Shown here one piece after another: positions 1 to 64,000 of a stretch of 64,000 nucleotides of DNA. The stretch covers positions 198,588 through 262,587 of the forward strand of contig NZ_SJPQ01000002.1 of assembly GCF_007859945.1 (NCBI RefSeq). The letters are read 5' to 3'. The notes under the pieces were generated by a model. That model was not told the origin of the DNA, searched no databases, and saw only the letters and a program-made list of their open reading frames with translations. The position numbers and the translations under genes are program-made. Numbering within the stretch: position 1 is the first letter of the stretch; each line of letters starts with the position of its first letter. The DNA comes from Pseudobythopirellula maris (GTDB lineage Bacteria > Planctomycetota > Planctomycetia > Pirellulales > Lacipirellulaceae).

Positions 1-748
1 AGAAATCCGTAGGCGCCGCCCAGCACCTCGCAAAACGCGATAAGCAGCACGAGAACCACACCGGCGTGGTGCAGCCAGTCGCGACCCGTGCGTCTTTCCC
101 GCCACCCGAGCACTCCGTAGGTGAGCACCGCGATCGACCCCACCACCAGCGACGAGACCAAGTGAGCCGGCCAAAACCAGGGGCGCCAGGCACCTTGCAA
201 CGCCCACAACTGCATCAGCGCCAAGGCAAGCAGGACGACCCCGCCCAGCGCGATCGGCGCCTTCCAGACCGCGCGGGTACGCATCACGAATGCGAAGACA
301 AAGGCGTTTATCCCGATCGTCGCGCAGAGCAAGAGCCTCTCGCTGTGCCACATTATGAAAAAATCGGGAGACGTGAAATCGAAACGCCCCCCGATAGACC
401 CGAGCCGCTGCGCCTGCCGCCAAGCTAAGCAGGACCGACATCCCCAGGAACAGCAGAAGCCAATGCCCCGGCGCTGTCGGGAAACTCCACGCCCCGCGGC
501 GCCGTTCCCAGAGAACGATCCCAAAGAACGATCCCCATCCCCGCCGCGGCGCAGCCGTACAGCAGCGACACCACCGTGAACCGCGCTTCGAAGTAGAGGC
601 GATTGTACCCGGCCGGCGGGTCCCGCTCGACAACACCCATGTGGCAAGCAAGCACGACAGCGCAGCTGGCGCCCACGAAAAGCAGATGCCCGATCCGCAG
701 GCGGTAGGGCGGCGGCACGACGGGCGGCTCTTCGGTCACGACTTCCAT
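1..748 (-). pseudogene. Multipass membrane protein gene with two homopolymer frameshifts, 3' end outside window
   Basis: The open frame starts at the ATG at 748 (MEVVTEEPPVVPPPYRLRIG) and reads as a hydrophobic protein. It must change frame twice to stay sensible. The first shift is in the AAA run at 523-525 (continuing as GIVLGIVLWERRRGAWSFP, then HWLLLFLGMSVLLSLAAG). The second is in the A6 run at 358-363 (continuing FFIMWHSERLLLCATIGIN, then GGVVLLALALMQLWALQGAW). After the second shift it stays open to the window edge, ending FCEVLGGAYGFL. About seven hydrophobic segments are visible. Removing one A from each run restores one continuous frame, so these are either sequencing errors in homopolymers or a recently inactivated gene. 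No family was recognised. Without correction only 107 residues are encoded. Confidence 0.7.
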
Positions 749-788
749 GCGTCGGGTCTAGCAAACCGGCTAGGACTGCCACTAACAC

Positions 789-824
789 AAAAACGCGGAT
801 GGCCCCCACCGGGGGCCATCCGCG
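789..824 (-). terminator. Rho-independent terminator of the transaldolase gene
   Basis: A perfect 14-bp stem (arms 794-807 and 811-824, 3-nt loop) is followed on the minus strand by five T residues (A run 789-793). It lies about 30 bp downstream of the transaldolase stop codon. Confidence 0.85.
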
Positions 825-854
825 TCGATCTGCGTAAATCAGTGGCTGAGTCCG

Positions 855-1910
855 TCAGACGCCCGCCAGCTCGGCCCGCTTCTCGCCGATCTTTGCGATC
901 AGCTTCTTCTGCGGGTCGGCGAACTTCTTGAGGCCCTCTTCCATCAGGGTCTTCTCTAGGTGGGCGAAGTCGACCTTCGCGTCGATGTCGGCCAAGACAT
1001 CAGCCGGCGGCAACTGGTCGACCTTCTTCTCAAAGGTCTGGCCGCTCTCTTGCACCGCGTCGTTCGTGGCCGGCGGGTTGGTCTGGATGTCGCTGCCGGC
1101 CAGCGCCGCGACGTACTTCCACTTCGGGTCCTCCGGCTTCTTCGTGCCGGTGCTGGCGAAGATGATCTCCTGCTGGAGCGGCGTCCCCTTGTCGGCCCAG
1201 AACTCTTGGTTGGCCTGCCAGATGCGTTGCGCGTTGACGATGCCGACCATGCCTTGGGCGTCGTCCGATAGCTCGGCGGCGTGCTTCTCGGTGTACACGT
1301 CGATGCGCGAGACAAAGATGCTGTAGACGCTCTTGAAATTCTCTAGCGAACCACGTCGCTGGGCGCCGCGCCACATCGCGTCGCGAGCCTCCTCGTACTG
1401 CCGCATCGTGAAGCAGAGCGTCACGTTGAGCGTCACGCCGGCGGCGCACAGCTCTTCGATCGCCGCCAGGCCGCCCGGCGTGGCGGGGATCTTGATCATC
1501 CGGTTGTCGTGGCCGGCGGACCACTGCTTGCCGAGCTCGATGTACTTGGCCGCCTTCTCCTCGACCGAGAGCGGGCAGTCGGCGTCTTCGAGGAGCGGGT
1601 CAAGCTCGAAGCTCACCCAGCCGTCGTTGCCGTTGGTCTTCTGCCAGACGCCGTGGAACTGCCCCTGGGCGTCTTTGACGACTTTGTCGGTGATGGCCCA
1701 GGCGACGTCGGCGTCGTCGTCGTGGCTGCCGAGCAACTCGCCGAGCTGATCGTCGAACCGGCCCGTGCCGATCAGGTCGGAGATGATGATCGGGTTCGAC
1801 GTGGCGCCCGTGGCGCCGTGGGCGATGTTCTGCTTCACCAGTTCGGGGTCGACCGAGTCGAGCCACAGCTTGGTGCCGCTGGCGACGAGCGATTCGAGCG
1901 GGGTGGTCAT
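855..1910 (-). CDS. tal: Transaldolase
   Basis: 351 residues. Transaldolase of the non-oxidative pentose phosphate pathway, moving a dihydroxyacetone unit between sedoheptulose 7-phosphate and glyceraldehyde 3-phosphate in the cytosol. The N-terminal signature [12 protein letters not shown] is at about residues 34-45. The Schiff-base lysine is K140 in [12 protein letters not shown], followed by the strand [10 protein letters not shown]. Length fits the longer bacterial transaldolase subfamily. The gene is monocistronic: a strong terminator follows it and the next minus-strand gene upstream ends 154 bp away. The start is the ATG giving [20 protein letters not shown], which matches the family N-terminus. 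Confidence 0.95.
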
Positions 1911-2064
1911 GGCAATAAGTATCCTATTTCCGAGTGCGGGTAGGGTGTGTGCGGTGGCGACGGTTAGGAGGACGGGTCTCCTACCCTACGTTATTCCCGC
2001 CGACCGGCGTGCGGGCAACCACCGTAGATGCCGCGAAATGCGACATCCCCTAGGTTTTTGCCTC

Positions 2065-3351
2065 TCAGACCGGCCCAAGCCACACCGTCAAGGCGAAAGC
2101 CGCCAGCAGCGGGCCTCCGACGGCCAGCAGGGCGAGGGCGCCAAAGAACGCCACGGCGCCCGGCTTCGACCAAGTTGCCGGCAGGGGGGACTCTTCGTTG
2201 CGCCACAAGGCGAGCAGCAGCCTGGCCATCGCGAGCAATAGGGCAAGCTCCATGTAGGTGGTCGGCGCCGAAAGAAGCATCCCGAGGTGCTCTGCAAAAC
2301 TTATCGGCGCCCCCCAAAAGTTGGTGGGCGGATTGGACAGGGTCCGAATCGTATCGCCCACCCCGTAGAGCATCATGAGGGCGTACACCAACGCCAGCAC
2401 GCCTGCGCAAGCCGCGGTGCGTGGCGGAGGCAGGCGCGCCGGAGTCGCGGCCGCGCAGCCCGTTGCTCGCGCGATCCACAAACAACAGAGCATCGCCAGC
2501 AGCGCCGCGAGCGCGAGCTCAACCATGCCGCCATTCAATGGCGATTGCGCCAGGTCGGGCGACACGCGTGGGAACTCGACGAGGACCCACCACCCGGCGG
2601 CCGCCGCTAGCAGGCCGATGGCGCCGACGAAAACGAGCGGCCGAACCACGCCGATGCGCGAGGTTCGCCGCACCGCGGCGGACCATTCCATCACCCCGAT
2701 TGCCGAGAGCAGCAGACCGACCACAATCGCGTTCATCGTCCAAAAAGTGAAGTAACCCTCGGCCAAGTGATTAGGAAACGTTCCTGAGCGCCGAAAGTCG
2801 GCGGCTCGGGTACTCTCTATCCCATCGGTAGCGACGTGGACCAGCATCGGAATGAGGCCCATATCCTGCAGCAACGCCCACACGCAGGCCGCTCCACCGA
2901 CAACGCCCAACAGCGCCACAGCGCGGCTGCGTCGAGCCGTGGCGGCCTCCGCTCTCTGGCCGCCGCTGATCACTAAAGCCGAAAGCAGCAGCAAGAGCAG
3001 GACGGGGCAGTACGGGTACAGAACGAAATAGACCATCGTGTCTTCGCTAAGCGAGAACACCTCCACGCCCGAGGCACGAGCCAGTTGGTCCGCGGTCAGC
3101 AGCACGAAGAGACCCGAGAGCCCCAGGCGCCAGAGCGCCTCGGAGAGCAACGCCCCCCGCCCCTCCACGGCAATGCGCCGCTGTCTCAGCAGCGCGAGAG
3201 CCTGGTCCGTCAGCACACACACCGTCACCGGCGCGCAGACGGCCAGCAGCAAATCGCCGTCGCTGGTCAGGATCGGCAACGCCCCCGCGAGCGCCGCCGA
3301 CGCAGCGAAAACCGCCGTGATAAGAAACAGGCGACGTGTTGAAAATCTCAT
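2065..3351 (-). CDS. Multipass integral membrane protein, unknown function
   Basis: About 428 residues from the ATG at 3351 (MRFSTRRLFLITAVF), chosen because a positively charged stretch then runs straight into the first membrane helix. An upstream in-frame ATG at 3402 would add 17 unlikely residues. Around ten hydrophobic segments are seen, for example LFVLLTADQLARASGVEVF, LLLLLLSALVISGG and MVELALAALLAMLCCLWIA. No enzymatic motif, Cys cluster or named domain was recognised. The MRFSTRRL-type N-terminus is common among planctomycete membrane proteins of unknown role. No operon partner is evident: the neighbouring genes are transaldolase downstream on the same strand and a divergent DUF6428 gene upstream. 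Confidence 0.7.
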   Translation of the reverse strand: MRFSTRRLFLITAVFAASAALAGALPILTSDGDLLLAVCAPVTVCVLTDQALALLRQRRIAVEGRGALLSEALWRLGLSGLFVLLTADQLARASGVEVFSLSEDTMVYFVLYPYCPVLLLLLLSALVISGGQRAEAATARRSRAVALLGVVGGAACVWALLQDMGLIPMLVHVATDGIESTRAADFRRSGTFPNHLAEGYFTFWTMNAIVVGLLLSAIGVMEWSAAVRRTSRIGVVRPLVFVGAIGLLAAAAGWWVLVEFPRVSPDLAQSPLNGGMVELALAALLAMLCCLWIARATGCAAATPARLPPPRTAACAGVLALVYALMMLYGVGDTIRTLSNPPTNFWGAPISFAEHLGMLLSAPTTYMELALLLAMARLLLALWRNEESPLPATWSKPGAVAFFGALALLAVGGPLLAAFALTVWLGPV

Positions 3352-3503
3352 CTCGCCGGCCCGCCAGTAGGATAGGAGAAGCCAATCCGGCCCTCTCGGC
3401 ACGCGAATGAACGAACTTTCGAGCGCAGGCGTACCAAGCTATTCGAGCTCCCGATTCACGATAAGATACTACTTGCCCCATCGTAGCCAGTCAGGAGACC
3501 CCC

Positions 3504-3974
3504 ATGCGACTCGACCAGTTCCGCGACGCCGTCGCCGCCAACCCCGATTGCTCCTTACGCATCGTGCCCCAGGGCGGCAACGAACTCGCCCCGCACTTCC
3601 ACGTGACCGAGGTCGGCCGCGTGACGAAGGACTTCATCGACTGCGGCGGCAAGCCCCGGTCGGAGACGCGCTGCGTGCTGCAAACGCTGGTGGCGAACGA
3701 CACGGACCACCGGCTCACGACGACCAAGTTCACCAAGATCTTGGCCCTCGCCGACAAGCTCGACTTGCCCGCCGACACCGAGGTCGAGGTCGAGCACCAA
3801 GAGCGGAGCATCTCGACCGACCGGGTGGCGGGGGTCGAACGCGTCGGCGACGCGCTGCTCGTCACCCTCGAGCCGAAACACACCGACTGCCTGGCCGAAG
3901 ACGCCTGCGGCATCCGTGTGATGCCACAACTCACCACCTTGGGCGGCGAGTGTGGCGACACGGGGTGTTGCTGA
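3504..3974 (+). CDS. DUF6428 family protein with Cys-rich tail
   Basis: 156 residues. The sequence resembles the DUF6428 family: the conserved blocks APHFHVTEVGRVTKDFIDCG, DHRLTTTKFTKIL and KHTDCLAEDACGI are present, and the protein ends in a Cys-rich tail (GGECGDTGCC). In other bacteria such proteins are often encoded beside ArsR-type metalloregulators, suggesting a role in metal or arsenic handling. No such neighbour is present here, so function stays open. The paired cysteines in the tail and the His in PHFHV could bind metal (inference). Start is the ATG at 3504, preceded by a GGAG-like ribosome site. Confidence 0.75.
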   Translation: MRLDQFRDAVAANPDCSLRIVPQGGNELAPHFHVTEVGRVTKDFIDCGGKPRSETRCVLQTLVANDTDHRLTTTKFTKILALADKLDLPADTEVEVEHQERSISTDRVAGVERVGDALLVTLEPKHTDCLAEDACGIRVMPQLTTLGGECGDTGCC

Positions 3975-4004
3975 ACGTTGCTCCCGCCTCCGGGAACACC
4001 CTTG

Positions 4005-4173
4005 CCCCCTGTAGGGACCGCCCTCTGTGGCGGTCCGAACTTACCCCCTGTAGGGACCGCCCTCTGCGGCGGTCCGAACCCCGGCAGATAAGCTGGCCCT
4101 TGCCAGGAAAACTCTTTCCGATGGGCAAGCCGGTACCCGGGGCGGGAACGCCACAGAGGGCGTTCCCTACAGG
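4005..4173 (+). repeat. Two direct and one inverted copy of a CCTGTAGGGA repeat
   Basis: Copies at 4005-4040 and 4044-4079 share 35 of 36 bases (core CCCTGTAGGGACCGCCCTCT). A third, inverted copy lies at 4144-4173 (RC core CCTGTAGGGAACGCCCTCTG), with AA replacing CC in both half-sites so that its own short stem is kept. Each copy is partly palindromic. The module fills the spacer between the convergent DUF6428 and methyltransferase-like genes, and its right edge touches the stop codon at 4174. Confidence 0.85.
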
Positions 4174-4734
4174 TCACAAGAACCTCCGCACCCGGCGGCG
4201 GTATTCTTGGTAAGGCTCGCCGTATCGCTCGGCGCACCATGGCTCTTCGGCCCATGGCGCAACGAGGCAGGCCGCGACGACCGGCGCCAGCGCTAGCCAC
4301 ACCAGCGGTGAGTGGGCGATGACGCCCACCCCCACGAGGATCAGCACGTTGCCCACGTACTGCGGGTTGCGCGAGAAGCGGTACGGCCCCGCTTCGACCA
4401 GCCGGTGCTCGAGCCCGGCCGTGGCGGCGGGCGAGAGAGTGGCCGCTCCCCACCACGCCAGCAGGTTGCCGGCCACGATCGGCGCCAGCCCGATCGGCCA
4501 CCGCCACGCGGCCGACCACGCTAGGCCGCGCTCGGCCAAGGCGTTGTAGTCGCACACTGCCAACGCAAACTCGCTCAGCGAGAAGCCGACAAACAGCGCC
4601 CACATCAGCGCATGGCGCCAGCCGCGGCGCCCCGGCGGCCAAACCCGCCACGCCGGCCGCAACCAGCTCTGCAACACCGCCGCCAGGACGGCGACGCCCG
4701 TGAGCAACGCGGCGGCAAATAAACCCCAGGTCAT
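4174..4734 (-). CDS. Isoprenylcysteine carboxyl methyltransferase-like membrane protein
   Basis: 186 residues with about four hydrophobic helices. The C-terminal half carries the signature of the ICMT/PEMT-type methyltransferase superfamily: AGPYRFSRNPQYVGN at about residues 117-131, then EEPWCAERYGEPYQEYRRRV. In the family these residues bind S-adenosylmethionine and sit at the membrane face. Substrate in bacteria is generally unknown; protein prenylation is not implied. Transcription is convergent with the DUF6428 gene, and the spacer holds a repeat module abutting this stop codon. The start is the ATG at 4734. Confidence 0.8.
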   Translation of the reverse strand: MTWGLFAAALLTGVAVLAAVLQSWLRPAWRVWPPGRRGWRHALMWALFVGFSLSEFALAVCDYNALAERGLAWSAAWRWPIGLAPIVAGNLLAWWGAATLSPAATAGLEHRLVEAGPYRFSRNPQYVGNVLILVGVGVIAHSPLVWLALAPVVAACLVAPWAEEPWCAERYGEPYQEYRRRVRRFL

Positions 4735-4736
4735 CG

Positions 4737-5126
4737 CAGCAGCTTAGCAGCTTCAAGATCACCCGCACCGGCAGCGGCGAGGTCGATTCTTCGGGCCTGC
4801 AGATCATCGGCTGGGACGCCGCCGCCGAGCGGATCCGCAGCTGGCTTTTTGACTCCGATGGGGGCTTTGTCTCGGGCACGTTCCAGAACACCGCGACCGA
4901 CGAGGCGTACGAGGTGCAAGGGACGATCGACCAAGACTCCCAACGCGCGGCGTGGGGCCCTCGCGGCAAGAGCTGGCCGATCGTGGAGACCGGCCTCTAC
5001 AACCTCACCGAGAACGAGGCTGGCGCCTTGCTGCATTTTGAGGACGGCCAGACCCAGCAATGGACCCTGGTCCGGCTCGACGACCCCGAGAGCAGTGAAG
5101 AGGGCGCCGACGCTCCCGCCGAGTGA
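4737..5126 (+). pseudogene. Truncated remnant of a SnoaL-like (SgcJ/EcaC-type) protein gene
   Basis: The frame encodes about 129 residues: QQLSSFKITRTGSGEVDSSG, then LQIIGWDAAAERIRSWLFDS, DGGFVSGTFQNTATDEAYEV and ending DPESSEEGADAPAE. The block with IIGWD, IRSWLFDSDGGF is typical of the C-terminal half of secreted planctomycete SnoaL-like/SgcJ-EcaC proteins. The N-terminal half is missing: upstream sequence becomes the divergent methyltransferase gene at 4734, and no ATG lies near the start of the homology. An internal ATG-less fragment plus an intact terminator 38 bp downstream suggests a gene cut at its 5' side by rearrangement. The family match is from memory of the pattern. Confidence 0.6.
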
Positions 5127-5163
5127 AAACGGACTACCATCGAACACAATCCGGCAGCCAACA

Positions 5164-5200
5164 CGATCCGGGGGGCATTGCTCCCTCGGATCGATTTTTT
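5164..5200 (+). terminator. Rho-independent terminator behind the truncated gene
   Basis: An 11-bp stem starting CGATCCGGGGG (5164) pairs with CCCTCGGATCG (ending 5193) with one G-T pair, followed by a run of six T (5195-5200). It serves plus-strand transcription coming from the truncated frame at 4737-5126. Confidence 0.8.
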
Positions 5201-5344
5201 GTGCCTGCCCCTTATCCGAATCACCGGCAGGCGCCATGCCGCCCTGGGGTTGGGCGAGCTCCTGTGGAATAATCGCCGTGGCCGCCGTCCTCGGCGAATG
5301 ACGGCTGACGTCCGAGTCGATTGTCGCGCAGGAGAAGATGAAGC

Positions 5345-6790
5345 ATGTCCCCACTTACGTGCCCATGGCGTCTCTGGCCTACAACGCGGGCCTGGGGATG
5401 CGTGCTGATCATCGCGGCGGCGTGGCTGCAAGGCGCCGACTGCTACGCCCAAGACGCGCCGGTCGACGATCCCCCCGCCGAGGAAGAAACGGCCGAGGCC
5501 CCCGAGCGGGTCGACATCGAACCGACGGCCGAAGACGAGCAGATCGCCGAGCGGCTTGAGCGGATCCTCGCGGCGACCGAGTGGTTCCGCGCCCCCGCCG
5601 CCCGGGTCGAGGAGGGGGTCGTCTTCCTCGGCGGCCAGACCGGGACGAGCGAGCACAAGGAATGGGCCACACGCTTGGCGCGCAACACCCAAGACGTGGT
5701 GGCGGTCGTCAACCGCATCGAGGTCGACCGGCCGAGCCTGCTCGACTTCTCCCCCGCCGCCGCTCAACTGCGCGACATGACCCACACCGCGGTGCAGGCG
5801 GCCCCCGCCGCCGGGGTGTCGCTGCTGCTGCTCGTGGTCTCGTGGTTCGCAGCGTCGATCGTGTCGCGACTCGTCTCTCGTTTCTCGCAGCGGCGCGTGA
5901 CCAACTCGCTGCTCCGCGGCGTGGCCTCGAAGGCCGCCGCCGTGGTCGTCATGCTGCTGGGCGCCTACCTGGCGCTGAAGGTCTCGGGCCTCACCCGGTT
6001 GGCCGCCACGATCTTGGGCGGCACGGGGCTGCTGGGCATTATCATCGGTATCGCCTTCCGCGACATCGCCGAGAACTTTTTGGCCAGCGTGCTCATCAGC
6101 CTGCAACGTCCCTTCCAGGCCGGCGACCTCGTGACGATCGACGGCCGCCAAGGTTTTGTGCAGGCCGTCACCACGCGCGGCACGCAACTGATGACGCTCG
6201 ACGGCAACCACGTGCAGATCCCCAACTCGATGGTCTACAAGAGCGTGATCGAGAACGCCTCGGCCAACCCGAACCAGCGGCTGGCGTTCGTTGTGGGCAT
6301 CGACTACGCCGACTCGTCGTCCGACGCGCAGCAAACGGTGCTCGACGCCTTGCGGTCACACGACGCGGTGCTCGACGACCCCGAACCGCTCGTGCTGGTC
6401 GACGACCTGGCCGCCTCGACGGTCAACCTGCGGGTCTACTTCTGGGTCGATGGCGAGCGGCACAGCATTCTAAAAGTCCGCTCCGCGGTTTTGCGGCGCG
6501 TGAAACGCCGTTTGCAGCAAGAAGGGTTCACCCTGCCCGACGAGTCGCGTGAGATGATCTTCCCGCAGGGCGTGCCGGTGCGGATGCTCGAGGCGGACGC
6601 CGCGGACTCACCCGCCGGTGCGTCCCCCCCGCCGTCGTCGCAGCAAGCCGCCCCTCCCGCCGAGGAGGCCGAGGACGAATCGACCGCCGCCGAGGGAGGC
6701 TTGGAGTCGGAGCGAAAAACGATCGAAGAGCAGGCGGCCGGGTCACGTCAGCTGGAAGAGGGCAAAAACTTGCTCGAGGATGGCGCCTAA
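5345..6790 (+). CDS. MscS-family mechanosensitive channel with N-terminal BON domain
   Basis: 481 residues. N-terminal signal-like hydrophobic stretch (residues 16-30), an acidic linker, then a BON-type domain (about 62-127; ends DVVAVVNRIEVDRPS). Two or three membrane helices follow (155-175, 195-215, 218-250). The last, with GGTGLLGIIIGIAFRDIAEN, is the pore helix and start of the MscS beta domain (FLASVLISLQRPFQAGDLVT). A cytoplasmic alpha/beta domain follows to about 400. The tail is acidic and Pro/Glu-rich and probably disordered. The protein should act as an osmotic safety valve in the inner membrane. BON domains usually contact membranes or envelope partners, so this one may place the channel's periplasmic part. 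Start is the ATG at 5345. Confidence 0.9.
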   Translation: MSPLTCPWRLWPTTRAWGCVLIIAAAWLQGADCYAQDAPVDDPPAEEETAEAPERVDIEPTAEDEQIAERLERILAATEWFRAPAARVEEGVVFLGGQTGTSEHKEWATRLARNTQDVVAVVNRIEVDRPSLLDFSPAAAQLRDMTHTAVQAAPAAGVSLLLLVVSWFAASIVSRLVSRFSQRRVTNSLLRGVASKAAAVVVMLLGAYLALKVSGLTRLAATILGGTGLLGIIIGIAFRDIAENFLASVLISLQRPFQAGDLVTIDGRQGFVQAVTTRGTQLMTLDGNHVQIPNSMVYKSVIENASANPNQRLAFVVGIDYADSSSDAQQTVLDALRSHDAVLDDPEPLVLVDDLAASTVNLRVYFWVDGERHSILKVRSAVLRRVKRRLQQEGFTLPDESREMIFPQGVPVRMLEADAADSPAGASPPPSSQQAAPPAEEAEDESTAAEGGLESERKTIEEQAAGSRQLEEGKNLLEDGA

Positions 6791-6957
6791 GTTGCACTGC
6801 TAAGCAGGAGTTGTGTGCTTATGCCGAGACGACGCCCTGGGTTTTGACGCCCAGCGACGCCGGTCCGCACGCAATCGACCCGCAGTCGAAGCCCGCCGAT
6901 ACGCTCAGCGTCGCTTCCCCGTCTGCTCCGCAAGCCGCTCGAACAACGGATAACGCT

Positions 6958-7518
6958 ATGTTCCAAGAATGGGTGCTCGCCCCACCACGAGAGATAGGCA
7001 TGGTCCTTCTCTCGACGCTCGTCACTTACACGGGCCTGCTGATCTACACCCGCATGGCGGGGCTGCGAAGCTTCTCGAAGATGTCGGCGTCGGATTTCGC
7101 GATGACCGTCGCGGTGGGGTCGCTATTCGCGTCGACGATCTCCTCACCCAGCCCCAGCCTGGTGATCGGCCTGGCGGCTTTGGCGTCGCTCTACTTCGGG
7201 CAATGGCTGCTGGCCAGGCTCCGCCGGCAATCGTCCGCCTTCAGCCGGGCGGTCGACAACCAGCCGATGCTCCTGATGCACGGTTCGGTCGTGCACGACG
7301 ACCTGCTCCGCCGGGCCAACGTCACCCGCAACGACCTCTTCGGCAAGCTGCGTGAGGCGAACGCGCTGAACTACGACCAAGTACTCGCCGTGGTGTTCGA
7401 AACGACGGGCGACATCTCGGTGCTCCACTCTTGCAACGAGGATGCCCGGATCGAGTCCGATATTCTTAAAGGCGTCCTCGGCGCCGACCGGATCCCAGAG
7501 GAATGCTTAGTACAGTAA
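6958..7518 (+). CDS. DUF421 (YetF-like) membrane protein
   Basis: About 186 residues from the ATG at 6958 (MFQEWVLAPPREIGMVLLST). Three N-terminal membrane segments including TYTGLLIYTRMAGLRSFSKM, followed by SASDFAMTVAVGSLFASTI, which is the family hallmark. A soluble domain follows (NQPMLLMHGSVVHDDLLRRA then NVTRNDLFGKLREANA), matching the YetF C-terminal domain. The biochemical role of DUF421 proteins is not settled; some are linked to spore or envelope stress. A frame open from 6811 would add a 49-residue hydrophilic leader not expected for the family. It lies 167 bp downstream of the channel gene and may be co-transcribed. Confidence 0.85.
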   Translation: MFQEWVLAPPREIGMVLLSTLVTYTGLLIYTRMAGLRSFSKMSASDFAMTVAVGSLFASTISSPSPSLVIGLAALASLYFGQWLLARLRRQSSAFSRAVDNQPMLLMHGSVVHDDLLRRANVTRNDLFGKLREANALNYDQVLAVVFETTGDISVLHSCNEDARIESDILKGVLGADRIPEECLVQ

Positions 7519-7541
7519 AAGAGTTCCACCGGCGAGCGTCC

Positions 7542-7633
7542 GGCGAGCCGTCGGCGTAAGCCGCCGGTGGTTTAATGCTCAAACACGCACCCACCAGCAG
7601 AATAACTCCGGCGGCTCACGCCGCCGGCTCGCC
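7542..7633 (+). repeat. Inverted-repeat pair, GGCGAGCC family
   Basis: Arms 7542-7567 (starts GGCGAGCCGTCGGCGTAAGC) and 7608-7633 match as inverted repeats in 24 of 26 positions. Each arm is itself a short palindrome around GGCGT-AGCC. It fills the spacer between the convergent DUF421 and ROK genes, ending 7 bp from the ROK stop. Related pairs are at 15951-16040 and 22348-22453. Confidence 0.85.
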
Positions 7634-7640
7634 ACGCTTA

Positions 7641-8663
7641 TCAATTATCCTTGGCCGCGGCGCTCTTGAAGGCCCGCCGCGCCAGACCGGCCGCGCCGAT
7701 GTATCCCGCCTTGCCGCCGAGCTCGGCGAAGTCGATCACGATCTGGTCACGCAGGCTCTCGATCATCCGCTCGTGCGCGTGGCGGCGGATCTCGGCCATG
7801 AACCGCTCGCCGAGCGGGTGGCCGGCGCCGCCGAAGGTCATGGCGCCGCCGATGAGCACCGCGTCGGGGTCGATCGCGTGGGCGCAGGTCACCACGCCCA
7901 TCGCCAGGTAGCGGGCGGTTTCCATCACCACCTTCGTGGCGACCTCGTCGCCCGCCTCGGCGGCGTTGGCCACCAAGAGCGGCGTGAGCTTCTCGCCGCC
8001 CGACACGCTGTCGCGTAGCGAGGTCTCGACGAACGCGTCGGACAGCGCCGCCTGGGCGCGGCCCACTACGCCGTAGCTGCCGCAGTAGCCCTCGAGCGTG
8101 CCGCGGATGCCGAGCGAGTTGAGCGGCGCGTCGTCCGAGGCGTCGATGATGATGTGGCCCAGCTCGCCGCCGCAGCTGTGGGCGCCCTCGATCATCTGGT
8201 CGTGCAGCACCACGCCGCCGCCGACGCCCGTGCCGAGCGTGAGCAGCACCATCGTGTCGTACATGCGTCCGGCGCCGGCCCAGAACTCGCCGTAAGCGGC
8301 CGCGTTGGCGTCGTTGGCGAAGGCGACCGGCAGGCCCGTGGCGTCGCCGAACAGCTGGCGGACGGGGGCGTTGCGCCAGGCGGGCAGGTTGCCCGGCGCC
8401 AGCACGCTGCCGGTTTGCAGGTCGAGCGGCCCGGGCGTCACGAGGCCGAGCATCGCGATGTCGGCCTTGGTGAGGCCCGCCTCGCCCAGCAGCAAGTCGA
8501 GAGTCGCGCTGGCGCGCAGCGATGCGGCCTCGGCGCCCTCCTCCTGGTGCGTGGGGTTCGAGTCGAAGGCGAGCGTCTCGGCCCCGTCACCCACCAGGCC
8601 GATCTTGATGTTCGTGCCGCCGACATCGACGCCGGCGTAAACGCTTGGGGAGGGATTGGGCAT
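7641..8663 (-). CDS. ROK-family sugar kinase (glucokinase-like)
   Basis: 340 residues from the ATG at 8663 (MPNPSPSVYAGVDVGGTNIK). The ATP-phosphate motif is DVGGTNIKIGLVGD (about 12-25), the catalytic Asp is in FANDANAAAYGE, and the GTGVGGGVV loop follows. The family's substrate motif is present as GGELGHIII. Normally a zinc-binding CxCGxxGCxE follows; here the region reads SLGIRGTLEGYCGSYGVVGR, with only the final Glu kept, so structural zinc is probably absent. Expected reaction: ATP-dependent phosphorylation of glucose or another hexose in the cytosol. The gene is alone on its strand, with a convergent DUF421 gene downstream. Confidence 0.85.
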   Translation of the reverse strand: MPNPSPSVYAGVDVGGTNIKIGLVGDGAETLAFDSNPTHQEEGAEAASLRASATLDLLLGEAGLTKADIAMLGLVTPGPLDLQTGSVLAPGNLPAWRNAPVRQLFGDATGLPVAFANDANAAAYGEFWAGAGRMYDTMVLLTLGTGVGGGVVLHDQMIEGAHSCGGELGHIIIDASDDAPLNSLGIRGTLEGYCGSYGVVGRAQAALSDAFVETSLRDSVSGGEKLTPLLVANAAEAGDEVATKVVMETARYLAMGVVTCAHAIDPDAVLIGGAMTFGGAGHPLGERFMAEIRRHAHERMIESLRDQIVIDFAELGGKAGYIGAAGLARRAFKSAAAKDN

Positions 8664-9012
8664 AGGTAGCTTGGCGGGGGAGCGAAAGTCGTTGGGCGAG
8701 CCGGAATATAGGCCCCCAAGGCCCCCGCAACCAGACAGCGCCCCTCGCCGAGTGGCTACGTCCTGTGCATGCGACTGCGGCTCGCCGGCACACCGCCCCT
8801 TGATCGCCGGCAAATCAAACCGCCTGTTCGCCAGCCAGGCGCCCGCTGTTCGGCGGCGCCATGGCGGCGGCGCGGCCCCATGCCTGTGGCTTTGAACCCC
8901 GGGAGAAAGGGGGGATTTGAAGCCTACGCGGCCGGGTTGTGCCGATTGGCCCAGCAATTGCCTTTGCTCTCCGTAGCTATTTCCTTCCTCCCTCTATTCA
9001 GGAGCACCGACG
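8664..9012. other. Intergenic region between divergent ROK and csbD genes
   Basis: 349 bp with no convincing gene. It must hold the promoters of both divergent genes. A GC-rich stretch with short inverted pieces (CGGCGGCGCCATGGCGGCGG at about 8854) is visible. A GGAG ribosome site sits at 9001-9004 ahead of csbD. No recognised riboswitch or tRNA. Confidence 0.5.
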
Positions 9013-9216
9013 ATGAACTGGGACCAAATTCAAGGCAAGTGGAAGCAAACCAAGGGCAACGTCAAGACACAGTGGGGCAAGCTCACCGACGACGACCTCG
9101 ACGTGATCGACGGCCAGCGCGACGTGCTGGTCGGCAAGGTTCAGGAGAAGTACGGAGTCGCCAAAGATGAGGCGGAGAGCCAAGTGTGCGATTTCGAGAA
9201 GAGCTGCAGCTGCTGA
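9013..9216 (+). CDS. CsbD-family stress protein
   Basis: 67 residues. MNWDQIQGKWKQTKGNVKTQ followed by WGKLTDDDLDVIDGQRDVLV and GKVQEKYGVAKDEAE is the full CsbD pattern: a short amphipathic helical protein induced by general stress in many bacteria, whose molecular role is unclear. The C-terminus CDFEKSCSC carries three cysteines, which is not usual for the family. A good ribosome site (GGAGCACCGACG) precedes the ATG. A Pro-rich small gene follows 34 bp downstream and may share the transcript. Confidence 0.93.
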   Translation: MNWDQIQGKWKQTKGNVKTQWGKLTDDDLDVIDGQRDVLVGKVQEKYGVAKDEAESQVCDFEKSCSC

Positions 9217-9250
9217 GAACCGGCCCTTCCCCAATAACGAAAGCGGAACG

Positions 9251-9454
9251 ATGAAGTCGCCAACGATGGACAGCCCGCCGAGTCAGGGGGTCGGTCCCGA
9301 GCAAACGCCGTCGCAACCGCCGACTCCCGGCCCGCCGAACCCCGGCGACCCGCCGCAGCCGCCGCCGTTGCAAGACCCACCCCCGAGCGATCCGGCGCCC
9401 ACAACGCCCGACCCGGTCAAGCCGCAAGGCGATGGCCAACGGGCATGGGACTAG
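9251..9454 (+). CDS. Small proline-rich protein
   Basis: 67 residues, about 40% proline (for example PPTPGPPNPGDPPQPPPLQD), no signal peptide or membrane segment. It starts at the ATG at 9251 (MKSPTMDSPPSQGVGPEQTP), 34 bp after csbD, and is closed by a bidirectional terminator at 9479-9506. Similar short Pro-rich proteins occur in Pirellulales genomes near stress genes, but I know no function. Codon use agrees with a real gene, but compositional bias means a chance frame cannot be excluded. Confidence 0.55.
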   Translation: MKSPTMDSPPSQGVGPEQTPSQPPTPGPPNPGDPPQPPPLQDPPPSDPAPTTPDPVKPQGDGQRAWD

Positions 9455-9478
9455 TGAGGCAACATCGACTTAAAAAAG

Positions 9479-9506
9479 AAAGCCGCCGGCGAACGCCGGC
9501 GGCTTT
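9479..9506. terminator. Bidirectional terminator between Pro-rich and PEP-CTERM genes
   Basis: A 13-bp perfect stem (AAAGCCGCCGGCG, 2-nt loop, CGCCGGCGGCTTT). The A6 run at 9472-9477 gives a T6 tail on the minus strand for the PEP-CTERM gene; on the plus strand only a TTT end is present. Confidence 0.85.
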
Positions 9507-9535
9507 CATTGTAGGCACAGTTTGCGCCGGTCGGA

Positions 9536-10390
9536 TCAGCCGCGGCGACGCGTGGTCATCAAGCCGAGGCTGGTGAGGCAACCCGCCAAGCAAAGCGCCA
9601 GCGAAGGCTCGGGGATGACGCCGCCCGAGGCGGCTTGGAAGTCATACATCACGTCGACGCCGGTATCGCTCGAGAGCATCACGTCATCGAAGTAGCCGGC
9701 CTGACCCTGGTTGTAAGTTCCCACACCGACCGCGATCGACACCACACGGGCGGCGGCGAAGTCGACGGCGTCGGCTGTGGCGAGGGCGACCGCCCAGTCC
9801 GCCAGGGTGCGGTACGGCGGGCCGCCTGCACCGTTGGGCAACTCGAACCCGCCCGTCCACCACCAAAGACCACTGTCGCTAAGGACAGTCACGTCCTGCC
9901 AGGCGTCGGCGGTAGGATTGCCGGGCACGTTCAGGTAGGGCTCGTAGACCAGTTGGCCGTAATTATCGCCGGTCCCACCGGCGGCGTAGATACCGAGCTT
10001 GATCGAGGGCGCCGCCGCGGCGTTGCCGCCGGCAACCGTCGCCTTGTGGTAGGAGTAGGCGACCGTGGCGGAATTGAGCAGCGTCGCCGCGTCGCCAAAG
10101 TCGTTGTAGGTCGCGACCTCGGCCTTGTCGTCGTTGCTAAAGCCCGTGGTGAGCAGGGCGGCGCCGGTCGGCAGCGGCTGGTTGGTTTCCAGGTCTCCAC
10201 CCACGCCGGTCAGGTCGACGATCGACGCCGTGCCGGCTGCTCGCACGTCGGACGCGTACCAGACATCGGGCGTGGTCGTGAGGCTCGCCGGCTCAAAGCT
10301 GTTGACCTCCACCGCCGCTTGCAGAGGACCGCCCGCAAGGGCCGCAGCGGCTAGCAAAGCGACTAAGCGCCCACGCGATATGTAGCTCAT
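9536..10390 (-). CDS. PEP-CTERM sorting-signal exoprotein
   Basis: 284 residues. N-terminal Sec signal peptide (MSYISRGRLVALLAAAALAG, cleavage near LQA). The middle is a hydrophilic, Gly/Ala/Thr-rich beta-type domain of unknown family. The C-terminus is a clear PEP-CTERM signal: VIPEPSLALCLAGCLTSLGL followed by MTTRRRG, that is Pro-Glu-Pro, hydrophobic helix and basic end. Such proteins are exported and processed by an exosortase, often associated with exopolysaccharide. No exosortase is in the window, but a PEP-CTERM-type CAAX protease is encoded at 16232. The gene is transcribed alone. Confidence 0.85.
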   Translation of the reverse strand: MSYISRGRLVALLAAAALAGGPLQAAVEVNSFEPASLTTTPDVWYASDVRAAGTASIVDLTGVGGDLETNQPLPTGAALLTTGFSNDDKAEVATYNDFGDAATLLNSATVAYSYHKATVAGGNAAAAPSIKLGIYAAGGTGDNYGQLVYEPYLNVPGNPTADAWQDVTVLSDSGLWWWTGGFELPNGAGGPPYRTLADWAVALATADAVDFAAARVVSIAVGVGTYNQGQAGYFDDVMLSSDTGVDVMYDFQAASGGVIPEPSLALCLAGCLTSLGLMTTRRRG

Positions 10391-10759
10391 GATGTTCTTT
10401 CCGAATGAGAATGCTCAGGCACGGCGCCGACTGACGGGCGACAGGCCGCGATGAGATCGACCAGTTGCGAAGCGTTCAGCCCAGGGAGCGTCATATACAC
10501 CCCAGACCTCCCCTTTTGTAGTTTCCCGCAAAGCCAACCGCAACCGTTTAGAAGCAAGAAGAGAAGGACTAAACGCCCGTCATACTGCAGGGCGTACGAG
10601 GGGTTTACGCCGCCCTCGTGTTGGGCAGCTGGCATGAGAAACACAGAAACTGTGTCGCTGCATGCGTTTAGATCGCACTACCGCTAGCCGTAGCGTTGTT
10701 TTCGCCATATCGACGTCGAGTCACACCGCCACACACGCTACGCATCCGTGCGATTCGCA
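10391..10759. other. Intergenic region without recognised gene
   Basis: 369 bp between the PEP-CTERM gene start and the VOC gene stop, both minus strand. It is less GC-rich than its surroundings and should contain the promoter of the PEP-CTERM gene. An 85-residue minus-strand frame (10387-10644) overlaps the PEP-CTERM start and lacks any recognisable feature. No terminator hairpin with a T run was found for the VOC gene. Confidence 0.45.
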
Positions 10760-11146
10760 CTAAACCATCGGCTCGGCGCGACAGCAGAGCTGGATCGCCA
10801 TTCCCCAGGGGTCGCGGAGCATGGCGACCTCGTCGCCGCTGGGCAGGGATTCGTGGGGCAGGGCGACCGTGGCGCCCGCCGCCACGAGCCGCTCGACGGT
10901 TGCTCCCAGGTCCTCGCAGACGAAGGCCAAGTGCGTAGCAAGCGGGTCCATCGCCGCGTAGTCGGGCGTCGTGACCTTCGGGTTGTTGTAGACCTCGATC
11001 ATCACGGCCCCGGTCTCATCGGCCAGGAACCGGCACGGCACGGGGGCGTCTTGGCTGCGAGCCACGGTGAAACCGAGGTGCTCGCAGTACCACTCGCCCA
11101 AGGCGGCGGGGTCCGGGACTTGGTAGGCGACGTGCTCGATCTTCAT
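10760..11146 (-). CDS. VOC-family (glyoxalase/bleomycin-resistance fold) protein
   Basis: 128 residues, one vicinal-oxygen-chelate module of two beta-alpha-beta-beta-beta halves. It starts at the ATG at 11146 (MKIEHVAYQVPDPAALGEWY). His5 (in IEHVAYQV), His in ATHLAFVCED and a Glu in AVMIEVYNN are the usual metal-ligand positions. The C-terminal LRDPWGMAIQLC is the typical end of the fold (RDPxGxxIEL). The substrate cannot be told from sequence; members include glyoxalases, dioxygenases and resistance proteins. It follows the DUF1080 gene on the same strand by 121 bp and might be co-transcribed. Confidence 0.88.
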   Translation of the reverse strand: MKIEHVAYQVPDPAALGEWYCEHLGFTVARSQDAPVPCRFLADETGAVMIEVYNNPKVTTPDYAAMDPLATHLAFVCEDLGATVERLVAAGATVALPHESLPSGDEVAMLRDPWGMAIQLCCRAEPMV

Positions 11147-11267
11147 TGTGAATCCGTTCTGTTGATTTCCTGTTGCAGCAACCGAGACGCAACGCCGCGA
11201 GGCGGTCACCCTGTAGCGTAAGACGATCGCTCGCAGACGCAAAGACGCCGAACGCGGCTCGCAAGCG

Positions 11268-11999
11268 TCAGCGGAGGTCGTGCGCTTCGAGCGGAAGGAC
11301 CCGCATGCCGCGGTACCAAACTCGCGCGCCGTGCTGCTGCAAGGCGATGCGGCCTCGGGGGCTCTGAGCAAATCGCTCCCATGCGGCGAACTTCGTCTCG
11401 GCCACTCGGGATCTCCAATCGTCCGAACCGATCGTTGCCTCGGCGACCAACTGGTCATTGACCCAATGCCGAACGTGGCCGTTCGAGATCATGATGCGGG
11501 CGGTGTTCCATTCGCCGGCCGGGTTGGCTGCGTCGGCAGTAGGTGGGTAGAGGCCATAGATCGCGCCCGCGCTGTGGCGACTCTCCAGGTCGACAATACC
11601 GTTGTTGTCGAGCACCTGGTACTCGGGCCCGGTGTGATAGGTCGCGTCGCCTTTCTCGGTCACACGATAAAGCACGCCGCTGTTGCCCGCCGGAGTGATC
11701 TTCCACTCGAATCGCAGGTCGAAGTCGCCGAACTCGTCGCGCGTGACGAGGTCGACCCCGGCTTGGCCATCGGTTGTGATGACGCTTTGCGGGTCGATCG
11801 ACCAGCTCTCGGGGAACTCCTCCTGCCGATAGCCACGCCAAACGCTGGGCGAACCGAGATCGATCCACCCCGGGTCCGTCGGCTCGCCCGTGGCCGCAGA
11901 CCCGGCGGAGGAAAGTGCGGCGATTGCGAGCAGCAAATTGAAACGCAATGCGAAACGTCGGATCACGGCGGGCTCGATCGTGGCTAGGCAAGGGGGCAA
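11268..11999 (-). CDS. Secreted DUF1080 (3-keto-disaccharide hydrolase-like) protein
   Basis: 243 residues. Signal peptide with hydrophobic core LNLLLAIAALSSAGSAATG-like at about residues 21-38. The rest is one DUF1080 concanavalin-type beta-sandwich: DEFGDFDLRFEWKI, AGNSGVLYRV, GPEYQVLDN, HSAGAIYGLYPP, GEWNTARIMISNGHVRHWVN and a final GARVWYRGMRVLPL. DUF1080 domains occur in 3-keto-glycoside hydrolases and related secreted proteins, and are strongly expanded in planctomycetes. The protein probably acts on carbohydrates in periplasm or outside. No lipobox is evident. Confidence 0.88.
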   Translation of the reverse strand: MPPCLATIEPAVIRRFALRFNLLLAIAALSSAGSAATGEPTDPGWIDLGSPSVWRGYRQEEFPESWSIDPQSVITTDGQAGVDLVTRDEFGDFDLRFEWKITPAGNSGVLYRVTEKGDATYHTGPEYQVLDNNGIVDLESRHSAGAIYGLYPPTADAANPAGEWNTARIMISNGHVRHWVNDQLVAEATIGSDDWRSRVAETKFAAWERFAQSPRGRIALQQHGARVWYRGMRVLPLEAHDLR

Positions 12000-12105
12000 A
12001 TCGGCAACCCGTTTATCGTAGGGCCTTTAGCCGGGAGGGCCCAACCCCGCGGGTCGCTGGTCATGCTCTGTATCCATCAACCTGCGTCCCTCGATCAGCG
12101 GCTTA

Positions 12106-13431
12106 TCAATCCGCCGCGAGACTCACCCGCACCAGCTCGCGGTCGTTGCGGGCGAAGACGGCTCGGTCGGCGAAGGCCGGGTGGCTCCACACCACCGGGC
12201 GCCCAAAAGCCTCGCCCGCCGGCTCGAGCAGCCGCGTGCTGCCGAGCTTCTCGTAGCCCTCGGGCGAGAGACAGACGAGCGACAAGTCGCCCGTCTCGCT
12301 GGCGAGCCAATAGCGGTCGGTCTCGCCTTGGCGAACCAGGAAGACCGTGCCGTGCCGCGCGCGGCGGTCGTCGCCCACGGTGAACTCGGTTGTCTCCCAC
12401 AGCCGCTCGCCCGTGGCTATGTCGACGGCGATCAGCGCGCTGTCGTTGGCGTCGACGCCGTAGATCGCTTCGCCGTCGCTGATGGGTGAGGAGTTCGCGC
12501 ACGAGATCGAGGTCTTCGGCTTGCCGGCCCACAGCACCTCGGCCTCGCCGCCTGCCGCAGCGGGCGGGCGTAAGAAGACCGACACGCCGCCGTAGCCGCT
12601 GACAAACAGCCGGTCGCCCACGGGCAGCGGCGAAGCGATCGACATGCCGTAACTCGGCTTGATCGGCACGCTCCAGAGCGTTTCGCCCGTGTCGGGCGTG
12701 AGGCCGACGATCGCCTCGGGATGGAAGATGACCAGTTCGCCATCGATCAGGCTCGGCGGGCAGTAGCCCGGCTCGTAAGCCGACAAGGCGCTCCAGCGCT
12801 GCTCACCCGTCTTCTTATCGAATGCGACGACAGTGGTCCCGTCGCCGCCGATCATCGCGACCAGCAGGTCACCCACGACGAGGGGCGCCGCCGAATGGCC
12901 CCAGATCGGGGTCTCGACGCCGTAGTCGTCCTTCGTGCTCTTGGACCAAACGAGCTCGCCGTTGTCCGTGCGTAAGCAATGCAGGTCGCCCTCGGCCCCG
13001 AGTGTGTACACAAGATCGCCATCCACGGTGGGCGTCGCCCGCGGCCCGGCGGGGAACGACACCAGGTAGGGCCGATCGTACTCGTGCCGCCAAAGCTCCT
13101 TGCCGCTCGTGGCGTCGAGGCAGCGGAGCCGCTCGATCCCCTCCAGAGCGTCGCGGCCGCCGGCGTTGTTGGTGATCTCGCCCGAGCGTTTGTCGTACTC
13201 GAACAGGAAGACCTTGCCGCCGGCCACGGCGGGGCCGGCGTAGCCGAGCCCGCACGGCACGCTCCAAGCGGGAGTGAGCTTCCCCTCGGGCAAGCTCTCG
13301 CGAACGCCGCTCTCACGCCACACGCCGTCGTCCTGCGGACCACGCCACCGCGGCCAGTCGTCGGCGCACGCGACCGATGTGGCGAGCGCAAGAAGGGTCC
13401 AACAACCGATTGTGGATGAAAGCAGCTTCAT
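12106..13431 (-). CDS. Secreted PQQ-type beta-propeller protein
   Basis: 441 residues from the ATG at 13431 (MKLLSSTIGCWTLLALATSV), which opens a signal peptide ending near SVACA; an earlier ATG at 13449 would add six residues. The mature protein begins DDWPRWRGPQDDGVW, the typical start of planctomycete outer-membrane-assembly-like (PQQ_2) propellers. Blade repeats are visible as LRCLDATSGKELWRHEYD, LHCLRTDNGELVWSKSTKD, VVAFDKKTGEQRWSALSAY, IVGLTPDTGETLWSVPIK and IAVDIATGERLWETTEF. There are no dehydrogenase active-site motifs, so it is probably a scaffold or binding protein rather than a quinoprotein enzyme. Confidence 0.88.
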   Translation of the reverse strand: MKLLSSTIGCWTLLALATSVACADDWPRWRGPQDDGVWRESGVRESLPEGKLTPAWSVPCGLGYAGPAVAGGKVFLFEYDKRSGEITNNAGGRDALEGIERLRCLDATSGKELWRHEYDRPYLVSFPAGPRATPTVDGDLVYTLGAEGDLHCLRTDNGELVWSKSTKDDYGVETPIWGHSAAPLVVGDLLVAMIGGDGTTVVAFDKKTGEQRWSALSAYEPGYCPPSLIDGELVIFHPEAIVGLTPDTGETLWSVPIKPSYGMSIASPLPVGDRLFVSGYGGVSVFLRPPAAAGGEAEVLWAGKPKTSISCANSSPISDGEAIYGVDANDSALIAVDIATGERLWETTEFTVGDDRRARHGTVFLVRQGETDRYWLASETGDLSLVCLSPEGYEKLGSTRLLEPAGEAFGRPVVWSHPAFADRAVFARNDRELVRVSLAAD

Positions 13432-13502
13432 GGCGAGAGGATCCAGCAAGGGCGTGGCTTAGTAACTGCCGAATTGTACGCGCTCAACCAGAATGCGCAT
13501 AC

Positions 13503-13538
13503 AAAAAGTCGGCCCCAACCACAGGTTGGGGCCGACTT
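13503..13538 (-). terminator. Rho-independent terminator of fusA
   Basis: A perfect 15-bp stem (arms 13506-13520 and 13524-13538, loop ACA) with an A5 run at 13503-13507 that gives a T tail on the minus strand. It is 43 bp past the fusA stop. Confidence 0.85.
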
Positions 13539-13580
13539 GTGCGATCTAATCCACGTTGCCGGCTGCCGAAGAGGTTCCGA

Positions 13581-15677
13581 TCAGGCGGGCTGCAATTCCT
13601 TCTTACGCTCCTCGACAATCTCGGACTGGATGTTCGACGGCACGGGCGAGTACTTGGCGAACTCCATCGAGAAGGTGCCCTGCCCCTGCGTCTGGCTGCG
13701 GAGGTCGTTCGAGTAACCGAACGTCTCGGCGAGCGGCACCTCGGCGATGATGACCGTCACGCCGCTGTTGGTCTCGGTCTCGACGATCATGCCGCGCTTC
13801 GAGCTGACCTGGCCGACAACCGAGCCCTGGAAGTCCTCGGGGCACTCGACTTCCATCTTCATGATCGGTTCGAGAAGCACCGGCTTCATGCGATTGAAAT
13901 GCTCGCGGAAGCACTCGCGGGCCGTGAGCTTGAAGGCCATGTCACTCGAGTCGACGTCGTGGTACGAGCCGTCGTGCAACTCGACCGTGAGGCCGACGAC
14001 CGGGTAACCGGCCACCGGGCCCTTGCTCATCATCTCCTCGAAGCCCTTGCGGACGGCCGGGATGAATTCCTTCGGGATGCGGCCGCCGGTCACCTTGTCG
14101 ATGAAGAAGAACTCGGCGTCCTCGGCCTCTTCGCGGTCCTCGTCGGTCATCGGACGCATGACGCCGACGATGTGGCCGTACTGGCCCGAGCCGCCCGACT
14201 GCTTCTTGCGTTTGTGATCGAACTCGAACGCCTGCTGGCCGCTCTCGCGGTAGCTGACCTTCGGGGCGCCGACCTGCACATCGACGCCGTACTCGCGGCG
14301 GATTCGCTCGACGTAGACTTCCAGGTGCAGCTCGCCCATGCCGGCGATGATCGTCTCGTTGGTCTCTTCGTCGGTGGAGACGTGGAACGTCGGGTCTTCC
14401 TTGCGGAACCGCTGCAGCGCCTTGCTGAGCTTGTCGGCGTTGTCCCGACTTTGCGGCTCGATCGACATCTTGATCACCGGGTCGGCGACGAAGATGTTCT
14501 CCAGCGTGCAGAAGTTGGGCTCGTCGCAGTAGGTGTCGCCGGAGGCGCAGTCGATGCCCATCACGGCGACGATGTCGCCAGCCTCGCCAACGCTGACCTC
14601 TTCGCGCTTGTCCGAGTGCATCTTGACGATGCGGCTGAAGCGTTCCTTGCGGCCGCTCCGCTGGTTGAAGTAGGTGCCGCCCTTCTCGATCTTGCCCTGG
14701 TAGATGCGGGTGTAAGTGAGCTGGCCGTACTCGTCGTCGGTGATCTTGAAGCCCATCGCGACGAGCGGGTCCTTGACGTCCGACGAGAGAATGATCGGCT
14801 CGCCCGTCTCGACATTGGCCCCTTTGTTCTCAACCTCGGTCGGCGCCGGCAGGTAGCGGGCCACGGCGTCCAGCAGCGGCTGGACCGACTTGTTCTTGTA
14901 GGCCGACCCCATGAAGACGGGCGTGAACGACTGGTTGATCACCGCGTCGCGAACGATCTTGTGGATCTCTTCGGCGGAGATCTCTTCCTCGCCGAGCATC
15001 TTCTCCATCAGCGCGTCGTTGTACATCGAGATCGCCTCGAGCATGTCGTGGCGGTACTCCTCGGCCTGAGCTTGCAAGTCGGCGGGAATCTCCTCGACCC
15101 GGACCTTCTCGCCATTCTCGCCGTCGTTGTAGTAGGCCTTCATCTCGACCAGATCGACCACCCCGTTGAAGGTGTCTTCCTTGCCGATCGGCAGTTGGAA
15201 CAGCACGGCGTCGGCGCCGAGCTTCTCGCGGACCTGCTTGACCACGCTGAAGGGGTCGGCGCCGGTGCGGTCCATCTTGTTGATGAACGCCAAGCGGGGA
15301 ACGTTGTAACGCTTCATCTGACGGTCAACGGTCATCGACTGCGACTGCACGCCGCCCACGGAGCAGAGCACCAAGATGGCGCCGTCGAGCACGCGGAGGC
15401 TACGCTCTACTTCGACAGTGAAGTCGACGTGGCCGGGCGTATCGATCAGGTTGATGTCGAACTCGTTCCACTTCAGGTACGTGGCGGCCGAGGCGATCGT
15501 GATGCCGCGCTCCTTCTCCAGCTCCATGTTGTCCATGACGGCGCCGTCGCCGCCGCCGCGGACGTCTTCGATCTTGTGGATGCGGCCGGCGTAGAACAGG
15601 ATCCGCTCGCTCAGCGTGGTCTTGCCCGAGTCGATGTGAGCCGAGATGCCGATGTTGCGGACGTTCTTAAGGTTCAT
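13581..15677 (-). CDS. fusA: Elongation factor G, mitochondrial/spd-EFG1 type
   Basis: 698 residues from the ATG at 15677 (MNLKNVRNIGISAHIDSGKT). The frame is open further upstream but that part is unlike EF-G. It is a translocation GTPase. G1 is AHIDSGKTT (13-21), G3 DTPGH (79-83), G4 NKMD (133-136), and the switch carries RGITIASAATY. The serine in HIDSGKTT, the sequence CSVGGVQSQSMTVDRQMKRY and the block GRIHKIEDV-GG are those of mitochondrial EF-G1 and of the spirochaete/planctomycete/deltaproteobacterial spdEFG1 group rather than the canonical HIDAGKTT form. Domain IV (SGGSGQYGHIVGVM) is present, so it should translocate. It is not next to rpsL/rpsG/tuf, unlike the str-operon fusA. Confidence 0.93.
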   Translation of the reverse strand: MNLKNVRNIGISAHIDSGKTTLSERILFYAGRIHKIEDVRGGGDGAVMDNMELEKERGITIASAATYLKWNEFDINLIDTPGHVDFTVEVERSLRVLDGAILVLCSVGGVQSQSMTVDRQMKRYNVPRLAFINKMDRTGADPFSVVKQVREKLGADAVLFQLPIGKEDTFNGVVDLVEMKAYYNDGENGEKVRVEEIPADLQAQAEEYRHDMLEAISMYNDALMEKMLGEEEISAEEIHKIVRDAVINQSFTPVFMGSAYKNKSVQPLLDAVARYLPAPTEVENKGANVETGEPIILSSDVKDPLVAMGFKITDDEYGQLTYTRIYQGKIEKGGTYFNQRSGRKERFSRIVKMHSDKREEVSVGEAGDIVAVMGIDCASGDTYCDEPNFCTLENIFVADPVIKMSIEPQSRDNADKLSKALQRFRKEDPTFHVSTDEETNETIIAGMGELHLEVYVERIRREYGVDVQVGAPKVSYRESGQQAFEFDHKRKKQSGGSGQYGHIVGVMRPMTDEDREEAEDAEFFFIDKVTGGRIPKEFIPAVRKGFEEMMSKGPVAGYPVVGLTVELHDGSYHDVDSSDMAFKLTARECFREHFNRMKPVLLEPIMKMEVECPEDFQGSVVGQVSSKRGMIVETETNSGVTVIIAEVPLAETFGYSNDLRSQTQGQGTFSMEFAKYSPVPSNIQSEIVEERKKELQPA

Positions 15678-15950
15678 GGTCGTTGCCCTGGGACCGCCAG
15701 CACGCTTCGAGAGCCTGCGGCGGCCGCAATGATGAAGGGTTTCGTGGGTGGGCCTGGGATCGGGGGTTGCCGAACCGTGGCTGGGGAAAGGGTGGGGGCG
15801 CTGCGGGGCTGTGTGGCCGAAGCCACTTCGCCCAGCCCACGCTGGCGTGGTCGCGCGAAGCCTGCACTTTACTGGGTTCCCCCTACGGGGGATAGGGGTT
15901 TGGCAGCCAAAGCGGCCGGTCAATGTATCGATTTCCCGCGTCGAGCAACA

Positions 15951-16040
15951 GGCGAGCCGGAGGGCGTAAGCCCCCGGAGGGGGAGCCTGGGGGAGCCTAG
16001 TACCCGGCCCACCCCGGGGGCTTACGCCCCGCGGCTCGCC
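15951..16040 (+). repeat. Inverted-repeat pair, GGCGAGCC family, in the fusA/CAAX-protease divergent spacer
   Basis: Arms 15951-15977 (GGCGAGCCGGAGGGCGTAAG start) and 16014-16040 are inverted copies matching in 25 of 27 positions. This is the same family as 7542-7633 and 22348-22453. The remaining spacer (15678-15950 and 16041-16231) has no gene I can support and should contain the two divergent promoters. Confidence 0.85.
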
Positions 16041-16231
16041 TTTTTGTGCTCGCTAGGCCGGAATCGGTCGCCCCAGGCGGCAAACGATGGCGCCGACGGC
16101 TTGTCTGGCGAAATGGCTCTGCCCTCCTGGGCCGAGGCGGCGGTTTGGGTGGCGTTTGTGCTTCGGATCGCGTAAACCTTTTGTTCTCTTGGGTTTCCGC
16201 CGCTTCTTGTCCCTCTAGTCCGCTCCCCCAC

Positions 16232-17056
16232 ATGACGCACGACAACCAGCCCAACCGGCCGGCCGACGCTCTCGGCGATCAAGGCCTCTACGATGACACG
16301 CCGCTGCCGCGGCGGTTCGCCGCTTATCCCTGGCTGCCGTTCGTGCTGCCGATGGCGGTCTACATGGTGCTCAGCAGCTTCGAGCCGGGGCAGCCCGAGC
16401 CGGGCATCGAACAAACGCCCAACTCGCTGGGCCTCACGTATGAGGACTACCCGCTCGCCTACACGGTAAAGATTGCGATCACCGTGGGAGTTCTAGCGTG
16501 GTGTTGGCCGGCTTACCGGCACTGGCCGCTGCGGGTTTCGCCCTTGGCCATCGGTGTGGGGGTCGTGGGCGTGGTGCTGTGGATCGGCATTTGCCGATTG
16601 GGCGTTGAAGATCAGCTCGTCAGCTGGCTGGGAGAAGAGAACCCCCTGGTCGTCTTGCTGGGCCTGGGAGCACGACCCTCCTACAACCCGTTCGAACAGC
16701 TCGGCCACGCCCCGATGCTAGCCTGGGCGTTTCTGGTCGTGCGATTCTTTGGGCTGTCGCTCGTGGTGCCGGTCTTCGAAGAAGCCCTAATCCGCGGCTG
16801 GCTCATGCGCAATGTCGTGAGCCCCGAGTTCTGGCGCGTGGCGTTCGGACGGGTCACGGCCGCCGCGGTCGCTTGGGGCATTTTATTCCCCACGCTTTAC
16901 CACCCCGAAAAGCTAGCCGCCTTGGTGTGGTTTGCTTTGATCACTTGGCTGATGGTCCGAACACGCAACTTCTGGGACTGCGTCGCGGCGCACGCGGTGA
17001 CCAATTTCTTGCTCGGCATTTATGTCGTCACCACGGGCAGTTGGGAATTGTGGTGA
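16232..17056 (+). CDS. CAAX prenyl protease-related protein of the PEP-CTERM-associated type
   Basis: 274 residues from the ATG at 16232 (MTHDNQPNRPADALGDQGLY). About six to eight membrane helices. The CPBP active-site blocks are VVPVFEEALIRGWLMRNVV (Glu-Glu plus Arg) and HAVTNFLLGIYVVTTGSWEL (His, Asn); a further helix carries AAVAWGILFPTLYHPEKLAA. The motif order, the central block ARPSYNPFEQLG and the ending GIYVVTTGSWELW match the family described as CAAX prenyl protease-related and co-occurring with exosortase/PEP-CTERM systems. It is an inner-membrane protein; a role in maturing or clearing exported proteins is inferred. The neighbouring LuxR array starts 430 bp downstream on the same strand. 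Confidence 0.85.
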   Translation: MTHDNQPNRPADALGDQGLYDDTPLPRRFAAYPWLPFVLPMAVYMVLSSFEPGQPEPGIEQTPNSLGLTYEDYPLAYTVKIAITVGVLAWCWPAYRHWPLRVSPLAIGVGVVGVVLWIGICRLGVEDQLVSWLGEENPLVVLLGLGARPSYNPFEQLGHAPMLAWAFLVVRFFGLSLVVPVFEEALIRGWLMRNVVSPEFWRVAFGRVTAAAVAWGILFPTLYHPEKLAALVWFALITWLMVRTRNFWDCVAAHAVTNFLLGIYVVTTGSWELW

Positions 17057-17487
17057 ACACCACTTGCCGCGCAGAAGTGTTGGCGTATAAACAGCTTGCA
17101 ATATAATGATTAATGCATTCCACGACTGCGGAATGCCGAAATCATAAATCTGTATGCTGTTTAAACATCAAACGATGGCTTGCGGCGTTTGCTTGGCTGC
17201 CAGCCCAGGCGCCACTTCTCTCCCCCCCGCATGCAGGAGAGTGGCTACCTGCCCCAAGGACGACTGCTGTTTTGATACAACAGCCGACGACAGCCACTCT
17301 CCCGCATTCCGAGGAATAAATAGGTGCTTGGGTCCGCAAGACCCTGCAGCCCTACCTAGGCATCTACGTCATCGCTTGCCTGTTCGTAGCTTCGGCGTCC
17401 CGCAGGAACCTTCAGTCGACCCGAACAGGTGAAAACGCGTCGGTTAGTTACAAGCTGCTTCGAAACTTTTTTTCTGTGGGCGCCACC
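17057..17487 (+). other. Intergenic region with stem-loops upstream of the LuxR array
   Basis: 431 bp, no gene seen. It contains a 7-bp stem (GCATTCC/GGAATGC, 17115-17136). It also contains a long imperfect hairpin at 17233-17305: outer arms GCAGGAGAGTGGCT and AGCCACTCTCCCGC, inner stem GCTGTT/AACAGC. The 3' part holds the motif GAACAGGTGAAAA (17423-17435) and a T7 run just before the first LuxR gene. The hairpins have no T tail right behind them, so they look like RNA structure or protein-binding palindromes rather than terminators. Confidence 0.5.
17423..17435 (+). promoter_or_regulatory. GAACAGGTGAAAA motif upstream of LuxR gene A1
   Basis: The 13-mer GAACAGGTGAAAA followed by CGCG lies 65 bp upstream of the ATG at 17488 and recurs, followed by TCGCG, 75 bp upstream of the third LuxR gene (19269-19281). 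Here the internal GTG is not in frame with the gene, so the motif is not a start codon. A shared operator, promoter or RNA element for the two A-type genes is likely (inference). Confidence 0.45.
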
Positions 17488-18300
17488 ATGGAAGCATCAG
17501 CGTCGATCTTGGATCTCGCTAGCGAAGCGTTCGCGCTCGATAGCCCGACCGCCGACCGTCTTGAATACTTTGTGAACGAGACGCTGTCTCGACACGCTCA
17601 GGGCGCCTCGATGCTGCGTGTTGTGTGCAACGAAATGCACGGCGACGAGTCTGAATTCAAGCCGATCCTCCGCCGCGATTTCCATGCCAACCAAGCCTCC
17701 GCGGACACGGCGACGCCGTTCTACAGCCACGGCATGCTCCAGGCGCACGACGTGCTGGCAATGCCCATCAATCAAAGGCTGCGAGCCCAGCCCGGCCAAG
17801 CCGTGGAGTCTTACGCCGGTGACCTGTTGGGCGAAGAGGCCTTGTTGGCCTCAAGCCTGTACCGCGATTGCTTCCAACCCTCCGGTTTTCAAGACGCGTG
17901 GATGTCAGTTCGGGTGATCGACGCGGACTATTCCTTCGGCCTGATCGCCCCCCAGCGCACCGGTGCGGCCCGCCTGTCGAATTCCGAGATAAATACCTTG
18001 TCGACTCTGGGCCGAATCACCGGCGCCCTCTGGATGGATGTCGCCCAACGTCCGGTCAAGACCGCAGACCACCTGCTTGAAGCGCACGGCCTTCCCGAAA
18101 CACAAGTTAAAGTCTTGAAATTCGCTTTAACTGGATTGAGCGAGAAGTGGATCGCAAGGCGAATCGACCGGAGCCCCCACACGGTCCACAACCACTTGCG
18201 AGAACTCTACCGGCGATTCAACGTTTCGAGTCGCGCCGAGTTGATCGCCCTGTCGCTCGGGCGTTTCAAAACGCCGAGTGTGAACCCTAAACAGACTTGA
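17488..18300 (+). CDS. LuxR-type HTH regulator, type A, copy 1
   Basis: 270 residues from the ATG at 17488 (MEASASILDLASEAFALDSP); an in-frame GTG at 17476 would add four. The C-terminus is a LuxR/GerE DNA-binding domain at about 205-262 (LPETQVKVLKFALTGLSEKW then RSPHTVHNHLRELYRRFNVS, SRAELIALSLG). The N-terminal 200 residues show no receiver, PAS signature or autoinducer domain I recognise. The segment PSGFQDAWMSVRVIDADYSF and LSNSEINTLSTLGRITGALW resembles a GAF-like sensor fold. It is paralogous to the third gene (LRRDFHA/LRRDIHA, PSGF-DAW, RVI blocks). The type-B gene starts 7 bp after its stop, so the two are translationally close. Confidence 0.85.
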   Translation: MEASASILDLASEAFALDSPTADRLEYFVNETLSRHAQGASMLRVVCNEMHGDESEFKPILRRDFHANQASADTATPFYSHGMLQAHDVLAMPINQRLRAQPGQAVESYAGDLLGEEALLASSLYRDCFQPSGFQDAWMSVRVIDADYSFGLIAPQRTGAARLSNSEINTLSTLGRITGALWMDVAQRPVKTADHLLEAHGLPETQVKVLKFALTGLSEKWIARRIDRSPHTVHNHLRELYRRFNVSSRAELIALSLGRFKTPSVNPKQT

Positions 18301-18307
18301 TTAACAA

Positions 18308-19141
18308 ATGGCCGACTCACCACCGCCACCCGCCGCAGCAGTGTGTGAGACCCCCCCGGCCAACCTTCTCGATAACGGGGCGGCGATGGACTTGCTCGCT
18401 GTGTGCCTGAGCACCGAGGGCAGCCGCGAAACGCGCCTTAAGAAGTTACTCGTCGAGACCTTGCTGCGAGTGCCCGACGCCGAGGCCCTGGCTATCTCAT
18501 GCAACCAATGGGATACCAGGGAGAGAAAGCTCTCCCTGGTGTATCACAAGGTGGCGCCGCGTTCGTCGTCAGAAGCCGAACGATACGAGCCCCTCCACGC
18601 CCCCGAACTACGCTCGGCGCTGAACACCTTCAACGATCGGCTCGACGACGCAATCCACGCCCACGCCGATCGTCCTTTCAGCTCGCTCGCTTGCGACTTT
18701 GTCGAAGACTGTGGGCACGACCCCGAGGAATGGCGCCGAAGGTTCTTCGATCCGATGGGGGTGGGCGAAGTTCGTGTCTTCTCGCGAATCAACTCGGACA
18801 ACCGGATGGTATCGCTCTCGGCGCCGTTGTTGACTGGGGCGCCCGATCTGAACGAATCATCCCAACTGCTGCTCCGTATGGTTGCGAAGCTGATCGATGC
18901 AACGGTTGGGGGAGAAGGACTGGCCGAGCTGAAGTCGAACCGTCGGTTTGGCCTGAGCAAGGCGCAGCAACCCGTATTTAACCTGGCGATCGAGGGCCTC
19001 ACCGAGAAGCAGATCGCGTTGCGGCTCCACCGCAGCCCTCACACGATTCACAGCCACCTGCGATCCATTTACCGCAACTTCAAAGTGAACAGCCGCGCCG
19101 AACTGCTCGCCTTGCATCTCGACTCGAACTTAGGCAAGTGA
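18308..19141 (+). CDS. LuxR-type HTH regulator, type B, copy 1
   Basis: 277 residues. The start ATG lies 7 bp after the stop of the preceding regulator, indicating an operon. The C-terminal GerE domain is LSKAQQPVFNLAIEGLTEKQ then IALRLHRSPHTIHSHLRSIY and RNFKVNSRAELLALHLD. The N-terminal region (AMDLLAVCLSTEGSRETRLK) differs from type A but pairs with the fourth gene: both have DLLA-GL/CL, a Trp-containing W-RRFFDPMGVGEVRVF / WFDRHYGPLGIRDFRL block and a conserved acidic-rich loop. The first 20 residues are Pro/Ala-rich. No phosphorylation site is apparent. It probably senses a ligand or partner and binds DNA as a dimer (inference). Confidence 0.85.
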   Translation: MADSPPPPAAAVCETPPANLLDNGAAMDLLAVCLSTEGSRETRLKKLLVETLLRVPDAEALAISCNQWDTRERKLSLVYHKVAPRSSSEAERYEPLHAPELRSALNTFNDRLDDAIHAHADRPFSSLACDFVEDCGHDPEEWRRRFFDPMGVGEVRVFSRINSDNRMVSLSAPLLTGAPDLNESSQLLLRMVAKLIDATVGGEGLAELKSNRRFGLSKAQQPVFNLAIEGLTEKQIALRLHRSPHTIHSHLRSIYRNFKVNSRAELLALHLDSNLGK

Positions 19142-19268
19142 AAGGGGCGCCGAACAGGTCGAGCGCCTCGCCCGATGAATGGCTGATTCCGTCAATTGTG
19201 ATTCCACGCTGTCCATACACAACAACCCTTAATACGCGGTGTGATATTCGCCACCCAAGCGAGGGCCT

Positions 19269-19281
19269 GAACAGGTGAAAA
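19269..19281 (+). promoter_or_regulatory. GAACAGGTGAAAA motif upstream of LuxR gene A2
   Basis: Identical to the 13-mer at 17423-17435 and in the same relative place. A partial copy (CGAACAGGT) occurs at 19151-19159 just after the type-B stop codon. The GTG inside this copy is in frame with the downstream gene and could be mistaken for its start. Confidence 0.45.
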
Positions 19282-19343
19282 TCGCGCGGCGTGACGCCGC
19301 GGGCCTTGCCACTAATAGGGGGGTGTGTTTTGCTTCTTGCACT

Positions 19344-20141
19344 GTGATCGACGATCAACTTGCTTTCATCGACCTCGTTAGCGAATCGTTTGCTGAGGAG
19401 GCGCCGCCCGCCGCTCGATTGGCGCATCTTACCCAGCAGACGCTCAAGCGATTCCTGCCAGGCACGAGGCTGCTGCGCCATGTTTGCAGCGAGCTGGGCC
19501 GCAGCGGAGTTGAGTTTAGGCCGCTGCTGCGTCGCGACATCCACGCTCCTGACGAACCGAAGGACCCTGCCCTGCCGTTCTTCAGCCCTGAGATGGTCTT
19601 CGCCATCGAGCCGGTCTCGGCGGAACTCAATCGCAGATTAAGAGCCGAGCCCGAGGCTTGGATCCAGTATCACCTCAGCCGGCTGATGGCCGAGGAGGGC
19701 TACCTGGACTCCGAGGTGTACCGCAAGTACATGATTCCCTCGGGTTTTGAGGACGCGTGGGTTTGCTCACGTGTGATCGAGGAGAACTACGTCATCACCC
19801 TGGTGGCGCCGCGCGACATCGGCGCACCGCAGCTCAGCGATAGCCAGAAAGAGATCATCGCCACGCTCTCGAGCCTCGGCGGGCCGATCTGGCTTGAAGT
19901 GGCGAAGCGGCCTTTGATCACCGCGAATCTGTTGAAAGCGATCCACGGGCTCACCGAGATCCAAACCCAGGTGCTGCGACACGCGCTCACGGGTCTCCCT
20001 GAGAAAATGATTGCAGCCATGACCAACCGCAGTCCGCACACGATCCACAACCACTTGCGAGACCTTTATCGGAAATTTGATATATCGAGCCGCTCCGAAT
20101 TGCTCGCCTTGCGGCTCGACGGCGACGAGGCGGACGGTTAA
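19344..20141 (+). CDS. LuxR-type HTH regulator, type A, copy 2
   Basis: 265 residues if started at the GTG at 19344 (VIDDQLAFIDLVSESFAEEA), the choice that aligns with copy 1 (ILDLASEAFALD). The in-frame GTG at 19275 lies inside the conserved motif and is less likely. The N-terminal domain has the type-A blocks FRPLLRRDIHAPDEP, MIPSGFEDAWVCSRVIEENY and LSDSQKEIIATLSSLGGPIW. The GerE domain is LTEIQTQVLRHALTGLPEKM then NRSPHTIHNHLRDLYRKFDI. The hairpin CGCGGCGTGACGCCGCG lies in the leader (19284-19300). Identity with copy 1 is moderate, so the duplication is old or the pair has diverged. Confidence 0.85.
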   Translation: MIDDQLAFIDLVSESFAEEAPPAARLAHLTQQTLKRFLPGTRLLRHVCSELGRSGVEFRPLLRRDIHAPDEPKDPALPFFSPEMVFAIEPVSAELNRRLRAEPEAWIQYHLSRLMAEEGYLDSEVYRKYMIPSGFEDAWVCSRVIEENYVITLVAPRDIGAPQLSDSQKEIIATLSSLGGPIWLEVAKRPLITANLLKAIHGLTEIQTQVLRHALTGLPEKMIAAMTNRSPHTIHNHLRDLYRKFDISSRSELLALRLDGDEADG

Positions 20142-20264
20142 CAGCCCCCGCCCCCGGCCCTGTATTCGGCGAGCACAAATGGCGTAGAGCCACGCAGCAG
20201 CACACCGAGAGCAAACCAATCCATCGGGCGGCAGACCCACTGGCAACAGTCGCGAGGTTATGAA

Positions 20265-21041
20265 GTGCGACCCAGGCTGATCAACGACCCTGTGGCGATC
20301 GACCTCCTAGCGCAAGGCCTGAAGGCCGAGGGCGGGACCGCCCAGCGGCTGCAAGGCATTCTCGACAACGCGCTCGCCCGGCACGCACCGGACACCGAGG
20401 CCCTGATGGTCTTCTGCAGCCTGTGGCGACACAACCAAGGCCGGCTCGAGACGCAGCACCTGACGACTGCGACCCGCAGCGGCGGGGGCTCGCAGCACCA
20501 TCACTCGATACTCAATCCCGCCTGCCACGATGCGGTCGAACGATCGCTGAGCCGCCTCTTATTGGCCTTCTCTCGCCACGGCCAGAAGGCTTGCGCGGGC
20601 ACGGTGCGCAGTGTGGCGCGCGAGAATCGGCTCGACTCGGACGGCTGGTTCGACCGCCACTACGGTCCGCTCGGAATCCGAGACTTCCGCCTGCACACCC
20701 ATGCCGCGCCGGACTCGCGGATCGTCTCGATCGTCTGCCCGATCAGGCAGGGCGCTGCCGACGAGGGCGAATCGACCCAGTGGCTGATGGCCCTGCTCGC
20801 GAGGATCCTCGCGCCGATCGTCGCGCTCGCATCGAACAACGCGATGCTAGCCGAGCCGTCGCGTGACCTCAGCAAAGCGCAACGCGCCGTGCTGGACCTG
20901 GCGCTCAAGGGCATGACCGAGAAACAAATCGCTGTTCGATTGCACCGCAGCCACCACACGGTGCACAGCCACTTGAGGTCGATCTACCGCCGGTACAAAG
21001 TGTCGAGCCGCGCCGAGCTGCTCGCTCTGCTCCTGGATTGA
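20265..21041 (+). CDS. LuxR-type HTH regulator, type B, copy 2
   Basis: 258 residues, GTG start at 20265 (MRPRLINDPVAIDLLAQGLK); the ATG at 20259 leads into a stop after six codons. The GerE domain at about 195-255 is LSKAQRAVLDLALKGMTEKQ, then RLHRSHHTVHSHLRSIYRRY and KVSSRAELLALLLD, closest to the second gene. The N-terminal part has the type-B Trp block DGWFDRHYGPLGIRDFRL. The spacer to the preceding gene is 123 bp, longer than the 7 bp between the first pair, so it may have its own promoter. No target gene is obvious; the flanking genes are a CAAX protease and a redoxin. Confidence 0.85.
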   Translation: MRPRLINDPVAIDLLAQGLKAEGGTAQRLQGILDNALARHAPDTEALMVFCSLWRHNQGRLETQHLTTATRSGGGSQHHHSILNPACHDAVERSLSRLLLAFSRHGQKACAGTVRSVARENRLDSDGWFDRHYGPLGIRDFRLHTHAAPDSRIVSIVCPIRQGAADEGESTQWLMALLARILAPIVALASNNAMLAEPSRDLSKAQRAVLDLALKGMTEKQIAVRLHRSHHTVHSHLRSIYRRYKVSSRAELLALLLD

Positions 21042-21200
21042 GGCGACCGTGCGAGCGCTTTGCCGAGCGCCCAAGGCCCGGTTTCTTGCCTTGGCTAGAG
21101 ACTTGGCCGCCAGACGGCGTTGACGCCCGGCGGGAGTCGCTCGACAATCGTTAGGACTGCGATAGCCGCCACACTCCCACCAAGCGACGGATCCGAACCG

Positions 21201-21743
21201 ATGACGCGCCTGCTCCTAGCCGCCGGGCTGATGGCCATTGCTCTTCCTGGCGTTGCCCCCAACTCCGCGGCCGCGGAGACCCCCGCGGTCGTGCTCTCCG
21301 AGGAGCACGCGGCGATGGCCAAGGTGGGCGTGGGAGACGCGATGCCGCCCCTCTCACTAGCCACGCCCGGCGCGTCGGGCCAGATGGCCCTGGCGGACCT
21401 TTACGGCGAGAAGGCGACCGTCGTGGCGGTCTACTCCGACGACTGGTGGATGAGCGACACGCTGCTCGCCGACCTGCCGGGCGACGTGGCCGAACCTTTC
21501 GGCCAGCGGGGGGTCAACGTGGCGGCGGTGGCGCGGGGCGTCGCCGCCCGCCCGACGAAGGGGTTCACCACCCTCGTCGACAGCCAGGGCGTGACGGGCG
21601 ATAAGCTGGGCGAAGGCCGCGGGCCGCGTGTGTACGTGCTCGACCGCACCGGGAAGATCGTCTGGTTCGACATCGAGTACTCCCCCGCCACACGCCGCGA
21701 GTTGCGTCAGACCCTCGAGACACTGACCGCCGACGCCGGCTGA
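21201..21743 (+). CDS. Secreted thioredoxin-fold protein lacking the CxxC active site
   Basis: 180 residues from the ATG at 21201 (MTRLLLAAGLMAIALPGVAP), with a signal peptide cleaved near SAAA. The mature part is redoxin/TlpA-like: VGDAMPPLSLATPGASGQMA, then ATVVAVYSDDWWMSDTLLAD at the position where WCxxC or CxxC normally stands, and GPRVYVLDRTGKIVWFDIEY at the C-terminal beta strands. No cysteine remains in the active-site helix, so disulfide exchange is not possible; a binding or structural role is more likely. It is transcribed 160 bp after the LuxR array and 58 bp before the PNPOx-like gene. Confidence 0.75.
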   Translation: MTRLLLAAGLMAIALPGVAPNSAAAETPAVVLSEEHAAMAKVGVGDAMPPLSLATPGASGQMALADLYGEKATVVAVYSDDWWMSDTLLADLPGDVAEPFGQRGVNVAAVARGVAARPTKGFTTLVDSQGVTGDKLGEGRGPRVYVLDRTGKIVWFDIEYSPATRRELRQTLETLTADAG

Positions 21744-21801
21744 GCCCGCGACGGGTGCGGCGTCTCACGCAAGCCCTCGGAACGCACGCAAAGGTGAACG
21801 C

Positions 21802-22347
21802 TTGCACGACACGATCGATAGCGCCATCAAGGAGTTTATCCTCCGTCAGAAGATGTTCTTCGTGGCGACCGCCCCGCTGGCGGCCGAGGGGCGGGTGAAC
21901 CTCTCGCCCAAGGGACTCGACTCGCTACGCGTGCTCGGGCCGCGCACCGTGGCGTACGCCGACCTGGTCGGCAGCGGCGTCGAGACGATCGCCCACCTCA
22001 AGGAGAACGGCCGCATCGTGCTGATGTTCTGCGCGTTCGACGGCGCGCCAAAGATCGTACGGCTGCACGGCCGGGGCGAGTCGGTCGAGCCGGGGCACGC
22101 CGACTTCGAGCCGCTGCGACGCGAGATGCCCGACTTGCCGGGGCTGCGTTCGATCATCCGGGTGGAGTGCGATCGGATCAGCGACTCGTGCGGCTTCGGC
22201 GTGCCGCTCTACGAGTTCATCGGCGACCGCAGCCAACTGACCGCCTACGCCGAGAAGAAGGGGCCGGAGGGGCTCAGGCAGTACCAGCTCGACCACAACG
22301 CAGAGAGCCTCGACGGTCTGCCGGGCGTCGAGCTGGCGAAGCCGTAG
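21802..22347 (+). CDS. Pyridoxamine 5'-phosphate oxidase-like flavin protein
   Basis: 181 residues with a TTG start at 21802 (LHDTIDSAIKEFILRQKMFF). The split-barrel FMN-binding fold is visible: FFVATAPLAAEGRVNLSPKG at the N-terminus, then TVAYADLVGSGVETIAHLKE, NGRIVLMFCAFDGAPKIVRL and HGRGESVEPG. The first block corresponds to the PNPOx-like VATxxxxGxPxxSP pattern. The C-terminal part (VECDRISDSCGFGVPLYEFI) is typical of the longer subfamily seen in planctomycetes and cyanobacteria. It probably binds FMN or F420 and reduces a small substrate; vitamin B6 synthesis is not implied. A ribosome site AAGG lies just upstream. Confidence 0.85.
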   Translation: MHDTIDSAIKEFILRQKMFFVATAPLAAEGRVNLSPKGLDSLRVLGPRTVAYADLVGSGVETIAHLKENGRIVLMFCAFDGAPKIVRLHGRGESVEPGHADFEPLRREMPDLPGLRSIIRVECDRISDSCGFGVPLYEFIGDRSQLTAYAEKKGPEGLRQYQLDHNAESLDGLPGVELAKP

Positions 22348-22453
22348 GCGAGCCGGTGGCGTCAGCCACCGGTGTTGTCAACGCGCCGGTAGGCAGTGAG
22401 CAGGTAGCCGAGGGGGTCGCGAGCCACACCGGCGGCTGACGCCGCCGGCTCGC
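22348..22453 (+). repeat. Inverted-repeat pair, GGCGAGCC family, between PNPOx-like gene and mutS
   Basis: Arms 22348-22375 (start GCGAGCCGGTGGCGTCAGCC) and 22426-22453 match as inverted repeats in 26 of 28 positions; the two differences keep each arm's own palindrome. The left arm begins at the base after the PNPOx-like stop codon, and the right arm ends 5 bp before the mutS stop. Confidence 0.87.
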
Positions 22454-22458
22454 TATGG

Positions 22459-25107
22459 TCACTCGTCGCGCAGCCGCTCGCGCCATTCAGCCACGAGCCG
22501 CAGCGCCTCCATCGGCGTGAGGTTCTCCAGGTCGGCGCGGCGGATCTCGTCGAGCATCGGGTGCTCGACCGGCTCGAACAGCGTCATCTGAAGCCCGCTG
22601 GGCTTCTTCGACGGCTTGGCCACGGGGGCCGCCCGGCCCGAGTCGCTCGTCTCGAGCGTGGCGAGGATCTCCGTCGCCCGGCGGTTCACGCTGCGCGGCA
22701 CGCCGGCCAGCTCGGCCACGTGGATGCCGTAGCTCTTGTCGGCCGAGCCGTCGACGATCTGGTGCAAGAACACCACCCGGCCGTCGTGCTCACGCACCGC
22801 GACGTTGCGATTGGCGACGCCCCCCAGCCGGTCGGCCAGCTCGGTGAGCTCGTGGTAATGCGTGGCGAACAGCGTGCGGCAGCCGATCGAATTGTGCAGG
22901 TGCTCGACGATCGCCCAGGCGAGCGACAGCCCGTCGTAAGTGCTCGTGCCGCGGCCGATCTCGTCGAGGATCACGAGGCTGCGCCGCGTGGCGGTGTTGA
23001 GGATGCGGGCCGTTTCGGTCATCTCGACCATGAACGTGCTCTGCCCGCGCGACAGCTCGTCGCTGGCGCCGACTCGGGCAAAAACCCGGTCGGCCACGCC
23101 GATCACCGCGCGTTTGGCGGGAACAAACGAGCCGACCTGCGCCATCAGCGTGAGCAGCGCTGTCTGGCGGATGTAGGTGCTCTTACCAGCCATGTTGGGA
23201 CCGGTGATCAAGAGGATCGCCGGGCCGAAGTGCTCGTCGCTCTTCGCCTGATCGCCAGCCGGCTCGGAGCCGGCGGTCGCCGCGCAGCTCGTGCTGTTCG
23301 GCACGAACGTGCCGTCCGGCTCCGTGAGGTCCAAGACCGGGTGGCGTCCCTCGACGATGTCGAGCACCGGGTCGTCGACCACCTCGGGCCGGCAGTAGTT
23401 GCGCGCCCGCGCCAGCTCGGCGAGGCCCGCCAGCACGTCGAGTTCGGCCAGGGCGTCGGCCGTGGCGAGCAACCGACGGCTCACCGAGGCGGCGAGCTCA
23501 CGCAGCTCGATGAAGTGACCGATCTCCAGGTCACGCACCCGGTCTTCGGCCGAGAGGACCTTCTCCTCGTGCTCTTTGAGTTCCGGCGTGATGTAGCGTT
23601 CGGCGTTCTTGAGCGTCTGCTTGCGGATGTAGTGCTGGGGGACCTTGTCGCGGTGGGCGTGGGTGATCTCCAGGTAGTAGCCGAACACCTTGTTGAAGCC
23701 GATCTTCATCGAGGGGATGCCGCTCCGCTCGACCTCGTCCGCTTGGTACTGCGCCATCCACTGCTTGCCGCCCGCCATCAAAGTGCGGCATTCGTCGAGT
23801 TCGGGCGAGTAGCCGGTGCGGATGAATCCGCCCTCGCGGCTGCTGAGCGGGCAGTCGTCTTCGAGGGCCGCCTCGAGCCTCTCGCGCACCTCGGCGCACA
23901 GGTCGAGCCGTCCCTCGATCCGCCCGAGACGCTCGCTCACGCGTCCGGCGAGCTTGGCCTTGAGCTTCGGCAGCGCGCCGAGCGTGCGGGCGACCTGGCT
24001 CAGATCGCGTGGGCTTGCGCGGCCGGTCGTGATGCGGGCGACGAGTCGCTCCACGTCGTACACGCCGCCGAGCGCCTCGCGCACCGCCGTGGCGAGCGGA
24101 GCGTCGCCGACCAACTCGGCCACGGCCTCGTGCCGGCTGCGGATCGCGTCGACCGCGGTGAGCGGTCGGCGCAGCCACTCGGCCAACTGGCGCGCGCCCA
24201 TGCTCGTCACGGTGCGGTCGATCACGCCCAGCAGCGAGCCGCGGCGGCCGCCGTCACGCATCGTCTGGGTCACCTCGAGGCTGCGCCACGTGGCGGCGTC
24301 GATGGCGAGCGACGAGCCGAGCCGGTACGGCTGCAGCCGCTCGACGTGCGCGAGCGAGGCCCGCTGCGTCTCGACCAGGTAGTCGAGCACGGCTCCGGCG
24401 GCCGACAAGGCGGCGCGGTCTTCGGGCGACTCGGTGTCGAACCCGAAGCCCTCGAGCGTTTTAGCGCCGAAGTGGTCGCACAGGGATTTCACCGCGGCGT
24501 CGGCGCCGAACGCCCACGCCGGACGCTGCGTGAGGGCGAAGGAGTCGCCCAGCTCGCGCGGCAGGCGTCCCTGCGAGCCTTGCGCAACGAGGCACTCGGA
24601 GGCCTCGACGCGCGTCAGCTCGTCGCCCAGCCGGCGTTCGTCGATCGCGGCGGCCCAGAACCGGCCCGTCGAGGCGTCGACCCAGGCGATCCCCACGCGG
24701 TCGGTCCCCTTCGCGTCGAAGGCGACGGCCGCCAAGAAGTTGCTCGCCACGGGGTCGAGCAGGGCGTCGTCGGTCACGGTGCCGGGCGTGACGATGCGCG
24801 TGACCTCACGCCGCACGAGGCCCTTGGCCTGGCTCGCCTCCTCGACCTGATCGCAGACCGCCGCGCGGCGGCCGGCGCGGATGATCTTGGCGAGGTAAGC
24901 CTCGAGCTGATGGTGGGGGAAGCCGGCCATCGCGACCGGGTTGTCGCCCTTGTCGCGGCTGGTGACCGTGATGCCCAGCAGCTCGCCGGCCGCCTTGGCG
25001 TCGTCGTAGAACAGCTCGTAGAAGTCTCCCATGCGGAAGAGCAGCAAAGCGTCACCGGCGGCCTCTTTGGCCTGGTGGTACTGCTGCATCATGGGGCTCA
25101 GAGACAT
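22459..25107 (-). CDS. mutS: DNA mismatch repair protein MutS
   Basis: 882 residues, full-length MutS1. Mismatch-reading domain I has the Phe-x-Glu motif in MGDFYELFYDDAK (about 27-39). Core and clamp domains follow (SPELDECRTLMAGGKQWMAQ and FGYYLEITHAHRDKVPQHYI). The ATPase domain carries Walker A GPNMAGKSTYIRQ, Walker B LVILDEIGRGTSTYDG and the FATHYHELTELADRLG signature. A short insert of about 20 residues (after GTFVPNSTSC, rich in Ala/Gly/Ser) precedes Walker A and may be a loop. It recognises mismatches and recruits MutL; mutL is not in the window. Start MSLSPMMQQYHQAK matches the family. Confidence 0.97.
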   Translation of the reverse strand: MSLSPMMQQYHQAKEAAGDALLLFRMGDFYELFYDDAKAAGELLGITVTSRDKGDNPVAMAGFPHHQLEAYLAKIIRAGRRAAVCDQVEEASQAKGLVRREVTRIVTPGTVTDDALLDPVASNFLAAVAFDAKGTDRVGIAWVDASTGRFWAAAIDERRLGDELTRVEASECLVAQGSQGRLPRELGDSFALTQRPAWAFGADAAVKSLCDHFGAKTLEGFGFDTESPEDRAALSAAGAVLDYLVETQRASLAHVERLQPYRLGSSLAIDAATWRSLEVTQTMRDGGRRGSLLGVIDRTVTSMGARQLAEWLRRPLTAVDAIRSRHEAVAELVGDAPLATAVREALGGVYDVERLVARITTGRASPRDLSQVARTLGALPKLKAKLAGRVSERLGRIEGRLDLCAEVRERLEAALEDDCPLSSREGGFIRTGYSPELDECRTLMAGGKQWMAQYQADEVERSGIPSMKIGFNKVFGYYLEITHAHRDKVPQHYIRKQTLKNAERYITPELKEHEEKVLSAEDRVRDLEIGHFIELRELAASVSRRLLATADALAELDVLAGLAELARARNYCRPEVVDDPVLDIVEGRHPVLDLTEPDGTFVPNSTSCAATAGSEPAGDQAKSDEHFGPAILLITGPNMAGKSTYIRQTALLTLMAQVGSFVPAKRAVIGVADRVFARVGASDELSRGQSTFMVEMTETARILNTATRRSLVILDEIGRGTSTYDGLSLAWAIVEHLHNSIGCRTLFATHYHELTELADRLGGVANRNVAVREHDGRVVFLHQIVDGSADKSYGIHVAELAGVPRSVNRRATEILATLETSDSGRAAPVAKPSKKPSGLQMTLFEPVEHPMLDEIRRADLENLTPMEALRLVAEWRERLRDE

Positions 25108-25304
25108 GGCGACCGCGACTTCCTGGGGGTGAAACCAGGAATGCTAGCCGACCGCCAATGCGCCGCTCAAGTGCCGGATTGGGCGACGACCTCCAGAAAG
25201 TAGAAGGCGGGGCTGCGGAAAGAAGACGGTCGAGCAGTCGAGAGGAGTTCCAGCAGCAGAGTTCTCCTGCTCTCTCTTTCTCCCACTCTCCTGCTCTGTG
25301 GCCG

Positions 25305-26315
25305 TCAGGCCACGAGCGTTTCTTCCTCGTCGCCCGCGTTGAGTTCGATCTCGCCAGCGTCTTCGAGCGCGCGGATCGCGTCGACGATCTCCTGCTGCTT
25401 CGCCTCGACGGTCGACAGCTTGACGGCGCCGAGGTAATCCATCTCTTCGCGGAGCATGTCGGCCGCCCGTTGCGACATGTTGCTGAGCACCTTCTCCTTG
25501 AGCTCGGGGCTTGCGCCCTTCAGGGCGAGCGCCCACTGCGAAGACTCGACCGTCTTCAGGACGGTTTGGATGTCCTTGCCGCTGAACTTGGCGACGTCGT
25601 CGAACACGAACATCAGGCGGCGGATCTCTTCGGCCAGCTGCGGGTCTTCGACCGCCAAGCCGTCGAGCAAGGTCCGCTCGGTCGAGCGGTCGGTCACGTT
25701 GAGCATGGCGGCGACCGAGTCGACCCCGCCCGCCATCTCGAAGCTCTGGCTCATGACGCTCGACATCCGACGCTCCAGCCCCCGCTCCACCTCGCGGATG
25801 ATCTCCGGGTTGGTCTGGCCCATGGTGGCCATGCGTTTGACGACCGCCTGCTGGCGGTTCTGCGGCAGCCCGGCGAGGATCTCGGCTCCGAACGGCGGCG
25901 GCAGGTGCGACATGATCAGCGCGATGGTCTGCGGGTGCTCGTCGACGACGTAGGTGAGCACGCTCTGGCTGTCGACGTGGCGGAGGAAGCCGAAGGGCAA
26001 CGCCTCGATCGTCTGGCGGATGTTGTCGAGCGCCTCGCCGGCGTTCGACCCGAGGGCCTTGCGCACGAGGTTCTTGGCCAGCTCCAGGCCGCCGCCGCTG
26101 GCGCCCGAAGCGGGGTTGGTCTCGGAGAACTCGCGGATGACCGATTCTTGCTCTTCGGCGGGCACCCGCTTGAGCCGCGCGATCTCGAGCGACACCAGCT
26201 CGACCTGCTTCGGGTCGAGTTGCGACAGCAGCGTGCCCGCGTCTTCCTCGGGCAGGCACATCAGCAGCACGGCCGCCTTGTGCAAGTCGGACATGTCGGC
26301 GGGCTTGGTGGCCAT
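25305..26315 (-). CDS. fliG: Flagellar motor switch protein FliG
   Basis: 336 residues, normal FliG length. The N-terminal domain contacts FliF (LHKAAVLLMCLPEEDAGTLL). The middle domain has VDEHPQTIALIMSHLPPPFG, the EHPQTIA motif that meets FliM, plus the Gly-Gly hinge GGVDSVAAMLN. The C-terminal torque helix is present (LMFVFDDVAKFSGKDIQTVL, then KTVESSQWALALKGASPELK) with the conserved charges that face the stator. It sits at the cytoplasmic face of the MS ring. It is the only flagellar gene here, between mutS and a PTPS gene, outside any flagellar operon. It starts at MATKPADMSDLHKAAVLLMC. Confidence 0.95.
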   Translation of the reverse strand: MATKPADMSDLHKAAVLLMCLPEEDAGTLLSQLDPKQVELVSLEIARLKRVPAEEQESVIREFSETNPASGASGGGLELAKNLVRKALGSNAGEALDNIRQTIEALPFGFLRHVDSQSVLTYVVDEHPQTIALIMSHLPPPFGAEILAGLPQNRQQAVVKRMATMGQTNPEIIREVERGLERRMSSVMSQSFEMAGGVDSVAAMLNVTDRSTERTLLDGLAVEDPQLAEEIRRLMFVFDDVAKFSGKDIQTVLKTVESSQWALALKGASPELKEKVLSNMSQRAADMLREEMDYLGAVKLSTVEAKQQEIVDAIRALEDAGEIELNAGDEEETLVA

Positions 26316-26671
26316 GCGTCGTTTGAGCGGCGGTTCGCGTTCGACGCAGCCCCATGCACGAGTTGTGCTGGTCCCAGGCGCGCCACGGCTTTTTCATCGT
26401 CACCAAGGCGCCGACGGCTTTACCGAACACGCGGACTGCGCAAAGTTTGCCGCCGCTAGCGGGGCTAGCGGCGGGGCGTCGCGGCAGGAGTGCGACCCGA
26501 TCAGAGCGAGATGTCGCTCCAGAGAAATCCTAGTTCGCCCGCCACCACGGACGCGAGAAACCGCGCGCCGGCTGCGGCGGCGCGGTTTGCCGGCGCCCCT
26601 CTTGCAACGGTCGTGCGGGATGGGCGGTCGAACGGGATGAGCGATGCCGCACGCCGCGCCATCGGGGCTGC
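26316..26671. other. Intergenic region between PTPS-like gene and fliG
   Basis: 356 bp, no gene I can support. It holds two GC-rich palindromes: GCCGCCGCTAGCGGGGCTAG at about 26450-26475, and around GCGCGCCGGCTGCGGCGGCG at about 26564. Neither has a T run. The fliG promoter should lie close to 26316-26400. Confidence 0.4.
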
Positions 26672-27166
26672 TCACTCGTTGGGGGTCAGCCGGCATTCGG
26701 CCGCTTGGCCCGCGCACTCGTCGACCGTCACCGTCAACTCGGCCGGCGCCGCGACGCCCCCTTCGGCGAGCCGCTCGAGCAGCCGCTCGCCGATCCAGCG
26801 GGCCAGCAGCTCGGCCGTGGTGTTGGCCACCGGCAGCAGCACACAATCTTCGGCTGGGAAGACCCAGCGGCGTTCCTCGAAGCGGGCCTCGACCTCGTGC
26901 GGCGACTCGGTCACACGGATCGCCGGGTGCTCGGTCGGCAGCAGCGCCCGGTGGTCGAGCCGCCGGGTGACCTCGAGCGTCGCGTCGCGCAGCGCGATGA
27001 AGTCGACCACGTAGTGGTTCTCGTCGAGCGGCCCGGTCGCCTCGACCGCCACGCCGTAATTGTGCCCGTGCAGCGGCTCGCACACGCCGCCGTTGTAGGT
27101 GATGAAGTGCGCGGCGGAGAAGACAAACGAGTCTTTCTCGACGCGGACGCGGTAGTGCTTGCCCAT
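26672..27166 (-). CDS. 6-pyruvoyl-tetrahydropterin synthase / 6-carboxytetrahydropterin synthase family
   Basis: 164 residues from the ATG at 27166 (MGKHYRVRVEKDSFVFSAAH). Zinc-binding histidines are in FSAAHF and in LHGHNYGV, with the catalytic Cys in the C-x3-HGH arrangement CEPLHGH that is typical of QueD/PTPS enzymes. The acidic and His residues of the second half are in VVDFIALRD, RRLDHRALLP and NTTAELLARWIGE. It converts 7,8-dihydroneopterin triphosphate in a queuosine or tetrahydropterin route; no queC/queE lies nearby, so which product is made cannot be told. It is preceded 26 bp upstream by the alpha/beta hydrolase gene on the same strand, so probably co-transcribed. Confidence 0.88.
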   Translation of the reverse strand: MGKHYRVRVEKDSFVFSAAHFITYNGGVCEPLHGHNYGVAVEATGPLDENHYVVDFIALRDATLEVTRRLDHRALLPTEHPAIRVTESPHEVEARFEERRWVFPAEDCVLLPVANTTAELLARWIGERLLERLAEGGVAAPAELTVTVDECAGQAAECRLTPNE

Positions 27167-27192
27167 TGCGGGATCTCCTCGCCGTGGTGGGG

Positions 27193-28131
27193 CTAGGCGG
27201 GGGAAAGAACAAACTCTTCGAGCAACCGCTCGCACTCTTCCGGCGCGTCTTCGACCACCCAATGGCCGGCGTCGGCGAAGCGGTGGGCGTCCGCCTGCGG
27301 CCAGTGCTCGAGGAACCGATCGAGGCACGCCGGCGTGAAACACCAGTCGCGCATGCCCCACACCAAGCGGATCGGCAAACCGGCGAGTGAGGGCAATCCG
27401 CGCTCGATCTCTTCGAGCACGCCCCACGTCGGGTGGCGCGGCGAGGTGGGGATGTCTCGTACAAACTGATCGACCGCCAAGCGGTGGGCCCACGAGTCGT
27501 ACGGCGCCAAGTAACCCGCCTCCACGCTCGGCGACAGCCGCCGGCTGTGGAGCGTCATCCGCAGCGCCGCCCGGGAGAACAGATTGAGCCCCCGCAGTCC
27601 CCACTCGCCGACGACCGGCGTGCGGCAGACGGCGATCCGCTTCGGCACGAACCAAGGAGGAAACGCCCCGGTGTTGAACAGCATGATCCGCCGGAAACGC
27701 TCCGGCTCGCGGAGCGCGGCGCCGAGGCCGATCGCGCCGCCCCAATCTTGGGCCACGAGCGTGACGCCCCGCAGGTCGAGGTCGCGGACCAAGGCGACCA
27801 GGTCGTCGATGCGGTCAGCGAGCCGAAACCGGACGTCCGGTTTATCGCTCAGCCCGCACCCTAGATGATCGGGGGCGACGCAACGCGCGCGGCCACGGAG
27901 GCCCAAGATCAGGTTGCGCCAATGGAACGACCAGGTCGGATTGCCGTGGACGAACAACAGCGTTTCGTCGGCGTCGCTTGCGTCGGAGGCGGCAGAACCC
28001 TCACGGCCGGGGCCTTCGTCGACATAGTGCATCTCGCCCGCGGCGAGCCGAAAGCGGTTCGGCGCGAATGGGTAGAGCCCGCGCCACGCTTCGGGACCGG
28101 TCGGCTCGGGATGGGAAGGGGCAGGCGGCAT
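27193..28131 (-). CDS. Alpha/beta hydrolase of the haloalkane dehalogenase/OleB type
   Basis: 312 residues. Oxyanion-hole motif VHGNPTWSFHWRNLILGL (about 60-77), nucleophile elbow VAQDWGGAIG with Asp instead of Ser, and catalytic His in DAGHWVVEDAPEE. The Asp nucleophile is the hallmark of haloalkane dehalogenases and of OleB, the beta-lactone decarboxylase of bacterial olefin synthesis. The blocks PDHLGCGLSDKP, YLAPYDSWAHRLAVDQFVRD and IPTSP look more like OleB. No oleA, oleC or oleD gene is in the window, so the substrate is unsettled. No signal peptide; cytosolic. Transcribed just upstream of the PTPS-like gene. Confidence 0.82.
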   Translation of the reverse strand: MPPAPSHPEPTGPEAWRGLYPFAPNRFRLAAGEMHYVDEGPGREGSAASDASDADETLLFVHGNPTWSFHWRNLILGLRGRARCVAPDHLGCGLSDKPDVRFRLADRIDDLVALVRDLDLRGVTLVAQDWGGAIGLGAALREPERFRRIMLFNTGAFPPWFVPKRIAVCRTPVVGEWGLRGLNLFSRAALRMTLHSRRLSPSVEAGYLAPYDSWAHRLAVDQFVRDIPTSPRHPTWGVLEEIERGLPSLAGLPIRLVWGMRDWCFTPACLDRFLEHWPQADAHRFADAGHWVVEDAPEECERLLEEFVLSPA

Positions 28132-28291
28132 GCGCGGCTTCGCTGGGGACTTGGGAAGCGTGTCAGCCTAGCCTGAGAGCGTGCGGGCGCGGAGGGCTTG
28201 GCTAATCGCGTTCCCCCGACGCATCCCCCCTTCGGCTAGAATGGCGGGGCCCCCGCGGCACGAACCTCCGCCCCCCACGCGACGACCCGTC

Positions 28292-28954
28292 ATGGCGAGC
28301 CACACCGTCGAGAACTACCTGAAGCAGATCTTCCGCCTGGCGCGCGAGGCCTCGGCGAGTCGCGAAGACGCGCCCGTGGCGACCGGCGTGCTGGCCACGG
28401 CGATGGGCGTTTCTCCCGGCACGGTCACCAGCATGCTCAAAACGCTCGCCGAGGGGGGCTTGGCGACCTACACGCCTTACGAGGGCGTGCGGCTCACCGA
28501 CGCCGGCGAGAAGCTGGCCCTCAGGATCTTGCGGCGGCACAGGCTGATCGAGCTGTTCCTGTCGCGCACGCTCGACCTGACCTGGGACGAGGTCCACGAG
28601 GAGGCGGAGCACATGGAGCACGCCGTGAGCGACCTGCTGGTCGACCGCATCGACCAGTACCTCGACTTCCCCGAGTCCGACCCGCACGGCGAGCCGATCC
28701 CGACGGCTGCCGGCGCAATGGCCGAAGTGGCCGACCGACCGCTCGCCTCGCTCGCGGCGGGCGACGCGTTCTGCTTCCGTCGCGTGACGGACGAGACGCC
28801 CGATTTCCTCCGCCGCCTGAGCGAGGCTGGCATCGAACTGGGCCGCTATGCGGCGGTCGTCTCGAGCGACGCGGAGGGCGAGGTCACGATCCGCCTGGGC
28901 GAATCGACCACCAAGCTCAGCGCCGAAGACGCCGAGAAGTTGCGTGTTGAGTGA
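28292..28954 (+). CDS. DtxR/MntR-family metal-dependent regulator
   Basis: 220 residues from the ATG at 28292 (MASHTVENYLKQIFRLAREA). The winged helix covers about 1-75 (ATAMGVSPGTVTSMLKTLAE then GGLATYTPYEGVRLTDAGEK). A dimerisation and metal-binding domain follows (RRHRLIELFLSRTLDLTWDE then VHEEAEHMEHAVSDLLVDRI), with the His/Glu ligands of the family. The C-terminal segment from about 145 resembles the SH3-like FeoA domain. It should bind iron or manganese and repress transport genes when metal is plentiful. No transporter is adjacent. The gene is divergent from the alpha/beta hydrolase. Confidence 0.9.
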   Translation: MASHTVENYLKQIFRLAREASASREDAPVATGVLATAMGVSPGTVTSMLKTLAEGGLATYTPYEGVRLTDAGEKLALRILRRHRLIELFLSRTLDLTWDEVHEEAEHMEHAVSDLLVDRIDQYLDFPESDPHGEPIPTAAGAMAEVADRPLASLAAGDAFCFRRVTDETPDFLRRLSEAGIELGRYAAVVSSDAEGEVTIRLGESTTKLSAEDAEKLRVE

Positions 28955-29052
28955 GACCCGGAAGGGCCGCTCGTGCCCTTTCGTGGCTAGCCTTTCTTGC
29001 GCCCATCCGTGTAATCCGTGGTTCGCTTCTTGATGCCGTTAGCAGCCGGCGC

Positions 29053-29093
29053 AAAAAAAGAGCCGCGGACGTCTTTTGAACGCCCGCGGCTCT
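29053..29093 (-). terminator. Strong minus-strand terminator with no minus-strand protein gene before it
   Basis: A 14-bp stem with one G-T pair (minus-strand arms AGAGCCGCGGGCGT and ACGTCCGCGGCTCT, 7-nt loop) is followed on the minus strand by seven T (A7 run 29053-29059). On the plus strand the hairpin has no T tail, so it does not serve the DtxR-type gene well. Confidence 0.75.
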
Positions 29094-29400
29094 CGCTGTA
29101 ACAAACTAACCGGTCGCTTGCGACGGAGTGGAGTCACTCGAAGAAAGACGCGGTCCGAACGGTGCTGCGCACCGCCTTGGCCGGACCGGGCCAATCGATT
29201 TTTTAGGTCCTCCCGACGGAATGGCGACCGGAAAGTTTGATCTCGTTCCCACCGCGGCCTGGGCCGCTGGCGGGGGTGTGTTCTGTTTAGGGATCAAACT
29301 CCCCGACTGACTATCGACGCTCGCCCACGCGGGGCTTGAGTGCGGCCCTCTCGTTTCGGCGAGGGGGAGCGTACACCACAAGCTTAGTCCGCAACAACGG
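29094..29400 (-). ncRNA. Candidate structured small RNA
   Basis: No protein gene is convincing in 28955-29602, yet this stretch ends at a strong minus-strand terminator and is rich in pairing. GGTCCG/CGGACC encloses a perfect CGGTGC-TGC-GCACCG hairpin (about 29151-29185). A second, larger stem is closed by AGTTTGAT/ATCAAACT (about 29235-29298) around CCCACC/GGCGGG and GCGGC/GCCGC. A long rod with an internal bubble is reminiscent of 6S RNA, but I cannot match a known family; RNase P, tmRNA and SRP signatures are absent. The 5' end is a guess. A single repeat-like phrase (GCCCATCCGTGTAATCCGTG) lies at about 29000. Confidence 0.4.
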
Positions 29401-29602
29401 GGGCGCCACGCACTTTTTTGGGCCACGCCGCCCGAGGCGTCGCTGTGCCGCATTGGCTGCAAACACGGCGCCAATCGGGGGTGGCATTGGCCTTGTCTGT
29501 GACACGTCGCTTTTGATACGGGACGACCTGGAATCTTTGTTCGCCGCCCCGGCGCCGAATTGCGGCCCCCCTCCACGCTCCGACCAAGCTGCGAGCCAAC
29601 CC

Positions 29603-30013
29603 ATGCCCATCCCAATCTCCTTCAGCAAAAAAAACGACCGCCTCACCAGCCGCCCCGGCTTATGGCTGGGGCTGACGGCCGCGGTGCTGGCGCTGGCGGC
29701 GGCTTTGCCGGCGGCCATGGCGCCGAGCACGGCGGTCGCTCAGACCACGGGAAACCGTGAGCCGACGCTCCGCGAGCGGCTGCTGTACGGCCTCGAGGCG
29801 AGCCGGCCGACCGAGTTGGCGTTCATCGACGCGGTGGCCGACACGGTCGATCGGGGCGAGCTGCCCGAAAAGCTGGTCGACCGGTTCTTCTTCTGGTCTC
29901 GCAAGCGCGCCGAGCGGCACACGAGCGGCTCGCGGCGGGCGATCGTCTACTTCCAGCCCGCGCTGCAGATCCAGGCCAAGAAGCTGGGGATCACGATCGC
30001 CTCGGATCCCTAG
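29603..30013 (+). CDS. Small secreted protein, unknown function
   Basis: 136 residues from the ATG at 29603 (MPIPISFSKKNDRLTSRPGL), giving a basic N-region, a hydrophobic core (LGLTAAVLALAAALPAAM) and a likely cleavage after STAVA. The mature part is helical and charged (LRERLLYGLEASRPTELAFI then VADTVDRGELPEKLVDRFFF and WSRKRAERHTSGSRRAIVYF). No domain was recognised; similar short secreted proteins are common in Pirellulales. The frame is open upstream to 29336 but that part is low-complexity and unlikely to be coding. Confidence 0.7.
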   Translation: MPIPISFSKKNDRLTSRPGLWLGLTAAVLALAAALPAAMAPSTAVAQTTGNREPTLRERLLYGLEASRPTELAFIDAVADTVDRGELPEKLVDRFFFWSRKRAERHTSGSRRAIVYFQPALQIQAKKLGITIASDP

Positions 30014-30105
30014 GCCCCCCAGGAGCCGGTAGGCAATCGAGCGGCGATGCGGTATGCTCAGGGGCTCGCAACCGATCCCCCAACCTACCGTTGAGCACGC
30101 CGCCC

Positions 30106-30411
30106 ATGGCACGCAAAGTCGTCAGTCGCAAAGACCTTCGGGCCGAAGCCGATGCCGCCGAGGCGCAGGAAAAAGAAGCGGCGCCGAAGAAGAAGAAGAA
30201 GGCTCCCGCCAAGCGGAAGAGCCGCGCGAAGGCGGCCGCCGAGGTTCGACTGAAGGCCTTCTGGGGCGTGTTCAACCAGTCACTCAAGCGCGTCGCGCTC
30301 TACGACTACAGCCAGAAAAAAGAGGCTGAGAAGAAAGCCGAAGAGCTCACGGCCAAGGGCAAGAGCCCCCACTTCGTTCAGCCGGTCAAAGAGATCATCG
30401 AAGAGGCCTGA
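30106..30411 (+). CDS. Small basic protein with Lys-rich N-terminal tail, unknown function
   Basis: 101 residues from the ATG at 30106 (MARKVVSRKDLRAEADAAEA). The N-terminal third is Lys/Ala-rich (EKEAAPKKKKKAPAKRKSRA), like histone-type or nucleic-acid-binding tails. The rest is a compact helical segment (FWGVFNQSLKRVALYDYSQK then KEAEKKAEELTAKGKSPHFV). No named domain. The start at 30106 is preferred to the one at 30091 because of spacing to a purine-rich site. Role in binding DNA, RNA or membrane is inference from charge only. The downstream spacer holds a palindromic repeat. Confidence 0.7.
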   Translation: MARKVVSRKDLRAEADAAEAQEKEAAPKKKKKAPAKRKSRAKAAAEVRLKAFWGVFNQSLKRVALYDYSQKKEAEKKAEELTAKGKSPHFVQPVKEIIEEA

Positions 30412-30500
30412 TCCCGCCCTTCGTTTGATTGGCGGCGGGCGATCCGCACCGAGTCGGTGTGGACCCCGACCCGCGAAGCCAGCCCCTCAATCCACGCAAG

Positions 30501-30554
30501 ACCAAGCCCCCATGACCCACTAGTGGGTCGTGGGGGCTTGGTCATTGGTCATTC
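30501..30554 (+). repeat. Palindromic copy of the AATGACCAAGCCCC repeat, no gene inside
   Basis: ACCAAGCCCCCATGACCCAC at 30501-30520 and its inverted match GTGGGTCGTGGGGGCTTGGT at 30523-30542 form a near-perfect 20-bp stem. The right side continues CATTGGTCATTC, as in the copies at 40597 and 42310. The stop codon (TGA) of the esterase-like gene, at 30549-30551, is formed by this repeat. It belongs to the same family as the inverted repeats that bound the cassette at 40168-40623. Confidence 0.8.
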
Positions 30555-31565
30555 CCGAGGGGCGACCACACCCCGCGCCGCGAGCCAAGCCTCGAGCGCC
30601 GCGGGCCACAGGGCCGTCGAGCCGGCGGTGCTCCACATGCCGAATCCGTGGCCCCCCTTCTCGTAAGCGTGCAGCTCGGCCGCCACCCCGTGCTCCTTGA
30701 GCGCGGCGAACATCCGCAGGCTGTTCTCGATCGGCACGGCGCGGTCGTCGGCCGCGTGGATCAGAAGCGTGGGCGGCGTGTCGCTCGTCACACGATTCTC
30801 GGCCGACAAGGCGTGCGAGAGCGCTTCGCTCGGCTCGTCACCGAGCAAGTTCTTGCGTGATCCGCCGTGGGTGACCGCCACCTCCATCGAGACGACCGGG
30901 TAGACCAGCACCGCGAAGTCGGGCCAGCTGGAGTGGCGCTCCAGCGGGTCGTCGGCCTCGGGCGCGGCGGGAGAGCCTTGCGTGGCGGCGGTGGCGGCCA
31001 AGTGGCCGCCGGCCGAGAAGCCCATGATCCCCACCGCGTCGGGGCGCACGCCCCACTCCTGGGCGTGGCTGCGGACCAGCCGGATCGCCCGGCGGGCGTC
31101 GCTCAGCGGCACGGGGTGCTTCTGGCTCTCGCCGCCGCAACGGTATTTAACAACGACGCCGACCGCGCCGCGGTCGGCGAGCCACTTCGCCACGAAGTGC
31201 CCCTCTTTGTCGAGCGCCAACCCGCCGTATCCGCCGCCGGGCAACACGCAGACCGCCGCCCCGGTCGCCGTGGCGGGATCGGGGCGATAGACCGTCATGG
31301 TCGGCTCCGACACGCCGGTAACCCAGCGGTTCCTCCGCCCGGCATGGCTCCGGTCCTCGGCGTTTTCCGACTGCTCGTGCCGCTCGGACTCGGGGGCGCC
31401 CCCCTCCCACAGCGGCAGCTCAAGGGCGTCTCTCGAGCCTGCCTTGCCGGAGGCATTGGCCTGGTCGGGGGCGACGGCTTGCGAACCGGCGGGGGGTTGG
31501 GCGGGGGAGGTCATGGGCAATGCGAATGAGAGCAGCATCCAAGCGGTGAAAGCGAGTCGGCGCAT
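30549..31565 (-). CDS. Secreted alpha/beta hydrolase, sugar-esterase-like
   Basis: 338 residues. Signal peptide (MRRLAFTAWMLLSFALPMTS). The catalytic domain starts at about 88 (TMTVYRPDPATATGAAVCVL, then PGGGYGGLALDKEGHFVAKW, the oxyanion loop). Nucleophile Ser is in GIMGFSAGGHLAATAA, Asp in LIHAADDRAVPIENS, and His in GGHGFGMW. This arrangement is seen in planctomycete carbohydrate esterase/acetylxylan-esterase-like proteins that remove acyl groups from sugars. The substrate is inferred. Its stop codon lies inside a palindromic repeat that also ends the convergent small basic gene's spacer. Confidence 0.85.
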   Translation of the reverse strand: MRRLAFTAWMLLSFALPMTSPAQPPAGSQAVAPDQANASGKAGSRDALELPLWEGGAPESERHEQSENAEDRSHAGRRNRWVTGVSEPTMTVYRPDPATATGAAVCVLPGGGYGGLALDKEGHFVAKWLADRGAVGVVVKYRCGGESQKHPVPLSDARRAIRLVRSHAQEWGVRPDAVGIMGFSAGGHLAATAATQGSPAAPEADDPLERHSSWPDFAVLVYPVVSMEVAVTHGGSRKNLLGDEPSEALSHALSAENRVTSDTPPTLLIHAADDRAVPIENSLRMFAALKEHGVAAELHAYEKGGHGFGMWSTAGSTALWPAALEAWLAARGVVAPRE

Positions 31566-31646
31566 GGCGTGGAGTCCTTCGACATGGGGTAGTGAATACG
31601 CGCGGCGAGGTGGCGGCCGTCGGCTGATTGCCGCCGCCAGCAGTGC

Positions 31647-32408
31647 TCAATCTTGCGATCGGCGTTCGTCGTGCTGATCGTCGACTCGCCACACTCCCAC
31701 CACTGCGGGGGAGTAAGGACGCACGTCCCAGCCCGTGTCGTGGCGTGTCTCTCGCACGTGGCCGAGTTGGGTGAAGTCGAACCTCTTGTCGGCCTCGACA
31801 ACCAGCATGCTGCCGGCCGGGGCGTGCTCTTCGAGTGCGAAGATCAGAGAGAGCATCTCGTCGGCGCGTTCCACAAAAAAGTCGTACGGCGGCGAGACGA
31901 ACGCCAGCCACGGGCGCCGACGGCGTTCCGCTGCGCCCGCTTCCCCTGCGCCCACTTCTCCTGGGGGTGAATCTTCCAGGGGCCCCTCGTAAGCCGGCAG
32001 GTCGCGGGCCGCCCACAGGAACGCGCTGGTCTTGAGCAGCTCGCACTGGTCGGCGACGCCGAGCGTCGTGAGATTCCGCTCCACGACGGCGGCGGTCGGC
32101 ACGTGGCGCTCGATGAACAGCGCGCTGAGGGCCCCGCGGCTCACCGCCTCGATGCCCAGGGCGCCGGTGCCCGCGAACAGGTCCAAGGCGTGCTTGCCCT
32201 TGGCCTCGATGCCCACGAGGTTGAAGATCGCCTCGCGCACACGGTGCTTCATCGGCCGGGTGACCGGTGCGCCGCCCGGCGTCCCGAGCGGGCGGAGCGG
32301 CTCGTAGGCGAGCTTGCTGCCGCGCAGCCGGCCGCCAATCACCCGCATCTCGCTCTCGGCGCGGGGGGTTGGGTCAGCCGCACGGGAAGGTCGCTTGCGG
32401 GGGGCCAT
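31647..32408 (-). CDS. rsmD: 16S rRNA (guanine966-N2)-methyltransferase RsmD
   Basis: 253 residues from the ATG at 32408 (MAPRKRPSRAADPTPRAESE); an earlier frame start at 32465 is less supported. The family begins MRVIGGRLRGSKLA, then VTRPMKHRVREAIFNLVG. The SAM-binding loop is ALDLFAGTGALGIEAVSRGA. The catalytic NPPY motif appears as VSPPYDFF, with Ser instead of Asn or Asp. There is a roughly 20-residue insert (PAYEGPLEDSPPGEVGAGEA) before the catalytic motif, and a C-terminal extension of about 30 residues (DTGWDVRPYSPAVVGVWRVD). It methylates G966 (E. coli numbering) of the small-subunit rRNA. The esterase-like gene follows 81 bp downstream on the same strand. Confidence 0.9.
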   Translation of the reverse strand: MAPRKRPSRAADPTPRAESEMRVIGGRLRGSKLAYEPLRPLGTPGGAPVTRPMKHRVREAIFNLVGIEAKGKHALDLFAGTGALGIEAVSRGALSALFIERHVPTAAVVERNLTTLGVADQCELLKTSAFLWAARDLPAYEGPLEDSPPGEVGAGEAGAAERRRRPWLAFVSPPYDFFVERADEMLSLIFALEEHAPAGSMLVVEADKRFDFTQLGHVRETRHDTGWDVRPYSPAVVGVWRVDDQHDERRSQD

Positions 32409-32630
32409 GCGGCGGTTCACTCGGGTGGGGCCCGCCGTTGGGCGCCGAGGGGCTCCCCTGGCCAACGGCCAAAAAGGCTTCGGCCTTGGAGGCGTATCGG
32501 GTGTGGCCTTGGCGGGCCGACGGGCGTAATCTTTTAGGACTCGTCCATCGTAACGATTCGCCGGCGCCGCAGCGAGCGGCGACCCCCCAGTCTTCTGCCG
32601 ACCTTCCCCCCACTAAAATCCCTCGCCGCC

Positions 32631-33857
32631 ATGAAGCCCGCCACTCTATCGCCGCGCCGTCTCGGTTCGTCTTTCATTTGGATTCTAGGTCTGGCGGCCG
32701 GGCTCGCGTGCGCGGGCCCCGTGTCCGCCCAAGAGGCGCCGGCTTCTACGGGCGAGGCGCAAAACGCCGCTAGCCCCTCCGCCCAAGCCCAGCTCGACGC
32801 GGCGCTCGACGCCTACAAGTCGACCCTCCGGTCGATCGAGTCGCTCCGCTCGGAGTACCAAACCGCGCCGGAGTCGCAGCACGAAAAGCTCCACGAAGAG
32901 CTGCTCGATCTTGTGAAGCAGGGCAAAGAACAAGTGTCGGCGATGCTCGGCCACGCCGCCGAGGCTTACCGGGCGAACCCCGTGGCGGACTCCGAGGCGG
33001 ATCAACTGCTGCGGGCCGTCGCACGCCATTCGGTGGTGGGCCACGGCGGATCGGGAGGCGACCAATACGAACAAGGCCTGCAGGTCATCGATGCTCTGGT
33101 CGACGGCGGCGCCGCGGCCGACGAGAAGCAGCTGCCGCTGTGGGGGTTTGTGGCCGCGATGTTCACCAACGACTTCGAAGCCGCCGATCGCTTCCTCGCG
33201 ATCGCCAAAGAGAACGGCTCGCTCGCTTCGCAGCCCGAAGGCGAGGAGGCGATCGCCGTCTACAAACTCGCGATGCAGCACCTGCCGGTGCTCGGCGACC
33301 TGAAGGCGATGTGGGCCAAAGAGCAACAGATCCGCGCCGACGAGGCGGCCGCCGACGACCTGCCGCGCGTCTTGTTCAAGACCACCAAAGGGGACATCAC
33401 TCTCGAATTGTTCGAGAACGAGGCCCCCACGGCCGTGGCCAACTTCGTTACGCTCGTCAAAGAGGGCTACTACGACGGCCTGCTGTTCCACCGCGTGCTC
33501 GGCCATTTCATGGCCCAGGGAGGCGACCCGCTTGGCACGGGCTCGGGCGGGCCCGGCTACTCGATCGCTTGCGAGTGTTACCAACCCAACGCACGCATGC
33601 ACTTTCGCGGCTCGCTCAGCATGGCCCACGCCGGCCGCGACTCGGGAGGCTCGCAGTTCTTCTTGACCTTCACCCCCACGATGCACCTGAACGGCAAGCA
33701 CACCGTATTCGGCCGCGTGATCGACGGCATCGAGGTCTTGGGCGAACTGCAACGGACCGACGGCGAGGGCGCCCCGCCGCGCGACAAGATTCTCACGGCC
33801 GAGGTGCTCCGCGACCGTGGCCACGACTACAAGTTCGAGAAACTCCCCGGCCGCTGA
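32631..33857 (+). CDS. Secreted cyclophilin-type peptidyl-prolyl isomerase with helical N-domain
   Basis: 408 residues. Signal peptide (core SSFIWILGLAAGLACAGPVS, about 13-33). Residues 50-240 are a helical domain rich in Glu and Ala without a recognised name. The cyclophilin domain is 245-400: LFKTTKGDITLELFENEAPT, FHRVLGHFMAQGGDP (catalytic Arg and the FMxQGGD motif), GSLSMAHAGRDSGGSQFFLT and GKHTVFGRVIDG. It catalyses cis-trans isomerisation of Xaa-Pro bonds in the periplasm. The gene is divergent from rsmD. Confidence 0.93.
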   Translation: MKPATLSPRRLGSSFIWILGLAAGLACAGPVSAQEAPASTGEAQNAASPSAQAQLDAALDAYKSTLRSIESLRSEYQTAPESQHEKLHEELLDLVKQGKEQVSAMLGHAAEAYRANPVADSEADQLLRAVARHSVVGHGGSGGDQYEQGLQVIDALVDGGAAADEKQLPLWGFVAAMFTNDFEAADRFLAIAKENGSLASQPEGEEAIAVYKLAMQHLPVLGDLKAMWAKEQQIRADEAAADDLPRVLFKTTKGDITLELFENEAPTAVANFVTLVKEGYYDGLLFHRVLGHFMAQGGDPLGTGSGGPGYSIACECYQPNARMHFRGSLSMAHAGRDSGGSQFFLTFTPTMHLNGKHTVFGRVIDGIEVLGELQRTDGEGAPPRDKILTAEVLRDRGHDYKFEKLPGR

Positions 33858-34363
33858 GTCTGGCTTGCTGGGTCTGGCCACGTGGAATCACGTGTCAACG
33901 AAACCCGCGCACCGCGTCTAATCGAGGGCGGTAAATCGAATCCCGCTACGACAGCAGGCGCCCCGAATCGTGCGGCTACGCGCACCACCTGGGCGTAACC
34001 GCTTTATCTTCCCCCACTTAGCTGCTGAATAGCTGCTGAGCTTGGTTGCCGCTCCTGCGGGGTGGTTGACCGCCAATCGCCGCTTCGATAGCTTAATATC
34101 GCTGCTGCGAATCTTAGGGGGGTTCGAAATAAGATTGCTTGATTCACTGTCAGGTGGTGAGTGCAAGCTGGCGCCTCCATGTTTCGTGGAACGGCGGCCC
34201 TTCTAGAGACGCGGCTTCTCGTGCGGTTTTGATACGGCGTCCTCGCTCGACGCCCACACACCCGATCAGGGTGGGATTCCCGTCCTTACCACGTTCGGGG
34301 TGACACCCGAGGCGACCAACAGGCCCAACGACCACCTTGACTCCGACCCGCTCTGCACCGGCC
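33858..34363 (+). other. Long leader region upstream of the LysR gene
   Basis: 506 bp without a convincing gene and more AT-rich than the rest of the window. It probably carries the LysR promoter and possibly regulator sites. A TTGACC box (34066-34071), 17 bp, and TAGCTT (34089-34094) form a reasonable housekeeping-type promoter. The palindrome-like CGATAGCTTAATATCG overlaps the -10, as a T-N11-A type LysR site could. These are visual predictions only. Confidence 0.4.
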
Positions 34364-35359
34364 ATGAACTTCAAAGCGTTGAAGATCTTTTGTGACGTGA
34401 CAAAGCTACGCAGCTTTTCCAAGGCGGCCGAAGTGAATGGCATCTCGCAATCGAACGCCAGCCAGGTGGTCCACCACTTGGAGGAGCACCTGGGGGTGCA
34501 GCTGATCGACCGGTCGACCAGGCCGTTCGTGATGACCCCCGAGGGAGAAAAGTACTTCGACGGCGCCCGCGACATCTGCCGACGCCTGGAGGACCTGGAG
34601 CGTGAAGTGGTGCGGGTCCACGACCAAGTCGCGTCGCGGCTCACCGTAGCGGCGATCTACTCGGTCGGCCTCGCGCACATGAACCGCTGGCTGCGGGCGT
34701 TTCTGAGCCAGCACCCGAAAGCCGATGTTCGGGTCGAGTACGTCCACCCCGAGCGCGTTTACGAAGCGGTCGAGACCGAGCAGGCCGACCTCGGACTGGT
34801 GAGCTACCCGGTCGCGTCGAAGCGCATCGAGACCTTGCCGTGGCGCGAAGAGAGGCTGGTGCTGGTGGTCGACCCGGCCCACCCGCTCGCCGAGCGTTCG
34901 CGAAGCGGCGGCGGTTTGGCGACCGTGTCGATCAACGATCTCGAGGGAGAGCGGCTGATCGCCTCGCAGCAGGGGCTGCAGATCCGCGAGGAAGTCGACA
35001 GCCTCTTCGCCCGCCACAAGGTGGGGGTCGAGGTCGCGATGGAGTTCGACAACATCGAGCTGATGAAGCGGGCGATCGAAATCGGCGCCGGCGTCGGCCT
35101 GCTGCCCGAGCCGACCGTCACGCCCGAGGTGGCCGCCGGCACGCTGGTGAAGCTCTCGCTCGAGGGCGAGCAGCTCGCCCGCCCGCTGGGGATCCTCTAC
35201 CGCCGCGACCGCGAACTGAGCGAGACGGCCCAGCGGTTCATCAAGCTGCTGCAAGACCACGCCAACGAAACGACAACAGCCGCGCCGACCCCCAGCCACG
35301 CCAAGCCGGTTGCCGCCGTGGCCCGCGAGTCGCTGGAGCCCGCCGGAGCGCCGGGCTAG
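34364..35359 (+). CDS. LysR-family transcriptional regulator, upstream of gltB
   Basis: 331 residues from the ATG at 34364 (MNFKALKIFCDVTKLRSFSK). The winged helix is at 1-60 (AAEVNGISQSNASQVVHHLE then EHLGVQLIDRSTRPFVMTPE). The effector-binding domain covers 90-300 (LTVAAIYSVGLAHMNRWLRA, then LVVDPAHPLAERSR and MKRAIEIGAGVGLLPEPTVT). It is placed 112 bp upstream of gltB in the same direction. In Bacillus, LysR-type GltC controls gltAB, so control of glutamate synthase here is likely but unproven; a sulfur or nitrogen CysB-like role is the alternative. The ~30-residue tail is Ala/Pro-rich. Confidence 0.88.
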   Translation: MNFKALKIFCDVTKLRSFSKAAEVNGISQSNASQVVHHLEEHLGVQLIDRSTRPFVMTPEGEKYFDGARDICRRLEDLEREVVRVHDQVASRLTVAAIYSVGLAHMNRWLRAFLSQHPKADVRVEYVHPERVYEAVETEQADLGLVSYPVASKRIETLPWREERLVLVVDPAHPLAERSRSGGGLATVSINDLEGERLIASQQGLQIREEVDSLFARHKVGVEVAMEFDNIELMKRAIEIGAGVGLLPEPTVTPEVAAGTLVKLSLEGEQLARPLGILYRRDRELSETAQRFIKLLQDHANETTTAAPTPSHAKPVAAVARESLEPAGAPG

Positions 35360-35471
35360 CGTCCGCCCGGCTGCGGGCCTCTAGAAATGGCCCGAGACCA
35401 AGCACTCAAAGCGGCCCCCCAAGCGGGCCCCTAAAAAGACACCGTTTATTCATTCGGAAGCAAAGACAAGC

Positions 35472-38400
35472 ATGTTCAACCGCCGTTCGCTCATCCACCT
35501 GCCGGAGAAGCAGGGCCTGTACGATCCCGCCCTGGAGCACGACGCCTGCGGCGTCGGCTTCATCGCGCACATCAAGGGCGAGGCGAGCCACCAGATCGTG
35601 GTCGACTCGGAGGACCTGCTCAAGCGCATGGACCACCGCGGCGCTTGCGGGTGCGAAGAGAACACGGGCGACGGCTCGGGCATCATGACCGCCCTGCCGC
35701 ACGCGTTCCTGCAGGCGGCCGTGAAGGCCGACCTGGGGATCGACCTGCCCGAGCCGGGCCGGTTCGCCGCGGGCAACGTATTCCTGCCCCGCATCAAGAG
35801 CGAGCGCGAGAAGTGCAAGGCCGAGGTCGAGCGCATCGTGGCCGAGCAGGGGCAGCGGCTGGTGGGCTGGCGCCCGGTGCCGACCAACTCGAAGAAGGCC
35901 GACATCGGCCCCACGGCCCGCGCCTCGGAGCCGGTGATCGAGCAGCTGGTGATCGCCGCGTCTGACAACGTCGAAGGCGAGGCCTTCGAGCGCCAGGTCT
36001 ACCTCATCCGCAAGCGGGCGAGCAACCTGCTGCGATCCGACGGATCGCTCAAAGAAGCCAAGATCTTCTACATCTGCTCGCTCTCGACCAAGGTGATCAT
36101 CTACAAGGGCATGCTCACCACCGAGCAGCTCTACCGCTACTACAAGGACCTGAAAGACCCGGCCTACGTCAGCCACCTGGCGATGGTCCACTCGCGGTTC
36201 GCCACGAACACGTTCCCCAGCTGGGACCGCGCGCAGCCGCTGCGCTTCATGAGCCACAACGGCGAGATCAACACCGTCAAGGGCAACGCGAACTGGATGT
36301 TCGCCCGCCAGGGGGTCCTGCAGAGCCCGCCGGGCGGCGGATTCGGCGACGAGCTGCCGAAGCTCTTCCCGATCGTCGAGCCCGACTGCAGCGACTCCGG
36401 CACGTTCGACAACGCGCTGGAGTTCCTGCTGATGAACGGCCGCTCGCTGCAGGGCTCGGTCATGATGATGGTCCCCGAGGCGTGGCAGAACCACGCCACG
36501 ATGTCCGAGTCGAAGCGCGCCTTCTACGAGTACCACTCGGCGCTGATGGAGCCGTGGGACGGCCCCGCGTCGATCGTCTTCACCGACGGCAAGTACATCG
36601 GCGCGGTCTTGGACCGCAACGGCCTGCGGCCCTCGCGGTACTACGTGACGAACGACGACCGGGTGATCATGGGCAGCGAGGTCGGCGTGGTCGACGTCGA
36701 GCCGGAGAACGTGCGTCTGAAGGGCCGCCTCCAGCCGGGCAAGATGTTCCTGGTCGACTTCGACGAGGGCCGCCTGATCCCGGACGAAGAGATCAAGGAA
36801 GGTTTCGCCTCGCGCCAGCCGTACGGCGATTGGCTTCGCGCCGAGCGGATCGACCTGAACGACCTCCACCCCGAGGAGGAGAAGCACGGCTTCCGGGCCA
36901 GCACGCTGATGGCCCGCATGCAGGCGTTCGGCTTCACGGTCGAGACGCTCAAGTTCATGCTGCTGCCGCTCATCCAAGTCGAGAAAGACCCGATCGGCTC
37001 GATGGGCAACGACAGCTGCCTGGCGGTCCTCAGCGACAAGCCGCGGATGATCTACGACTACTTCAAGCAGCTGTTCGCCCAGGTGACGAACCCCGCGATC
37101 GACTCGATCCGCGAGGAAGTCATCATGTCGCTCGAGTGCTACATCGGCCCCGAGCAGAACCTGCTCGAAACCACCCCCGAGCACGCCCACCGGCTCCGGC
37201 TGGCGCACCCGATCTTGTCGAACGAGCAGCTCGCCTCGCTCAAGCACATCTACCGCAACAAGGCCGGCAAGGGCTGGCGGGCGAAGACGATCGACATCAC
37301 TTGGCCGGTCGAGGAGGGGGCCGCAGGCATGCGCGGCGCCATCGACCGCGTTTGCCAAGAGGCCGAGGCCGCCATCGACGAGGGGTACGCCCTCGTGATC
37401 CTGTCGGACCGCAAGCTGTCGGCCGAGCGCGTGCCGCTCAGCGCGTTGCTGGCCACCGGCGCCGTGCACCACCACTTGGTGCGTTGCTCGAAGCGGACCC
37501 GCATCGGCCTGATCGTCGAGACCGGCGAGGCCCGCGAGGTGCACCACCACTGCCTGCTGGTCGGCTACGGCGCCGACGCGATCAACCCCTACCTGGCGTT
37601 CGAGTCGCTCTGGCAGGCGCGGCGTGACGGCTTGATCCCCGACGACGACGAGGGCGTGGTGCCGCACGAGGAGTCGGGCGAGGCCGAGGACCCGCTCTCC
37701 GTGCCCGAGGACGACGAGGCCCACGACCCGATCACGGGCATGGACCACCAGATCGTCGCGAAGTACCGCACCGGCGTGGCCAAGGGCATGCTCAAGGTGA
37801 TGGCCAAGATGGGCATCTCGACACTGCAGAGCTACAAGGGCGCCCAGATCTTCGAGGCCCTCGGCCTGCGCGACGAGGTCATCGACCTCTGCTTCAGCGG
37901 CACCGCCAGCCGCGTGCAGGGCGCAGGGTTTGACGTGCTCGCCGAGGAAGCCCTGCGGCGTCACAAGCTCGGCTACCCCGCGCACGAGTCGTCCCGGCTG
38001 CCACTGCTGCCCAACCCGGGCGAGTACCACTGGCGCGCCGAGGGCGAGCGCCACATGTGGACCCCGCTGGCGATCTCCGAGATCCAGGCCGCCGCCCGAG
38101 GCGGCGACAAAACCGCCTACCAGCGGTTCGCCGACCTGGTGAACCACGACGCCCGCAACCGCTGCCAGCTGCGTGGCCTGCTCGGGTTCAAGAAAGAAGC
38201 CAACGGCGGCGCGATCCCGATCGACGAGGTCATGCCCGCCAGCGAGATCGTCAAGCGATTCTGCACCGGGGCGATGTCGTTCGGCTCGATCTCGGCCGAG
38301 TCGCACGAGACGCTCGCCATCGCGATGAACCGCCTCGGCGGCAAGAGCAACACCGGCGAGGGGGGTGAGGACCCGGCGCGCTGGACCCCCGACGACAACG

Positions 38401-40163
38401 GCGACTCGCGCCGCTCGGCCATCAAGCAGGTCGCCTCCGGCCGGTTCGGCGTGACGATCAGCTACCTGAGCAACGCCGACGAGATCCAAATCAAGATCTC
38501 CCAAGGCGCCAAGCCGGGCGAAGGTGGCGAGCTGCCCGGTCGCAAGGTCGACGACACGATCGCCCGGATCCGTTACTCAACGCCCGGCGTCGGCCTCATC
38601 AGCCCCCCGCCGCATCACGACATCTACTCGATCGAAGACCTCGCCCAGCTGATCTACGACCTGAAGAACGCCAATCGGGCCGCCCGGATCAGTGTGAAGC
38701 TGGTCTCGGAGGTCGGCGTCGGCACGGTCGCCTCGGGCGTCGTCAAAGGCCACGCCGACCACGTGCTGATCGCCGGCGACGGCGGCGGCACCGGCGCCTC
38801 GCCGCTCACCAGCATCAAGCACGCCGGCCTGCCGTGGGAGCTCGGCATCGCCGAGACCCACCAGACGCTGATGATGAACGACCTCCGCAGCCGTGTGATC
38901 CTGCAGACCGACGGCGGCCTGAAGACCGGTCGCGACGTCGTGATCGCCGCGCTCTTGGGCGCCGAGGAGTTCGGCTTCAGCACCGCGCCGCTCATCACGC
39001 TCGGCTGCATCATGATGCGCAAGTGCCACCTGAACACCTGCCCCGTGGGCATCGCCACCCAAGACCCCGAACTGCGGGCCAAGTTCTCCGGCAAGCCGGA
39101 GCACGTGGTGAACTACCTGTTCATGGTCGCCGAGGACGCCCGCCAGCTGATGGCCGAGCTCGGCTTCCGCACGATCGACGAGATGGTCGGCCGCGTCGAC
39201 GCGCTCGACACGAACAAGGCGATCAAGCACTGGAAGACGGACGGCCTGGACCTGACCAAGCTGCTCTCTCCCGGCCCGCGGCCATACCCCGAGGCGGGCG
39301 CCCATTGCACGATGGGCCAAGACCACGGGCTCGAGAAGACTCTCGACCTCCGCGAGCTACTCGAGCAGGCCCAGCCGGCCATCGACTCGGGCAAGAAGGT
39401 CCGCTACGAGACCCGCATCGTCAACACCGACCGCACGGTCGGCACGATCACGTCGAACGAGATCGCCAAGAAGCACGGCGAGGCGGGCCTGCCGGACGAC
39501 ACGATCCGGTTCCGGCTCACCGGCCACGCCGGCCAGAGCCTCGGCGCCTTCCTGGCCCACGGCGTGACGATCGAACTCGAAGGCGACGCGAACGACTACG
39601 TCGGCAAGGGCCTGTCGGGCGGCCGCGTGATCGTTTACCCGCCGAAGGCCTCGACCTTCAAGGCCGAAGAGCAGATCCTCGTCGGCAACGTCTGCCTGTA
39701 CGGCGCCACCCGCGGCGAGGCGTTCCTACGCGGACGCGCCGCCGAGCGGTTCTGCGTTCGCAACAGCGGCGCCCACGCCGTGGTGGAGGGCGTTGGCGAC
39801 CACGGCTGCGAGTACATGACCGGCGGCCGCGCGGTGATCCTCGGCCCCACCGGCCGCAACTTCGCGGCCGGCATGTCGGGCGGCGTGGCGTATGTCCACG
39901 CCCCGGACCGCGACGCCTTCCGCCTGAGCTGCAACCTCGGCATGGTCGAGCTCGAAGACGTGACCGAAGCCGACGACGTCGCCGAACTCAAAGAGCTCAT
40001 CGAGAAGCACCAGAACGCGACCGACAGCGCGGTGGCGGCTGAGCTCTTGGACCGCTGGGACGACGCCCTCGGCGAGTTCGTCAAGGTGATGCCAACCGAT
40101 TACAAACGCGTGCTGGAGGAGCAGAAGGCGAAAGGCAAGGCAGAACAACCGGCGGCGGTTTAA
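35472..40163 (+). CDS. gltB: Glutamate synthase large subunit
   Basis: 1563 residues, normal length. Ferredoxin- or NADPH-type GOGAT large chain. After a propeptide-like segment the glutaminase Cys nucleophile is C26 in LEHDACGVGFIAHI. The class II amidotransferase domain follows (MVHSRFATNTFPSWDRAQPL). The FMN synthase domain carries GAKPGEGGELPGRKV, and the [3Fe-4S] cysteines are in CIMMRKCHLNTCPVGIATQD (about residue 1180). The C-terminal domain is the Gly-rich beta-helix (GKGLSGGRVIVYPPKAS). It makes two glutamate from glutamine and 2-oxoglutarate together with GltD. The stop is 4 bp before an inverted-repeat cassette that separates it from gltD. Confidence 0.96.
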   Translation: MFNRRSLIHLPEKQGLYDPALEHDACGVGFIAHIKGEASHQIVVDSEDLLKRMDHRGACGCEENTGDGSGIMTALPHAFLQAAVKADLGIDLPEPGRFAAGNVFLPRIKSEREKCKAEVERIVAEQGQRLVGWRPVPTNSKKADIGPTARASEPVIEQLVIAASDNVEGEAFERQVYLIRKRASNLLRSDGSLKEAKIFYICSLSTKVIIYKGMLTTEQLYRYYKDLKDPAYVSHLAMVHSRFATNTFPSWDRAQPLRFMSHNGEINTVKGNANWMFARQGVLQSPPGGGFGDELPKLFPIVEPDCSDSGTFDNALEFLLMNGRSLQGSVMMMVPEAWQNHATMSESKRAFYEYHSALMEPWDGPASIVFTDGKYIGAVLDRNGLRPSRYYVTNDDRVIMGSEVGVVDVEPENVRLKGRLQPGKMFLVDFDEGRLIPDEEIKEGFASRQPYGDWLRAERIDLNDLHPEEEKHGFRASTLMARMQAFGFTVETLKFMLLPLIQVEKDPIGSMGNDSCLAVLSDKPRMIYDYFKQLFAQVTNPAIDSIREEVIMSLECYIGPEQNLLETTPEHAHRLRLAHPILSNEQLASLKHIYRNKAGKGWRAKTIDITWPVEEGAAGMRGAIDRVCQEAEAAIDEGYALVILSDRKLSAERVPLSALLATGAVHHHLVRCSKRTRIGLIVETGEAREVHHHCLLVGYGADAINPYLAFESLWQARRDGLIPDDDEGVVPHEESGEAEDPLSVPEDDEAHDPITGMDHQIVAKYRTGVAKGMLKVMAKMGISTLQSYKGAQIFEALGLRDEVIDLCFSGTASRVQGAGFDVLAEEALRRHKLGYPAHESSRLPLLPNPGEYHWRAEGERHMWTPLAISEIQAAARGGDKTAYQRFADLVNHDARNRCQLRGLLGFKKEANGGAIPIDEVMPASEIVKRFCTGAMSFGSISAESHETLAIAMNRLGGKSNTGEGGEDPARWTPDDNGDSRRSAIKQVASGRFGVTISYLSNADEIQIKISQGAKPGEGGELPGRKVDDTIARIRYSTPGVGLISPPPHHDIYSIEDLAQLIYDLKNANRAARISVKLVSEVGVGTVASGVVKGHADHVLIAGDGGGTGASPLTSIKHAGLPWELGIAETHQTLMMNDLRSRVILQTDGGLKTGRDVVIAALLGAEEFGFSTAPLITLGCIMMRKCHLNTCPVGIATQDPELRAKFSGKPEHVVNYLFMVAEDARQLMAELGFRTIDEMVGRVDALDTNKAIKHWKTDGLDLTKLLSPGPRPYPEAGAHCTMGQDHGLEKTLDLRELLEQAQPAIDSGKKVRYETRIVNTDRTVGTITSNEIAKKHGEAGLPDDTIRFRLTGHAGQSLGAFLAHGVTIELEGDANDYVGKGLSGGRVIVYPPKASTFKAEEQILVGNVCLYGATRGEAFLRGRAAERFCVRNSGAHAVVEGVGDHGCEYMTGGRAVILGPTGRNFAAGMSGGVAYVHAPDRDAFRLSCNLGMVELEDVTEADDVAELKELIEKHQNATDSAVAAELLDRWDDALGEFVKVMPTDYKRVLEEQKAKGKAEQPAAV

Positions 40164-40167
40164 AGGA

Positions 40168-40623
40168 CCAATGACCAAGCCCCAATGACCAATGATGGTT
40201 GACATCGATTGTCCACCGGAGGGCCGGCAATTTGATCTGGCGGAGCGGACGGCTTGCTTCGGCGAGTCGGTCATCCGCTTTGTGAGATTGGTAAGCCGGG
40301 ACGACGTCAGCGGTCCACTGATCCGACAACTCGTGCGGTCGGCCACGAGCATCGGAGCTAACTACCTCGAAGCAGACGAGGCCGGAACGAATAAGGAATT
40401 TCGCTATAGGATAAGCGTCTGTAGCCGCGAGGCCCGCGAGACTCAACACTGGCTGAGAATGCTGGCCACGGCGTGCCCCGACCACCGCGCCGTCGCCCGC
40501 GATCACTGGCAAGAAGCCAAGGAACTAACCCTGATTTTCGGATCTATCCACAGGAAGTCAAAACCGACGCCCAAGTGAACAACGTTCGCATCACGACATT
40601 GGTCATTGGGGCTTGGTCATTGG
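40168..40623 (+). mobile_element. 456-bp inverted-repeat cassette carrying a four-helix-bundle gene
   Basis: Perfect 27-bp inverted arms: 40168-40194 (begins CCAATGACCAAGCCCCAATG) and 40597-40623. The only gene inside starts with the last three bases of the left arm (ATG at 40192-40194), and its stop lies 18 bp before the right arm. Arms of the same sequence form a gene-less element at 42263-42332 and a palindrome at 30501-30554. The cassette is inserted between gltB and gltD, a pair normally adjacent. No transposase and no clear target-site duplication are seen. Confidence 0.7.
40192..40578 (+). CDS. Four-helix-bundle protein (23S rRNA intervening-sequence protein type)
   Basis: 128 residues. 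FDLAERTACFGESVIRFVRL, VSGPLIRQLVRSATSIGANY, LEADEAGTNKEFRYRISVCS and REARETQHWLRMLATACPDH match the four-helix-bundle family first seen as proteins encoded in intervening sequences of 23S rRNA (also resembling Avd of diversity-generating retroelements). Key residues Ser-Ile-x-Ala-Asn-Tyr and the KEF-RIS-ARE block are present. The biochemical function is unknown; basic surfaces suggest nucleic-acid binding. There is no 23S gene here: the gene sits in an inverted-repeat cassette within glt. ATG at 40192 or 40195, both at the inner edge of the repeat. Confidence 0.85.
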   Translation: MMVDIDCPPEGRQFDLAERTACFGESVIRFVRLVSRDDVSGPLIRQLVRSATSIGANYLEADEAGTNKEFRYRISVCSREARETQHWLRMLATACPDHRAVARDHWQEAKELTLIFGSIHRKSKPTPK

Positions 40624-40677
40624 TCATTCGATCCATTTGCTAATTCAACTTTCAGAAATAGGCTAGTACGGTCCACG

Positions 40678-42252
40678 ATGGGAAAACCCACCGGTTTTAA
40701 AGAGTTCCCCCGCAACGCGGTCCCCTACCGCGACCCGCTCGAGCGCGCTGCGGACTACCTCGAGATCTACACCCACGCCCCCGAGGAGCAGCTCACCACG
40801 CAGGGCGCGCGGTGCATGGACTGCGGCGTGCCGTTCTGCCAGTCGGACTCCGGCTGCCCGATCGACAACCTCATCCCCGAGTGGAATGATCTGGTCTACA
40901 ACGGCCGCTGGCGCGACGCGCTCGACCGGCTGCACAAGACGAACAACTTCCCCGAGTTCACCGGCCGGGCCTGCCCCGCGCCGTGCGAGGGGGCCTGCGT
41001 GCTGGGCATCACCGACCCGCCGGTGACGATCAAGAACATCGAGAACGCGATCATCGACCGCGGCTGGGACGAGGGCTGGGTCGCCCCGCAGCCCCCCAGC
41101 TACGAGACCGGCAAGAGCGTCGCGATCGTCGGCTCCGGCCCCGCCGGGCTGTCGGCCGCCCAGCAGCTCCGCCGCGCCGGGCACGCCGTGAAGGTTTACG
41201 AACGCGCCGACCGCATTGGCGGCCTGTGCATGTACGGCATCCCCAACATGAAGCTCGACAAGGGGACGGTCGAACGCCGCGTCGAGCAGCTCCGCGCCGA
41301 GGGCGTCGAGTTCCACACCGGCGTCCACGTCGGCAAGGAGGAAGACTTCGCCCCGGGCCACATGACCGCCATCATGCGTGAGCGCGGCGTGAAGGTGAAA
41401 TTCCTCGACCCCAACAAGTTGCTCAAAGAGAAAGACGCGGTGCTGATGGCCACCGGCGCCACAAAACCGTTCGACCCCACCGGCCGCTGCCCGGGTCGCG
41501 ACCTGAAGGGCATCCATCTGGCGATGGACTTCCTCACCCGCAACACGAAGAGCCTGCTGGACTCGGAGCTCTCGGACAAGGAGTTCCTCTCGGCCGAGGG
41601 GCTCGACGTGGTGGTGATCGGCGGCGGCGACACCGGCGCCGACTGCATCGGCACGTCGCTAAGGCACGGCGCGAAGAGCATCGTGAACTTCGAGCTGATG
41701 GACCAGGCGCCCCCCGAACGGGCGCCCAACAACCCTTGGCCGCAGTGGCCGCGGGTCTACCGCGTCGACTACTCGCACGCCGAGGTCGAGGCCAAGACCG
41801 GCAAGGACCCCCGCGCGTACCACATCCTCACCAAGGAGTACGTGGGCAAAGAGGGCCGCGTCACCGGCGTGAAGACCGTCGAAGTTGACTGGGCGCAGCC
41901 CGTCGCCGGCGGGGCCCCGTTCACCGAGGTGCCCGGCAGCGAGAAGGTGTGGCCCGCCGATTTGGTGCTGCTGTCGACCGGCTTCGTCGGCCCCGAACTC
42001 ACCGTCGGCGAGATGCTCGGCGTCGAGACCCAGCAACCGCGCGGAAATTGGGTCACTTTTTCGGGCAAGCACGGCGAGTTCACGACGAATGTCGAGAAGG
42101 TGTTCGCCGCCGGCGACTGCCGACGCGGCCAGAGCCTCGTCGTCTGGGCCATCAACGAAGGCCGCGGCGCGGCCCGTTCGATCGACGAGTACCTGATGGG
42201 CGCCAGCAGCCTGCCGGCGCCCGGCACCAACCTGCCGCAACAGGTGGTCTGA
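40678..42252 (+). CDS. gltD: Glutamate synthase small subunit
   Basis: 524 residues from the ATG at 40678 ([20 protein letters not shown]). The N-terminal Fe-S region has [20 protein letters not shown] and [13 protein letters not shown], carrying two [4Fe-4S] clusters. The FAD motif is [20 protein letters not shown] (about 145-164) and the NADPH site is [18 protein letters not shown]. The C-terminal FAD contact is [20 protein letters not shown]. It feeds electrons from NADPH to GltB. It is separated from gltB by the 456-bp cassette, so an operon would have to read through those inverted repeats or use a promoter at about 40625-40677. Confidence 0.96.
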
Positions 42253-42262
42253 CGCTAAAATC

Positions 42263-42332
42263 CCAATGACCAAGCCCCAATGACCATTGGGTTTTGCACA
42301 AACCTTATCGGTCATTGGGGCTTGGTCATTGG
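42263..42332 (+). repeat. Gene-less inverted-repeat element of the AATGACCAAGCCCC family
   Basis: Arms 42263-42285 and 42310-42332 are perfect 23-bp inverted repeats with a 24-bp spacer. The sequence is the same as the arms of the cassette at 40168-40623. It lies 10 bp after the gltD stop, and would form a strong hairpin in the glt transcript. Confidence 0.87.
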
Positions 42333-42382
42333 TCATTCGCCACTGCCAGTAGCTCATTTAGCAAAGCGACACCGGAGCCCCC

Positions 42383-43204
42383 ATGGACGACCTCTTCACG
42401 CTCCACAACCTCTTCACCCTCGGCATGCTGATCTTGCTGCAGGCGGTGCTGGGGTTCGACAACCTGCTCTACATCTCGATTGAGTCGAAGCGGGCTCCCG
42501 ACGAGAACCAGCGCGCCGTGCGCCAGTGGGGCATCGGCATCGCCATCGTGCTGCGGATCGTGCTGCTGTTCGTCGTGATCCGCGTGATCGGCATGTTCCA
42601 GGAGCCCTTCCTGACGATCCCCGAAGGGGGCCCGATCGGCTGGGCCCTTTCGGGCGACATCACCCTGCACGCGGTCATCGTGCTGCTGGGCGGCGTGTTC
42701 ATCCTCTACACCGCCGTCAAAGAGATCATGCACATGATGGCGATCGAGGACGTCGCCCACGGCGTGGGCGACAACAACCGCTCGAGCACCTGGATGGTCG
42801 TCTCGAAGATCGTCGCGATGAACCTGGTGTTCTCGTTCGACTCGATCCTCTCGGCGATGGCGCTCACCGACAACTTCTGGGTCATGGCCACGGCGATCGT
42901 CATCAGCGGCGCCATGATGATCTGGCTCGCCGAGCACGTCTCGGAGTTCCTCAAGAAGAACCGCCTGTACGAGGTCCTCGGGCTGTTCATCCTGTTCATC
43001 GTCGGCGTGATGCTCATCGGCGAGGGGGGCCACTTGGCCCACCTCCACCTGTTCGGCTACATCGTCGAGCCGATGGCTAAGAGCACGTTCTACTTCACGA
43101 TCGCCATCCTGGTAGTGATCGACATCGTGCAGGGCCGCTACCAGAAGAAGCTGATGGCCGAGAAGCACCGCGAGATCGTTGAAAACGACGCGACGACGGC
43201 CTAG
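42383..43204 (+). CDS. TerC/Alx-family integral membrane protein
   Basis: 273 residues with about seven membrane helices. The metal-handling Asp motifs of the family are GFDNLLYISIESK (near residue 25) and NLVFSFDSILSAMAL (near 150). The linker MHMMAIEDVAHGVGDNN is hydrophilic. TerC/Alx proteins export or handle manganese and work with the translocon at the inner membrane. The GTG/ATG choice is clear, MDDLFTLHNLFTLGMLILLQ. It is followed by a convergent small membrane-protein gene. Confidence 0.92.
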   Translation: MDDLFTLHNLFTLGMLILLQAVLGFDNLLYISIESKRAPDENQRAVRQWGIGIAIVLRIVLLFVVIRVIGMFQEPFLTIPEGGPIGWALSGDITLHAVIVLLGGVFILYTAVKEIMHMMAIEDVAHGVGDNNRSSTWMVVSKIVAMNLVFSFDSILSAMALTDNFWVMATAIVISGAMMIWLAEHVSEFLKKNRLYEVLGLFILFIVGVMLIGEGGHLAHLHLFGYIVEPMAKSTFYFTIAILVVIDIVQGRYQKKLMAEKHREIVENDATTA

Positions 43205-43237
43205 CATCGAAGGGCGCCAGGGGCTTCCGCTGTGTGC

Positions 43238-43306
43238 CACTGGCGTGCCGCCAGTGAGATGTACCAGGTGAGCTCGTACCCAATTCGCACTGGCGGCACG
43301 CCAGTG
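43238..43306 (+). repeat. Perfect inverted-repeat pair CACTGGCGTGCCGCCAGTG
   Basis: Arms 43238-43256 and 43288-43306 are 19-bp perfect inverted copies; each arm is itself a near-palindrome (CACTGGCG-GCCAGTG). It lies between the convergent TerC and small membrane-protein genes, 33 bp past the terC stop. Confidence 0.85.
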
Positions 43307-43381
43307 TCGCCGGGCGCTATGGCCGAGGGCATCGCCAAAGTGCTCGGAGACGGGAACCCACGGCCGTCAGCTGCTGCATCA

Positions 43382-43768
43382 TCACTCTCCGCTCTTGCGA
43401 GCCAGCCGAGCACCGACGGCAGCGCCGGTGAGCATCATCCCAAACACAATGACGCATTCCACGACCTCGCGGAACTGCTGCTGGTCGTTCGACGGGCCCC
43501 AAGCCTGCCAGAGGACGAAGGCCGGGTAGACCGGCTTGCCGAAGCCCGTCGACTCTGCCAGCAGCAAGTAGACACCCCCGAACAGGCAGGCGCCCAACGC
43601 CGCGCCGCGTTCCTCCCCCCGCAGCAGCACGGCGGCGGCCGTGTGGCGGGCGAGCACGGCGAGAGTGACAAGGATCAGCGGCTCGAGGCCGAAACGCGAA
43701 CGCAGTGCAAAGGCGACCAGTGCGGCGTACGACATGACGCCCAACAAGGTGGATAGGGAGTATTTCAT
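43382..43768 (-). CDS. Small membrane protein, unknown function
   Basis: 128 residues from the ATG at 43768 (MKYSLSTLLGVMSYAALVAF). About four hydrophobic segments, with LILVTLAVLARHTAAAVLLR, ALGACLFGGVYLLLAES and ECVIVFGMMLTGAAVGARLA. Such MK-SL-TLL proteins are a common planctomycete type and no function is known. The frame is open further upstream but without features. Convergent with terC. Confidence 0.65.
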   Translation of the reverse strand: MKYSLSTLLGVMSYAALVAFALRSRFGLEPLILVTLAVLARHTAAAVLLRGEERGAALGACLFGGVYLLLAESTGFGKPVYPAFVLWQAWGPSNDQQQFREVVECVIVFGMMLTGAAVGARLARKSGE

Positions 43769-43924
43769 TCCGGTGATTGTAGGGCGGCGGGTGGCACTGT
43801 CGAGCTTCGCCTTCCCTATGTGCGCCACTCTAACTCCGTGGGGTGACTGTGGCCGGAAATGCTCTCTGCTAAAATACCGGGCTGCTGACCTTCTCCGTAT
43901 CCCTGCTCTCGATGAGGCCACGCC

Positions 43925-45286
43925 GTGCGTCTGCTCGCCACGACCTGCTTGTTCGCGTCGTTTCTCGCTGCTCCTTGCCCTGCTCAAATCGCCTCGGCCC
44001 CGACGGTCGAAGGCGTCACGCTCGGCCCCTACGCGTACGAGACCAAGCCCGACCACCCCGCGTTCGACAAGTTCAACCTACGCAAGGCGCCCGCCGCCGG
44101 GCCGCTATTGCTCGAGGAGGGCGACCGGCTGGCGATCTGCGGCGACTCGATCACCGAGCAGAAGATGTACTCGCGCATCATCGAGACCTACCTGACCTGC
44201 TGCACGCCTCAGCTCGACGTGACCGTGCGACAGTACGGCTGGAGCGGTGAGAAGACCGACGGCTTCCTGCGGCGCATGGAGCAAGACTGCCTGCGGTTCG
44301 ATCCCACCGTGGCCACGCTCTGCTACGGCATGAACGACGCCCGCTACCGCCCGTTCGACGTCACGAACGGCCAGTGGTACGAGGATCACTACCGGGCGAT
44401 CGTTCGCAAGTTCAAAGCAGAGGGGGTCCGCGTGGTGCTCGGCACGCCGGGCTGCGCGGGCAAGACCGCCTCGTGGGTCGGTTCTCGCGCCGGCACGCTC
44501 GACGAGCAGAACATCAACCTGGCGGCGCTGCGCGACATCGCGATCGGCGTCGCCCAGAGCGAGGGGACGCGGCTGGCGGACGTCTTCTGGCCGATGCTCC
44601 AGGCCCAAGTCTTCGCCCCCGGCCAGCACGGCGCCACGGAGGAGAACCCTTACGAGGTGGCCGGCAAGGACGGCATCCACCCCGGCTGGGCGGGCCACGT
44701 GGTGATGGCGTACGCCTTCCTCAAGGCCATGGGCTTGGGCGGCGAGATCGGCACGATCGAGATCGACCTGGCGGACAGCTCGGCCACGGCATCCGAAGGT
44801 CACGAGGTCGAGTCCGCCGCCGACGGCGAGCTGCGCGTCGTTAGCCGCCGCTACCCGTTCTGCGCCACGGGGCCGCTCGACCGAGACGACTCTGTTCGGT
44901 CCGGCACGACCCTCGTGCCGTTCTACGAAGACCTCAGCCGCTTCACGCTCCGTGCGACCGGCGGCGACGCCGAGCGCTACGCCGTCACTTGGGGCCAGGC
45001 GACGGAGGAATACACGGCCGAGCAGCTCGCCGGGGGCGTGAACCTGGCGGCCGACTTCGCCGCCACGCCGTTCCAAGCGGCCTTCGATCGCGTCGACCAG
45101 GCGGTCGCGGCCAAGCAAGCTTATGAGACGAAGCAGGTGAAACGCGTGTTCCACGGCAGCCGCGGCCGCGAGGACTTCGACTCAGCGGTCGAAGAGACCG
45201 AGGCCGAGCGCGCCCCGCTCGCCGCCGCCGTGGAGAAAGACCTCGAACCGGTGACGCACACGATCACGATCCGGCCGATCGAGTAG
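43925..45286 (+). CDS. Secreted SGNH/GDSL hydrolase
   Basis: 453 residues, GTG start at 43925 giving a signal peptide (MRLLATTCLFASFLAAPCPA). SGNH blocks: nucleophile Ser in LAICGDSITEQKMYS (about 72), oxyanion Asn in TLCYGMNDARYRPF (about 138) and the Asp-His pair in KDGIHPGWAGHVVMAY (about 249-252). A C-terminal region of about 170 residues is hydrophilic and alpha-helical with a beta-like part and no named domain. It is probably an esterase or acylhydrolase for polysaccharide. Planctomycetes have many secreted members. Confidence 0.88.
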   Translation: MRLLATTCLFASFLAAPCPAQIASAPTVEGVTLGPYAYETKPDHPAFDKFNLRKAPAAGPLLLEEGDRLAICGDSITEQKMYSRIIETYLTCCTPQLDVTVRQYGWSGEKTDGFLRRMEQDCLRFDPTVATLCYGMNDARYRPFDVTNGQWYEDHYRAIVRKFKAEGVRVVLGTPGCAGKTASWVGSRAGTLDEQNINLAALRDIAIGVAQSEGTRLADVFWPMLQAQVFAPGQHGATEENPYEVAGKDGIHPGWAGHVVMAYAFLKAMGLGGEIGTIEIDLADSSATASEGHEVESAADGELRVVSRRYPFCATGPLDRDDSVRSGTTLVPFYEDLSRFTLRATGGDAERYAVTWGQATEEYTAEQLAGGVNLAADFAATPFQAAFDRVDQAVAAKQAYETKQVKRVFHGSRGREDFDSAVEETEAERAPLAAAVEKDLEPVTHTITIRPIE

Positions 45287-45650
45287 CCGCCGCTGAAGCG
45301 GCCAAAACCGCGTGCGATAAAAATCTCGTCGATTTTACGGGCCCCTACGAACCCGGCGGCGGCGTCTAAACCGTTGCGCACCAGCGATTTAGCACAAAAT
45401 AGCCGTGGCCTAAAAATCGTTTCTGCGCGCTTGGCTCAAAACGCTTTGCAGAAATTTCGCGTTCGATCGGTTATCAAGATAATTGGGCGCCGCAGGGGGT
45501 CGCCGCCGCGTCAGGCTTTGCGTTTTGCCAGACCAACCCGCGTTGCCAAGCCGCCCTGCTGCGTTTTTAGGCGTGAGCGAGCACGGCAATCGCCAACGAA
45601 ACTTTTTGGCGAAACCCGCGGGGTGTGTTTCTATATTATTCTTGGCCACT
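45287..45650. other. Intergenic region between convergent SGNH and alpha-2-macroglobulin genes
   Basis: 364 bp, no gene I can support and no inverted-repeat pair like those in other convergent spacers. It is more AT-rich (runs such as TATATTATTC at about 45631). The short inverted CGCCAA/TTGGCG near 45590-45615 has no T run. No terminator was found for either gene. Confidence 0.45.
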
Positions 45651-48600
45651 CTAATCGGTCACGCGCACGCGTAGCTCATCGCTGTTGCCGCGGAGCTCGG
45701 GGGCGTACAGCGCCGCGGCCTGGGTCGGCAGCGCCGAGAAGCGGCCCGGCGTCTCGGCCCTGAGGCGGTAGCGGACCGTGTGCTCGCCGCGCGGCAGCCG
45801 CGAGACGAACAGGTTCACCTGCCGGTCGCGGTACTCGACGTAAGCGCCGAGCGCGTTGCCGTTGTAGCCGCTGCGGACCTCGACCGGCTCGAAGCCGGCC
45901 GGTTTGTGATCGGCGAAGAGCAGGTACTCGTAGTCGTTCTTGCTCTCGACCGTGAGCTCGACCTCGACCAGATCGCCGCTCTCAACCTGCGCCAAGTCGT
46001 CCAGCTCCTTGCGGTCAAACTTCTCGGCCCGCTGCGAGACGACCTGCCCCAAGGCGCCGCGGGCGTCTTGCTTCGCTTCCACCGGGGTGAGCTTGTAGAG
46101 CTTGCGGTCGACGCGCAGCTCGAGCCCGGCGCTGCGGATCCGCTCCTCCATCGTGAAGTTCGTCAGGTAGGCGTTGTAGTAGAGCTTGCCCGAGCCACGC
46201 TTGCGCAGCTCGACCGTGTGCCGCCCCGCCGTCAGGTCAGCGCCCTCCAGCGTGAACGAGCCGTCGAACGAGAACAGGTTCTCCGGCGTGATGGCGACCT
46301 CCTTGCGTTTGGCGCCGTCGACCCACACTTCGACGGTCTGCTCGGGCCGCCCCTCGCCGCTCGCCAGCAGGTAGTCGGCCATCGCCTCAACGACCAAGGC
46401 CGTGTCGCGGGTGCTCGACCAGCGGGCGCCGTGCTTGCGGTTGTTCAGCAGGTACTTCACCAGGCCCGACGTGAGGTTGCTCTCTGGCTCGGTGGCCGAC
46501 AGGAGCTTGAGGAAGTAGGCGTGCGCCTCGTACTCGCTGCCGTACCAGCGCCACCAGTAGCCGCCGGGCAGGTTGAGGTAGGCGGTCTGATTCTCGGCGT
46601 CCTCGACGACGAACTGCTTGAGGTTGCGGATCACGCGGTCGCGCAGGTCGACCAAGCCCTCCTCGGCGTTCTTGGCGAGCGACTCGTCGTGGAGCGCCAC
46701 GCCGAGCATCGCCTGGGCGTACGGCGCCAGCCGCAGCCGCTCGTCGAACAGCCGGCCGCGCATCTCGCCGTCGGGCGTGCCGGCGCGGACCATCACGAGG
46801 TGGACCAGCGCGTCGAGGTTGTCGGCGTGCCGTTTCCACGGCTTCTTGTCGTCGATCAGCGAGCCGTCTTCCTTGGTGTTGCGGAGCATCGCGAGCTGCT
46901 TCGCCTGGTGGGTCGAGAGCCACGCCAGGCCGCGCTCCAGCACCTCGGCGTCGACCTTCACGTCGTTGTCGCGGGCGACCAGAAGGCCGCGGACCACCAC
47001 CGCCGTGGTGTGGGCCGAGCTGCGCTCGCCGTAGCCGCTGAACCAGCCCCAGCCGCCGTCCGTGAGCTGCATCGCGGTGAGCCGCTCGACGCCGGCGCCC
47101 ACGATCTTGCCGAGCTCGGCGTCGTCGAACACCGGGTTGCGGTCGTACCGCTTCCAGCGGGCGGCCCGTTCGGCGGCGTCGCCGATCTGCTGGGCGTTGA
47201 GGTTCGTCCGTTTGTCGCGCACGGCGGCCAAGTCGATCCCCATCCGCATGAGCGTCTGCTGCGTGACGGCCGCCGGCAGGAAGCGGTTGAGCGTCTGCTC
47301 GGTGCAGCCGTGGGGGTAGTCGACCAGGTACGGCAAGGCGTCGACCATCGCCCCCGCCAGGGAGGGCGACCAACGCACCACGAGCCGGGTGTCGTCGACG
47401 CGGCGTTTCTCGGGGACTTTGATCTCGAACGAGCCGATCCGGTCGCTCGACGCCAGCACGCCGCTGAAGGAGTCGACCCGCTCGGCGCCGTGGACCACGA
47501 CCGGCAGCTTGGTGAGCACCGCGTCGGAGTCGGCGCCGCTCACGGCGGTGATCTTCAGCGACGCCTCGCCGTCGCGCACGGCCCGCACACGCCAGTCGAC
47601 GCGAACATCATCGCCCGGCTCGACGGTGATGGTGCGGTGCAACTCGTCGGACGACTCCAGGGCGTCGCCCCCCAGCTCCAGCACGACCTTCACCTCGCGA
47701 GCCTCGCCCAGGTAGTTGTGAACGTTCGCGCTGAGGACCGCCTCGTCCGTGTCGACGAGGAACCGCGGCGCCTGCGGCCGGATGAGCAGGTTCTTGCGCG
47801 TGACGACCTCGCCGGTGGCCTCGCCGACACGCACGCCGGTCGACATGCACCACACGCGGATGCGCCAGGCGGTGAGGTTGTCGGGCATCGCGAGCGGCAG
47901 CTCGGCCAGGCCGTCGGCGCCCACCGTGACGGCGCCGGCCCACAGGGCCGTGTCGGCGAACTCGCTGCGCAACGTGGGTGCAGCCCCGACGCCCTCGGGC
48001 AGAGTCACGAATAGATCCACCCCACTTTCCGTCATGTCGAAGTTCACCTCGTCGGACTTCTGGGCCATGCCACGGGCCATCATCGGCGCCGGCGCCGCGT
48101 GAGTCACATATTTCTCACGCCTCCTGCTTAGTTGGATAAATACGTCACTATCCGGGTAGATGATGTTCACATCACCGCCGAAGGCGCCGAGCGGCTGCAT
48201 GGCGGTCTCGCCCGGCTTGGTGACGGGCGATTCGCTGCGCTGCAGGCTGTTTTGGTCGTGGGGGTGGTGGCTGCGGCGCCAGCTCCAGAAGCGCTCGCGG
48301 ATGTCGCCCCCCGACGGGCCGCCGGCGATGTACTCCACGCTCTTGTCGTAGACGGCCACGACCGCCTCGCCAGCGACCGGCGCGCCCGACTGGTCGGTCA
48401 CGCGCAGGCGGATCGTCCCCTTCTGCCCCGGCTGGTAGGCCGTGGCCGAGGGCAGCGCCTCGACCTTCAGGACCCGCGAGACGGGCGGCACGGCGATCTG
48501 CCGCACGACGGTGTGGACCTTGCCGCCGGAGACCGTCACGGCCTCGACGAAGAAGTTGGGCGAGTCGGCGGCGTCGATCTCGAGATCGACGATCTGGCTC

Positions 48601-51600
48601 TTGCCAGCGAGCTGCAAACGCTGCGGCGCGGGGTAGACGCGTCCCTCGGGCCGAACGAATAGCAGCACCGACGAGCCGACGCGGTTGGTGTTCACCTGCA
48701 AGCGGAGCGTGTCGCCCGGCTGGTGCTCCGGCTTGTCGAGCACCAACTCCAGTTCGTTGTAGAGGAACTCGCCGCCGTCGAAGCCGGGGCCCAGGATCGT
48801 GAAGATCACGCCCCCCTCCTGCTTGCGGCCTCGCTCGTCCGTCAGCGCGTAGGCGAGCCGGTAGCGGCCCGCCTCGGAGGCCTTGATCTTCAGCTCGGCG
48901 CGGCCCTCGGGGCCGGCCACGAGGTCCCAGGCCTGCACGACCGTCTCGCTCGGCTCGGCCGGCCTGTCGGGGTCGGCGAACGGCGCCGGCGGGGCGAGTT
49001 TCAGCAGACGCATTTCCCCCTTGCCGCTCAACGGCTTGCCGTCGGCTCGGCGCACGGCGACCGAGGCGGTCATCGTGTCGCTCACCTGGTAATAACCGCG
49101 ATCGAGCCAGACCGTGACATTGAATGGCCGGCGGGCCACGAGCACCGAGCCCTTGCCGACGATCGTGCGACGCGACTCGTCGGTCACCTCGGCGGTGACC
49201 TCGTAGCGGTGGTCGGTCGAGCCGTAAAGCTCCTTGACGAGCTCCGTGTCGATCGGCAGCAGCAGCGTGCCGCCGGGGCCGATCGGCGCCTCGCCCTCGA
49301 GCACCACCTCGGGCGGCGAGCTTGGCCAGGGGAACCACGACGGACGCGGCGCGAAACAGCCCCAGCGGCGCCAGTCGCTGCGCCACGTGGCGTCTTGGCC
49401 GAGCCAGCCGTAGCCCTCACCGTACAGCCAGTCCCACGGACGGGGCGGGGTCCACGTCTCACGCCGCTCGCTGCGCAACACCTTGTAGCTTACGGTGGCG
49501 CCGGTGACCGGTTCACCGAAGTAGTACTTCGCCTTGACGATGGCGTTGAACTCTTCGCCCAGGGCGACCGGGTCCTCGGGCGCTTCGACCGTGACCTCGA
49601 ACTCCGGCTTCTTGTACTCTTCGACCAGGAACGACTCGCCGCCGTGGCCGACGACCTCGAGCCGCCAGCGGCCGAGCGTGGCGCCCGCGGGCAACGCGTA
49701 CTCTCCCTCCAAGCCGCCGTACACGTTCGACGTGAGGGCGAACTCCTCCGCGACTTCGCCCTTGGGGTTGTGCAGCTTGACCTGGAAAGCCTTGTGGGCG
49801 AACGGTGAGGGGGTTTCGTCCTCGACGGCCACGCCGTACCTCGGCTTGGCGACCCACGCCTTGAAGTGGACCGTCTGCTCCGGCCGATAGACCGGGCGGT
49901 CGGTGACCATGAAGGTCTGCACGTTTTGTGGCCGGTCGCCGGGCGGCGTGCCCCGCCACACGCCGTCGAAGCCGAGATACGCGAAGCGGCCGTCCTCGGT
50001 CGTCGCGGTGGTGAGCCATTGGTACTCGGGGTCGATCGCCTGCTTCTTGACGGCGGAGACGAGCAGCCCGTCGGCGTCGGTTTTCTCAGTGAGTCGCTCG
50101 GTAAGCACCTTGAACTGCCGGGGGAGCGGCCCGCCGGCGCGCCGGTTGTTGTCGATGCGGAAGCCGAACTGCTCGACATTGGCGCTGGCGATCGGGGCGC
50201 CGGTGCGGGCGTCGACCACCGAGGTGAGCCGTTTGCCGGCCATCGGCTTGACGACGATCGCCGTGTCGGCGACCCACACCACAACGCGCACCTCGTTGCC
50301 CGCCTTGCCGTCGTCGCCGGCCACGCGGGCGGTGACGAGGTAGCCGCCCGCCTCTTGCAGCGGCGTGGTGACGTCAATCTCTTTGTCGCCATGATCGGGG
50401 GCGGCGGCCACGTCGAGCGACCAGCGGGCCGTCTCCTCGCCCACATACTTGTCCTGGCCCTCCTGGATCAGCCGCCAGCCGAGCTGCTCGACCTGCAATT
50501 GCTGGTGGTCGAGCTCACGCGGGCCGCTCTCCAGGTAGCCCTTCACGTCGCCGAGCAGCCGGCGGGCGTCGATCTTGTGGGCTGAGAAATCGACGCGCGT
50601 GGCGTTGCGCGAGCGGAACTGGAGCGTCGCCCCCGCGCCTGCCGGCTGGGTCGTCACGCCGTCGAAGGCGCCCCAAGGCTCGACGACCTGCGCGAGCCGG
50701 GATTTGAGGTTCTTCAGGTGGTTCTGGTTCGGCTTGGGCTGCGAGCTCGCCTTCTCGATCGCCTTGCGCAAGCAGCCGGCCGCCTTGCCGCGTTGGCGGC
50801 GGTCGAGGTAGATGGCCGCCAGCTGCTCCCAGCGGCCGAGCTCGCGGTAGGCGGCCAGGTGGTTGTGGCCGCGCGGCAGCTTGAACCGCTTGACCCCGGT
50901 CGCGAGGCGGGCGATCGTCTCGTCTTCGCCCAGCGTGGCGAGGTCCCACTTGGCCGCCTCGGCGTCCGCGTCGTCGTCGGGGGTGAAGGCCCAGCCGTGG
51001 CTCAGCAGCGAGCGGACGCTGAACTGTTCGCGCAGGAAGTCGGCGTAGCGTGTCTGGCCGACGCCGCTCCTGGACAGCGCCCAACGCCACCTCTCGCCGT
51101 CGGTCGTGGCGGCCTGCCACGATTCGGGCAACTCGTGGAAGATCGGCGTGTCGGGGTTGTCGGCATCGACCGGTGGGTCGCTGCCGCCGTAGCTCGGCCA
51201 GCCCTCGGATGGCTCGGGCAGCTCCGTCAGATCCGTGATCGCGAGCAACCGCCAGCTGTAGCGGCTGGTGCGGTTCTGGGCGATGGCGTCGGCTGTGTCT
51301 CGCCACACTCGGCGGGCCAGGGCTTGGTCGGGTTGCCGTTCGGGGTCGAGCTGTTCGGCGGCCGTCCTGAGCAATTGGAGGCGACGCACACGGTCGCGTT
51401 CGACGAAGTTGATGCTCGGCCCGCGCGTCCGGCCATCGGAGCCGCGTACGCTCTCGCCGTCGATCTCGTGCCCCGAATTCGGAAGCCGGCTGTACTGCTG
51501 GGCGAGGGCGAACAGCATCGCGGCGTCTTCGCCGTGACGCTCCGCGACGCGCTCGAGCAGGGCGTCGGCCTCGGAGATCTGGTTGAGCCTTTGCAGGCAG

Positions 51601-51842
51601 GTGACCCGGTCGGCGAGGTCGGCCGGGGTGGCGTCGTCGGTAGCCAGGCGCTCGTCGAGCATCGCGGCCGCTTCGGCCCAGTTGCCCTCGGTCATCGTGG
51701 CCTCGACCTTGTCGCGCGAGGGCTGGGCCAGCGCCTCATGGGCGCATGCGAAGACTGCTAGCAGGGCGCTCGCCAAGAGGATTGTTTTCCGCCCAGCGGC
51801 GCACAAAGAGCAACGCCCGACGGGCGTGGAGTTGAGACGCAT
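45651..51842 (-). CDS. Very large alpha-2-macroglobulin-family protein with thioester
   Basis: 2063 residues from the ATG at 51842 (MRLNSTPVGRCSLCAAGRKT). Signal region LLASALLAVFACAHEALAQP; a Cys at its end is a poor lipobox, so secretion or lipoprotein is undecided. Residues 40-400 are helical/TPR-like. MG domains follow, with VTDRPVYRPEQTVHFKAWVA as the MG2 start. The bait/ANATO-side region contains ALWAGAVTVGADGLAELPLA then MPDNLTAWRIRVWCMSTGVR. The thioester Cys-Gln is in YPHGCTEQTLNRFL, at about residue 1511. Such proteins trap proteases in the periplasm or outside. Its usual partner, PBP1C, is not next to it. Confidence 0.92.
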   Translation of the reverse strand: MRLNSTPVGRCSLCAAGRKTILLASALLAVFACAHEALAQPSRDKVEATMTEGNWAEAAAMLDERLATDDATPADLADRVTCLQRLNQISEADALLERVAERHGEDAAMLFALAQQYSRLPNSGHEIDGESVRGSDGRTRGPSINFVERDRVRRLQLLRTAAEQLDPERQPDQALARRVWRDTADAIAQNRTSRYSWRLLAITDLTELPEPSEGWPSYGGSDPPVDADNPDTPIFHELPESWQAATTDGERWRWALSRSGVGQTRYADFLREQFSVRSLLSHGWAFTPDDDADAEAAKWDLATLGEDETIARLATGVKRFKLPRGHNHLAAYRELGRWEQLAAIYLDRRQRGKAAGCLRKAIEKASSQPKPNQNHLKNLKSRLAQVVEPWGAFDGVTTQPAGAGATLQFRSRNATRVDFSAHKIDARRLLGDVKGYLESGPRELDHQQLQVEQLGWRLIQEGQDKYVGEETARWSLDVAAAPDHGDKEIDVTTPLQEAGGYLVTARVAGDDGKAGNEVRVVVWVADTAIVVKPMAGKRLTSVVDARTGAPIASANVEQFGFRIDNNRRAGGPLPRQFKVLTERLTEKTDADGLLVSAVKKQAIDPEYQWLTTATTEDGRFAYLGFDGVWRGTPPGDRPQNVQTFMVTDRPVYRPEQTVHFKAWVAKPRYGVAVEDETPSPFAHKAFQVKLHNPKGEVAEEFALTSNVYGGLEGEYALPAGATLGRWRLEVVGHGGESFLVEEYKKPEFEVTVEAPEDPVALGEEFNAIVKAKYYFGEPVTGATVSYKVLRSERRETWTPPRPWDWLYGEGYGWLGQDATWRSDWRRWGCFAPRPSWFPWPSSPPEVVLEGEAPIGPGGTLLLPIDTELVKELYGSTDHRYEVTAEVTDESRRTIVGKGSVLVARRPFNVTVWLDRGYYQVSDTMTASVAVRRADGKPLSGKGEMRLLKLAPPAPFADPDRPAEPSETVVQAWDLVAGPEGRAELKIKASEAGRYRLAYALTDERGRKQEGGVIFTILGPGFDGGEFLYNELELVLDKPEHQPGDTLRLQVNTNRVGSSVLLFVRPEGRVYPAPQRLQLAGKSQIVDLEIDAADSPNFFVEAVTVSGGKVHTVVRQIAVPPVSRVLKVEALPSATAYQPGQKGTIRLRVTDQSGAPVAGEAVVAVYDKSVEYIAGGPSGGDIRERFWSWRRSHHPHDQNSLQRSESPVTKPGETAMQPLGAFGGDVNIIYPDSDVFIQLSRRREKYVTHAAPAPMMARGMAQKSDEVNFDMTESGVDLFVTLPEGVGAAPTLRSEFADTALWAGAVTVGADGLAELPLAMPDNLTAWRIRVWCMSTGVRVGEATGEVVTRKNLLIRPQAPRFLVDTDEAVLSANVHNYLGEAREVKVVLELGGDALESSDELHRTITVEPGDDVRVDWRVRAVRDGEASLKITAVSGADSDAVLTKLPVVVHGAERVDSFSGVLASSDRIGSFEIKVPEKRRVDDTRLVVRWSPSLAGAMVDALPYLVDYPHGCTEQTLNRFLPAAVTQQTLMRMGIDLAAVRDKRTNLNAQQIGDAAERAARWKRYDRNPVFDDAELGKIVGAGVERLTAMQLTDGGWGWFSGYGERSSAHTTAVVVRGLLVARDNDVKVDAEVLERGLAWLSTHQAKQLAMLRNTKEDGSLIDDKKPWKRHADNLDALVHLVMVRAGTPDGEMRGRLFDERLRLAPYAQAMLGVALHDESLAKNAEEGLVDLRDRVIRNLKQFVVEDAENQTAYLNLPGGYWWRWYGSEYEAHAYFLKLLSATEPESNLTSGLVKYLLNNRKHGARWSSTRDTALVVEAMADYLLASGEGRPEQTVEVWVDGAKRKEVAITPENLFSFDGSFTLEGADLTAGRHTVELRKRGSGKLYYNAYLTNFTMEERIRSAGLELRVDRKLYKLTPVEAKQDARGALGQVVSQRAEKFDRKELDDLAQVESGDLVEVELTVESKNDYEYLLFADHKPAGFEPVEVRSGYNGNALGAYVEYRDRQVNLFVSRLPRGEHTVRYRLRAETPGRFSALPTQAAALYAPELRGNSDELRVRVTD

Positions 51843-52261
51843 GGTTTCTGCCTGTTCCGGGGGCCTTAGTCGTCGTCTTCCAGGTTGATAACGCCAACAT
51901 ACGAAACACCGACGCGGTTGAGGATCCCGAAGTTTCCTCCCCCGCCGCATAGGGGCCGATTCCTTAGCGCGCGTGGCGTCTTGGGCACAGCGGCGGGGGG
52001 CGGTCGGGTGGGTGGCTCCGCTCAACACGTGTTGCTTTTTCGCATCACCCGCGTCTCGGCGCCGGGGGGCCGGACGTGTGTGTGGCAACGAACTTAGCGG
52101 TTGCCGCCCGGCGGCGGGGACACGATTGCGGCGGTTTTGGGTAGAAACACTCCGCCGGAGCGGCTACGAGCCCGATTCGCCGAGGGTGGGCATGCGGATT
52201 GCTCGTTGGGAATACACAGCCCCCGCACAAGCCTTCCCCTCTCGCCCTACGGCCGTCGCCC
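51843..52261. other. Divergent promoter region of alpha-2-macroglobulin and glycosyltransferase genes
   Basis: 419 bp with no protein gene I can support. It should carry two divergent promoters. The frame upstream of the glycosyltransferase ATG (from 52199) adds residues without homology. No hairpin terminator or recognised RNA. Confidence 0.45.
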
Positions 52262-53734
52262 ATGCCCAGCACCCGCCGCAGCATCCGCCAGCACCACCCG
52301 GCCCTTTGCAGCCTGCACCGCGCGGTCGATGCGGCGGCGATCGCCCTGATGGCGTGGCTCGCCGTGCGACACACCCCCGTGGGGGGCGAAGCGGGCCACT
52401 CGCTCGTCAACGAACAGATCGGCGTGGCGGCTGTGGCGATCCTCGCCCACTTCGGCGTCAGCGAACTGACGGGGCTCTACCGCAGTTGGCGCGGCGCCCG
52501 CCTGCGGGGCGAGCTCGGCGCCTTGCTGCTGAACTGGTGCTACGCCGCCGGGCTGACGCTGGCTCTCGGTCTGGTGACCGGCGCCAACGCCCGCTTCGCC
52601 TACGAGTCGAAGATCGCCTGGGCCGTGGGCGCCCCGGCGCTGATGCTGCTGCTGCGGTTCGCTCTGAGGAAGGGGCAGCGGTTCCTGCAGGCCCGCGGCG
52701 TGAACACCCGCCGGGTGGCGATCTGCGGCCTGAACGACCTGGGCGTGCAACTCGCCCGCAACCTGGCCGAGACGCCGCAGTACGGCCTGAAGACCACCGG
52801 CTTCTACGACGACCGCAACGGCAACGACCGCAGCGAGACGGATGGCGCCGGCGAGACGGCCGACCGGCTCAGCGACCTGCCCGAGGGGCTCGGTGATCAG
52901 GTCGGCACGATCGACGACTTGGTGGCCGCCGCCCGCACGGGCGAAGTGGAGACCGTCTACCTCACATTCCCGATGCGTGCCGAGGAGCGGCTACGCGGCG
53001 TCTTGGCCCGACTCAGCGACACGACGGCCGATGTGTACGTGGTGCCCGACTTCTTCGTGTTCGAGCTGCTGCACGCCCGCCTGACCGACGTCGGCGGCCT
53101 GCCGGCTGTGAGCATCCACGAGAACCCGCTGTGCGGCGCTGACGGCCTGGCGAAGCGGGCGGCCGATCTGGTGGCCGCCGCGCTGCTGCTCGTGCTGCTT
53201 GCAGGCCCGATGGCGGTGATCGCCGCCGCGATCAAGCTCACCAGCCGCGGGCCGGTCTTCTTCCGCCAGAAGCGCTATGGGCTCGATGGCCGGGAGATCC
53301 TGGTCTGGAAGTTCCGCAGCATGCGGACCGACTTGTGCGAAAACGGCCCGGTGGTTAAGCAAGCCACGCAGGGCGACAGCCGCATCACGCCCCTGGGCGC
53401 CGTGCTGCGGAAAACGAGCCTCGACGAGCTGCCGCAGCTGCTTAACGTGATCGGCGGCTCGATGAGCCTGGTGGGCCCCCGGCCGCACGCCACGGCCCAC
53501 AACGAGCAGTACCGCACGCTGATCGACGGCTACATGCTGCGTCACAAAGTAAAGCCCGGCATCACGGGCCTCGCCCAGGTGATGGGCTACCGCGGCGAGA
53601 CCGAGACCCTCGAGAAGATGGAGGGCCGCGTCCGCTACGACAAGCAGTACATCAGGGACTGGTCGCTGTGGATGGACCTGAAGATCCTGTTCCGCACGGT
53701 AGGCGTGGTGCTACGCCAAGAGAACGCTTATTGA
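52262..53734 (+). CDS. Exopolysaccharide sugar-phosphate transferase (WcaJ/undecaprenyl-phosphate type)
   Basis: 490 residues from the ATG at 52262 (MPSTRRSIRQHHPALCSLHR). Four N-terminal membrane segments, then a CoA-binding-like Rossmann domain (VNTRRVAICGLNDLGVQLAR, about 140-160). A further membrane helix (about residue 320) and the bacterial sugar transferase domain follow: SRGPVFFRQKRYGLDGREIL, VWKFRSMRTD, RKTSLDELPQLLNVI, GSMSLVGPRPHATAHNEQY and HKVKPGITGLAQVMGYRGET. It attaches the first sugar-1-phosphate to undecaprenyl phosphate, beginning an exopolysaccharide. Its presence fits the PEP-CTERM/exopolysaccharide theme of this window, but no polymerase genes follow. Confidence 0.92.
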   Translation: MPSTRRSIRQHHPALCSLHRAVDAAAIALMAWLAVRHTPVGGEAGHSLVNEQIGVAAVAILAHFGVSELTGLYRSWRGARLRGELGALLLNWCYAAGLTLALGLVTGANARFAYESKIAWAVGAPALMLLLRFALRKGQRFLQARGVNTRRVAICGLNDLGVQLARNLAETPQYGLKTTGFYDDRNGNDRSETDGAGETADRLSDLPEGLGDQVGTIDDLVAAARTGEVETVYLTFPMRAEERLRGVLARLSDTTADVYVVPDFFVFELLHARLTDVGGLPAVSIHENPLCGADGLAKRAADLVAAALLLVLLAGPMAVIAAAIKLTSRGPVFFRQKRYGLDGREILVWKFRSMRTDLCENGPVVKQATQGDSRITPLGAVLRKTSLDELPQLLNVIGGSMSLVGPRPHATAHNEQYRTLIDGYMLRHKVKPGITGLAQVMGYRGETETLEKMEGRVRYDKQYIRDWSLWMDLKILFRTVGVVLRQENAY

Positions 53735-53737
53735 GTT

Positions 53738-53817
53738 GAACCGCGAAGGAACGACGGAACAAAGAAGCCCCCCCGCGGAATACAAGTTCACGTCGTTCCT
53801 TTGTTCCTTTGTGGTTC
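53738..53817 (+). repeat. Imperfect inverted-repeat pair between convergent genes
   Basis: The left arm (53738-53764, GAACCGCGAAGGAACGACGG start) and the inverted right arm (53791-53817, RC start GAACCACAAAGGAACAAAGG) agree in 21 of 27 positions. It lies 3 bp after the stop of the sugar transferase gene and ends 3 bp before the sppA stop, filling the whole spacer. Confidence 0.75.
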
Positions 53818-53820
53818 ATT

Positions 53821-55623
53821 TTATTCTATCGACACGGCGACCGGCGAGAGCATCAGCACCGGCTCGCGGCGCAGGAGCTTCTGCAGCAGCGTCGCCCGGC
53901 GGGCGAGCTCGGAGAGTTCGGGCGAGACGGTCTGCAGGCCGATCGACAGCCGCACCTCGCGCTGCGGGTCACCCGAGCCAAAGAGCGACTCGAACAGGTC
54001 GACCGGCTCGGGCAGCGTTTTGATCTCGACCTTGGCGTCTGCGTCGAGGCCGGCCAGCTGCTTGGCTTCGGCGACGGCGTCGGCGAGGGCGCCGATCTCG
54101 TCGACCAAGCGTAGCTGCTTCGCCTGGCGGCCGGTGTAGACCTTGCCGCCCGCCAGCTCCTTGACCCGCGCGTGCTCCAGGCCACGGCCCTCGGCCGCCT
54201 TGCTGGTGAACTGCTCGTAGGTTTCCTCCATCATCGCGGTGATCGCCTCGCGTTCGGAGTCGCTGAACCGCTCGATCAGGCTGAACAGCCCGCTGTTGCG
54301 GCCGCGGCTGACCGAGTCGGTCGTCACCCCCACCTTGTCGAGCAAGCCGGCGATCGCCATCTTGCCGCCGACCACGCCGATCGATCCGGTGATTGTGCCG
54401 GGCTCGGCGAAGATCTTGTCGCAGCCCATCGCCAGGTAATAGCCGCCGCTGGCGGCCGTGTCGCCCATGCTGGCGACAACCGGCTTCTCGATCTGTTGGA
54501 TGCGGCTCCACATCAGGTCGCTCGCCAAGGCCGAGCCACCGGGGCTGTCGATCCGCAGCACGATGGCCGCCACGTCCTTGTCGCGATCGGCTTCGGCGAG
54601 GGCCTCGATCAGCGTGGTCGAGCCGAGCGACGATTCGCCGAGGGCCGAGTCTTCGCTCTCGCCGGTGTGGATCGCGCCGACGGCGTAGACCACGGCGATC
54701 TTGCTCGCCTTGGAGCGGCCCTTGCCGCCCCCCCCGCCCGCCATCAGCTGCATCAGCTTGAGGAAACCGGTCGGGCCGGAGAAGTCGGTGTCGACCCCCT
54801 CCTTGCCGTAGTTGCGGACGTAAACGAACCGGTCGGCTTCGTTGGACTCTTTGAGCGAGGCGCGCAGCTCTTCGGGATACGCCACCCGGTCGATCAGCCC
54901 CGCCTCCTTCGCCTTGGTCGCCGTTATCAGGCCAATATCGACCAGCTCACGGACGCGGGCCTCGGTCACCGGCCGCTCGAGGGCGATGGTCTCGATCATC
55001 TGCTCGTAGAGGTCGTTGACCAGGGCGGTCATGTTCGCCTTGACTGGCTCGCTCCACTCGCGGCGGGTGTACGGCTCGGCGGCGCCCTTGGCCTCGCCCA
55101 TGTGGATGAAGTCCGCCTTCACGCCGAGCTTCGACAGCATCCCCTTGTAGAAGAACGGCTCGGCACGCACGCCGGTGAGCGTCAGGTAGCCCGACTCGGG
55201 CATGACGATCTCGTCGCACGCGCAGGCCAGCTGGTAGGCGGGCCCGGTCGCCATGTCGAGCTGGGCGACCACTTGCTTGCCGCTGGCGCGGAACCGCTTG
55301 ATCGCCGCGCGGAGTTCGGCCACTTGGCCGCGGCCGAGCGGCGGGCTCTCGAGCCGCAGCAGCATGCCGGCGATCTTCTTGTCTTCGGCGGCCTGGTCGA
55401 AGCGAGTGATGAGCTTCCGGAGGTCGATGCTCAGCTCGCCGAACAGCCCGCCGCCGCCGGGCGACTCGGGCAACGCCTCGTCGAGAATGAACTCCGCGTA
55501 GCGGACCTTCGTGGGCCGCGGCTTCTCGGCCGCGGTCGCCGTTTCGGTCAGAGCGCTCCCTACGCACGACAGCGTGATGAGGAGCAGGGGTAATGAGCAG
55601 TACGAACCGGGGCGGGTGATCAT
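53821..55623 (-). CDS. sppA: Signal peptide peptidase SppA (long form)
   Basis: 600 residues, two tandem ClpP-like domains as in 67K SppA. N-terminal signal/anchor (MITRPGSYCSLPLLLITLSC). The Lys general base is in HMGEAKGAAEPYTRREWSEP (about 179) and the Ser nucleophile in VVASMGDTAASGGYYLAMGC (about 392), in different domains as expected. The second domain starts SKIAVVYAVGAIHTG. It degrades leftover signal peptides in or at the inner membrane. The stop codon abuts an inverted-repeat module shared with the convergent glycosyltransferase gene. Confidence 0.95.
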   Translation of the reverse strand: MITRPGSYCSLPLLLITLSCVGSALTETATAAEKPRPTKVRYAEFILDEALPESPGGGGLFGELSIDLRKLITRFDQAAEDKKIAGMLLRLESPPLGRGQVAELRAAIKRFRASGKQVVAQLDMATGPAYQLACACDEIVMPESGYLTLTGVRAEPFFYKGMLSKLGVKADFIHMGEAKGAAEPYTRREWSEPVKANMTALVNDLYEQMIETIALERPVTEARVRELVDIGLITATKAKEAGLIDRVAYPEELRASLKESNEADRFVYVRNYGKEGVDTDFSGPTGFLKLMQLMAGGGGGKGRSKASKIAVVYAVGAIHTGESEDSALGESSLGSTTLIEALAEADRDKDVAAIVLRIDSPGGSALASDLMWSRIQQIEKPVVASMGDTAASGGYYLAMGCDKIFAEPGTITGSIGVVGGKMAIAGLLDKVGVTTDSVSRGRNSGLFSLIERFSDSEREAITAMMEETYEQFTSKAAEGRGLEHARVKELAGGKVYTGRQAKQLRLVDEIGALADAVAEAKQLAGLDADAKVEIKTLPEPVDLFESLFGSGDPQREVRLSIGLQTVSPELSELARRATLLQKLLRREPVLMLSPVAVSIE

Positions 55624-55891
55624 AGGAGAAGGACGCTAGCGTGGGATGGATGCGAAGGGCCGCGACCCTGCGGCGATTGCGAGGACGGGGGCCGATTGGC
55701 AATCTTACCTCGTGCCCCGGCTCCGGGGCGACCGTTTTCGGGCCCGAAACGCCTTGTTTTGCCCGATCGATTCGCTATGGAGCCGCCGCGGGGCGTTTGG
55801 TACGGTCCCCGCCCCGAAGCGCCGCCCCCGCCGACGCCTCGGCAGGCAGGACATTTCTGCTCCCCAACGGCCTCGACCCGGAGCCCCTCGG

Positions 55892-57136
55892 ATGCGAACA
55901 CTCACACTCACACTCGCCACCCTCCTCACACTGGCCGCCGCCCGACCGGCAGAGGCCCAGTTCTGGAAGCGGCTGATCCCCGGCGGCGCCGACGAGCCCG
56001 CCGCCGCGGCGCCCGACGCCGACTTCTCGCTCTCGCAGGAAGACGGCCCCTGGCTGATCATGGCCACCACGTTCAGCGGCGAGGGCGCCGAACAGCAAGC
56101 GATCGAGCTCTGCCGCGAGATGCGCGAGAGCTTCCGCCTTGAGGCGTACGTCCACGACATGACGTTCGACTACTCCGAGGAGGAGCAGGTCGGCCGCGGC
56201 ATCGACGAGTACGGCGCCCCGATCAAGATGCGCTACCGCCGCGGCGAGAAGCAACACGAGTGGGCCGTGCTGGTGGGCGACTACCCAGACGTCGAAGACC
56301 CGATCGCCCAGAAGCATCTCAACCAGATCAAGAAGCTCCAGCCCGAGGCCCTGAAGATGGGCGCCGACGGCGAGACGAGCCAGAACTACGCCCACATCCG
56401 CCGCATGCAGGAAATGGTGCTCAAGCGCAAGGGCGTGGGCCCGATGCGCACCGCGTTCATGACCCGCAACCCGCTCCTCCCCAAGGAGTACTTCGTCCCC
56501 AAGGGGGTCGACAAGTTCGTCGCGAAGATGAACAAGGGCATGAAGCACAGCCTGCTGAAGGCGGACGGCAAGTACACGATCAAGGTCGCCACGTTCCGCG
56601 GACGCGGCGTGCTCCAGGGCGCCTCGGGCGGCATGAGCGAGCAGGACCAAGACGACTCGCTCGTCGAGGCGGCCGAGAACGCCCACCTGCTGTGCGAGGC
56701 GATGCGCGACAAGGGCTGGGAGGCGTACGAGTTCCACGACCGCCAGCAGAGCTACGTGACGGTCGGCTCGTTCGACACGGTCGACAAGCAAGCCGCCGGC
56801 ACGCCGATCGACCAGATCCGTTCGCTCCAGCAGCTGCGGAACGAGGCGGTCGAGATCGTCCAGACGTTCGGCGCCGCGTACGACACGCCGAGCGCCCCGC
56901 TCGAGAAGCGCCGCCGCTCGATGGCCGACCGGGCCCGGGCCGAGGAAGTGGTGCAAGGCTTCAACAAGGTGTTCACCAGCGAGATGGGCCAAGTGGCCGC
57001 GGGGCTGAACCCGAAGTTCGCGATGGTCGACGACGGCGCCCGTCGCGGCGGCCGCCCGATCCCGTTCGACATCCACCCGCTGGTGATCGAGGCCCCACGC
57101 GAGAGCGTGAGCGGCGCCTTCGCCTGGCGTCGGTAG
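55892..57136 (+). CDS. Secreted protein with two SPOR-like domains
   Basis: 414 residues from the ATG at 55892 (MRTLTLTLATLLTLAAARPA), signal peptide cleaved near AEA. Two similar halves: DGPWLIMATTFSGEGAEQQA then IELCREMRESFRLEAYVHD, and KYTIKVATFRGRGVLQGASG then AAENAHLLCEAMRDKGWEAY with SYVTVGSFD. This pattern (YxVxxxxF, helix, xAYxxxxxxxxxVxVGxF) is that of SPOR-type peptidoglycan-binding domains. The middle and C-terminal parts are charged and unclassified. Possible envelope role by analogy. It is followed by a T-tailed hairpin. Confidence 0.75.
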   Translation: MRTLTLTLATLLTLAAARPAEAQFWKRLIPGGADEPAAAAPDADFSLSQEDGPWLIMATTFSGEGAEQQAIELCREMRESFRLEAYVHDMTFDYSEEEQVGRGIDEYGAPIKMRYRRGEKQHEWAVLVGDYPDVEDPIAQKHLNQIKKLQPEALKMGADGETSQNYAHIRRMQEMVLKRKGVGPMRTAFMTRNPLLPKEYFVPKGVDKFVAKMNKGMKHSLLKADGKYTIKVATFRGRGVLQGASGGMSEQDQDDSLVEAAENAHLLCEAMRDKGWEAYEFHDRQQSYVTVGSFDTVDKQAAGTPIDQIRSLQQLRNEAVEIVQTFGAAYDTPSAPLEKRRRSMADRARAEEVVQGFNKVFTSEMGQVAAGLNPKFAMVDDGARRGGRPIPFDIHPLVIEAPRESVSGAFAWRR

Positions 57137-57165
57137 GTCGAAACGACTCGCACAACCAATCCCAC

Positions 57166-57255
57166 GTAGCCGCCGACTTGCAGTCGGCGGTTTTTCTTTG
57201 CGCGGAGGTTGATTACGCTCGTGGCGCCTTCCGCCGACTGTAAGTCGGCGGCTAC
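57166..57255 (+). repeat. Inverted-repeat pair of GCCGACTTGCAGTCGGC palindromes, first arm terminator-like
   Basis: Arms 57166-57190 and 57231-57255 are inverted copies with 24 of 25 matches; each is also a palindrome (CCGCCGACTTGCAGTCGGCGG). The first is followed by TTTTTCTTT (57191-57199) and can end transcription from the SPOR-like gene. The second lies just before rdgB (start 57286). Confidence 0.85.
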
Positions 57256-57285
57256 TCCCCTACGGTTTTTGAGAAGAACAGCGGT

Positions 57286-57900
57286 ATGACCTCTCCGACT
57301 CTGGTGATCGGTTCGCACAACGCCAAGAAGGGGCGCGAGCTCGCGGAGCTCGTGGCGCCGTATGGCCTCACGGCCAAGACGCTCGCCGATTTCCCCGACG
57401 CCCCCGAGCCCGTGGAAGACGGCGACACGTTCGAGGCGAACGCCCGCATCAAGGCCACGGAGCAGGCGCGGGCGCTCGGCCAATGGGTGATCGCCGACGA
57501 CAGCGGCATCTGCGTCGACGCCCTCGGGGGCGAGCCTGGGATCTACTCGGCGCGCTTCGCGGCGATGGCCGATGCGGGCGAGGGAGACGAGGCCAACAAC
57601 ACGCTGCTGCTCAGCAAGCTCGATGGCCTGCCGCCCGCCAAGCGCGGCGCCCACTACGTGGCCGTCGTTGCGCTGGCCGACCCCACGGGCGAAGTGCGAG
57701 CCGAGACCCGCGGCGAGTGCCACGGCCGCATCACGACCGAGCGCCGCGGCGCGAACGGCTTCGGTTACGACCCGCTGTTCGAACTGCGCGAGTACCACCG
57801 CACGTTTGGCGAGCTGGGCCCCGAAGTCAAGCGCGCCCTGAGCCACCGCTCACGGGCGATGCGCCAGATGCTGCCGCGACTGGTGGCGCTGCTGAAGTAG
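57286..57900 (+). CDS. rdgB: RdgB/HAM1 non-canonical purine NTP pyrophosphatase
   Basis: 204 residues. The substrate motif GSHNAKKGRELAEL is at about 6-19. The catalytic acidic set is EDGDTFEANARIKA and VIADDSGICVDALGGEPGIY then SARFA. The C-terminal GFGYDPLFELREYHRTFGEL and SHRSRAMRQ blocks complete the family. It cleaves dITP, XTP and ITP to monophosphates and pyrophosphate, cleaning the nucleotide pool. Start MTSPTLVIGSHNAKK. The stop codon is followed immediately by the left arm of a 33-bp inverted-repeat cassette. Confidence 0.95.
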   Translation: MTSPTLVIGSHNAKKGRELAELVAPYGLTAKTLADFPDAPEPVEDGDTFEANARIKATEQARALGQWVIADDSGICVDALGGEPGIYSARFAAMADAGEGDEANNTLLLSKLDGLPPAKRGAHYVAVVALADPTGEVRAETRGECHGRITTERRGANGFGYDPLFELREYHRTFGELGPEVKRALSHRSRAMRQMLPRLVALLK

Positions 57901-58213
57901 GAACCACAGATGAACACAGATAGACACCGATGAAAAGTGGCGTCTATGAGTTAGCCGAATGGTGTGACTTCTCCTGTTGCGTCGTTGATGTGCAATACCC
58001 ACGGACCGTCGAGTACTGGACGGGCGCCTTCTCCCCCAATGACCTCGCCCAAGTCATACACGATGCTCCATGACCCAATTCCTTGAAGTCCATCGCACCA
58101 CCGTACAGAGAGCGGCTCAACGCTACGACTTGTCGTCTTTAGCACATAGCGATTTGCAGCGATGATGGCGTCTACTTCTTTCATCGGTGTCTATCTGTGT
58201 TCATCTGTGGTTC
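57901..58213 (-). mobile_element. 313-bp cassette with perfect 33-bp inverted ends carrying one small gene
   Basis: Arms 57901-57933 (begins GAACCACAGATGAACACAGA) and 58181-58213 are exact 33-bp inverted copies. The single minus-strand gene has its ATG at 58184-58182, the second to fourth innermost bases of the right arm, and its stop lies 17 bp before the left arm. The cassette occupies the whole space between the rdgB stop (57900) and the oppC stop (58215). The architecture is the same as the cassette at 40168-40623, but the arm sequence and the gene are unrelated. Confidence 0.7.
57951..58184 (-). CDS. Small protein inside an inverted-repeat cassette, possibly YrhB/immunity-like
   Basis: 77 residues. 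MKEVDAIIAANRYVLKTTSR, then VEPLSVRWCDGLQGIGSWSI, VYDLGEVIGGEGARPVLDGP and WVLHINDATGEVTPFG. The pattern of a single alpha helix followed by strands ending in 'h-h-I-DA-TGEV' recalls small YrhB/Imm35-type proteins, some of which are immunity proteins or chaperones. This comparison is weak and only from pattern memory. No toxin gene is near. Its start codon is provided by the repeat arm. Codon use is less GC-rich than neighbours, consistent with outside origin. Confidence 0.6.
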   Translation of the reverse strand: MKEVDAIIAANRYVLKTTSRSVEPLSVRWCDGLQGIGSWSIVYDLGEVIGGEGARPVLDGPWVLHINDATGEVTPFG

Positions 58214-58214
58214 T

Positions 58215-59450
58215 TCAACGATCTCGCAGCTTCGGATCGAACGCGTCGCGCAGCCCGTCGCCCAGGAAGTTGAGCGCGAAGAGCGTCACGCCGATCGCCA
58301 GGCTGGGGAACACGATCAGCCACCAGTAGACCTTCACGGGCGTGATGACCTGGATCCCTTCATTCGCCAGCAGGCCCCACGACACGTCGGGCGGCTCAAC
58401 GCCCAGGCCCAAGAACGACAGGAACGCTTCGAAAAGGATCACCCGGGGGATCGTGAGCGTGAGGTACACGATCACCACGCTCAAGAGGTTCGGCACGATG
58501 TGGCGGAACAGTATCACCCGGTGCGACGCCCCGACGGCCCGGGCCGCCTCGACGAACGGCTCGTTCTTGAGCGAGAGGACCTGGCCCCGCACCACGCGGG
58601 CCATCGTGAGCCAGTAGATGGCGCCCACCACAAAGTAGAAGATCGTGATCCGGTCGACGCCGTAGCTCTCGAGCACGTCTTTGATGTCGTCTTGCCCCAA
58701 CACCGTGATCAGGAAGATCACGACGAAGATAAACGGCACGCTGTAGAGCACGTCGACCGCACGCATCATCGCGTCGTCGACCCAGCCGCCGGCGTAGCCG
58801 GAGATCGCGCCGTAGGTGACGCCGATCACGAGCGACACCAGCGTGGCGACGACGCCGACGATCAGCGACACCCGGGCGCCCCAGAAGATGCGGCTCAGCA
58901 CGTCGCGGCCCAGCTTGTCGCGGCCGCAGATCGAGGCGAGCGACCATTTCCCCAGCACCGTGTAGCGCATCCGCACCATCGCCCGGCTGAGCGGGTCGAG
59001 CCGCGGGAAGCCGGCGTTCGTGTAGGGCCGCTGCACGAGCCCGGCCACGGTCGCCTTGGCGAGCCGCACCGTGCGACGCCCTTCGGCGAGCGCTTCCTCG
59101 TCCGCCTCGTTGTTTGACTCGCTGTTTGACTCTAGCGTGGCGAGCGCCGTGCGGGCTTCGGCCAAGTCCTCCCGGGCGGCGGGCAAACGCTCGGCGGAGG
59201 TCTCGATGTCGGCCGGGTCGAAGTCGAACGACGGCTCGAAGAGCGGCCAGACGGTGGGCGGATCGAACTGACGCTTGGTGTCGATCGCGTCGGAGGGCTG
59301 CAGCGGCAGCACCGGCGTGAGGAACGCCAACACCGCCACCGCGACGAGCGTCCACAGCGACGCCATCGCCGGCCCGCTCCGCCGCAACCGGCGCCAGGCG
59401 TCTTGCGTGAGCGAAACGCCGTGTGTTTGGTTCGAGGGGTACTGGGTCAT
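58215..59450 (-). CDS. oppC: Oligopeptide ABC transporter permease (OppC/DppC)
   Basis: 411 residues, longer than usual (about 300) because of a charged insert after the first helix (about residues 60-150, SNSESNNEADEEALAEGRR). Typical binding-protein-dependent permease part: GTDxLGRDxxSR-like CGRDKLGRDVLSRIFWGARV, five further helices and the EAA loop VEAARAVGASHRVILFRHIV. It is an inner-membrane partner of OppB. It is third in the oppA-oppB-oppC order. The stop codon is 1 bp from an inverted-repeat cassette. OppD/OppF ATPase genes are absent from the window and must be elsewhere. Confidence 0.93.
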   Translation of the reverse strand: MTQYPSNQTHGVSLTQDAWRRLRRSGPAMASLWTLVAVAVLAFLTPVLPLQPSDAIDTKRQFDPPTVWPLFEPSFDFDPADIETSAERLPAAREDLAEARTALATLESNSESNNEADEEALAEGRRTVRLAKATVAGLVQRPYTNAGFPRLDPLSRAMVRMRYTVLGKWSLASICGRDKLGRDVLSRIFWGARVSLIVGVVATLVSLVIGVTYGAISGYAGGWVDDAMMRAVDVLYSVPFIFVVIFLITVLGQDDIKDVLESYGVDRITIFYFVVGAIYWLTMARVVRGQVLSLKNEPFVEAARAVGASHRVILFRHIVPNLLSVVIVYLTLTIPRVILFEAFLSFLGLGVEPPDVSWGLLANEGIQVITPVKVYWWLIVFPSLAIGVTLFALNFLGDGLRDAFDPKLRDR

Positions 59451-59473
59451 GCGTCCCCCGCTCCGATGAATAA

Positions 59474-59565
59474 GAATGCGGATTTCGGATGGCGGATCGC
59501 GGAATGGAAAGTGCGCAGCACTTCATTCGTGATTACGCAATCCGGAATCCGCATCCCGCATTCCA
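59474..59565 (+). repeat. Inverted-repeat pair between oppC and oppB
   Basis: The left arm at 59474-59507 (GAATGCGGATTTCGGATGGC start) and an imperfect inverted copy at about 59535-59564 (RC start GGAATGCGGGATGCGGATTC). The module ends directly before the oppB stop codon (59566-59568), so it separates two genes of one operon. Confidence 0.75.
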
Positions 59566-60480
59566 TCACTTCCACTCCACCCGTGGATCGAGCAGGCCGT
59601 AGGCGATGTCGACCAAGAGGTTCATCGTGTAGAGCAACACCGTGTAGAGCAGCACGACGCCCATCGCCAGCGTGTAGTCGCGCAAGATCGCCGACTGCAC
59701 GAAGTGCCAGCCCAAGCCGGGGATCGCGAAGATCTGCTCCACCACCGGCGAGCCGGTCAGCACCCCCGCCACGGCCGGGCCCAAAAAGGACACCACAGGC
59801 AGCATGGCCGAGGGCATCGCATGCCGCATCGTCACCGTGGTCGGCGAGAGGCCCTTGGCCCGCGCCGTGCGGATGCAGTCTTGCGACAGCGAGTCGAGCA
59901 TGCCGGTCCGGGCGATGCGGGCGACGTACGCCGCGTACGGCGCTCCGAGACACAAGGCGGGCAAGATCAGCTGCCGGATCGACCCCCAGCCGGCCGCCGG
60001 CAACAGCGGGATCGTGAACACGAACAAGATGATCGCGAAGCCGGCCACGACGAAGTTCGGCAGCGCGATGCCGATCGTGGCGACCGACATCAGCGCGTGG
60101 TCGGCCGCCGTGCCGCGCATCACGGCCGACACGATCCCCGCCACGAGACCCACCGAGAACGCAAACGCCAAAGCGAGCAGCCCCAGCGCGGCCGAGATCG
60201 GCAGCCCCTCGCGGATGACGCGGCTCACGCGCACGTCTCGCCGCATGCTGTGCCCCAGGTCAAAGGTCGCCACGTCCCACAGCCGGAGGACGTATTGCTC
60301 GGGGAGCGGCTTGTCGAGGTCGAACTGCCGCTTGATGTTCGCCTCGATCTCGGGCTCGAGCTTGCGCTCGCGGTCATACGGCCCGCCCGGCACGGCGTGC
60401 ATCAGCAGGAACGACACGGTGAACACCACCCACACGGTGATGAGCATCCAGACGAACCGGCGAGCGAGGAAGGCGAGCAT
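59566..60480 (-). CDS. oppB: Oligopeptide ABC transporter permease (OppB/DppB)
   Basis: 304 residues, six membrane helices. The N-terminal signature MLAFLARRFVWMLITVWVVF then TVSFLLMHAVPGGPYDRE is typical of OppB. The EAA loop is IRTARAKGLSPTTVTMRHAM. The end TMNLLVDIAYGLLDPRVEWK is also typical. It forms the peptide channel together with OppC. It lies 110 bp after oppA and 115 bp before oppC; both gaps are filled with repeats. Confidence 0.95.
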   Translation of the reverse strand: MLAFLARRFVWMLITVWVVFTVSFLLMHAVPGGPYDRERKLEPEIEANIKRQFDLDKPLPEQYVLRLWDVATFDLGHSMRRDVRVSRVIREGLPISAALGLLALAFAFSVGLVAGIVSAVMRGTAADHALMSVATIGIALPNFVVAGFAIILFVFTIPLLPAAGWGSIRQLILPALCLGAPYAAYVARIARTGMLDSLSQDCIRTARAKGLSPTTVTMRHAMPSAMLPVVSFLGPAVAGVLTGSPVVEQIFAIPGLGWHFVQSAILRDYTLAMGVVLLYTVLLYTMNLLVDIAYGLLDPRVEWK

Positions 60481-60510
60481 AGAATAAGGTGCTGCGAAGC
60501 AGTCCGTTTT

Positions 60511-60720
60511 TATCCCCCTCCCCTGAAAGGGGAGGGGCTAGGGGAGGGGTTAAAGGTCTCGATCGCAAAGAAACCTACCTGTGGGGGCGATTACTCGGTT
60601 CCTGTTTTAAGAACAGCATCTTGTGTTGGGTTATCAAGGGCGTTGCGAGTACTCGCTTCAACCCCCTCCCCCCGTTGCATCAGTGAATTGGCCTCCCCCT
60701 GCCGGGGAGGGGGATTCTTA
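60511..60720 (+). repeat. CCCCTCCCC-type repeats, one running into the oppA reading frame
   Basis: TCCCCCTCCCCTGAAAGGGG then AGGGGCTAGGGGAGGGGTT at 60511-60551, and CCCCCTCCCCCCGTTGCATC then GGCCTCCCCCTGCCGGGGAG at about 60661-60716. The two parts are related G/C-run palindromes. The second part encodes the last residues of oppA. Confidence 0.8.
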
Positions 60721-62630
60721 AAGCTCGCTGCGCTTGCTAAATCAGGCGCCATAAACTCATTCGGCCCCGTCGCCGCGCGGTCGAGCGACAACGCCCTGAG
60801 CGGGTGCTGGTCCTGCGCGTTGTTCCAGAACCCCCGCACGTGCGGCCGCACAAGATTCCGCGACACGTAAAAATAAAACGGGATCAGCGGCAGCTCGTCG
60901 ACCAAGATCTCCTCGGCGCGGTGCAGCATGGCGAGCCGCTCCTGGGCGTCGACCTCGACGGCCGCCTCGCGGATCAGCCGATCGTACTCCTCGCTCGACC
61001 AGCCGGTGCTGTTGTTCTCGCCGCCGGTGACGAACATGTCGAGGAACGTGTTCGGATCGGGGTAGTCGGCGCCCCAGGCGCGGCGGCTCACGTCGTAGCG
61101 GCCTTGGCGTTGGGTCGAGAGGTACGTGCCCCACTCCTCGTTGCGGAGCGACACTTCGACGCCGAGCGTCTTCTGCCACTGCTTCCTAACGAGTTCGGCG
61201 ATCGTCTGATGGGCCTCGTTCGTGTTGTAGTGGATCTCGAGCTTGGGGAAGCCCACACCGCCAGGAAAACCGGCATCGGCCAGCAGGCGGCGGGCCTCCT
61301 CCGGATCGTACGCCGGGCACAACGGCGACTCGTAGCCCACCAGCCCCGGGGGGCAGAGGCTGCGGGCCGGCGTCTCGCCCGCCGTGGCCGTGTCGATCAC
61401 CTCGCTGCGATCGAGCGCCATGGCCAGCGCCTTGCGAACGCGCACGTCGCTCAACGGCGGCCGGCGGACGTTGACGATATAGAAATACGTGGTCAGCATC
61501 GGCGCCGGGTTGTAGTCGTCGCGCGGCGGGTCGGCGTTCTTTAGCTCGCGGGCGATCAGCGGCTCGGCCTTCGTGACCCAATCGACCTCGCCCGTGGCGT
61601 ACAGGTTGAACGCCGTGAAGTACGACTCGACGGCCAGCGCGTCGATCGTTTCGATCGCCACGTTGTCGCGGTCCCAGTAGTGCGGGTTCTTCTGCAACCG
61701 AATACGGTCGCGCAACCGGCGGAGCTTGAGCCGGTACGCGCCGTTCGTGACGATGTTCTCGGGCTCCATCCAGTCGGGCGAGCCGTGCGTTTCGAGACAC
61801 TCCCGGTTCACCGGCGAGAGCGGGTAGAACGCCAGCAGGTCGAGCCAGTAAGCCGTGGGCGACTCGAGCACGGTCTCGACCGTGCGGTCGTCCAGAGCGC
61901 GGAATCCTACCTCGCCGAAGTCGAGCAGCAATTGCTTGCAAACCGTGGCGTCAGCCGCCCGCTCGTCTTGGCCGCCGACGCGGAACCGCCGCTCCTCGCC
62001 GCCCAGGTCGACGACGAATGTCCGCACCGCGGTGTAACGCTCGGGGTCGGCCGCTTCGGCTTCGGAGACCCCCGCGTCGATGTCCATGCGCACCAGCTCG
62101 CCGCGCAGCACGCGACCGCGGGCGAAGGGCGCCGCCCCGGCAGGGAGCTCGTGCAGCTCGATCTCAACGGAGTCGCCCACCTCCACGCCGCGGGCGGCCT
62201 GGCTGTAGCGGCGGCCGTTCTTCAGGTACCACGCCTGGTAGGCGTACTCGGCCACGGTCAAAGGATCGAGGAACCGCCGCATCGAGTAAACGAAGTCGTC
62301 GGCCGTGATCGGCTCGCCGTTGGACCACTTGGCGTCTTCGCGCAGGTGGAACGTGTAGGTGAGGCCGTCCTCCGACACGTCCCACCGCTCGGCGACGCCC
62401 GGCTGCGGGGTGTTGTCCTTGGGGCTCTGCCGCACGAGGCCCTCGTAGAGCGACCAGATGACCCGTCCCTCCGGTTGGCCGGTGACCACGGCGGGGTCGA
62501 GCGACTCGATTTCGGTCTCGTTGGTGAACGTGAAATCGGCGGCCGGCAAACGCCCGAGCGACACAACCCGCGCCACGCCGCCCAGCAGGGCTACGAGCAG
62601 CAAGCCGAGCATCGTCAGGCGGCTGGGCAT
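60591..62630 (-). CDS. oppA: Oligopeptide ABC transporter substrate-binding protein with repeat-derived tail
   Basis: 679 residues. N-terminal hydrophobic segment (LTMLGLLLVALLGGVARVVS). SBP family 5 fold: TFTNETEIESLDPAVVTGQP, LYEGLVRQSPKDNTPQPGVA, YTFHLREDAKWSNGEPITAD DFVYSMRRF-type block and SDVRVRKALAMALDRSEVID. There is no lipobox Cys, so it is anchored or free in the periplasm. It binds oligopeptides for OppBC. A roughly 80-residue insert (GVEVGDSVEIELHELPAGAA) lies in the first lobe. Residues from about 636 on (SFKNPPPRQGEANSLMQRGE, then GVEASTRNALDNPTQDAVLK) come from the CCCCTCCCC repeat and are not part of the family. Confidence 0.92.
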   Translation of the reverse strand: MPSRLTMLGLLLVALLGGVARVVSLGRLPAADFTFTNETEIESLDPAVVTGQPEGRVIWSLYEGLVRQSPKDNTPQPGVAERWDVSEDGLTYTFHLREDAKWSNGEPITADDFVYSMRRFLDPLTVAEYAYQAWYLKNGRRYSQAARGVEVGDSVEIELHELPAGAAPFARGRVLRGELVRMDIDAGVSEAEAADPERYTAVRTFVVDLGGEERRFRVGGQDERAADATVCKQLLLDFGEVGFRALDDRTVETVLESPTAYWLDLLAFYPLSPVNRECLETHGSPDWMEPENIVTNGAYRLKLRRLRDRIRLQKNPHYWDRDNVAIETIDALAVESYFTAFNLYATGEVDWVTKAEPLIARELKNADPPRDDYNPAPMLTTYFYIVNVRRPPLSDVRVRKALAMALDRSEVIDTATAGETPARSLCPPGLVGYESPLCPAYDPEEARRLLADAGFPGGVGFPKLEIHYNTNEAHQTIAELVRKQWQKTLGVEVSLRNEEWGTYLSTQRQGRYDVSRRAWGADYPDPNTFLDMFVTGGENNSTGWSSEEYDRLIREAAVEVDAQERLAMLHRAEEILVDELPLIPFYFYVSRNLVRPHVRGFWNNAQDQHPLRALSLDRAATGPNEFMAPDLASAASFKNPPPRQGEANSLMQRGEGVEASTRNALDNPTQDAVLKTGTE

Positions 62631-62713
62631 GGCGGGAGGGGCCAGGATTCAGGGTGGGGGGCGGAAAGCTACCGGCGAGGATAAGGCAATCGGGCGGCCG
62701 CTAGGAGGGGGAC

Positions 62714-62879
62714 TCACCACCGAGAGCACAGAGAACACCGAGAAGTTGCTCAGCAGGATTGACAGAATCGACCGCATGGACGGCAATCAAACACCGCTGT
62801 GATGCTTTCCCAATCGTGCCGATCCGGTTGATCCCGTCGGCTTCTTCCTCCGTCTCCTCTGGGCTCTCTGTAGAAAACA
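62714..62879 (+). repeat. TTESTENTE / RIDRID-type intergenic repeats
   Basis: CCACCGAGAGCACAGAGAAC then ACCGAGAAG at 62716-62744, and a diverged inverted copy at about 62843-62879. Between them is a phrase of the common planctomycete type AGGATTGACAGAATCGACCG. The plus frame through the repeats reads TTESTENTEKLLSRIDRIDR, a well-known chance translation of these repeats and not a gene. The spacer has no gene. Confidence 0.7.
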
Positions 62880-62880
62880 T

Positions 62881-63381
62881 TTGACCGATCGAGAACACAT
62901 CCGCCACCGCCCGCCGCGCACGCTCGACCGGCCGCGGGAGCTGCTGCTCGTCTGCTCGCCGATGCGCAGCGCTGTGAACCTGTCGCGGATCGCGCGGGCC
63001 GCCGGCTGCTGCGGCGTGACACGCATCATCGCCACGGGCCGGGCGAAACTCGACCCGAAGATCGCCCGCGACGCGGCCGAGACGATCGCGCTCGAGGTGA
63101 AGCGTTCGCTGCCGCCGGTCCTCAAGCAGCTCCGCACGGAGGGCTACCACTTGGTCGGTCTCGAGCAGACAAGCGATTCGCACGACCTGCACGAGTACCG
63201 CTTCGAGCGCAAGACCGCGCTGGTCATCGGCAGCGAGCGCGAGGGGCTCTCCGACGACGTTCTGCCGCTGCTGCACGCGGCGGTCGAGATCCCCGTGTGG
63301 GGCCTGCCGCACAGCTACAACGCCGCGACGGCGACCTGCATGGCGCTCTACGAGTACTGCCGGCAGTTTCCCAGCGGCTAG
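62881..63381 (+). CDS. SpoU/TrmH-family (SPOUT) RNA 2'-O-methyltransferase
   Basis: 166 residues with a TTG start at 62881; a shorter start is possible and the start is uncertain. SPOUT motifs: 1, LLVCSPMRSAVNLSRIARAA (Asn replaced by Ser-Ala-Val-Asn); 2, ALVIGSEREGLSDDVLPL; 3, IPVWGLPHSYNAATATCMAL (Ser-x-Asn). The trefoil-knot SAM site is intact. It should methylate ribose in tRNA or rRNA; target unknown. No extra RNA-binding domain, like TrmL/TrmJ-size proteins. It is convergent with the receiver gene 26 bp away. Confidence 0.85.
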   Translation: MTDREHIRHRPPRTLDRPRELLLVCSPMRSAVNLSRIARAAGCCGVTRIIATGRAKLDPKIARDAAETIALEVKRSLPPVLKQLRTEGYHLVGLEQTSDSHDLHEYRFERKTALVIGSEREGLSDDVLPLLHAAVEIPVWGLPHSYNAATATCMALYEYCRQFPSG

Positions 63382-63406
63382 AGTTCCCGGCGGCTAACAC
63401 GGCGTG

Positions 63407-63775
63407 CTAGCCGAGCACCGCCGCGACGCGCTCGACCGCCGAGGGGTCGTTGTACTCGAGCTTGCCAAAACCGCGCAGCGCGCCGGCCGCCTCGGCGGCG
63501 TCTTGGTGTTCGGCGAGATTCGTGACGAGCATCACCGGAACGTCGCTCATACGCTCGTCGGCCTTCATCTGGCGGATGATCTCCAGGCCGTCAGAGTAAT
63601 CTTCGTCGAGCTTGCGATTGATCACCACTAGGTGGTAATCGCCCGCGGCGAGCTTCTCGAACGTGTCGGCCGGCAGCCTCGCGCGGTCGACGGTCACATC
63701 GAAGTTGCTGGTGAGGAACGAGGTGATCGCCCGGTGGTCGGGGTCGCAGTTGCCGACATCAAGAACGCGTTTCAT
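63407..63775 (-). CDS. Degenerate response-regulator receiver protein (Asp to Asn)
   Basis: 122 residues, single CheY-like receiver domain. The acidic pocket is in VGNCDPDHRAI. The phosphoacceptor strand reads LVVINRKLDEDYSDGLEI, with Asn where Asp is phosphorylated in normal receivers. The switch Thr/Ser is in VPVMLVTNLAEHQ and the Lys is in RGFGKLEYND. So phosphorylation by a histidine kinase is not expected; the Asp in KLDEDYSDG may take part. The pattern NRKLD-DY-DGLEIIR seems to be a planctomycete variant family. No output domain; a protein-interaction role is inferred. Confidence 0.82.
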   Translation of the reverse strand: MKRVLDVGNCDPDHRAITSFLTSNFDVTVDRARLPADTFEKLAAGDYHLVVINRKLDEDYSDGLEIIRQMKADERMSDVPVMLVTNLAEHQDAAEAAGALRGFGKLEYNDPSAVERVAAVLG

Positions 63776-63830
63776 AGCTGGGGCTTCAGGTGTTTCAGGA
63801 AGGGCTCTTCGAGGTTCTACTGCGACATTC

Positions 63831-64000
63831 TACAGGGCAAGGTCGCGCCAGACGATGTCGGGGCCGACACTCCAGTCGTTCGAAAAACGGCCGGCCGCCC
63901 GCACGTCGCCCACGCCATCGACCAGCGTCTCGGGTCCGTAAATCATCAGGTCGGGGTAGGCGACACCTGACCAGAAGTAACGCAGCCGGTTCGTCATCCG
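63831..64000 (-). CDS. C-terminal end of an unidentified protein, 5' part outside window
   Basis: A continuous minus-strand frame from the window edge to the TAG at 63831-63833. The readable part is RMTNRLRYFWSGVAYPDLMI, then YGPETLVDGVGDVRAAGRFS and NDWSVGPDIVWRDLAL. No family was recognised. It runs in the same direction as the receiver gene, 55 bp upstream of it. Confidence 0.55.

Follow-up and report, generated by a model that had tools for sequence, protein, structure and literature searches.

Besides the intervening sequence (IVS) of the Coxiella 23S rRNA gene, which carries an open reading frame (ORF), gene-less 23S IVSs exist in other bacteria. According to excerpts of the Coxiella report (PMC4990558), IVSs replace tetraloops of 23S helices, and the Coxiella element comprises a 28-bp inverted stem with tandem heptamers ahead of the S23 ORF, differs by strain in its number of heptamers and is excised by RNase III in vitro. 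In the same excerpts, the authors cite an older proposal in which the IVS ORF served mobility, and they think that the IVS protein is not made. What is already known is thus the 23S IVS with an ORF of the family discussed here; the wider finding described below is the heptad build of the cassettes that carry such genes, together with their placement at stop codons.

The window analysed here is a stretch of 64,000 nucleotides of Pseudobythopirellula maris (contig NZ_SJPQ01000002.1, positions 198,588 to 262,587), in which a gene-carrying cassette (40163–40628) lies between two forward-strand genes that we take to be gltB-like (35472–40163) and gltD-like (40678–42252). The left arm of the cassette (40163–40194, forward strand) starts on the final base of the gltB stop codon and is 97% complementary, over 32 nt, to the right arm (40597–40628, reverse strand). 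The forward-strand gene at 40192–40578 encodes a 128-aa four-helix bundle protein that exceeds the profile cut-offs of both TIGR02436 (54.8 bits, cut-off 24) and PF05635 (39.5 bits, cut-off 33.8) and belongs to the latter, the ‘23S rRNA-intervening sequence protein’ (IVP) family. It is the only protein recognised in the cassette, where profile searches recognised no nuclease, recombinase or reverse transcriptase. Over 117 codons shared with its counterpart in the relative G018, codon positions 1–2 are 82.5% and position 3 is 32.5% identical, values that indicate purifying selection on the gene. Five PF05635 genes were found in the P. maris genome (G000; 5.07 Mb, 6 contigs, 96.5% complete), all of them between inverted arms and each cassette with a different 7-bp arm unit, as read by eye.

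Behind gltD, whose stop codon (42252) lies ten bases ahead, a gene-less hairpin is formed by a left arm at 42263–42285 (forward strand; 7-bp units AATGACC, AAGCCCC and AATGACC), a 24-nt loop (42286–42309) and a right arm at 42310–42337 (reverse strand), which pairs up to 42332 and whose outer unit continues to 42337; the two 23-bp stretches are perfect complements, and no ORF lies between these terminal inverted repeats. A second gene-less palindrome of the same arm family, with a very short loop, occupies 30498–30554 (paired over 30498–30545, the outer unit extending to 30554), and a reverse-strand ORF (30549–31565) has its stop codon inside the arm. RNA folding gave −52.2 kcal/mol for 42259–42337 (z −10.7) and −45.4 kcal/mol for 30491–30556 (z −7.8), while the 14-mer AATGACCAAGCCCC, with up to two mismatches, occurred at 6 sites in the window against a mean of 0.30 and a largest value of 2 in 100 shuffles. 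Arm comparison, shuffles and fold bear out the perfect 23-bp pair with 24 bp between that an earlier note on this DNA had described, and the palindrome that it had placed at 30501–30554 is real, with the limits just given. The same note had counted three of four arm pairs at stop codons; we found three pairs in the window, not four, and all three touch or closely trail a stop codon. A reading of these hairpins as intrinsic terminators was dropped since no T run follows the stem at hairpins of this family within 40100–42500, where a terminator scan returned two terminator-like sites (shuffles, mean 2.3), neither of them at an AATGACC-family hairpin. The window also holds a palindrome at 57899–58215, with arms of ~35–40 bp (ACCACAGATGAACACAGATAG...) in units of ~10 nt by eye around 237 bp, which looks like another family of like general build, as well as inverted pairs outside the AATGACC family at 60512–60715, 43234–43310, 15950–16041, 57166–57255 and 4008–4173.

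The cassette resembles the 23S IVSs in carrying a same-family ORF between inverted repeats, and the Coxiella IVS, in the excerpts cited above, shares the tandem heptamers. It differs in that the IVP cassettes described here stand between protein genes, at or behind stops (the elements of the window lie between gltB and gltD and behind gltD, not inside a 23S rRNA gene), have dispersed gene-less copies and carry an element-specific arm unit. From the viewpoint of these cassettes, 23S rRNA intervening sequences look like members of the IVP hairpin elements that reside in rRNA. MITEs likewise consist of short gene-less inverted-repeat copies whose ends recur in a relative with a gene, here the cassette at 40163–40628, and presence or absence varies among relatives as well (at nine G018 sites for gene-less copies, in plasmids for gene carriers). 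However, the arms are tandem 7-mers, target duplication is inconsistent and the term in its strict sense does not apply, because it calls for a transposase encoded by the relative that carries the gene, and none is recognised in the cassette. The earlier proposal of a MITE-like, internally deleted derivative was right in outline, regarding common ends and dispersal, but narrow.

Heptanucleotide repeats are also familiar from cyanobacteria, as STRRs. Like the arms, STRRs and the TAACTGA repeats of Beggiatoaceae (PMC4679880, partial text) consist of 7-nt tandem units that are mostly intergenic; unlike the arms, the TAACTGA repeats are described in that partial text as direct repeats, with one inverted set, and with no link to an IVP gene, the terms ‘S23’ and ‘helix bundle’ being absent from the main text of the paper. 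REP/REPIN sequences and their RAYT genes share with our elements the dispersed palindromes, some close behind stops, and the gene-carrying relative, whereas the gene here encodes a four-helix protein instead of a Y1 transposase and the arms are built of heptads; in excerpts of PMC12306157, only 446 of 4,072 predicted E. coli REPs lie within 15 nt of a stop. A likeness to Avd of diversity-generating retroelements comes from L026, another IVP of the P. maris genome, which matches the solved structures 2gsc and 2rld in sequence but scores only 21.2 bits against the Avd model (E 0.00028), a weak match below the cut-off of 80. Titles and abstract openings among the matches listed contained no prior report of heptad inverted arms around IVP genes, which is weak evidence of novelty as subscription journals fell mostly outside the scope of that search.

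The build of the cassette is general. We examined 155 IVP genes, namely 75 from P. maris (5) and its relatives (70, mainly the best-scoring among the matches listed) and 80 from many phyla (the best 80 of at least 571 confirmed relatives, chosen by similarity to nine planctomycete sequences). The contig titles of these 80 name cyanobacteria, proteobacteria, Bacteroidetes, Selenomonadales, Clostridia, Chloroflexi, Spirochaetes, Acidobacteria, Verrucomicrobia and other groups. Most of the 155 genes are flanked by inverted arms built from 7-bp units, which vary among cassettes. When periods 4–13 were compared in the best 28-nt window, period 7 was the single best in 64/75 upstream and 68/75 downstream flanks of the first set, against 5/73 and 2/74 control flanks farther from the genes, and in 66/80 (one flank too short) and 67/80 flanks of the best 80 of at least 571, against 8/80 control flanks (6 too short to score). 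Inverted pairing across the gene reached a median score of 17 in the 75-gene set, compared with 8 for mismatched flanks, and exceeded 99% of the mismatched-pair control at 43/75 loci and at 43 of the best 80 of at least 571, although two genomes represented twice (L089/L181, L107/L210) and the presence of orthologous sites make all these counts less independent than they look. A minority of cassettes showed period 8 or 9, the same on both sides at L216, L240, L246, L247 and L255 of the 80-locus set. Strict mirror order of the units beyond the matched stretch was rejected (0.298 in the same register, 0.325 shifted by 7 and 0.269 shifted by 2–4), in a test with a built-in bias, since mismatches set the limits of the chosen stretch. 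As separate observations, G outnumbered C on the coding strand in the left arm of 120 of the 126 IVP cassettes compared, with 6 the reverse and the window family C-rich there, and the IVP proteins of L180, L191 and L226 were 87–90% identical on contigs titled Anaerolineaceae, Spirochaetaceae and Fibrobacter, which points either to recent cross-phylum transfer or to mis-binned contigs.

We propose, with a probability of about 0.64, that a small mobile IVP hairpin element is represented at 42263–42332 by a gene-less, non-autonomous copy. Genome comparison shows that arms and gene co-occur, that the arms track the protein, that elements are present or absent at one site among relatives and that they are placed at stop codons or a short distance behind them. 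The exact 14-mer occurs at 24 sites in the P. maris genome (0 for the reversed control), which hold about 16 two-armed gene-less hairpins (in L048 the order of the arms is reversed) and a single gene carrier; the one-armed or degenerate sites L004, L034, L052 and L053 were excluded from later counts. As anticipated from the window, the carrier has its ends in common with the gene-less copies, which are dispersed through the genome; the relative G018 contains 33 gene-less two-armed hairpins. Beside these 49 gene-less hairpins, 47 gene 3′ ends were callable, by a simple composition rule rather than a gene finder, at a median distance of 10 nt; 24 of the 47 lay at 5–12 nt and 32 at up to 20 nt, including six overlaps. 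Where tandem genes flank a gene-less hairpin, its position leans towards the stop (KS p 0.002 for the 18 usable pairs out of 33). Around gene carriers, of which 89 in 155 could be used, 60/93 gene 3′ ends and 65/85 5′ ends fell within −10 to 25 nt of an arm, the 5′ ends being unreliable since each was set at the earliest start codon, and a test of their position between stop and start was not significant (n = 17, p 0.14). Among the 98 of 155 cassettes with both neighbours callable, 80 are co-directional with both, 1 is opposed to both and 17 are mixed, so that 80 of 81 tandem contexts are co-directional, with the nrd-site cassette, antisense to both neighbours, as a named exception; orthologous sites inflate these placement and orientation counts. 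Sense orientation and stop placement fit an RNA step, and they also fit selection among random insertions, since a promoterless gene needs read-through and a hairpin is least harmful between stop and start.

The position 5–12 nt behind stops could also be that of host regulatory hairpins kept there for 3′-end protection, slowed terminating ribosomes or operon uncoupling, with IVP as an RNA-binding regulator. Ribosome stalling has been reported for E. coli REPs that lie no more than 15 nt from a stop (excerpts of PMC12306157), and the strong stems without terminator tails, the purifying selection on IVP and the persistence of many cassettes at orthologous sites would all suit such a role, which we nevertheless consider rather unlikely, because a site whose occupant varies among nothing, an IVP cassette, a GxxExxY cassette and other palindromes, and closely related plasmids that are full or empty, behave poorly for conserved regulation. 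Many IVP cassettes do occupy orthologous sites over large distances, so that either movement is rare or cassettes are retained. The gltB–gltD spacer itself illustrates the range of occupants. Across 40 family genomes a gltD match was found in 38, with 30 loci among the matches listed and 28 spacers parsed; nine of these are 47–109 bp long, four contain an IVP cassette or what we read as its remains (G000 and G018, degraded in G006, a possible remnant in G002), and ten hold a cassette with an ORF read as GxxExxY, an identity confirmed by profile for the G005 copy (TIGR04256, PDDEXK_3). An IVP gene adjoins gltD also in G001 and G033, the G033 copy being split across two frames, and in the 130 bp 3′ of gltD, examined at 25 loci, the AATGACC hairpin is present in G000 only. 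The arms of the GxxExxY cassettes have a period of 8 (best in 9/10 left and 10/10 right ends), which replaces a first impression of 9 nt. These GxxExxY (PDDEXK_3) cassettes share the build of IVP cassettes, including gene-less versions at the same site (L149 and others).

Presence and absence were also seen at gene-less sites. At nine G018 hairpin sites the AATGACC hairpin is absent from G005 (nine two-sided matches, L334 aligned poorly) and from the seven counterparts matched in G024, neither genome containing the exact AATGACC-type or AATGACG-type word, and some of the counterparts carry other palindromes; likewise, two AATGACG cassettes of G014 are absent at the orthologous G027 sites, where other palindromes stand. 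At one of these G027 sites, L423 (G027:C1, about 1984100–1984390), three palindromes of different families are nested within one another between two genes. For gene carriers, one IVP query protein matched 36 of 72,556 plasmid records (16 Nostoc, 4 Calothrix, 2 Trichormus, 2 Aulosira and others) and 0 of 50,697 phage records, and five sites occur in both full and empty states in related Nostocales plasmids. One such pair lies within a single strain, Nostoc C052 (pC052_D vs pC052_B, a 417 bp insert by alignment), and a 506 bp insert separates pNsp_c of Nostoc ATCC 53789 from pC052_B of C052. The traM site is occupied in C052 and N. edaphicum but not in C057; two Calothrix NIES-22 plasmids carry an insert at the integrase site, which Tolypothrix PCC 7601, Aulosira NIES-50 and N. 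carneum lack; and at the nrd site N. edaphicum has the insert while Calothrix NIES-4105 is empty. At these three sites the automatic alignment split the insert, and the junctions were read from sequence. All five inserts lie at a stop codon or within about ten bases of one (for the integrase site this stop is at the arm, the final codons being different). An apparent target repeat of 6 bp was seen at one plasmid site, with small changes or no clear repeat at the other gene carriers. The earlier note had held that repeats confined to the neighbourhood of these genes, and never varying, would speak against mobility; copies are instead dispersed and vary between genomes. The full and empty sites that it had suggested seeking in sister strains do show variation, in other genera and cyanobacterial plasmids only.

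Arm and protein belong together to a measurable degree. Arm and protein similarity were correlated across 126 of the 155 loci (Mantel r 0.254, matched by 0 of 1000 permutations), after 29 loci with no arm pair scoring 13 or with short flanks had been dropped, two genomes represented twice adding to this r. Within the subfamily of the window IVP, proteins of at least 59% identity come with AATGACC arms (G018, G001, G021 and G033; arms unrecovered in G025 and G006), those of 47–55% with AATGACG arms (seven loci) and those of 27–43% with other units or no clear arms. The word AATGACCAATGACC (AATGACC) was counted 25, 41, 4, 5, 3, 9 and 12 times in the seven genomes with a cognate gene, against a median of 0 in the other 33 of the 40 family genomes (14 above 0, up to 46; p 0.0009), and AATGACGAATGACGAA (AATGACG) 54, 14, 13, 85, 43 and 5 times in six cognate-gene genomes, against a median of 0 in the other 34 (16 above 0, up to 41; p 0.0003); these counts take in the cassettes’ own arms and one-sided arrays, and the 40 genomes are related and several are incomplete. 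Long one-sided AATGACG tandem arrays were seen at L397 (G028:C15:321839–321917) and L399 (G019:C3:6642–6692), as if one arm had expanded through slippage.

This matching of arm sequence and copy number to the cognate IVP argues against a passenger role for the protein, in which it would be cargo on palindromes that owe their movement to an unrelated enzyme, such as a RAYT-like transposase of the Y1/IS200 type that works on hairpins in single-stranded DNA. Palindromic ends with gene-less relatives do resemble REP/RAYT systems, and an IS200-like ORF lies in the gltB–gltD spacer of G016 (profile match), with a similar one in G017 (by reading). Copies also persist where no cognate IVP gene was detected, with AATGACC words numbering 46 in G011, 21 in G010, 16 in G020 and 13 in G004, and AATGACG words 41 in G031, 37 in G020 and 33 in G027; these many-copy genomes are the main evidence against a strict dependence on the cognate IVP. 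Even so, we regard movement by an unrelated enzyme as improbable.

As for the origin of gene-less copies of the IVP element, G000 and G018 have arms in common and loops not. A mini-hairpin with a GTGC or GGAGC stem and a short tip recurs in 14 of 33 G018 loops and in 0 of 16 G000 loops (shuffled G018 loops, mean 0.09, maximum 1), which fits gene-less copies spreading as units, and several G018 loops contain a second heptad unit. Gene loss in place, read from sequence, has occurred elsewhere, in the heptad cassette of Nostoc pNsp_c, whose traM site has similar units arranged as a palindrome but no gene annotated there, and at the gltB–gltD site in the GxxExxY cassettes of G062 and G060, gene-less, and of G032, cut-down; these are precedents for the earlier idea of deleted carriers. 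That every gene-less copy is a former carrier which lost its gene independently, as those precedents at relatives’ full sites might suggest, is quite unlikely given 16 gene-less copies to 1 carrier in G000, 33 to 1 in G018 and the loop motif. Two G018 hairpins (L338, L343) appear to lie inside the loop of another palindrome, and loop targeting was therefore tested on the 49 hairpins; as a rule it was rejected, with a mean flank complementarity of 6.86 compared with 6.97 for mismatched flanks and 1 of 49 hairpins above the 99% control level.

In the mechanism that we envisage, the full element consists of an IVP gene between two inverted arms of tandem 7-bp units. The host operon would supply transcription, the RNA arms would pair, and the IVP protein may recognise the heptad arms of its own element, whether in folded RNA or in single-stranded DNA, acting in trans on gene-less copies as well, with a host factor perhaps serving as the cutting and joining enzyme. 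The hairpin would be tolerated because of its location, either after one stop codon and before the next start or in 23S rRNA loops that are dispensable, from which RNase III would remove it. More broadly, and only tentatively, with more doubt than confidence, IVP hairpin elements might form a phylum-spanning mobile class whose target is set at the RNA level (operon stop codon, 23S loop) and in which a non-nuclease protein pairs with its own 7-nt arm code and spreads gene-less copies through host machinery, worn arms making up much of the bacterial heptanucleotide load.

These findings connect the rRNA intervening sequences, whose protein is not known to have a function, with abundant intergenic 7-nt repeats and with palindromes dispersed behind stops. 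They predict that each IVP protein pairs with the heptad of its own arms, and the full and empty plasmid pairs of Nostoc and relatives are ready experimental material.
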